Positions 1 through 64,000 of a stretch of 64,000 nucleotides of DNA are shown in pieces. Source of the DNA: Nymphaea colorata (Eukaryota > Streptophyta > Magnoliopsida > Nymphaeales > Nymphaeaceae); the NCBI RefSeq assembly GCF_008831285.2, contig NC_045145.1, forward strand, positions 20,582,802 through 20,646,801, in the 5' to 3' direction. Numbering within the stretch: the stretch's first letter is position 1; each line of letters begins with the position of its first letter. Under the pieces are notes generated by a model. It was given only the letters and a program-made list of their open reading frames with translations, did no database searches and was not told the DNA's origin. The translations under genes were made by a program, and so were the position numbers.

Positions 1-651
1 TATAACCTCTTTGACGGTTCAAGTAAGATGCTCAGAAAAGAAACGTCCTTCCCTTAAAGTATGGGGTTCAACCAGAAAAGCTCAGAGTTTCAATTCAAAT
101 AATAAGCATTCAAGCACGTTCCATGGTAGATCCAACAGAACAGATGATTTTGTGTAACCTACATCTTAAGTTTAATCATGCTTAGTGTGCAACACATTCA
201 ATTTTCACGACGTTGAAAATTTGACATAGCATTTCAAGTAAGATGGTGTAAAAAGGTTGAGAACATTTAGAGATGAAGATTAGGAGACGAAAATAAAAAA
301 TGGAGGTGCTTGAACATTAAATGGTTAACGAAACCACCGTGGGTTTTTATTCTCATCCACTTATTAAGACAATAGACCACCATGCAATGCACGTGCTAGA
401 ATGTCAAGTGTTTCTCAAAACTCCAAAGGGGTAGCGGAACAGGTTCAGGAAGGGCGGGACATGAGTCTCGGATCATGTTTTAACCCACGTGAAAGCGTAG
501 ATTAAAAATCACCAGGAGAAAACTAAATGAGAGAACTCATGTACACCAATAGGTTATGGCATCAAAACATAGCTTGCGAAACTTTACCAGATTCATCGAA
601 GTGCTAAATGTTTCCAGCAACTTTAGCTCTGTCTTAAATAGGTAGAATGGA
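1..651. other. Downstream flank and 3' UTR of RECG
   Basis: This stretch follows the RECG stop codon on the minus strand. It holds no credible ORF and no recognisable repeat. Its proximal part should be the 3' UTR, because a poly(A)-type hexamer lies about 300 nt past the stop. The remainder is unassigned AT-rich DNA. Confidence 0.5.
346..351 (-). terminator. Candidate poly(A) signal for RECG
   Basis: AATAAA on the minus strand, about 300 nt downstream of the RECG stop codon at 652-654. The position suits a plant 3' UTR, but plant polyadenylation signals are loose, so this is a candidate only. Confidence 0.35.
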
Positions 652-23596
<22,945 letters not shown>

Positions 23597-24838
23597 CGCT
23601 CCCACGTCAACCCTAGTTCAGATGACACAACCGAAGACTTGCAATACTATCGCCATGAAAGAGCACATGGTCCTCCCAATCGAGAGGAAGGGGAGCTTAG
23701 AGCAGTGGGATTTGAGAAACACTGGAGTTCGGTGTATTCGGGGGCCAAGCGGGAAAAATGAAAAAGGGAGGGAAAGAAGGACGAGGGGCCGTCGGAGATG
23801 AAGATGTACGGTCTCAGTTGTTCGGGAGTAGAGATAGCGCGCTTTTCTTTCTTTTCGCTGTGCGTGGCGGTGGATGGACTCCACGCTGTAACGGCGTCCC
23901 GTTAGCATGCGTCCGAACGAAGTTCCGTTATCTTTCAATTGTCGACCGGCCGGAAAAACATTGGGAAAGTTCGCATTCTAAATTATAAAAATATAAATTA
24001 AAAAATAGAATTATATGAAAGCATAGGAAAATAATGCTAAAATCATGAAAATACATAAAGGGGGCGGAGCCAAGCTGCCAAGGGAGGCAGCATGCCCCCT
24101 CAAATTTTGAACAAACAAAATTCATTAGTTAAAATTTTAAAAAATTTGCAACTAAACCTTGTGAAATTTTGGAAAAACCTAATCTGACCCTTGAAAAAAT
24201 TTTAAGAACACAATTTGATCCCTCTCGAACATAACTTCTAGTTTTGTCTCTGCCCTTACTTGACCTCCCACTGGCTGATTCTCGTGAGATGAGAATGTTT
24301 ACAATCACCTCATAAGCTTCTAACTTGGCTTGCAAAATGATGGATTATTACTCATTTATTACGTGTTGGTGTCAAAGGCGAAGTGTCCGTAAAATATTCA
24401 TTTGAAAATAAATAAACCTTGAGGGGCTAGTGTGGGCAACTGCCTACACTAACCCATATCATATGATGGGTCGGCCAAGATAACTCTAGGGTTGCAGCAG
24501 ATGGGTTTAATTTTGGACACAACTTAACAAATTCCTCAACGCAGATCTTGACCACTTTGGAACCCAGATAACACCATGAAAAATTCATTGCTGTAAAGTG
24601 GCAACGCTAGTTAGGTGACTTTGGACCAATGGTAACATTCTCGTTCTGTTTCTAACCATGATAGCTTGGCAACACATAGGGGTCATGTGACAACAGGAAC
24701 GTTAACATAGTATCCAATGAATCTTTCATAAACATTGAATAGATTCGTCAATTTATGACATATATATTTATGGAACACTATATTACAATGTTTCATAAAA
24801 AGATTCAAGCAGATTAGTAGATCTTTACGTTTAACATT
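23597..24838. other. RECG 5' flank and intergenic DNA
   Basis: This stretch lies upstream of the RECG start. An in-frame TGA about 24 nt before the ATG fixes the ORF's upper limit. The 23.6-23.95 kb part is less AT-rich and should hold the leader and promoter. No clear TATA box was found. A degenerate GGGGCGGAGCCAAG-type element follows at about 24058-24258. Confidence 0.5.
24058..24258. mobile_element. Degenerate hAT-like element, GGGGCGGAGCC family
   Basis: The left end AAGGGGGCGGAGCCAAG and the right end, reverse-complemented as TAAGGGCAGAGACAAAA, resemble the ends of the elements at 37.7 and 48.6 kb. The interior AAATTTT-rich segment is also alike. No target duplication was found. Confidence 0.45.
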
Positions 24839-26645
24839 TAGAGATGTCAACGGATTGGATTCGGATCGGATATCCGTCTGAAATGCCTTTAAAAAATCAG
24901 ATATGGTAAGCAATTTAACATCCGAATAAGATAATCGGATTGGATTCAGATTTAAGAAATAACATCCGATCGGATTCAGATTCGGTTTTAAGTAAATATC
25001 CGATCTGATACTTAGCCATTTTATCCGATCGATACGGATTCAGATTCGGTTTTAAGTAAATATCTGATCGGATACTTAACCATCTTAACAAGTATATCTG
25101 AATCCTGAACCGATATCTGAATCGGAATTACAGCGTGATATGCAAATCTGAACCGTGAGTTGATGTCTGAATCCAAAATCTGAATTACAACTTGATATCT
25201 GAATTTGAAACGACATCTGAATCTGAACCTTGAGTTGGTGTCCTCATGTTTTAAGTTCAGACCTATGAATGGTTGGGCAAAAAGTCCAGCCAAACGCACC
25301 AACTCAAAGTTATGACATAAAAAACATATAAAAGTCTTAGGTATTTGAATTATAACACATAATTCACAAACTTAAAAACTAAAACCTTTAAATTGTAGGA
25401 AAACAACAAATTGTTCGATATGTGACATTTATCAACATTGACATGCTTATAATATCATTTTTCCTCAATTATCAACGTTAACAAAATCAACTCCATATCC
25501 CAACTTGTGAGATAAAACTCAAAATGACATTTATAATGAGTACAACACCTCATGAAAAAATGTTTTCAAAAAATTGGATATGTGAAAAAATAGTTTAAAT
25601 TAGTTTTGAATAATTAATTCGATGTCTAGATAACACACTTAAACTCATTTCTTTAAAATTTTAAGTGAAGCCAAAATATAATTTTTATCTTTTTATTTTG
25701 ATATATGATAAACTTACGAGTTGTTTTGTTGCAAGAGTTAAACTGTAGTTTTAAAATTTTAAGTGAAGCCAAAAAAATAATTTTTTTTTTTTTTTTTATG
25801 TATACGATAAACTTACGAGTTGCTTTGTTGCAAGACCCAAACTATAGTTTTGAAATTTTAAGTGAAGCCAAAACATAATTTTTTAATTTTTTAATTTTGT
25901 TATATATATGATAAACTTACCAACAGCTGTTTCATATTAAATATATTTATTTGTGATTAATTTTCATATTTTAAAAAATACTAATTTTATTAAAATTTCT
26001 TGATACAAGTTTTTTTATTATATTTTTAATTAAATAGATATATTATTTAAGATATCCTATTAGTTGATGCCTTAACAATAATAGTTTGTTTGTTTACACA
26101 AAAACATTTAATTAAATACAATAAGAATTATTAATTAATTAGTTTTATGTGATATAGTTTTAAATATTTTAAGTTAAATGATGTTCATGGTAACTATTTA
26201 ACTATTATTATATGCAACTTCATAAAACCATTACTTCTTAATCAAATTATACCTTCATATATAATTTATATTTCTTTTATATTATAACTTTAAGTTGGTG
26301 TGTTTGGTTAGACTTTTTGTTCAACCATTCATAGATTGCAACTTCAAAACGTGGGGACACCAACTAAAGCTTTTAGGTTCGGATTCAGATATAATTTAAA
26401 AGTTGAATTCAGATTCAGATATAACTTAACAGTTGGATTCAGATCAGATTCGGATATAACTTTAAAATCGGATTTGAATTCAGGTATAACTTAAAATTCG
26501 GATTCGGATGTAGATTTTAAAGTCGGATTCGGATATGGTATAAACTTCTTCTCATCCGAATCTGAATCTTAATCTGAATCCAAATATATGAATATCCGAA
26601 AAATCGGATATGACAAAAGGTAAATCCGATCCGTTGACATCCCTA
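24839..26645. mobile_element. Non-autonomous hAT fold-back element, 1.8 kb
   Basis: The ends TAGAGATGTCAACGGAT and (reverse complement) TAGGGATGTCAACGGAT match at 16 of 17 positions. The flanks TTAACATT (24831-24838) and TTTACATT (26646-26653) form a 7-of-8 target duplication, diagnostic of hAT. Both arms extend several hundred bp as imperfect inverted repeats made of TCGGATTCAGAT-type units and GGTGTGTTTGG/CCAAACGCACC blocks near 25.26 and 26.30 kb. The loop holds a tandem array (25654-25925). No transposase ORF is present. Confidence 0.85.
25654..25925 (+). repeat. Three tandem units of about 100 bp inside the fold-back element
   Basis: The motif TTTTAAGTGAAGCCAAAA recurs at about 25654, 25754 and 25856. 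The first two units continue into TACGAGTTG(T/C)TTTGTTGCAAGA and the third is truncated after ATGATAAACTTAC. The array occupies the loop between the inverted arms. Confidence 0.8.
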
Positions 26646-28128
26646 TTTACATTCCAATGTTTGATAAATCCGTTCAAACTTTCAAACATATTATTGAAAT
26701 GCCAAGTCATTTTTCTGTTGCCAAACATCCCCTATATGTTGGTGGCACGTTTGGCTTCTGATTGGATTTACGAGCCTTCAGAAAATCAATTTATCGGGTT
26801 CTTGGTAATCATATTTCAGGGTCTCCGAATTCAAGCTCTATTTTTTGAAATCTGAATTTTGATTCAACCATCATAAGATTGAGATTTAAATGTAATTTGC
26901 TTATATCTTTATCAGATCCTTATTGGGCTTGGGCTTGAATTTGGTTACAACACGGCACACTGAAGTATGGTTCGATGGCAACGCAATTAAGATTTCACTA
27001 CCAAATCTGTCGACATGGATTTTAAATCAGGGAGGTAATAAGGTATATTCGATCCATTTGCATCCCTGGATGCCATGATTAGCTTCGACATGTAAATATA
27101 ATTTCAGAGAATAACATGATCACTTCCAAAATGAGCATCGGACACAGTAAACTATCCAACGTACTGGTGATTTGTGAGAGGTGAAGCCAAATCCCTTCCT
27201 ATCCCCATGTCTAAGGTTGCTTCGGAATCTGGGTGGTCATACGATACACCATTCAACTTGAGTGTTATAGGTGCCGTCATTTACAATCCAAAATAGTAAC
27301 ACCAATGAAATTGAACCGACGATGTGTAGTCATAATGACACTCAGGTCGGCCAGGTATGCTAATCCCCTCCATACAACTATATAATATACTGTACATGTA
27401 CCCATCAATAGTTTAAAAGTATATTCACCTAAAATGCCAATGGAATGGCAAGTGGAACCCTTAGAAGGCCACAGCCAATGTTGCATCTTTCACCTCATTG
27501 CCAACACATCCAAACCAGGCTATTGGTTTCTACTTATCGAGAAAAGAAACAAGTTGAAAGTATGGCATGATGTGAATCCATCTAATGGAATTTCACGATC
27601 ACCAATTTCTTCAGGAGGAATCTGACAGGCACAGGACAGTGAAAGGTCCCTTATAAACACAGTATCATGTCAATATCTACCTTTCAATTGGCACATAAAG
27701 AGATGCTGATCATGGGCTCCTTGTCGTCAGCAATTTGCTGTTCAAATGGCAATTAAGTCTGTGAAGATACATAGAACTCCATCCCCATTAAGGGCTAGCT
27801 TGATGGAGGCAAGACCTGTTCTTTTCTTCGGTATTCCAACCTTCAGTTTTTGTCACATAGCATTTGCTCTGCTAGAATCTTTACCTTTTGGTTTCTCCAC
27901 AAACCAAGTTGGGCAAACGTTTGGCTTGTTTTGAAAAAATCTTTTATATGATTAACAAGTCGCGACAAGGAGACCCGCTTCAAATCGTACTGAAGGCTCC
28001 AAAGTTGAAGACAGTGCTTTTAATTAGTCTAGAAATGAAAAGCAACCCAACCCTCTTGGGAAAACAACATGATCCCTCATAAAAGTGGGGATTAGGAAAT
28101 TAATTAGTCGCAGTTTGTCGGTCATGCG

Positions 28129-28152
28129 CCGTCATTAGGAGCCTAATGACGG
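28129..28152. repeat. Perfect palindrome, 11-bp arms
   Basis: CCGTCATTAGG and CCTAATGACGG are separated by AG. The arms match perfectly. No gene is nearby, so a regulatory role is unsupported. It may be the remnant of a small inverted-repeat element. Confidence 0.85.
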
Positions 28153-30200
28153 ACGACTCGAACCGGAACCTCTCAAAACTAGGAATGCGGTCTAGTTGGA
28201 TTTGTATGAACTGAGTTAGGAGGTCCAGAACTGCTTTACGATCTCTGATAAATCTTTTATTTCGAGTGTCGAGCATGTCACCTTTTACAGTCTAAAAAAC
28301 CAGCACCCAACTAAGCCCCTCATGAAACCTTCAATTGGATACCTTGTCTATTATGCACCCTCCAGTCTAAGGTATCTTTGCCGCGTCAAGCATAGGCAGT
28401 GTCCTTTCGTCATTTGTTTTATTCACTAGTGGCTGGCACATGAAAATTAATTAAATTACTTGCTAACTTCGTGAATTGTGCTATATTATAGTCAAACACA
28501 TGTTCCTAAGTTGGTTCAGCTGCATAAAATTAGTCACATAACGTCAGTTGTATGCGCGCTAAGACTAGACATGAAGTCACTTTTTTTTTTCCTTTTTTGT
28601 TTCTTTTAGTTCGGATTTTATATGTTAAACACTTCCTCAGAGATGACTTTTTTTAATGATATTTTAGTTCTTTTTGTGAAAAAATTATATATATGGTCTA
28701 CAAAAGGTTCCCTTATAATAGAAGGTTACAAGGATTTGATTGCGTAGCTTCCTTTTCCGTAGAATAAGGCCAACATATTAGAGCAGCCCAATGAGGCATG
28801 TGAGTACCTGAGAAAGGTTGCCTTTGCTTTCCGCATCATCGTCTGCCCACTTGGCTAGGAAGATGTCGCATCCCCATCAACTCTGGGCACAAAATTGTGG
28901 GACTTTTGAGACCAAATTGGCTCAATAATGGATGTCACAAAGAACAAACATGCATTCCACAAAATCATCCAAGGCACGCATTCCGTAAAGATTATAAAAC
29001 ATTGTTTATTGAAAAAGTAAATGAAAAAAATATTGAACAGTAACGGGGAAAAGAAATTCTTAGTATATCTAGTATTACCAAAAATATTGATTTCATAATG
29101 GTCCTTTGAAAGAACATTAATAACAAGAAGAAAGAACACCGATAAGAGCAGAACATTGTTTATAAAAATGTCTATATTCTTATCCTTATATGTGGCAAGA
29201 ACAACAAGGTTACTTGTATTTTTGCTGATAGCTTCACTTACATATATTTTATTTATCTGATGTTAAAAATTTCGAGAAAAAGGGAGGAAAATCTCACATG
29301 CTAGTTCTGTTAAGAGAGAATGAAAGTGTAAGTCTTCAACTGAAGGCATTGATGCAAGGGTTAGTGACTGGCTTGTCTTGGTTTCGAATTCTCGAAGTGT
29401 CAACTCTTTATACTACAAAAGGGAAGCTACAAACATAAAAGTAGAAGTGTAGTGGTGGCGCACCCGAAAACACCAAAAGCCAAATTTGTGTCCTAAAGGG
29501 ATGAAGGGCTGGTTAAAAGCTTCGGCCTTCTATATAAGGTTGAGAGTTGGTCGGGTTGGGTCCCATTTTGGATGTATATATATATATATATATAAAAGTT
29601 AATTTAAGTTAAAATTAACAATTTATCTGGCCTGAGCCCAGCCTCATTTCGACTCGGGCCTGGGCCGGGGGCCGGAAAGCCCGACTGCCCCTGGTGTTCT
29701 ACGCCCACGCTTGCTTCTAAGGACTATTCTTGCTGCAATGGGCCAACCTTCGGCTGCCTATCTGAGGACTCCTTTCATTCTCTCAATCCGCAAGCGGGTG
29801 ATGGGATGCCAGAAAACGACCCAAACAATAAGAACAATAAATAATGGGGACGATAGAAACATATAATAATAATCGTAAGATATAATCAATCATCCCACAA
29901 TAATGCCGAGAACCTTCGTATATTTAGGGAGGTCGCAGAGAATCTATCATACAGCTATATGGGGCCAATATATAAATATATAAAGGCCAAGTCAAGATAA
30001 TGAAAGATCACTGACACATGGTACCACTTGGCTGTGCCATCCCAAGCTCACACAACTTTTCCCTTGTCCATTATTCAGACTTTGCTCTCCAAGTAAGAGC
30101 CGTGACCCTAGCGAAGTTCGAACTCACAGGCAGCCGTTGTCCGGTTCCTTCAAATTTTCAGGACCAACGTCCTGGAAGCAAACAGAGAATATCGAATCTC

Positions 30201-30203
<3 letters not shown>

Positions 30204-30245
<42 letters not shown>
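30204..30245. repeat. (GA)n microsatellite
   Basis: An uninterrupted GA run of about 40 nt in intergenic DNA. Confidence 0.95.
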
Positions 30246-30248
<3 letters not shown>

Positions 30249-32169
30249 TATGATCCGTAAAATATGGATAAGGGCGGACATGGAGTCGAGTATGTGAGAG
30301 TCGTCGCAGTCAAGCCTGAGGTCTTGAGCCAGGTTTGGCTGCCAATTGCAGCACAAACCAAGTCACATTCGAGCGAAGTCGAAATGGGATCTGAATGGAC
30401 CACAGCCTGACTCTGCACGGCATGACTCGATTATAGTTAGGACTACAAGGCCTGACTTAACTTAATTATGACAAAATCGGGGTAACGACAGATTTGAACA
30501 CAACATAAGTAGCATTCATGAGAATCGAAATGGAAGCATCTCGTGTATACGACTCCTGTCCCAACCAGCTACACTATGCCACTTGAAAGATAATCCGAAT
30601 TCAATTTCATTATGCATTGTGTATCCATTTTTGGCGCTCGACCTGACACTAAAACATATGCACCAGATTTGGATTCACATCTTGGTACCTCACCTCGATG
30701 AATCTTGTGTAAAAACTGGTTTGAAGTTGGGGTGGACATTAGGATTTCTCTATCAGATTGTGTAGTAGAATGAATATGTGTCCAACTCCTTTTTATCCTG
30801 ATCAAGCGAGACCAGTGAGTGCTGGCATATCAAGAATCAGCTAAGCTAAGCAAACACAGTAGAATGGAAAAGATAAAAGTTTAAAATCCATAGCTTGTCC
30901 GTGTTACGTCTATAGGTTATAGCGTGGTTCGGACTTGTTAGGCCCTATTGGCCTAGGCTCGTGCCGAACTTAGCCAGCCAAAGGTACGCTCAGACGTTCA
31001 CTCGGACAAGAAAGCAATCAAGAGGCCCACATAGCGCGTAGGAATTTACAGTGACAGGCAACACGAGATCGAAAAACAGCAAACCCTACTGAAATTGATT
31101 TGGAACTTACACGGTCTCTCTGCTCCTCTTTCTTAATTTCCATTTTTCCTTTCCTTTTTGAGAAGTTTACACAAAAGCTGTTGTGGCACAAAACTATGGG
31201 GAGCTTCAAGCTTTGTTTTTAGGCGATGGGTTGTTAACCTCTTGCTCACACTGAGAAGTTTACACCATAGTGTGTGGAGTTTTAAATTGCGAGGTTTTTT
31301 TTTAGATATATCTAATACGGTGAGCTTGAAAAAAACAAAAAAAAGAAAGAAAAAATATGGTAAATTTTTAAAAATCTTAAAAAACTAAGAATGAAGAAAA
31401 AATAAAATAAGTGAGAAACCAATAAGAGACAAGTAGGTTTGTAACAAATAAAAAAAAAAGTTTGACGTTAAAATGACTGAAAAAATATGAAAAAAGTGAA
31501 AAACAAATCAACCTTAAAAAAAACACCCATTTTTTTAAACAGCTATTTAATTTATCACATTTTTTTCGTTTTTTTTAAAAAAACACTTTTCTGTGACTAC
31601 TTTACACAAAAGATTTTATGCTAATATGAAATGACCCTCCTAATATTTAACTAATTGCATTTAGCTGGGAGATTTTTATAATTTCTTGTTTTGAGACCGT
31701 CTGCTTAATTAATTAGTTGCTTAACTCATCAAGACAGTGCCTAGGAACATGCGTCGATTTCTTGATCAATTGTCCCTAGTTTTTTTGGGAGCGCCAACAT
31801 CGCCAAATCATTTTATTGCAGGTATAATTGACAATGCATTAATTTCAACTTGGAGAGCTCGATGCATTGCCATTTTGAACACGTAGTAGTCGACAATGTA
31901 AGGCTTGTTTGCTCATGTATGTCTCTTGATGCACCATCAACTTTTTGAAGCTTATGAACTTCTTCTCCGGCGTACAGTTTTATAAAATTGAATATATTCA
32001 TGTTTTGCCAATATGCCCAAATGATGTTCCCAACTGAAACAAAATGAATCACGAAAGCCCTCTCTATACTGTTGATTTGTATTATAAAACTACGTCATTT
32101 TATATACCAACCATGAACTACATTATTGGATGGAGAATTAAGTATGATGATCTTCACTAGCTTATGCAA

Positions 32170-32250
32170 GAAATGCCATACCAGAGGTATAGAACTCTTG
32201 ACCTTGAGGCCGCAAGTCTAAACTCTTAGCCAATCTTTTGTTGGCAGTTT
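32170..32250 (-). repeat. tRNA-like SINE fragment (tentative)
   Basis: On the minus strand, TTGGCTAAGAGTTTAGAC resembles a pol III A box and AGGTCAAGAGTTCTATACC, about 30 nt later, a degraded B box. The spacing fits a tRNA-derived head. The match is weak and no target duplication was found. Confidence 0.3.
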
Positions 32251-32643
32251 TCCTCACAAACTAAAAAAAGAAAAATTCAATGCTGGTTGAGACCAGGTAA
32301 GATCAAGTGTCACTGTTGCCAACAAGAGACCTCGCATGCAGCTAAAAGGCCATTAATTAAAAGCCACAAGTTGGAGGCCGAAAAGATTTTAATATTTGAA
32401 GAACATATCTTGACATAATCTAGTGGGGTCGGCCAAATCTAGCTCGCGAAGAGCCAGTTGTATCGAAATTTATCAGTATAGAGTCACAATTGCTCCAAAC
32501 ACAAAAGTGGTTTAAATTCTTTTGATTCAAATTTGAGTTGCAATTGGGTCCAACTTCAAATTGTGATCCGACCATTCAGTAACCTGAAGCAAATAAAAAA
32601 TGATATTTGGATTTGGACTTATATAAGGAATTGCACGTATGAT

Positions 32644-32645
<2 letters not shown>

Positions 32646-32720
<75 letters not shown>
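32646..32720. repeat. (TA)n, 75 bp
   Basis: A pure TA dinucleotide run. It can form a cruciform or hairpin and is likely variable in length. Confidence 0.97.
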
Positions 32721-32723
<3 letters not shown>

Positions 32724-32846
32724 GACCATCTGTCTGCCCATGCATTGTAGTGGGTATCTTAGTTCATATCTCCATAACATGGGTCACAAAAGCCCAACAT
32801 GTTGCTTTGAAAAACTTGGCATCTTTTTGTCCACAGCTTATACTAA

Positions 32847-33044
32847 GAGGGCGTTTGATAGTCTCAAATTCTAAATCATAGAGATTTTAGAACCGTAGAT
32901 TTAAAATAAGACCCTCTCCCGACCTTAAATCTGATTTTTCTCAATGCAAAGAAGTTAAATAGTTTGATGAACTATAGCTTTTACCATAGATCTTTTTACA
33001 AATCATATCAATAGATTTCAAATCTGAAGTAATCAAACAACCCT
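32847..33044. mobile_element. Tourist-like (PIF/Harbinger-type) miniature element
   Basis: The left end GAGGGCGTTTGATAG and the right end, reverse-complemented as AGGGTTGTTTGATTAC, form imperfect inverted repeats. TAA flanks both ends (32844-32846 and 33045-33047), which suits the 3-bp target of PIF/Harbinger elements. A 3-bp match is weak support alone. Confidence 0.45.
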
Positions 33045-33410
33045 TAAAAGTTTGGCAACAAGAATCGCTGACTCTTTATATTCATATATGTATGGAGGGT
33101 CACTAAGTGCACATACACATATTATTTGTCCACAAATTAAAAAGTTTGGCCCAATAGAATCATTTAGTTGTTAATGACAAGGAAGAAAGACTAGCCAAGG
33201 TACGATTTCGCGACGCGTTTTCCCCTTTACTGGCTACAAATAACTGCATAATTTTCTGCAAAATTCATGTCCTTAACGAAAACGCCAACAAGAGGGGCGA
33301 GCAAAAGAGGCAAAATGAGGGTACATCCAACTTGTATTTACAACAGAGAGGTCAGAGCGCGGTGCTGACCACGAGCAAAGAACCAGTGCCCCTTTTCTAA
33401 TGAGATCGAT

Positions 33411-34731
33411 CTAATGGAGGAGGAGGAGAAAATTACTGGTGATCCATAGGATGAAGACGAGAAAGGGGAGGTGAGGAGAAGATGGTCTCGGAAGATGGGA
33501 CGCTTCGGATGTGTCCAGCTCAGACGAATCGACGGCCAGAGGCATACCGTCCTTGTCGACGCTGCAGGACCGGGGGCCCGGTGCGTCGTCGTCGATGCCG
33601 GCCGCGTCGTTGGCCATGAATGCCCGGAGCACCGCCGCGACCGTCGGGACGTAGGCCGTCTTGTTCTGGGCGAGGAGCCACGTCAGTCCCATCATCTCGC
33701 ACTCCCTGCGCTGCATCTTCCCCTTCCTCCTTCCTCCCTCCTCTTCGTCGGGCCTCGGCACCCTTGCCGTCGAGTTCCCCTTCCCGTTCAACTGGACCAA
33801 ACAAACACCCACATGAGACTTTCAATTGATGAATCGGAGATTCCCTCCTCCCTCCCTCCCTCTTTCTCTGTTATGAGAGGTGTTCACAGTTCTACACAAT
33901 CACATTGGTGATATGAGAGACAATTAGACAATCACAATGGAGATCAGCGTTCGGCAGAACGAGCATCATCCATTCTTTGCTCTACAACCGCACAGAGACG
34001 CACACGATAAGGGGCTTAAGCCGCCATGAACGGCTAGAGCTAGCTTCACAGCATTGCCTTAGCCGGAGAGAGAGCGAGAGAGAGAGAGAGTATGTGTGTG
34101 TGTAAAGAATCAGCAACTATTAGCTTACCTTGTAGAGACTCTTCAAGCACTTGGAGCAACCAGCGACGCCTGACCGGACGCAGTCCTTCTCGAGCTGAAG
34201 CGCGGCGGGCGCCGCCACCAGCTTGCCGTCGTCCGAAACGTCGAATGCCCCTGGGCAGCCCACTGGCCCGCTCAGCCTGTGGAGCCTGATGCCGCAGTAG
34301 CAGAAGTAGGCGTCGCAAGTCGAGTTGGGCTGCTGGATCTCGATCCCTTTCCTCTTGAGCGCCTTCTGGAGGTTCTCCACGCACATCTCCGAGTCGTCCG
34401 GCAGGATGGGCATGTCGAACACGGACTCCGGCTGCCGCACCGGCGGGCTGAGCGCCGTCCGCGCGTATGCCGCGTATAGCCACGCTGCCAGCACCGGGCA
34501 GCACCGCGCCCTCTCCGGGTTCTCCCCACCGCAGGCCGCGCGGATCCCCTTGAAGAGCTCCTCCGACAGGTCGAGCGGGCACCCCTCCATGTTCGACTGC
34601 TCCGGCAATGCCGGCACCGTCGCCGGTTGAGACTTCGGCAGGAACGTCTGCGTGGAAGGAGGGGATGCCTCGCACAGAAGCAACGAGATGAGGCAGAAAA
34701 AAAAGCACAATGGCAGCATTTTTCCCTCCAT
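33411..34731 (-). CDS. SPARK-domain GPI-anchored protein, At4g28100-like
   Basis: Secreted, probably GPI-anchored plant surface protein of unknown biochemical role. There are two exons: 34129-34731 (ATG at 34729-34731) and 33411-33791 (TAG at 33411-33413). A 337-nt GT-AG intron in phase 0 separates them, giving 327 aa against about 304 in Arabidopsis At4g28100. Residues 1-23 form a signal peptide with a hydrophobic core. The SPARK-type region (about 45-260) has many cysteines (51, 67, 77, 78, 117, 139, 144, 146, 159, 184, 192, 195, 232) and the family words CPLDL, RCCPVLAAWLYAAYARTAL, CDAYFCYCGIRLH and GLTWLLAQNKTAYVPTVAAVLRA. N-glycosylation sequons lie at N136, N207 and N244. The C-terminus ends in a hydrophobic tail (about 308-326) after a Ser/Pro-rich spacer, as expected for GPI attachment. 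Both exons are far more GC-rich than the surrounding DNA. Confidence 0.92.
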
Positions 34732-37320
34732 TTCACCCCTTCCCGCTCTCTCTACTTCTAGCCACCCTTCGCTCCTCAAAAGAAGAAAAAGGGGAGGTGC
34801 TGAGCTGCTAAGCTTTCTCTGTGCACCTGGGGAGGAGGGCGCTCATAAAAAGGGGAGGAAGAAATCAAACGGCGATGGTGGTCGTCCTTAATTTGGCTGC
34901 TTGTGATTGAGAGAGGGAGAGGGAGAGGGATCAGGCCAGAGCAAGCTCCCGTGGATGATAGCGATACTGAAATTATTGAAGGCGGAGAAGGAGAGAGCGC
35001 GCGGAAAAGGCTTCGGGCAGCGGTGCTTCTTTGCTCTCTCTACTGTCAAAACTCTGAACAGGAGCTGCGCCATTGGTGGTTACCACCGTCGATCTCGGAC
35101 GGAATGGTCCAAAACAGGGACCCAGTAGTCCGTGTTCTTTTGTTGTTGCATTGAGAGCCGAGTCGAGAGCCTACACGTGGTGGGTCCAAGTGGGGAGCTC
35201 GAAAGCAGCCTAGGCTCGGCTCGACTGGGCTCGGCTCAGCTCATTTTCCTCAATTCCTCCGCTTTATCCCTCTTTGGCCGCACTGGTTTATTCATCATCT
35301 TGGGTTTTCATGCGGATGTGAGTTTTGATTTCATAAATTTTCATCTGCTTCAGCTTTAAATGTTCCAACACCTTCTATTTAAATATTTTTCGAATATGCA
35401 GTTAAGTTAAGAAAAGCAAAACCGTACTTACATTCTAATATCATACATTGGCCACTAGAATATATTACACTTCAGTAGATGTTAACCTACTTTTTCTACT
35501 CTCTGATGTGATAGATCTTGCTATGGGAATATCCCTTTTCTCATCGACTTGAAGCAAGAACCTCTCAAACCTCCGGTGTTGATCCCGCTGCCTTTACGTG
35601 ATAAGTGCTTTGGAAATGAATTTGGAAGGGAAATCAGGCTTGAGTCCTCTTTGAGAACAGCGGTAAATCTGTTTGAATTCACATTTTTAGACACATGCAC
35701 CGGAAATCTTTGTCCATCTGATTTGTTGAGGAACCCAAAATCTCGTAGCCACGCATCTTTAGTGGAGTCATACTATATAATTTGATTTGCAAAGACTGAA
35801 TTTTCATCTTTTCGGAACTGAGGCGACATATAGAACAAGGAAATCTTTGTCGCTTCAATTGTCTGCCCTTTGTCTACCTAAACCGCATCCACAAAGAACT
35901 ACAAGGGCGTCAATCATTTTTTATTGATTTGGTGTTTTGCAAACAGCAGAAAGGAAGATCATTGATGTCTATCTTCAACATGAACGACAAGCAGATCCGG
36001 ATTCCCAATCAGGTAGACTTTCCCAAGTCGCATAAACAATTCAATGGCTCTGCAGGTAGCTGCTTCAGGAGCATTCAGGTCGAAATCTCTCCTTCGTATT
36101 TGTTGATAAAGAAAAACTGATACAGTTCATCAGTTCGATTCTTCTTGGTATTACTTATATCAACTACAAACTATCTTGTTGGTATTACTTACATGAACTA
36201 CAAACTATCTTGTTGGTATTACTTACATGAACTACAAACTATGGATGCATTGTGCGGATTTCAAAACATGTCTGAAACTCAGGGAAAAGAAACTAAAAAA
36301 AAGAGAGAGATGGGCTTCAGCCTCTTCGAAATATCTCTTCCATTTAATTCTCCGGCCGGCTTCAATGGCTCAGGGACGGTTGCTGCTGGGAGCCGTGAAA
36401 ATCGGGCGCGTGATTCCGGAATCAAGAACTCATCGTGTTGTTGCAATACAACGTCTGGGCAAAGGACACCACCTGCTGTGTTGGGTCACGCCCGTCGTCA
36501 GCCCATTGCCAGGAGCTCTGCGCAGTGAGGCCAGCGTTTTCGCTGGAGATAGAGATCGTTCGTCTACCATATCCGATCACCATCTTCAACTTCTTCTTTT
36601 CCTCGATTTGCTACTCTGCTCTACATTGAGCCGTTAACTTCTAGGAAGTTTACGTTCGGACGCCCACATTTTCACCATAACTTCCAAAATCGAGCCTCAG
36701 ATTCAAGATTATACCGCCACAGGTTTTGTTTTTGTCAACCCAGCTGCAATAATGTTCTCATTTTCTTTTCGAACTTTGGCTGGGAAAACATTTTCTCTGT
36801 CGTTTCATAGTACTCTTTCTTTCAGATACAACTGTTTAGCCATATCCGCATGAGGGCTCATAATTAAAGCAGATATCTTTTCCTTTATCGAGCCAAGTGC
36901 CTGGTTGGGGCTCACCAAACAGCGTTTAGAAAATGAGGCTAAGTCATGGAAGTACTCTTCTTCTAAAGGATTCATCGTAAAGCTAGATTAAAGTAATTGG
37001 AAGAAAGCTTGGAAGGGACATCTGTCTCCATTTTGAAGAAGAAGAAGAAGAAGAAAAAGGAAAGGGGATTGAAGATGCATAATTCATTCAGGTCAACTGA
37101 TATCCACTTTTGCCAAGATCAACATCCCTGTATTTTTCATCAGGTGGTAAAAGAATGATGAAGTGGAAGACTACGCGAGGATCAAATCTTCATCGCCACA
37201 TCACCTTGGATCTATCTGTTGTCTTGTCTGATTTTTGAAAGGTTCATTGTAATTAATAGAAAAGAAAAGTATGTCTATTATAGTCGGGACGAAGGTAAGT
37301 GTGGGCAATTTGAAGGTAAT
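34732..37320. other. Upstream flank of the GPI-protein gene and unassigned DNA
   Basis: The first few hundred bases are CT/GA-rich and should hold the leader and promoter of the minus-strand gene. A TTTTTTAT stretch near 34.85 kb is only a weak TATA candidate. Beyond 35.1 kb there are short ORFs without family resemblance and a 34-bp triplicate (36145-36246). No gene is supported. Confidence 0.45.
36145..36246 (+). repeat. Three 34-bp tandem units
   Basis: TTGGTATTACTTA starts at 36145, 36179 and 36213, each continuing as (T/C)AT(C/G)AACTACAAACTAT. Units 2 and 3 are almost identical. An ORF runs through the array but has no other support. Confidence 0.9.
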
Positions 37321-37325
37321 TGACC

Positions 37326-37490
37326 CATAGGCGGAACCAGGTCAAGGGCGGGCCAAATGATCCGCGGGTCAGGCCAAGAGGAATGACGGGTCGGGTCAAA
37401 CTAAAAAAAATTGATTTTTTCAATATAAAAAAAAATCCCTATGCTCATTCGGGCCATGGCCCAGGCGGTCCTCCCCTCCCTTCACCCCTA
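37326..37490. mobile_element. hAT-like miniature element, 165 bp, 8-bp TSD
   Basis: The flanks AATTGACC (37318-37325) and AATTGGCC (37491-37498) match at 7 of 8 positions. The left end is CATAGGCGGAACCAGG and the right end reads TAGGGGTGAAGGGAGG in reverse complement. The interior GGGCGGGCC, CGGGTCGGGTCAAACTAAAAA matches the reverse complement of the 46.1-46.2 kb copy. Confidence 0.7.
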
Positions 37491-37698
37491 AATTGGCCTA
37501 TAAGAACCACAAAAAAAAACTTCCTACTTTTATATCGATAATTTTTGGGTAAATTTTTTTCATTTTACATATTGGTACCTCTTAAAATTTGAAAATTTTA
37601 TACCTAATGCTTCTTAGCCACAAAATTTTAGCTCCACCCTAATTATAGTGTTGATTTTCTTTTTTTTTTTAAAAAAAAAAAAGCAACAGCAAAAGCAC

Positions 37699-37888
37699 CA
37701 GGGGCGGAGCCAAGGGCCCGCATGGGCCCTGACCCCACTTTAATTTTTTTTTTTTGAAATTTACATGTAACTTTTAGAAAATTTCATTTGTTATATATAA
37801 AATTTTTGAAAAATGGTATTTCAAGTCCAATCAAAATTTAGAAACTTTAATTCAGCCCCCATCGTGAAAAATTTTTTGCTTCCTCCTG
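37699..37888. mobile_element. hAT-like element, CAGGGGCGGAGCC family, right end uncertain
   Basis: The left end CAGGGGCGGAGCCAAG is a typical plant hAT terminus. The interior (AAAATTTTTGAAAAATGGTATTT, then TCAAAATTTAGAAACTTTAAT) is shared with the 48.6-kb copy. The right end is degenerate and no target duplication was found, so the boundary is approximate. Confidence 0.55.
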
Positions 37889-38588
37889 AGCATAACCACA
37901 AGCAAACTTTAGGTCAAAGGGAGAACTCCTATCGCTGGACCAGGACCCAAGTGGCCTCCTCATTGAAAACCTTCATGCTAGTGTGAGCCTAGCAGCTGCC
38001 CACATGTGTGACCTTAGCCGGTTTGGACCAGGACCTGGTCCATATTAAAACCTAATGGGGTCCAGATTTGATGGCAACCAACAAGACAATTAATATGAAG
38101 GATCGAGCTACAGGGTTGATAATTTGTAAAGCCGTTATTTTCCGGTGCAAAATCTTGAGCCTGGTTTTGCATAGCTTGTAGGATCTATATGAATGGTGCT
38201 TTCATGTTAAATCATGTCAATATCATATTTTCTTGAGGGTCACTCTTTGCGCAAAAATGAAGCTAACACACAACAACCGGTGGTTAAAGAGAGGGACGAA
38301 TCAATTTAATTCACAAAACAGAATCACGGTGAATCAGTTTGATTTGATTTAGTTAAGTAAGCTGTGAAAATCACTCAAATTAAGTTCTCATGAAAAAACA
38401 ACGGCTCGTTGGTCATCTAAATAGGGGAAGTATTATTATACATCTCCCAAGCAGGAAGCTTGACGGGTTGGCCAAAACCAAACCAGGTCGGTTTTTTATA
38501 CAAAGCTAGATTGGTTGCTAAGATGCTAGAGAGAGAGAGAGAGAGAGAACTACTCATTCATCTTAGCTATTCAAACACTTTCTTTGAG

Positions 38589-38756
38589 TAGTGGCGAAAC
38601 CAGAAATTTTTAACTATAAGATACTTTTATAAAAATTTTCATTTTTGAAGGGCACAACAATAAATATTTGTAAGAAATCTATGTAAAAATAAAACAAAAA
38701 AATTGTTGTTGGCATGAGCAATTGCCCACGCCAACCTATATGTTGCTATGCTATTG
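38589..38756. mobile_element. hAT-like miniature element, 168 bp, 8-bp TSD
   Basis: The flanks TCTTTGAG (38581-38588) and CCTTTGAG (38757-38764) match at 7 of 8. The left end is TAGTGGCGAAACCAG. The right half carries GCCCACGCCAACCTATATG, a signature shared with the copies at 42.4 and 42.65 kb. Confidence 0.7.
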
Positions 38757-39899
38757 CCTTTGAGTATTCTTATAATGGAAAAAGAGATTCCAACAAACAA
38801 ACATTGGACAAGAAATTAAACAAATGCTAGACATAATGAACATGATGTTCGTTCTTAAAACTATCAAACAAAGAACAAAAAACAATATTGACATGGTAGA
38901 CAGAACATTAGTGTGATAGAAAAGATGTCTTGTATGTCATGCTATCAAACAACCTTTAAGAGGCCATTTGACACGAAGAACACTCTATGAGTATTTTATG
39001 AATCTGGCTCAAGTACTTGAATAAATTCACAAAACAATTGTTCAAATGGTTCATGAATATTCATGTTAAATTCATAAAATACTCAGTACAATGTTGTTTC
39101 TCTACATCACTTGTAGAGTGTGCGCTTTCTTAGGAGGAAAACTTGACAGCAGTACCAAATTATTGTACTGGGTCACGTGGGCATGGTAAGAAGTGCGTGG
39201 CTAAAGGAAGGACGGGACGGAGCTTTCATCATAAGAGAACGGTATACGAAGATTGTCCATGTTTGCATTAATATCTAACATCTCACTGGTGATCAGTTCT
39301 TTGTTATACTTCAAAGTCCACTGTACACGAAAAATGTAGGAGTTTGAAAGTAAGAATGCACCTGATACGCTCAAAAATTTGTTTGACGTTCGCCTGTGTC
39401 CGTTTTGCGGCGGCCTAGCCCATGCAAACACGAGCCTGTGACTAGTTGCGTTGCTAACGTTCTTGCTGTTCTGTTAAATTGGTGGGACGATAGAATCAAA
39501 CGTTACGTAGGACGGCCTTTGGTAATAGAAATGCCGTGTTTTTTCCGATGAATGTATCCATTCTATGGAGCATTGCATTCTAAATATATGATGGAATGCA
39601 TCAATCCTCCTTCGTTGTACTCAAACCATGAAGTTTGGGGAATGAAGGAAAAGAAAAAGATACTATAACAAGAGAATGAAAGGAAAAAATATATTAAAAA
39701 GAAAAAAACAAAGCAAAAAAAGGAAATGAAATGTCCAAAATCATATTTCTTTTTATTACTACATACTTGTTTCTTTTCATTTTCCTTTCTCTCATTTCCA
39801 TTGTTTTCCACCTTAAATGTAGTTTTATTCAAGTCTTTCCTTTCCTTCCTCTTTAATTCGATACCCAAACAAGTCAGTGTTCATATGATGCTGCTTTTC

Positions 39900-40080
39900 A
39901 GCATAATTGCTGACTCGTCGAGTTCAACTCAGATAGCTATAAAACTTGGCCATCAGTCAAGGTTGGCCCGGTTCACCTTTGACTCATCCACGACTCGGTT
40001 TAACTCGGCCTGACTCGCTTGGTTTATGTTATTTTAGAACTCGACATATTCGATGAGTCAGTTTTCTGATCTGATCATCA
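39900..40080. repeat. GACTCG/CGAGTC-rich dispersed repeat
   Basis: Repeated CTGACTCGTCGAGTT, GACTCATCCACGACTCGG and GGCCTGACTCGC words also occur at about 44.03-44.20 and 44.50-44.58 kb. The ends of the element were not resolved. It is probably another miniature transposon family. Confidence 0.4.
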
Positions 40081-40659
40081 ATGGATCCAAATCCGAGTCC
40101 AAGTGTGAGGAGGTCTACGAACTACACTTTTCAAGGTGTCAATGAGTGCCAAAAATGTGTTCTCAGCAGTTGGCAGCAAAGAGTTCAATCGGTTTTGTGC
40201 GTTCCCGATGTTTGGCTTCGGCCCAGTTGAAGGGTGTCATGTTCTATCACTGACATCGATGCACGGTAGGACTCTGAAAGCAGGAGAATAAAGGCGCCTT
40301 CGAGCGATAGCATTGACCCTCTCGCTCACCCGATGTTCGGCTTGGTCCCCATGTTATTTGGGAACAATTATGTAATAATAACCAAAGTAATGGTTTATTA
40401 AAATACGCGCAATTACATGTACGGCTTGAAGTGGCCTGCTACATTTTTTCGGCCTCTTCTGATGGGAGATTCGTATCATAACGCGTCAAATTAAGTCGGA
40501 TCGGATATACGTTTATCCAAATTTTGGTCCAGATCGAGCTCAGCACAAATATGTCCAAAATGGAAATGCTTTCAAGTTATATGCATTCGCTCCCTCTTGC
40601 ATCGGATGGCAAGGGATAAAAATTCGGTGAGGATTCGATCCGCTTTGCTGCGAAAGGGC

Positions 40660-40790
40660 GGATGAACGGATGACCGGAGGAATCCAAGAATCCTATAAAC
40701 ATTTACTGCAAAAGAGTGGATGGACGGATGGCAGGAGGAATCCAAGAATCCTATAGACCTTGTATATATATATATATATATATATATACA
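40660..40790 (+). repeat. 57-bp tandem duplication followed by (TA)n
   Basis: GGAGGAATCCAAGAATCCTATA occurs twice, each time after GGATG(A/G)ACGGATG, with an offset of about 57 bp. A (TA)n run (about 40765-40788) follows directly. Confidence 0.8.
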
Positions 40791-42280
40791 AGTTTTATGA
40801 AGAATATTGTAGTATTGTCTTCCCAAGTTTTTTCTCCAAAAAGAACTTGCAACTATGAACTATTTTGTTGGCAAGATAGGAATCTTGAAACTACAGTTCG
40901 TCACAGCTGGAAAAGAAGGAGAATTTGCTCTCTGTCAAGAACAGAGTGTTTTGCTACTTCATCATTCTCCAAACAAAAGTTTCTGTCTTTTTTGTGGTTC
41001 ATTTGTTCTCTTTCTTTAAACACAGAAAAGAGCAGGAGAGGCACGACATCATGGTGGGAGGGAGTGAACTCCAAGGAGATCATGGCACAGCACAGAATAT
41101 GGGATTTGCTTCCTCCAACTTACATGAATGGATGCTTTCAGTTCTTCCATTCTCAGGAAAAAGAAAAGGTAGAGAGAGAGAGAGAGAGAGATTTGCTGCT
41201 CTTTAATTTTGTCTACTTCTGCATTCAAACAGTGTCTTATAGTCTTATATTATTGGGTCACTGCTCTCTAGGCCCTACGCCATTCCAGGGCTCTCTACCT
41301 TTGCTTTTTCTCTTCCCCAAAGTCTTCTTCGGCAGCTTCTTCCTGAAGCAGTGCATCAATGCCACTTTAGTTTAAAACTGGAAAAGAAATTATTAAATAA
41401 CCCTAAGTGGGGAGGACATGATTCGGGGCATATATTATAAATAAGTCCAAGGTGGTCTTTGAATCCTGATTTTATGGCTCCAAGGAGGAATATTGGGCTC
41501 TGTCTATGTAAAGACAGCATCAGGTTCCACTTTACACGAAGCGTTGAAATGATTTTTTTTTTTTTTTGAAAAAATTTTGTACGTAGAATTTAATTCCTTC
41601 AAAAGTTTTTTACGCATGCAAACGGATCTGGTGTGGGAGTCCTAATTTGGATTTGTTTACTCAGATGTTGACGGGAATGAAATTTCAGTATAAAGTTTTA
41701 CAACCGACTCAGGGTCTGCATGGGATGATATTGGACTGGAATCGGGTAAAGGTGTGACCCCTTTACGTATAAATGTCAGGTCTTCCATATGCTAGTAGAA
41801 TCTAAATTGATTTTCTCGGGTCCAGGTTTGAGTCTAAATCCAATTACAAATGAAATTGGATGAGGTAGAACTAACCTTGCACTGAACCTAGTTGGCATGT
41901 CTCTTTCACAGGCAACGGCCTCACCCTCCACACCGATCTCAGAGAGGGTTGGCGCAATAGACAAGATAAGAGCAAAACAGGCGGCCAAACATCTGTTTTG
42001 AGTTTCTTGGATGTTGACTTTCTATGCTGCACAAGGAGGACACTGACAGGCAAGTTGAAGCACACCGTAGAAGTCATCTCGGTTTTTTCATTTATTTTTT
42101 AAGAAACTAATGTTTAACATTTTAGCTGATTAAAAAATCACCTGACTCGTCGAATCATCTGCCTCACTATTCGATGAAAAAACTGACGTACAGTAACACT
42201 GCTCGGCGCATGCCCCCTATGTACTCCCACTAGCATGGGATATTTCAGTCAACCCATATGGATCCTATATCTTATACCGA

Positions 42281-42454
42281 CAGTGGCGTAGCTAGAAAGA
42301 TTGGTTGGACGAACACTAGTTTATAAACACTTATATATGGAGGTGCACTTATATATGTATCAAAGTGAATTTTAAATTTGCCAATGTAAAAATAATGTAA
42401 AAATAGTGGGGTAAGCAAACTGCCCACACTAGACCACATGTAGCTTCGCCACTG
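42281..42454. mobile_element. hAT-like miniature element with CAGTGGCG ends
   Basis: CAGTGGCGTAGCTAG at the left and (reverse complement) CAGTGGCGAAGCTAC at the right form strong terminal inverted repeats. The interior CTGCCCACACTAGACCACATG is shared with related copies nearby. The flanking 8-mers do not match clearly. Confidence 0.65.
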
Positions 42455-42539
42455 CTTACGAGATTATTTTTTTAGTCTCGTTCCAACAGCTATCCGCTCC
42501 TCCGCGGGCTAGGAAGGCATGCTTCCACTTGGACTTTCA

Positions 42540-42680
42540 AAGCAGAGAACATAAGGGGCTAGACCCATAAGGGACAGTCAAAAGAAACACTATGCATATA
42601 ACAAAACAAATATTTGAAAATATTAATATAAAAATAAAATAAACAGCTGCTCACGCCAACCCATATGTGGCTCCGCTCCA
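42540..42680. mobile_element. Truncated relative of the CAGTGGCG element
   Basis: The segment ending GCTCACGCCAACCCATATG, TGGCTCCGCTCC matches the right half of the 42281-42454 element. The left end is missing or too diverged to place. Confidence 0.4.
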
Positions 42681-42864
42681 AAGTCCAGTATCGGTTTGAT
42701 TTCTATAAGTGCTATTTCACAAGCGCTGCCATGATTTGATCTCCAGGAAGACCGAACAAACCACTAAATAAAATTTTGAAAGTTTTTAACGGTAAAACTA
42801 TGAATTTTGAAAATTTTAACAAAATTAATTCTTCAAACTTGAAGGGGGTGGGGAGGGGCATGAC

Positions 42865-43002
42865 CAGTGGTGGAGCTACATAAAACTTACATTATTTACA
42901 AATAAAATTTCATTATTCAGTTTTTTACATACGAGTGCCCATTAAGATTTAAAATTTACATGTGGAGTGCCCCTCAGGCAGAAATTTTTGGGCAGGCCAC
43001 TG
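42865..43002. mobile_element. hAT-like miniature element, 138 bp, 8-bp TSD
   Basis: The flanks GGCATGAC (42857-42864) and GGCATAAC (43003-43010) match at 7 of 8. The ends are CAGTGGTGGAGCTAC and (reverse complement) CAGTGGCCTGCCC. It has no coding capacity. Confidence 0.72.
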
Positions 43003-43010
43003 GGCATAAC

Positions 43011-46000
43011 TTTGAGAGCAACCCTAACTTTTTACCTAGATTTCGAAGTAACTTTAAACTGAGAAATAAAAGTAGAGGAGAGGAGCTTCAACCTCTTGGA
43101 GTATTCAACTGAGAGATAATGAAAAAGATAAAAGGGAATCTGCTAGAACAGGAGGCCTCTTTAGCCTTTCCAGAAGAAGACGAAGACGAATCCTCATCAC
43201 ATCCGATGGGCCCGACGGCAAAAGCAACCGATATCCCTTTGTTTTGTTGGTAAAACCATGAAAAGAACCAAATAAAGCTCGAACCTCTTCACTTTCACAA
43301 GTCCTTTTTTTTTTATCAAAAATATCAGCCACCAGATTCTCTCGCTTTCCTGACGTAACATCGAAGACGGTCGTACCGTTCCTTCTTCCAATAAAATTAT
43401 TATGAGTAAAATTAGAATTTTGAGCCTCCTCTCACATTATATTGGTTGAATTACGAAGAAAATTTTATATAAGAATAAATGTTTAAGATTTTCATTTTAA
43501 AATAAATAACTTTTAAGTTGTCCACCTAAGTTCTTGTTCAACTTCATTTTAAATTCACCTCAACATACTTAAATTTTCATATCAGTTTCTAAAATACCAA
43601 GATTTGGAAAAGTATATTCATGGCATGCAAGGATGAAGTGAGAGTTTTTTTTTTTTTTTTTTTCTCATGTAGCATTAAATATATCATTAACAAATTATCA
43701 GTTGACCATAAAGAAGCGACCAAGTTCGCATAAGTTTCAATACTAAATTAATGTTTCAAAAAGTGCATTTCATAAGGCATATGCTTGAGAAAGACCACAT
43801 TTCCCCTCATCTCTGATGGCGTGCAAGCAGGCCGAAGCCCTAAATTTTATCTTGGGGGCCGAAAAGTCTGAGGAATGAACCTTCAAAAGGGCCAATGTAT
43901 TTTTTGAAAATTCAAATCTTAAGTAGCAGGTTTGGGTGGGAGAGGAGGCATGGGCCCTGTGCGCCCCCCTACATGTAAGCTGATTATACGATCGGAACCT
44001 CCTCGAATACATTTCGATGTTGTTGGCAAAGTTGGTGAGTTGATTCGGGAATTGCTCGAGTCGGCTTGGGCTTGTTTTCTCACAGGGCCATGAGTTAGGA
44101 CTCAAACAACTTAGTCCAAAACTCATGCAACTCAGCCAAGAATCGGTTGACTCGCTGTATTGGTGTCTCGATTCAAAGTCCATACTGATTATTAAGTTCT
44201 TAACCATCTTTTTTGCTTGTTTCTTTTTCTTATAAAAGCTTTTGTCAGAGACATGGAAGAAATACTAGTCCAACCATTTACAAATAATATTATCACCATC
44301 AATCACTAAACATCCAAAGACCCATGGACAATCAGCTGTTTATATATATATGCAAGTTCAGCAAGTGTTCATATATTCATGATCCCCTTAGAGTTGTTAG
44401 CAAATCATAATCAAAATCATACTATTCCATGCTGAATGCCAAGGTAGTAGATTACACAATAAGATTATAGTAAAAATACATTAAAAAAATTTGCAACCTG
44501 ACCTGGCCGAGTCATCGAGTCAACTCATTGACCCAGTGACTGGGTCATCTATCAATCCAAATCTGATTCTCGGAGTTTATGAGGAGTTGATATAGCCATA
44601 AAAACCGGCCAATACCAGGCCCATCTTCATATGAACAAAAAAGGAGTCCCCGAATCGCCAGTCGATACGTGCTGATGTCGTTAGCAGAGCTAGAATTTTT
44701 TTTTTTTTTGTGGGTCAATACCTTTCATTTATATGGAGTACTTATATATATAACAAACAAATATATCAAGACATATATATTAAACTAATTTTATGAAGTT
44801 GGTGTATGTGTGTGATACAAATGGAAGGCCACGGCTTCATCAAAAATCTGTATTTTAATGAACTTACAAGTTTCGAATGCTTTAGTAACTTGAACACAAA
44901 AACTAAATTATTCATATATTTCAACAAACTATCTGTTTTCTTTTTCTTAAGAAAACATTTTTTTTTTTTTTAGCGGAATGAAAATGAAACAACTTTTTAG
45001 TTGTCTACGTCAAACTCGCGTTCATGATTTAACAAGTCTACCGAATCGTTCTAAAACTCTGTTGACATCTTACGTGCTCGTCAGCGGACAGGGCTTGATT
45101 CGATGAAGATTTTTGAGTGGAAAAAAGGGCAAAAAAATAAAGAATCAGTCAGTGACATTTTATGTCCTGGCTAGAGTACTGATTCGATAAAGGTTTTGAA
45201 AAAGGAAAAAAAGCAGCTTTATCGATTATTCTATCTTCTTAAAAAACTATTTCAAGAAAAATACTTAATATTTTTGAATACCAAACCTATATTTTACATG
45301 TTTTTTTGTTTTTTATTGCGGGGAACAGGCGAGTGTCAATCTATGATACGAGTTTGATGGGTCAAACACAACGTGGTGAACGGGATGAATTTCCCATGAA
45401 TTTTCGGTTAGATTTATGAAAAAATAGTTTTATTATTTTATCGATCTGTTTCAAAAATTGAGATATATTGTTTCAAAATTTGAGATATTGGTAGGATACT
45501 TACAAAGCATTTATGCTGCCAAACAACCTTTGAAAGTTATTGGAATTGATCTAATCAGATTCCTAACACACGAAATGGATGAAAAAGGAGGGAACAAACG
45601 GAAGCAACAGATATAGATGATTCTACGAAGCCCAAATCCATACGAAAAAATAACCTGCTCTTTCTTGCCGATTTTATTCAACTCCTGTATTAATAGTGTA
45701 TTCTCCTGCAAGTGAAAGCATCAACATCAAAAAACTTATTTTCATAAGTTAAAATTGTTCCATTATTGATTCATTAATCAAACAAGATATTACCTCATTA
45801 AATTTTAATTGACAAATGTATATAGTTTTTGATAGATGTAACAACTAATCGCACTCTTACACTTGACTAGAATTCTGGATTGAGTAAATCCCAACTCATC
45901 CCCTAGTCGTTCCGATTATCATAAAAAGCCTTAAAACCAATTATTGTTGTGGTAGTCGAGGAGATGCATCTCTAAACAAGAAAGAAGAACCAACAAAGGC

Positions 46001-46080
46001 AACAAGGATTCTAAGGAGGAAAACGACGTCCATTGGCGCTTCTTGTTTCCGGTGAAAAACAAATTTTCTCTTGGACCCTA
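43011..46080. other. Intergenic DNA without a supported gene
   Basis: AT-rich DNA with GACTCG-type repeats (about 44.03-44.58 kb), long T runs and a 51-nt exon-like open stretch on the minus strand (45655-45705). The longest ORF (43770-44207, minus) runs through the repeat and has no family resemblance. Confidence 0.45.
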
Positions 46081-46082
46081 CC

Positions 46083-46230
46083 CCTGGGCGGAGGGAGGGC
46101 CCAAGAATTTTTTTTTTTTTATATGTAAAAAATCAAATTTTTTTAGTTTGGCCTTACCCGTCGCTTCTTTTGGCCCGACCCGCGGATGGTTTAGCTCGTT
46201 CTTAAAAAAAATCCTGGCTCCGCCCCTCTG
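46083..46230. mobile_element. hAT-like element, CAGAGGGGCGGAGCC family
   Basis: The right end reads CAGAGGGGCGGAGCCAGG in reverse complement. The left end CTGGGCGGAGGGAGG is degenerate. The interior (GTTTGGCCTTACCCGTCG, GACCCGCGGAT) is the inverse of the 37326-37490 copy. No matching flanks were found. Confidence 0.55.
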
Positions 46231-46904
46231 TCGCCACCCACTTAAGAAAGTTCTGGAAACCCTCGTCTCCCCAACCAGCAATGAAATCAGGGATAATCAT
46301 GTACGAGCATTCTTGACCAACTGAGAGTTCCTCTATCTAATTTTGGCGTGAAAGGCGGGCCACTGTTCCACAATTTCCCCGACACAAGCGTCTGTGGGCT
46401 CCTTTTTTCTGAGAGAGAACAGCCCGTCCGGACGATTCTCTTTTGTTGTAATGCAACGCCACCAAAAGTTTCAGATTTCAAAAGAACCCGTGGCCTTCAG
46501 CTTTGGGACAACGGGTTTGTCCATTAGACAACAAACTTCAACCTCCCATCCGGAGTCAAACATTGCTGCTAAATTTAACTGCAAGACGTCGACCTTTCAT
46601 TTTTACCAGCCAGCCCAATGGCCTCCTATGTAGCTCAAAACTTTTCATGAATTTGAGTAGACCCTTAGTGTTGGGAGAACAGAGGAGTATGTATTTCATG
46701 ATATCGTCGTCTAATAGAAAGCTGAAACCCTCATTCATCCTTAAGGTTCATGTCTACTTTTGGTGCGTTTGAAAAAAACACTCTCATTATGTTTCAGCTT
46801 TCATATTGATACCTCTTTTTTGCAGTTCAGAAAGTTGGTGCATCAGTTATTTAAAACTAAAACGAAAACCGACCACCTACTAACTCATGCCCCAGCCCAT
46901 GCGC

Positions 46905-46922
46905 CACCCCCCCCCCCCCCCC
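46905..46922. repeat. Poly(C) run
   Basis: About 17 consecutive C residues. The length is uncertain because such runs slip. Confidence 0.85.
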
Positions 46923-47295
46923 CTTTGGGTTCAGCAGACCCTCAAAGCATTTTGATAATTTCGAGTATAAGATTAATTCTTTGATTATTGAGATACATAT
47001 CAGAACAAGGTGCCTTTTACTAGTCTTTGGTGATCGAAATTTTCGTGTTCTAAGTAAAACTGAAAAAGAAGGGTTGGATCTGAAAGTGGCTTTAACTCGT
47101 GAGATTTTTTGTGATCCAGGCAAAACATTAAATTTTGCTATTGAGCTCTTCTCCCCTTGAATCCTTTTCATTTTGGTTGAACGCAAGCACGGCTAAAGTG
47201 AGTTGCATTTCTAGTGGACGTAAAACCCTTGGGCCTTCGGCCTCAATGCTTACGGCAAATGAACACATGCACGCATGCAATACATAGTGACTTAG

Positions 47296-47450
47296 CACTA
47301 TTGGCGGAGCTAGAAAAATTGGCTGGAAAGGCAATCGTTTGAAAATACTTATATTTGGTGGGGATATATATATATATATATATATATAAAAGCAGATCTA
47401 AAGCTGCATCAAATATATATATAAAAGCAGATCTAAAGGTGCATCAAATA
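47296..47450. mobile_element. Partial GGCGGAGCTAG element with TA run
   Basis: TATTGGCGGAGCTAGAAAAA, then TTGGCTGGAAAGGCAATC, matches the left half of the 42281 element. A (TA)n run (about 47364-47388) and a short direct repeat of AAAAGCAGATCTAAAG follow. The right end was not found. Confidence 0.4.
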
Positions 47451-48194
47451 TGAGAAAAGGGTACAAATTATTGAACATTTATATTCATGGAAAGGTTCCA
47501 ATTCGGTGCCGAGCAGACATCTGTACATACGCCAACAGCGCCATATCTGTATATAATCATTAATCAATCTCTTGATACCATACTGCGCTCTTTCTTCCTA
47601 ATTTCCACTGGAGAAAAATTCTACTTTCTAAGGCAAACCTGCTTAGTTATCCATCCAACCATTCGGAATTTTCTGTACAACGTCGAATAGGAGCCAATTC
47701 CCGTCCATCATTTGCCGTTATTCAGAATTGAGCATGAGACAGTGATTGGCATAACTAAGAAAAACCGGCGGCAATGCTGAATTTCATCCCAACAGTGGGA
47801 CTAATAGAAAAAATTCCAGAGTTTGGGAATCCCCAATAGGTAGGCCCCTCTCGACCAAAGTATAAGTAGGGGGAATCACCAAATGCCGAAAATCATTATT
47901 TTAGAAACAAGTAGACAATGAGTCAAGTAGACAATGAGTCAAGATGATTGGGTAAAACATGTTACCTGCATTTTACTTGTAATGGTGGAATGAACGAAAA
48001 AATATAAAAATTGACAATGTTTCTCATCTCTCTCCCCTCTTTTTCTTTTTAAAAGGAAATCTATGTAGATATATTCATCGCCTAGAGATTCGAGATATGC
48101 ATGTGAGCTAGCGCAACTAGTACAATAGAGTCAATCATAGCATGCACATCCAACCAAAACACACGTGCATGCGTCCAAGCAGAGCCATGTCTCG

Positions 48195-48385
48195 TTTTAA
48201 TTGGTGGGTCAGTGCAGAATTATGTGGGTCATCAGGCGGGGTCGGGCTTCCACCCGACCGGAGTGGGTTCGAGCCCAGTCTGACATAGAGGGTACTGTTA
48301 GCTGACCGAGCTGGCTGTGACCGAGCCCATTTGCGAAAAGGCGTATAACTTTCTCTACCACTGCTCCACCACTGCATGCTCTTTT
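48195..48385 (-). repeat. tRNA-derived SINE-like sequence
   Basis: On the minus strand, TGGAGCAGTGGTAGAG (48353-48368) is a good pol III A box and GGGCTCGAACCC (48265-48276) a good B box. The spacing of about 80 nt is longer than in a tRNA, so this is a SINE head or a tRNA-like relic, not a tRNA gene. A GGGTGGAAGCCCGACCCCGCC segment follows the B box. No poly(A) tail or target duplication was identified. Confidence 0.5.
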
Positions 48386-48613
48386 ACGTTTCCTCTAAGT
48401 AAAATCCATCGACCATGGTCACCATTTAGGTCGCCGTGACTTGACATGGAGCTCCTGACCGTCAGCGTGTTGGTTTAGTTTAGAAACTTGCTTCGCATTC
48501 TTAAGTTTCTTAAAACAAACTTTATGTAACGACCCACATAAACTCAACCATAAACCATGAACTTATATCTGAAGTTAAACAAACGACTTAGATTGAATTA
48601 TGCAGCAAGCAAC

Positions 48614-48759
48614 CAGGAGCAGACCTAAGGGCGGAGGGCCTAACCCTCATCAAAATTTTACTTGTCCTATATAAAAATTTTGAAAAATAATATTTTAGTT
48701 CCTATCAAAATTTAGGAACTTTAATTTGCCTCCATGAAAAGTTTCTGGTTCTGCCCCTG
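48614..48759. mobile_element. hAT-like miniature element, 146 bp, 8-bp TSD
   Basis: The flanks CAAGCAAC (48606-48613) and CACGCAAC (48760-48767) match at 7 of 8. The ends are CAGGAGCAGACC and (reverse complement) CAGGGGCAGAACC. The interior resembles the 37.7-kb element. Confidence 0.72.
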
Positions 48760-48795
48760 CACGCAACACAAGTTGTTCATATACATTTACAAATG

Positions 48796-49040
48796 TAGAG
48801 ATGTTAATGGATCATATTCAGATTGGATATACTTTTAACCATTCAGATATTCATATATTTAAATTTAATTTTAAATTAAAATACAAATAAAAAAATCATA
48901 TCCTAATCTGAATATGATCTAATACGTATGTATATTTGAATCTGAATATGAACCTGATCAGAAGTTGTTTCTTAAATCCAAAACTGACCTGATTCCTTAA
49001 TCATATATATTAGATCCAATCAAACATACTGACATCCCTA
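48796..49040. mobile_element. hAT miniature element, 245 bp, perfect 8-bp TSD
   Basis: TACAAATG flanks both sides (48788-48795 and 49041-49048). The ends TAGAGATGTTAATGG and (reverse complement) TAGGGATGTCAGTATG are of the same type as those of the 24.8-26.6 kb fold-back element. TCAGATTGGATAT-type units lie inside. It has no coding capacity. Confidence 0.85.
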
Positions 49041-49857
49041 TACAAATGCTATCTCAATGAGTAAGAAAATGATTTCTATGAGCGGAAAAGCACCCACTAA
49101 GTATAAGGCAAAAGGCTTTGCTCGTAACGTGACATGACGTGAGATGATACGCTTTGCGACTAGCATTATAGACCGTCGCTTGCCTGCGTTATTAAGGAGA
49201 GATTGCTGGGTCTTCTTTGAGCTAAGAGTTATCCTTTGCCAGGTGGAGTGGCATGCATTCGTCGATTGATGAATCAATCAGATCTTGGCTTGCTGTCTTG
49301 GATGTCTATGCAGAAGCATAGTGACGTGAACGATGTTTCACAATATAGGGAAAAGACTTTTGATTGTTCTGATCCGGTTTTTACTGTAAGCACTAGCTTT
49401 ATCTCTAGGGTCCATGGTTACGTGGGTACCTGACATGAAATTAAAATTGATATTTCTCTTTGCACTTTTTTCTTCAAATTGAAATGGGAATGACTTTTTT
49501 TTTTCTTATTCGAATTGAGATGGGGAGGCGTAAATGATCATGAGTAAAGAGGAGCCTGCCTGTCACAGAACTCAGACAACAAACGGAAATCTTAAATTTT
49601 TTTTAACGGTTGTCACGCTGTTTGTATATTGAAGGAAGATTAAAAGTTAGCGTCTTGAAATAAAAAAAAAAAAAAGAAGAAAAAACCGCCACCAAATGTT
49701 TGAAAGCCAAACATTCTGCTTCCGAAATTGAATACTTAATTCCTTTTCCCTGTTATAGAATTTTTTTGAAGCTCTTGATCTGATGAGATTCGGTACACGT
49801 CACAATGTCAGGGTTGGGCTCGAAGACGGGCATCGCCAAAGCCACTGCAGCACCACA

Positions 49858-49861
<4 letters not shown>

Positions 49862-49893
<32 letters not shown>

Positions 49894-50104
49894 GTTTATA
49901 CGCATGCACACACGTGACTGACCTGACGACATGCCCCCTCCTTCCCTCTCGTACCAAAACCCGCACATGGGGAGGTGAGGTTACGAGTCTCATGCATCAC
50001 CGTCGATACGATTTCTTTATTGTCATCAGCCTGTCATTATTGGTCTTCTTTCACACCTTTCTCAGATTCTCTACCCACCACCACTCAGCAGCAGCAGCAG
50101 CAGC
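49862..50104. repeat. (CT)n and (CAG)n tracts upstream of MIR168
   Basis: A CT run of about 28 nt (49862-49890) and an imperfect CAG/CTG run (about 50086-50112) lie within 350 bp upstream of the MIR168 TATA box. CT-rich tracts are common near plant promoters, but no function is shown here. Confidence 0.8.
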
Positions 50105-50188
50105 TGCAGCAGAGGCATCCAGGAATAATAAAAAGCTGGGCACCCACAAGAGGGAGAGCGAGGGAGAGGAGGATGGGAGATTTGTTTG

Positions 50189-50196
50189 TATAAATA
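50189..50196 (+). promoter_or_regulatory. TATA box of MIR168
   Basis: TATAAATA followed by GCTG lies 85 nt before the hairpin base. That places a transcription start near 50225, leaving a leader of about 55 nt. Plant MIR genes are pol II units and often have a well-formed TATA box. Confidence 0.7.
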
Positions 50197-50280
50197 GCTG
50201 TTGGGGGCAGAGAGCAGTGGATCATCGAAAGGGGAGCAAGCTAAGATAGCGAGATGCGTTTCCTTGATCGTTCTCGGTTT

Positions 50281-50431
50281 TGCTGTTTCCTCGAATTCGC
50301 TTGGTGCAGGTCGGGAATGGTTTTCCATCCGTGGGAGAGGTCTCCAGCGAAGAAGACCACACCTTCTTCTCTGTTCTCGCTGGAGAGAAACCCTTTTCCC
50401 GCTTGCATCGAGTGAACTGGAGGCGGCAGCA
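50281..50431 (+). ncRNA. MIR168: MIR168 precursor hairpin
   Basis: Pre-miR168. The mature 21-mer at 50297-50317 begins TCGCTTGGTGCAGG and continues TCGGGAA, identical to the conserved plant miR168 as I know it. The star strand is at 50398-50418 (CCCGCTTGCATCGAGTG and on). The arms pair well: TGCTGTTTCCTCGAATTC at the base faces a 3' segment whose reverse complement is TGCTGCCGCCTCCAGTTC, with G-U pairs. TCTCCAGCGA (50341-50350) and TCGCTGGAGA (50377-50386) close the terminal loop. In plants miR168 guides cleavage of ARGONAUTE1 mRNA and so sets AGO1 level by feedback. The gene is flanked upstream by a TATA box and downstream by a possible poly(A) signal at 50820-50825. ORFs that cross the hairpin are incidental. 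Confidence 0.95.
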
Positions 50432-50483
50432 AAAGAAAATAGGCGTTCCAAAGGTTTCTGTTTACTGGCGCCGAGGTGAAGGC

Positions 50484-50515
<32 letters not shown>

Positions 50516-50830
50516 TTTGTCTGTCTTGTTTGCCGATTTTTTTTCTCCAACTTTTCTTTTGTCTGTCCGTTTGCTTGCCTGCGCGATCTGCGTGTGTGGG
50601 ACGATGAAGTTCAATCTTGGTTTTCATTTGCCATAGGAAGCCAGAGACGGGGTTCTGGTTTCCAATTTTCTACTGTTGCCACCAATAACATTTGATATAA
50701 TTCGAAACTGTTAACCATTGTGCTTGATCGAACAGATGAAGAGAACGTGGGGGAAACACTCGTTTGAAGAAATCCCTTGACTGACGACCGTGGGATTATC
50801 ACGAATTTCAGTAAATTAAAATAAAAAGGC
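50432..50830 (+). other. Likely pri-miR168 3' region
   Basis: It follows the hairpin and holds a C8-10(CT)n tract at about 50480-50516, a possible donor (GAG|GTGAAG near 50475) and AATAAA at 50820-50825. The primary transcript may be spliced or may end here. No protein is supported. Confidence 0.4.
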
Positions 50831-51339
50831 ATCGATTGCGTTTACCCTTTTTAGTTGACTTAGTTTAGAAGTCTTTCTGATTGGTTTTGCAAGTGAAGCA
50901 CTAAAAGGTGCTGCCATCGCTTATCGATTCAGTGTTCTTCGTTCCATTTTCTTTGTTTATGGTGGCTTCCTGGAGGCAGATGGTTACAGAGGAAAGTAAC
51001 TGTGAGGACCGATCAGAATGCTTCTCTCTGCAGAGAGGAGTGCTGTCAACTTCTCCACTAAGACCCTCCAGAGTGCTGTCGACCTTTACCAATCATTATT
51101 CTTTGTTTCCGTTCTTTTTCGATGCTGGCTTCCTCGGCGTGCATGGTTTAGCAGGAGAGAATAACTATGAGGAGACATCCGATAAAATTGGGACTATGAA
51201 GATGCAGCAGAACGCATATCAATTGCACAGCATCCCCATGCCGTTTCCATCATTTCTCCATCGGAAAGGAATTTTGCTCTTTGCTTGCTGAATATTGGGG
51301 AGCATTCTATGCTTGCAATTGTTGTGGACACTTCTATGA

Positions 51340-51379
<40 letters not shown>

Positions 51380-53316
51380 TCTTTCCCCCCTTTTAAGTGC
51401 TTCGATGCCATCGACCACTGTCGGAATATCAGATTGCATCTCCGACGGCATCGTCGTCCATCGAAGCTCACGTGCAACAGCCTTGTGGATCGCCGGAGAC
51501 CGCTTCAGAGGTCTTCATTTCCACAACGGGATGGCAGCAGCATCGATCATGGACGGGGTCGAGCTCCTCTTCATCAGCCAACGATGCAACCGTCGGCGGT
51601 GTTCAACAATCATCGATGTCACAGTGGCGTCGTAATTTGGGAGTTTTGTTGTACTCAGATACATTTCAAGCTCCTAAAACTTGTATTGGTGATTTAATTC
51701 ATCCATTGAGACGGTTGTGCCGTTGACCCGAATCTCTAATCTAAATTCGGATTATTTGTGTATGTTCATGTCAAGGTATATCTTATTTGAAGTTATTATG
51801 ATTAGATGTCTACAACACTGACGGGTTTGTGAATGTTTGCACCCTAAAACATTAGAAATCTTGTGCAGATAAGTTTCTTAGCCTAATGCTCTTAGGTCCA
51901 ACCACATAGCAGAGTTAATGGAGTTTCCCTTATTCTTGACATTGTTGAACACAGTTTTAAGAAAATCTAAGTACGCCCTCATTTACAACTAAGAAATCTC
52001 CTATGCAATCAAACATTCAATGGCATCCAGTACTGCTCGCTCATTGACAAGAAGGGTGCATTATATTTTAGTCATTGATGGTACTCAAGATTACCTTTGC
52101 CAATATGACCGCTGCCATGCCTTCTCCGACGACCTTACTGATTCAAGGATAGCCTGCCCGAGACGGTTCAGCATCCGAAGTGCACAACACTTATGCACGG
52201 GATTCGGAAAACAGCTTCCCGACGCCAATAGAAAAGACCGAATTCCCCAATTTGATCGCCTCTTTGGCGAAATGCAACTAATGCTGGTCAGCTTGTAAGA
52301 CAGTGCGATGCAAACACCATTGCAACAGATTAAGGCGAATCCTACAGCGATCCATTTTTAATGGTGTTGGCCACAGCGGAGCATCACATTTATTTGGTAT
52401 TCATGTGATTCTTTGGTTTCTTACCCCTCTGATGATGAATGATAAATGAGTTCTCTTTTTGGGAATCTGTAGCAGTGGCTAAGATAAAATTTAAACTAGG
52501 GATGAGAAAAAAATGTAACAAAATAAACATAAAGACTTAACCGGTGATTTTTATTGGGATTAATGATTCAAATCAATGTAATGGCATAATACAACGTGGA
52601 CCCTCAATAAAAATAACTCAATAAAATTTTGCCATGAGCCATAAACGAAAACATGCTAGACCGTCCACTTATTCTAGAAGAATAAAAGATTAAGCACATT
52701 GGGAATATGAGAGAGAAAGAGAGGAGGAAAGAGTAGGCCAGGTGAAGAGAAAGTTGAATCGGGGTGGATCGTACCGAAAGCCACCCTACTAACGTGGCTG
52801 GGCCAATGCCCTCCAGTGCCAGCATAATGGCACTACAAGGGAGGGGATGGGCAGGTTGTATACCATGGTTAACTTCGTACTCTAAAGCAGCAGACTCTGG
52901 CATGCTCGTCGTGTGAAAAATAAAATGAGTTCAGGTCATGCACATCCAGCACGAGAAGCAAAAATGGTAAATGGCCAGCGAAATGCAATTCTAGGCACGA
53001 GTAGAACAAGGATGAAATGCCATCAAGCATTACAACAGAGGAAAGTGAAACAGATAGCAGAGAAAGAAATCTGCAACAGTTAACAAACGAGCTTGCTAGC
53101 CAATTCCAATCTTCCCAAGTACGTCTGCTCTGGACCCGTCCTTTTAATGATAACGCATGTAGCAGCAAATCCCATGTGACCGACCTGAAACCGCAGAGAT
53201 GAGAGGTCAAACCTACGCCACCAATACATAGTCAATGTGCTTACTACGATTCAAATTTGATGTGGTTAAATACAAAAATCATGTGAAAGAGCACAAGGTC
53301 ATTGGCTTGTTGACAC

Positions 53317-53603
53317 CAGTGTTGTAGAAAACGAGCCACTTCAAATCGAATCGGTTGAAAAGGACTCGATTCGCCAGTTGACAGGAGGATGCAAAATGCC
53401 CCACACTTTATTATTTTATTAAGTTTCAATGTTTTTGAAGTTATTCTTGTTTCAAAGTATTTAATATTTTATATTCAATTTAAAAAATAATATAATAATA
53501 TTTTTGCAGATTCTTAACTGATTCATCTGAATGACCGAATTGATCCATTCACAAAATCAAAAGCCCCATTAGTTCAATTTAGTTTCTGATTTTCACAGCA
53601 CCG
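53317..53603. mobile_element. hAT-like miniature element with CAGTGTTGTA ends
   Basis: The left end CAGTGTTGTAGAAAAC and the right end (reverse complement) CGGTGCTGTGAAAATC are imperfect inverted repeats. The flanks GTTGACAC (53309-53316) and GTTGGTAC (53604-53611) match at 6 of 8, differing only by transitions. The interior is rich in ACTCGATTCG and GAATCG words. Confidence 0.6.
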
Positions 53604-53846
53604 GTTGGTACCCATTTCAAATCCATTTATTCATGTAAAGTAGCTTACTAGGACAACTCAAACAAGAAACAACTCTCCCCATCTAGAGGGAGTTGTTTCA
53701 GTTGTTCTGCACAACAGTCCTTAATATGTAATTTCCCTCTGTAATGTGTGTGAAAAACTAAAACTGGCTTCTACCACATGATGTGACAACTCTCTTTTTC
53801 TCAATATTAAGTGAACATTACATGCACACATACATACACACACGTG

Positions 53847-53847
<1 letters not shown>

Positions 53848-53920
<73 letters not shown>
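53848..53920. repeat. (TA)n, 73 bp
   Basis: A pure TA run downstream of the DRB gene. It is the second very long TA run in the window. Confidence 0.97.
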
Positions 53921-53926
<6 letters not shown>

Positions 53927-54436
53927 TATAATAAACTGTAAAAAGCTGAAAAGATGACAGCAAAGGAAAACTATAAAAAACCTGAAAACACATTTTTTCA
54001 TCTTTATTGGCGTTTTTTATTACTACGTTTTTCTTTTTGCATTTTTTTAGGATTTTTCTTGTTAATCTTTTTACAAGATTTTCCTCAAATAAAACAACTT
54101 TGCCATATTATACTCGAGAAAACCCTGACATTTAAAGTCCGTAACAATATTTGTGACTATGATCCATATATGTAGTTCAGACTGTTGATTTTAAAATTTA
54201 AAAAAACAAAGAATCATACTTCTGTATAGGTTTCATGAGGTTTTGAATGTAAAGACAGACATGCACTTTACCATGCCACCAGTGCCTAGTTAATATACTT
54301 TACCGCGTATTGTGCTTGAAATTTGTTTAAATATGAAAATCATGTGAAAGAGAAATTTATTGGCTGGTTAATGCACACACACAAAAATGATGTGTTCCAG
54401 ACAAATAAAAGAGTTTTCTTCAGACATGTACATCTT

Positions 54437-54442
54437 TTTATT
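54437..54442 (-). terminator. Candidate poly(A) signal of the DRB gene
   Basis: AATAAA on the minus strand, about 170 nt downstream of the DRB stop codon at 54610-54612. Confidence 0.45.
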
Positions 54443-54609
54443 TAAATAGACTCATGATCTGTTATCGATCTAATAGAAAAAGTAAGCCAACCAAACAACA
54501 AAAGAAAGCTAGCCCAGATGAAAATGGAGAAGAAATAAAGACTCATCTAATAGAGAGAGGGAGAGAGAGTGCGAGTACCAAAAGGGCATCTGAGCGTGTT
54601 TAAATTACT

Positions 54610-57600
54610 TCAAGGCTTTTCCTGAGCGTTAAGTCCACGTGCATTCACCACTAGCAGCTGTAGATTGTTTCCTTCAAGTGCTGGTTGAGGCAGGAAAAGT
54701 TTGGCAGATTGGTCCGGTGCATGAACTCCACCATTAGTTGGATTAGTCCCATTAGTTGGATTAGTCACTTCACTAGCATTCTCAACTTTCAATTTTTTAA
54801 GCCCGACCACATCAGATGGAAGTGGATCTGTAACCTGCTTTGCAAGTAAAAGCCTGAGATGGAAGTGGACCTATAACCTGCTTTGCAAGTAAAACTTTTG
54901 AACATGACACTCAGACAAAAGGTTTGAGGAGAATCTTACAGAATCCACTGAAACTCTTTTATGATTCTCGTTGGAAGTAGTATTCTTGTTGGTAGAATCA
55001 TAAAGCCTCGACTTGGATTTTATAATTTTTGAGAGTATATTCTTGTGACTAGAATTACCTGCATGGATAATAGGGAAAATGCTTCAGTAATGCTTTCATA
55101 AAAACCTCCCCTTTGTATCTGTTTACTAAAAAATCGTTTAAAATTAAGAACATTACAAGCCCGTTCAAGGATTGTCTGGATAACTTTTCGTGCAGCCAGT
55201 TGTTCTGCTTCCCTTTTGCTCTTTGCTGCATTGCCAGTGTATGTCACACCATTAAAAACCACAGAAGAGACAAACATTGGTAGCAGGCCTGATGCTTGGA
55301 CTACAGTGTACGATGGTTTCTCCATGTTCGTTTTGACCACGAATTCATTAAGAATAGATTTGCAAAGTATTGTTTCCTGATAAATGATATTTGCAGAAAA
55401 TGGGAAGCATGTCAGAAGAGAAAAAGATTTAGCGTGAACACATTTTATCATATTATCAGCACATGTTCTCTCTAGGAACATTGAATCACATGAATATCAG
55501 CTTCATCTACTTATTGTATACCACCAAATGCTGCATCAAGTGGAACCGTAACAAGGTACTGAGTCCCAATAGATCATAAGATACACTAACGAATAATCAG
55601 TCTTTTTGCACTTTTAGGCAATGTTGTTGAAAGCACAGGACAATGTTAACTGATATTGATCAGGTCCAAAGTTACACAAATGAAGTGGCATATCTTTAAA
55701 AAATAAAAAATTTAATTTTAATATTAAAAAGCAACAAAAAATTAAAGAATCAGAAAAGTGAAAAAAAATCAAGGAATCGTGAACAAACTCTCAGTATGGG
55801 AAAACATGAATTGCATGGACATAGCAAATAACATGTATAATGCTGCCTATAACATGATGTTTTCATAAGAGTAATTAAAATTGAAAACTTGAATTGCTCC
55901 CTGTACGCAAATGGGTATCAAATAAATAAGTTCTGATTGCATGTGTCACTCCTTGGAGTCGTGAAACACCATAATGATCATGAAACTTGAAATACTTTAT
56001 TTTTGGAGCGCACAGATAAGCTCTCACAAAAAAAGCCATGGAAGCTCTAATTTGTTGAAAAAAATCAATCCCCAATTTTATTTTTTTAACACTTTAAAAG
56101 GCCTTCCATAACGAACTTAGTATTCATCCTTAAAAAAATTATGTAATTTTAAGATAAGAAAAAAAGAAAGCTCTTTACTCATTTTTTTAATATTTTGACA
56201 TAAGGTAAGACATGTACATCACACTGTAGCATAAAAGGGCGGATCATAAGTTAAGCTGGTTAGGTATAGTTACACCATTAAATTTTAAACTAGTTTTAAT
56301 GTGGACCATATCATTTTTGTTAGGGTCATGTTATGCAACATAAAAAATTACAAGATACACAACATTAGGCACAATATTGCCTCTAAGATTGCCATCGATC
56401 ACTAGTCATGTAACCAAATTGATTTGCTCAATTGACAAATTTGCAACATTTTCTCACACAAGCTTAGCAAGATATGATTATTGTGATGTTTTCTTTTTTC
56501 GTTTTAGTAAATGCTCAAGGTATTTCTATAAATAGTTCACAGACTAAAACAAGGTCGAAATGAATAATACGCCATCAATAAAGTTACCTTGATGCTATGA
56601 TGTAGATATCTAAACATATTAAAAAAAACTGGCTCCTCTACTGGCACAAACGGATGCAGAGAAAAACAAGAAAGAACTAGTACCTATTGCAATATTTACA
56701 CTAAATGATAATATTAATAAAAAAAAGTAAACAGAGAAATGACAGACCTGTAAGCTAGTCGGCACACTAGTTAAGCAAAAACTCAATATTATGCAATATG
56801 AAATTATAAAAGTTAAAGAATGTCAAAATTAATATAACCAAATTAACGTCAATTATATTACGTTACCTCACTTATCAGCCTTGTGCCCTCAACTTCTATC
56901 TTCTTTGATAATGACTCAAGTGCAAGCCTTGCAACATCCTGTTCTGCAGTCTTCCGGTGTTTGAAAGTGTGCTGCGATCGATAGGTCTCTCCATCAACAA
57001 TAACTGTAGCTCTAAATAAGGGTGCATGAGTGAAACCTTCATTAATTGTTTGATACAAAGGAAGTGGAAGACCCAATTTTTGAGCATATTCTTGAAGACG
57101 GTTCTTAAACATCAATTCAGTAGGAGCACCTGAATATGATTAAATGAATATCAATGAATTTCCTTTTTGTAAGTGTTTAAATTTTGTTTTAAAAAACAAT
57201 CAGAACCGAACAAACATACATGTATAATAATGTAAGCACAATCTTAAAGTTTTCCATAAAACCTGTGGAGATAAAAAAGCAACTACAACACTTAAAAAAT
57301 AAAAAGTCTCCAAACACAATATTCCAAAACTAAAATGGACATATAGATGCCAGAAGACGATAACTTTTGACCTATTTATGACAGGAAATAACAAATTAAA
57401 GAAAAATGAAAATAAAAAATTCACCATTTCTGATTATGTCTACATAATCGAAAGTTTAGCATGCGAACATGGCAAAGAACCACTCTGATATAATTTAGAT
57501 TTGTTTCCTTTCCAGTCAAAAGAACTTATTTATCCATACACAGGAAAGACAGAGAAAACTACAAGTATCATCCAAAACTCCATGATAGAATTCATTGTGG

Positions 57601-60600
57601 ATTCATCCTCAATGCTTTCCTTGTTTTTGATGCATGGCATTCTATAATTCAGCTTGACAGTTGACACTGTACAAGCTTAACAACCAAGGAATGTGAGAGT
57701 TATACTGAGAATGCTAAAAAAATCCAAGGACTGGATATTAATGTTTGAGATTATATATGCTTCGATCTTAAAATGTGTGGCCTTATACAAAAATATGAGA
57801 ATCTTTTACTACAAACAAGTGTTAGCTATGAAATTTCAACACTACGAGAAGGATGGGGACGAAGCCAGATTTGACAAAAAATTCCTATTACCAACATGGG
57901 ATTGTGTTACTATTATAAATGTAAACAGAAAACCACAAAGTCAGTACTTCAGTTCCTGTCTCTCAAGCATTTGGAGTCTTTTCAAAATTTTGAATAAATG
58001 AATACATTGAATGACGCTGCCAAGATAAAAATGAAACCTAAGTCAAATAGGATCTACAAAGAGAATTAAACAAAAGTACTTGGAATCATCCACAAACCAC
58101 ATATGCATATTTAGTGCTCAATTCGATTTCAAGTGAATAAAAGAATTTGAAAAATCAAACTCACCATCATACATATAAATATGCAAAAGAAAATCGGCAG
58201 AAATGCTCTATTAGGCAATCTAAGGTCCCAAAAGTCCTTAACAGCCTGTTTGGATGGAGGGAAATGAACATGAAAGAAAGGAAAGGATAGAGATGAAGGT
58301 GTTGGGGTGGAAGAAAATAGAGAAGGGAAAGGAAAGTAGTATGCAAGGATGTGTTTGGATGGGAGGGCATGAAAAGGAGGGGAAGGGAAAGGAAATGAGT
58401 TTTGGGCCATCCAAAAATGGAGAGATTGGATGGAAAGAAAGGGAAACACATCAAAGTGAACAACGTGCCCTCACAAAATGTCATTTAAGTATCTCCCTCT
58501 TTCTCTATCCTCTCAAGTCGAAGGGAGGGCTCTCTGTCTGTGCAAAGATGTAGACTAGAAACTGCAGCCGCCCTTTGACGAACAACAGACGGTTCGCATT
58601 ACCCTGCATCCCTCTAACAATACCAACCGAAGGCCCTCCCTCCACTGGCCCTTGGATGAGTCCTTTTGCTGTTGCCTTGACAGTTGGCCCACTGACTGCA
58701 TCTAAACCTCAAACCGTATTCTCAAGCTGCTATGCCTTCAAATTTCCTTTTATACTTTGCTAATGAACTCCCTGCTATTATAATCAAAATGAGGGGTGTT
58801 AGGGGCATTTCTAAATTAACTTAAGTCTTTTCCTTTCTTTCCATTTATATATTACAAACAAGTTTTTTGACAATTCCTTTCCTTTTCTTTCCCTCTCTGT
58901 CATTAATCACTCCATTTTTTCATTCCATCCTTTAATATCCTTTCATTTCCATGAATCCAATATACAGCATATTCGGTAGAAGGAAATGTTTGGAAAAGAA
59001 AGGAAGGGAAAGAGATGGGAGTTTGGATGGAGGGAAATGAAGGAGGGAAGGGAAAGAGGTATACAATTGTGTGTTTGGATGAGAAGGAATGAAAAGGAAG
59101 GGAAGGGAAGGGAAAGGAAAGGGGTTTTCAGTTCATTTTCAATCCCTCCAAGAAGTGAGGCATTTGGACTGAAAGCAGAGAAAATTATAAAAATGACTTA
59201 TATGCGCTCATTCAAGTTGTCAAATCTGGGCAGCACTTCCCCTATGGATAGAGCTGCTCTCCATGCACAGCTGCTCAAGCACAATGCGGCTCTACTCTTG
59301 ACACTTCGTCCTTTCTGCTAGCTGCAAGGATAGAGAATAGCAAGGCAGCCAGGGCTGCGGCCTGCCATCACGGCAGAGGCTCAGGCCATCCTCTCCTCTC
59401 CAGCGGTGGAAGACAGAAGCACCATCAAGTGCCTGTGTCCGTAGTCACCGAGGAGAACCTGGTGTGTCGGTCTTCATTTTTAGGTTGGATGTCCATTGGG
59501 GCATTGAGCCATTTGAGACCGAGTTAGGCCCTCTCCAATTGACTCAGAGATGGGACACCAAGTAAAGAACTAACTATGTGCTAACAATATAAATTTATCA
59601 TGAACATTGACATTAATGACCATTTTAACATGTGATTTTTATGCCTATAATTGCTTTTTGTGAATTTTTATATTTATTTGGACTGGTTTTGGAACTTAGT
59701 CCAATATGTGATATTTCATTTTAGTTATGTGTTAATTGTATAAGCTTATTCTGAAGGTTGAGATTGATGACCATTTTAGCATGTGATTTATGCCAATAAT
59801 TATTTTTTGTGGATCTTCTTTATTTATTTGGGCCTAGTTTTGGATCTTAATATGATATGTGATATTTCATTTTAGTTATGTTTCAATTATACAAGCTTAT
59901 TCTAGAAACTGAGATTAATGACCATTTGAGTGTGATTGATGCCCATAACTGTTTTTTGTGGTGTTTCTATATTTATTTAGACCTAGTTTTGGATATTAGT
60001 CTGATATGTTATATCGCATTTTAGTTATGTATTAATTATAGAAGCATATTCTGAAAATTGAGATTGATGATCATTTTAGTTTGTGATTTATGCCAATTAT
60101 TGTTTTCCGTGGACCTTCCATATTTATTCGGACTTGGTTTTGGATATTAGTTTAATATGAGATATTAATTTTAGTTATTCCTAATCATAGCCACATAAAA
60201 CACATTAAAAAAAAAAGTGTTTGAAATGTTAAAAACAGGTCAGCCGAAACGTGGAAAAACATGTTTTATTTTCAAAAAATGCCAAAAACAAGAAAAATGT
60301 GTTTATGCCAATAATTTTTTATTTTTTAATATTTTCGCATTTTTTAAATTTTTTTAATTACCAGGTTTTATTTTCACATTTTTCGCATTTTATTTTTAAG
60401 ATTCTGTCCACCTTTCTCTTTCTTGCTGAAAGATTAATTATTTTAAAATTTGCAAAAATCTTCCCGAATTTTTCCAAAAAAGAAACAACTTTGTGTTTTA
60501 AACCTGATAAAACCTCGCCGTTTAAAACTGGAAAATGACATTTGAGGCTATGGTGCTAATTTTAAAAGCTTATTTTGAAAATTGAGAGAAATGGCTATTT

Positions 60601-62128
60601 TAGTATGTGATTTAAGCCTATAATTTTTTTTCTATATTTATTTGAACCTGGTTTTGGATATTAGTGCAATATGTGATATTTCATTTTAATTATGTGCTAA
60701 CTATAAAAACTTATTCTGCAAATTAACATTAATGACCATTTTAGTATGTGATTTGTGCCAGTAATAGAAATCATAGTTGGACGTTTTCATTATAATTTGT
60801 GCATTTGTAACATCTTAAACTAAAATTAAGTGCTTTTTTGGAAAACTGAAATTATAATTGTTGTTATTCCTAGTCATATAGATAATATTATATGAAAATG
60901 CAAAATTAGTTTTTCTCAGCATGGCCCTTGAGAGGGGGAGAGAGATATTACAATCAAATCTAGGGGTGTTGGGGGCATTATTGTAAACAAAGTTAAATAT
61001 TTTTCCTTCCTTTCCTTACATGGTTAAATAAATCACTCCCTTCCTATGCAAATAGACTTTTATAATAGTTTCTTCATTGCTTTTCTTTTCTTTTCCTTTC
61101 CTTTCTCATCATTTTCCTTCCCTTTCTTTTGTTTTTTTTCCATCCATTAAAAAATCTTTTCCTTTCCATTCATCCAAATAGAGTGATAGTGTAAATACCA
61201 ATAAATGCATACAAGAAGTGATACATGAACTGCAGGCTAGGAAACAAATGTCCTGAAAATATATATATACAGGCAACGGGATTTGGGAAGTCGATGTCTC
61301 GGCCAAAGACCCAAAACCAAATATTCTCGAAAAGTCACCATTCTGGATAGAGACAACCTAGATCTATCCTAGTTGCAAGAACATTTTCTGGTGTCTAGGA
61401 CTCCAGTGAAGCTTCTTCATTAATTTGAGAAGCTTTGATAGCGAAAAACATGCTTGGAAGGGAAGAAGGAGATTCCCACACCAATGTCACTCAACGGAAG
61501 ATGTTCATCAGAGGAACATGACATGAGCACTGACTTGCTTTGCCACAGGATTCTGTCATTTGCACATGAGGTTCAGATATTTTAGACAAGGCTGTTCGCA
61601 TCCATGGCAATATCTTCACTGAGTCGAGAAGAAAAACAAACAACTTCCATTTCCAGCAAAATTAAGCCAACGAAATAATGGTCACAAATATTCAGCAACT
61701 GAAACTAGAAATTCCATTTTTTTTTTCAAGAAACCAATCCTGCCATCAATATGAACAACAGAACAGGAGGAAGAAGAGATGGAAGCAAGCTTACTGGAGC
61801 TTGACGGCACAGACAGCTCCATTGCCAAATAACTCCTGTCAACAAAGTGAAGTGGAAGAAGAAAGCCCGTAGAGGCAAGTCTCCTCCCTCCCTCCGTGAG
61901 AATCTGACGCCGTATAGTCTAGGATGGCGTTTGATGGCCTTGAAAAAGAAATTGCTGGTAAAGAAATCTAGAAAAAGTTTCTGGAATAGGGTAGGGAAGG
62001 AAAATTTTGGACGTTTTCCAAAATCAAGGTCTGTTTGATAGACAGGAAAAAGAATTATAGAAAAATATTTTGTTGTTTTCTGATGATGAAAAAAAGTTCC
62101 AGAGAAAAGAAGTACCATTGGTTGCCAT
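54610..62128 (-). CDS. HYL1/DRB1-type double-stranded RNA-binding protein, two dsRBDs
   Basis: Plant DRB-family protein. HYL1/DRB1 members bind pri-miRNA and help DICER-LIKE1 cut accurately in the nucleus, and other DRBs partner other Dicers. Exons: 62116-62128 (MATN plus one base), 56867-57129, 55157-55376, 54940-55058, 54610-54834. The phases agree and the sum is 840 nt (279 aa). dsRBD1 spans about residues 11-82, with KNRLQEYAQK at its start and the conserved KHRKTAEQDVARLALESL helix. dsRBD2 spans about 95-163, with CKSILNEF and AKSKREAEQLAARKVIQTIL. A family-typical ILSKIIKSKSRLYDS linker follows, then an unconserved tail with TNPTNG in tandem. The first exon is placed by phase: AATG|GT joins GT|GCTCCTACTGAATTG to give MATNGAPTELMFKNRL. 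An internal ATG (57112-57114) could serve if that join is wrong. The class within the DRB family (DRB1 or another) is uncertain. Confidence 0.88.
54814..54896 (-). repeat. 43-bp tandem duplication carrying a splice acceptor
   Basis: On the minus strand CTTTTACTTGCAAAGCAGGT, then TA(T/C)AG(G/A)TCCACTTCCATCT, occurs twice with a 43-bp offset. The downstream copy supplies the acceptor (exon start 54834) that keeps the DRB frame open to the final stop. The upstream copy offers an identical acceptor which, if used, adds 43 nt and leads to an early stop. Confidence 0.9.
55377..56866 (-). other. DRB intron 3 (second within the coding sequence), 1.5 kb
   Basis: AT-rich intron between the two dsRBD exons, with donor GAG|GTAACG and acceptor TTATCAG|GAAAC. 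I saw no repeat family or gene in it. Confidence 0.75.
58248..58962. mobile_element. GTTTGGATGG-type element, candidate hAT
   Basis: The left end GTTTGGATGGAGGGAAATG and the right end (reverse complement) TATTGGATTCATGGAAATG form imperfect inverted repeats. The flanks AACAGCCT (58240-58247) and TACAGCAT (58963-58970) match at 6 of 8. Runs of GGAAAGG purine repeats line the left arm and CCTTTCC the right. A related sequence restarts at about 58976. Confidence 0.45.
58976..59160 (+). repeat. Second GTTTGGATGG-type purine-rich arm
   Basis: TTTGGATGGAGGGAAATGAA and GTGTTTGGATGAGAAGGAATG repeat the left-arm pattern of the 58.25-kb element. The pyrimidine-rich counterpart lies at about 61010-61190, ending ATTCATCCAAATAGAG. 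The two may be the arms of one 2.2-kb fold-back element. Confidence 0.45.
59578..60770 (+). repeat. Interrupted minisatellite, unit about 150 bp
   Basis: The units begin GTGCTAACAATATAAA-like at 59578, 59729, 59880 and 60029, then again at 60553 and 60694. Each continues TTATTCTGAA, TGACCATTTTAG, GTGATTTATGCC, TTGTGG, TATTTATTTGG, GGTTTTGGATATTAGT, ATATGTGATATTTCATTTTA. About 370 bp of different, A/T-run-rich DNA (about 60183-60550) interrupts the array after the fourth unit. Confidence 0.85.
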
Positions 62129-62188
62129 GAAATGCCTCTGTTTCACAGGCTTTGAAACAGTTGTTAGTACATCAGCATGCGCAAAACC
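62116..62188 (-). other. Leader exon of the DRB gene with a start-stop type uORF
   Basis: The exon begins after the acceptor AATGTGCAG and ends with the coding start ATGGCAACCAATG. It contains a four-codon upstream ORF, ATG CTG ATG TAC TAA (62164-62178), ending 35 nt before the main ATG. Such short uORFs often lower translation of the main ORF. That effect is inferred here. Confidence 0.65.
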
Positions 62189-63205
62189 CTGCACATTGTG
62201 AAATAACATATTTAGCTTCATATCTGCCATTAATTAGTATGATTTACAATTCAAATCTAACAGGATCAAGAAGTCAGTAGTGTGAAGGGGAGACACCATG
62301 GAGCTGTTTCATAGTTTCTTTAGCGTTGAACTTCAAGTAGACTATGAGCAGGTTAACGGAAATTTGTTAAAAGCAAGTTTCCAGGAAAAAAAGTTATTGA
62401 TTAAAAGCAATCAGGAAGACCTTCACATGTAAATAGCATAATAAACAATCACAAACAGAAAAGTGTCCACAACAAGTTAGTGTTTTGGATCTTAGCTTTT
62501 TTTTTTCTATAAACACTTGGTACAACAAGAATGTAGTACAGATTTGAAAGTGTTTTGGAACTTATGGAAAGAAAGCACCGACACTTAAACTAATCTGATT
62601 GAGATCACTATGCACTCCTCTTTGAACCTTATATTGAAAGATCCACCTTCCAGAACTACAGAAACAAAATCTACCATATTCAGAATGCCCAGGCATATGA
62701 CACTTCTGTCACAGCAATGCCAACATGTTCCAACTCATGCCATGGCATTGTTTCCGAGGAAATTAAAGAAATGGAGCAAGGTTGATGCTGCAATATAAAT
62801 TAAACAAACAAGACATATCCGTATGAAATCCCAAATGTACCTATGTACCTAGACGCAAGACACTGTTATATGCTACGCATTCATCTTCTGCTTTACTGCT
62901 GTAAGCACATGGAAAGCAACAAACCAGTCTAATTTTTGCACACTGAAAAATCAAAACCGAACTAAGTCTGCTCCTACACAAACCGAAACCTATGCTTCTC
63001 TATTTCTAATAAAAACTCGATGAAATGCAATCAGAAAAACAAAACCCAAGCTGCTCAAAATGAGAACATGAAAGAATACAAAACATGTCAGAAAAAACAA
63101 GACACCCTATACCGAAAAACTAGTTTCCGAAGGCAAACGAGGGTGCTCTCTGTCCTGATTACGAGACGCCACTCATAGACGAGGCGACGAGATTTGGACG
63201 CTTAC
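62189..63205 (-). other. 5' UTR intron of the DRB gene
   Basis: The donor CTCCTG|GTAAGC at 63205-63204 and the acceptor AATGTGCAG|GG at 62189 bound a 1.0-kb leader intron. A non-coding first exon should lie at 63206 to about 63.4 kb. This is inferred from splice signals only. Confidence 0.55.
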
Positions 63206-64000
63206 CAGGAGGAGGGAGAGGAGAACGAACGAGGGTTGAAGAAGGAGAAGAAGTAGAGGACGAAGAAAATGAAATAGAGGACGGAGAAAAAGGTAGATGA
63301 TGCTTGCTGAAAAATGGCGGCGGGAGAGAGAAAGAGAGAGAGAGAGATCACTACGCTGTTAGGAGCAGCTGATGTGGAAGAAACCGTTGCACCGTCTAGC
63401 TGCGCAGGAGGAGGACGCAGCAATAGGAAGAAGGGAAGAGGCTGGACGAAGCCCTAACGGGAAAGAACAAGGTTATCGAGAAAAAAAGTCGGGACCCATG
63501 GGTCGACACTTTTTCGGGAGAAATTCCTCCGAAATCATCAGCCTGAGCATCGATCCAGAGCGTCTGAGCGACCTCCGATTCGCGCGTCCCGCTATTGCCG
63601 TAATCTATGATCAGTTGTTACAAGAGCCCTGAAAGGACGGACAAATAACCGTAGTGTCCTGTGCTTGGTTCGAGATAAGGGGACGCATCGAGATCACTTG
63701 TTACCCAGAAAAGGGTAAGTCAGTAAATGTCTGTTGGATTCGGTCCCATTATCCCCGTTCTTCTCGAGTGGTTCTGCCGAGATCTTTCCCTTCGCGCCAA
63801 GGGCCACGAGACCCTCGAGCGAGGGATACTTTTGGCCTTTTTTGGCAGTGCGTGTGTAAATCGGGTTTAATCCGGCGCTCTCCAGTCCAATATTATCTAT
63901 AATGACCGAATCAGATCTAGAGTCGGGTCAGATCAGCCAAAACCAATCAGTTCAAGCCACTGGATTTGGGATTCGAATAGGATTTCATGCTCAGGTTGGG
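63206..64000. other. Probable first exon and upstream flank of the DRB gene
   Basis: A purine-rich (plus strand) stretch with a GA tract at about 63.33 kb covers the likely non-coding first exon and promoter. ORFs to the right end (63372-63902) have no family resemblance. No second gene is supported before the window ends. Confidence 0.4.

Follow-up and report, generated by a model that had tools for sequence, protein, structure and literature searches.

It is established for Arabidopsis that miR168 keeps AGO1, the main gene-silencing protein of plants, in homeostasis. In this species, MIR168a gives rise to mainly 21-nt miR168 (PMC2714465). At the 3′ end of miR168, the MIR168b foldback contains a large bulge; when overexpressed, this gene was reported to give 21-nt and 22-nt miR168 in equal measure (PMC2714465). 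In wild-type plants, 5% of the cloned miR168 has 22 nt, and AGO1 does not stabilise this form. The mir168a-2 mutant depends on MIR168b, and 21-nt miR168 alone was detected in it, which speaks against a simple rule (PMC2714465). Asymmetric bulges have been described to result in 22-nt miRNAs with 21-nt partner strands, and rice miR398b with a 1-bp insertion yielded a 22-nt miRNA (PMC7292542). The strand that is measured by DCL1 is said in this source to be unknown. In an edited rice line, a length of 22 nt did not suffice to set off secondary siRNAs, and none were triggered by an asymmetric miR160a precursor in Arabidopsis (PMC7292542). Bulges and mismatches may also yield 20-nt strands (PMC7102948).

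Here, we describe a MIR168 locus of the water lily Nymphaea colorata, located in a stretch of 64,000 nt (the window) on contig C8 of a 407.8-Mb assembly with 783 contigs. It is an ordinary MIR168 gene that is best read as a divergent paralogue, the third copy in this genome. No report of a Nymphaea MIR168 gene was present by title or abstract among the matches listed, and the main text of the N. colorata genome paper does not contain the terms ‘miRNA’ or ‘small RNA’ (PMC7015852).

The MIR168 hairpin of the window

The 21-mer TCGCTTGGTGCAGGTCGGGAA at positions 50297-50317 of the forward strand is the exact mature miR168 (0 mismatches). This confirms the sequence-only reading, which had noted a mature sequence identical to the conserved plant miR168. 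It is the sole match with up to three mismatches in the window, while shuffled windows contain 0.01 such matches on average, with a match in one out of 100 shuffles. The same reading had proposed a long paired base with a closed loop, to be checked by folding 50270-50440. This fold indeed consists of a single long stem of −83.4 kcal/mol from 50278 to 50434 on the forward strand (first to last paired base), with the two arms opposite each other and the mature miR168 on the 5′ arm. Shuffles of the same stretch reach a mean of −53.6 kcal/mol (z = −6.76) and none of 200 is equally stable. Plant miRNA genes are characterized by a foldback shorter than 300 nt with few mismatches, at most three bulged nucleotides in the duplex and no side stem within the duplex. 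The foldback in the window, with 157 nt and one unpaired nucleotide in the duplex, falls within these bounds.

The Rfam model of MIR168 (RF00677) matches 50279-50434 over all of its 129 positions with a score of 54.2 bits (E = 3.5e-12), accompanied by an opposite-strand match of 28.9 bits that mirrors the same palindrome. The score lies below the gathering score of 66, which is a rule of Rfam for listing and not a biological property, and the match is significant genome-wide (E = 6.8e-10). An alternative explanation would be a hairpin formed by chance around a chance 21-mer. With 0.01 mature matches expected per window even at three mismatches, no shuffle among 200 that folds as well and such a genome-wide E-value, this explanation has a negligible probability and is refuted by the joint evidence of mature sequence, fold and model match.

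A scan of the whole window at the Rfam gathering threshold returns no match. Three open frames of at least 120 amino acids overlap the hairpin, at 50268-50636 on the forward strand and at 50071-50610 and 50241-50669 on the reverse strand, none of which matches a Pfam family. Judged by these frames, there is no sign of a known coding gene across the hairpin. The earlier remark that the locus could be missed is therefore right, as the overlapping frames lack a Pfam match and the gathering scan is silent on the hairpin. Annotation based on the Rfam threshold would recover two MIR168 loci in this genome and lose the third, the copy in the window.

The TATA box that had been announced 85 nt upstream was found as well: TATAAATA can be read at 50189-50196 of the forward strand, 85 nt before the hairpin start taken in the sequence-only reading and 108 nt before nucleotide 1 of the miRNA. 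The copy on C12 carries an identical TATA box (TATAAATAGCT, 157 nt before the mature start) and the copy on C4 carries TATAAATG at 117 nt. The motif TATAAAT[AG] is thus present within 200 nt upstream of the mature sequence in all three MIR168 copies. Across the forward strand of the window, 32 out of 1276 overlapping stretches of 200 nt contain it.

Some further elements of the window can be mentioned. Microsatellite tracts of CT/GA flank the MIR168 locus at 49861-49895 and 50486-50520. More distant are a reverse-strand frame at 1526-2140 with Helicase_C and RecG domain 3 matches, belonging to a RecG-like helicase gene, and a reverse-strand frame at 34120-34842 with a SPARK domain match. A gene with two dsRBDs resembling HYL1/DRB4 is located at 55020-57139 (reverse strand), convergent with MIR168 and approximately 4.6 kb from the hairpin. 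Its frame at 56858-57139 (reverse strand) is closest to DRB4 (E = 5.8e-22) and HYL1 (E = 3.9e-19) and its frame at 55020-55496 (reverse strand) to HYL1 (E = 1.9e-7). A cofactor of the miRNA pathway adjoining a regulator of AGO1 is a notable arrangement. It may be coincidence, because the frames of the two-dsRBD gene have no match at E = 1e-4 within approximately 50 kb of the MIR168 loci on C4 and C12.

Divergence of three MIR168 copies

Exact miR168 sequences occur at three places in the genome, on C4, C8 and C12. A genome search with RF00677 retrieved at least three MIR168 loci, of which those on C12 (83.7 bits) and C4 (81.9 bits) score above the cut-off, as opposed to the copy in the window (54.2 bits). 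The mirror matches of C4 and C12 were retrieved too, and no others at E = 0.001 among the candidates scored. As 42 out of 12,191 first-look candidates were scored, these counts are lower bounds. Five other places in the genome (L004 to L008) contain a sequence with three mismatches to miR168, and a reversed control pattern gave two matches at the same looseness. These five were rejected as MIR168 loci, since none has an Rfam MIR168 match at E = 0.01, and also as argonaute sites: no site-spanning frame of more than 60 amino acids looks argonaute-like by eye, and L008 has no such frame.

Region-wise identities between the three copies are inflated by free gaps. Hence, alignment scores were compared to those of 500 mononucleotide shuffles instead, for three sequences only. 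The mature sequence is identical in all copies (no shuffle as good). In the 60 nt before it, the score of the window copy is reached by 100 shuffles against C12 and 349 against C4, and in the 59 nt after it by 290 and 184, respectively. Between C12 and C4, the 60 nt upstream are alike (1/500) but the 59 nt downstream are not (271/500). Past the star, the next 60 nt of the window copy are similar to those of C4 (1/500) and not to those of C12 (192/500), and C12 is likewise similar to C4 there (1/500). An identical mature sequence between flanks that are no more alike than shuffles suggests that the mature sequence is held by selection, with the window copy apparently diverged to shuffle level over the 60 nt before and the 59 nt after. 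The likeness to C4 after the star speaks for a common descent of the copies, of which it would be a trace. By these alignments, the copy in the window stands apart from the other two.

The whole window (50 kb before and 14 kb after the hairpin) was also compared to approximately 50 kb on each side of the C4 and C12 loci. No microsynteny was found at the thresholds used (frames of at least 40 amino acids at E = 1e-4, DNA at E = 1e-3); apart from the MIR168 arms, the matches were short and dispersed. Dispersed repeats common to these stretches are situated at 37698-37886, 48652-48730 and 12430-12700 of the window (60-190 bp, approximately 75-84% alike).

The canonical C4 and C12 loci and the window copy have the identical mature sequence, a star arm opposite to it, a TATA box and a stable foldback in common. 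The duplexes of C4 and C12 comprise the canonical star CCCGCCTTGCATCAACTGAAT and 1 × 1 mismatches at nucleotides 4 (C.C) and 15 (U.C) of the miRNA. The star of the window copy differs: the base opposite nucleotide 15 is deleted, and because it is missing, U15 (50311) bulges out as a single nucleotide instead of forming a 1 × 1 mismatch (unpaired probability of 0.91). Nucleotide 4 pairs with G (probability of 1.00), instead of the C.C mismatch. The spacer between mature and star measures 80 nt, compared to 64 nt in C12 and 51 nt in C4. Compared to the canonical star, that of the window copy has one base deleted and two substituted within the duplex, and none of these changes breaks a pair. The deleted base was already mispaired in the canonical copies, a C to G change turns the C.C mismatch at nucleotide 4 into a pair, and an A to G change weakens a U-A pair to U.G. 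One further difference sits in the 3′ overhang. Given 2-nt 3′ overhangs, the predicted pair positions delimit the star of a 21-nt miR168 at 50398-50417 of the forward strand (20 nt). The sequence-only reading had rightly placed a star arm opposite the mature sequence, but its delimitation at 50398-50418 is one base too long and leaves a 3-nt overhang, and the bulge had escaped it.

These changes bear on whether the copy is still in use. A decaying and silent MIR168 paralogue that remains foldable by accident would fit with an Rfam score below the threshold, the deletion in the star, sequences before and just after the mature that can no longer be recognised as related to those of the other copies, and the lack of microsynteny in the stretches compared. 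Random decay is nonetheless expected to hit the mature sequence like the rest, and this sequence is intact (21/21). The long lower stem and the TATA box are retained, and all three star-arm changes in the duplex leave the pairs in place, with one weakened to U.G. We therefore deem a silent paralogue quite improbable. That the star changes break no pair speaks instead for selection on the hairpin, as an informal comparison of three sequences.

A putative AGO1-type target

The sequence-only reading had also proposed to look for the AGO1 target site in the same genome. A genome search for the ArgoN domain gave 15 matches, several of which are exon pairs of one gene. The 15 loci (3.1-3.7 kb each, with approximately 1.5 kb on each side) were searched for sites of miR168 on either strand; longer upstream stretches were covered for the C2 and C1 argonautes only, and the far 5′ ends of those on C6, C7 and C10 lie outside the scan. 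The best site, with a penalty of 5.0, is located in a gene on C9 and was seen in two overlapping loci (L034 and L042). A second site with a penalty of 6.0 occurs in an argonaute gene on C14 (L033), and no other site of at most 6 is present in the 15 loci. None of eight scrambled miRNAs gave a site of at most 5 in the same loci.

The C9 site, ATCCCGATCTGCGCCAAGCTG (C9:11713887-11713907, reverse strand), begins 402 nt ahead of where the ArgoN match begins and lies in frame within an open frame of 277 amino acids, in which it encodes PDLRQA. Its imperfect pairing, with mismatches at nucleotides 2 and 21 of the miRNA and three G.U pairs, weakens the case, although the Arabidopsis AGO1 site is also mismatched at nucleotide 2. 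In the PDB, the 277-amino-acid frame matches protein argonaute 10 (7sva; E = 9.7e-9) and the next frame downstream does so at E = 1.4e-24, far ahead of metazoan-type argonautes, though such matches do not separate AGO1 from AGO10. Two features presumably agree with AGO1, namely where the site lies and an N-terminus that is long and rich in Gly, Pro and Gln, and the C9 gene is taken as AGO1 on these grounds. The argonautes on C1 and C2, with a short N-terminus and an MPLGQM start, presumably correspond to AGO10, and no site on their gene strand has a penalty below 9.5 in the stretches scanned. The best gene-strand penalties for C6, C10 and the first C7 locus are 10.5, 9.5 and 8.0, respectively. 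A degenerate pattern of the Arabidopsis-type AGO1 site found no AGO gene in the genome but only the three MIR168 loci and L009, which was rejected as a target since its long open frame is not argonaute by eye.

Mature sequence, foldback, Rfam match, TATA box, two canonical paralogues and an AGO1-type site all agree with the earlier interpretation of the locus as a MIR168 gene. It is very probable that this gene has its own promoter and feeds the negative feedback on AGO1. By what is known of the family, RNA polymerase II would transcribe it from the TATA box at 50189 and DCL1 would cut the foldback into a miR168/miR168* duplex. Once loaded into AGO1, the miR168 would guide the cutting of AGO1 mRNA, and this negative feedback would set the AGO1 level.

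The length of the miR168 product

Next to the bulge at U15, the end of the duplex distinguishes the window copy. Nucleotide 22, a U at 50318 of the forward strand, is unpaired (probability of 0.89), whereas nucleotides 22-24 are paired in the C12 copy (1.00) and nucleotide 22 is paired (0.98) and nucleotide 23 unpaired (0.87) in the C4 copy. A putative 22-nt miR168 (50297-50318) would partner a 21-nt star at 50397-50417. Because asymmetric bulges have been reported to cause 22-nt miRNAs, the window copy is a candidate for the production of miR168 with 22 nt. We tentatively propose that it yields a larger share of the 22-nt form than its two paralogues, given a bulge in the miRNA strand that these lack and a pairing that opens right after nucleotide 21. 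By analogy with Arabidopsis MIR168b, it would be the ‘b-like’ copy. Both are further copies with a disrupted pairing at the miR168 3′ terminus (PMC2714465). The star of MIR168b was cloned as 21 nt and 22 nt (PMC2714465, Table 1), and the 1-nt bulge at nucleotide 15 is a feature of the window copy that is absent from the description of MIR168b in the available text of that paper.

Alternatively, cutting by DCL1 may release a 21/20 and not a 22/21 duplex. The window copy would then be active and deliver the same 21-nt miR168, with a bulge that has no consequence, and to this we give about an even chance. Such cutting is compatible with the interpretation as a MIR168 gene and competes with the 22-nt part only. 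It agrees with 21-nt miR168 as the main form in Arabidopsis (PMC2714465) and with the 20-nt strands that bulges and mismatches may give (PMC7102948). Conversely, the reported outcome of an asymmetric bulge is a 22-nt miRNA of which the partner still counts 21 nt (PMC7292542), and the pairing opens directly after nucleotide 21, as reported for MIR168b (PMC2714465).

Going beyond a larger 22-nt share, the control of AGO1 could be split, with the two canonical copies producing 21-nt miR168 and the bulged copy dedicated to the 22-nt form. Such a division would have been reached through the deletion of the star base opposite nucleotide 15, a structural change other than that reported for MIR168b, and it might also start secondary siRNAs on AGO1 mRNA, but it seems rather unlikely. 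The bulge poses a modest and directly testable question. If it sets the product length, the water lily would offer a natural comparison of 21- and 22-nt miR168 made from one mature sequence, because the star of the window copy distinguishes its reads from those of the other copies. The 21/22-nt split would thereby be testable in a plant far outside the Arabidopsis lineage.
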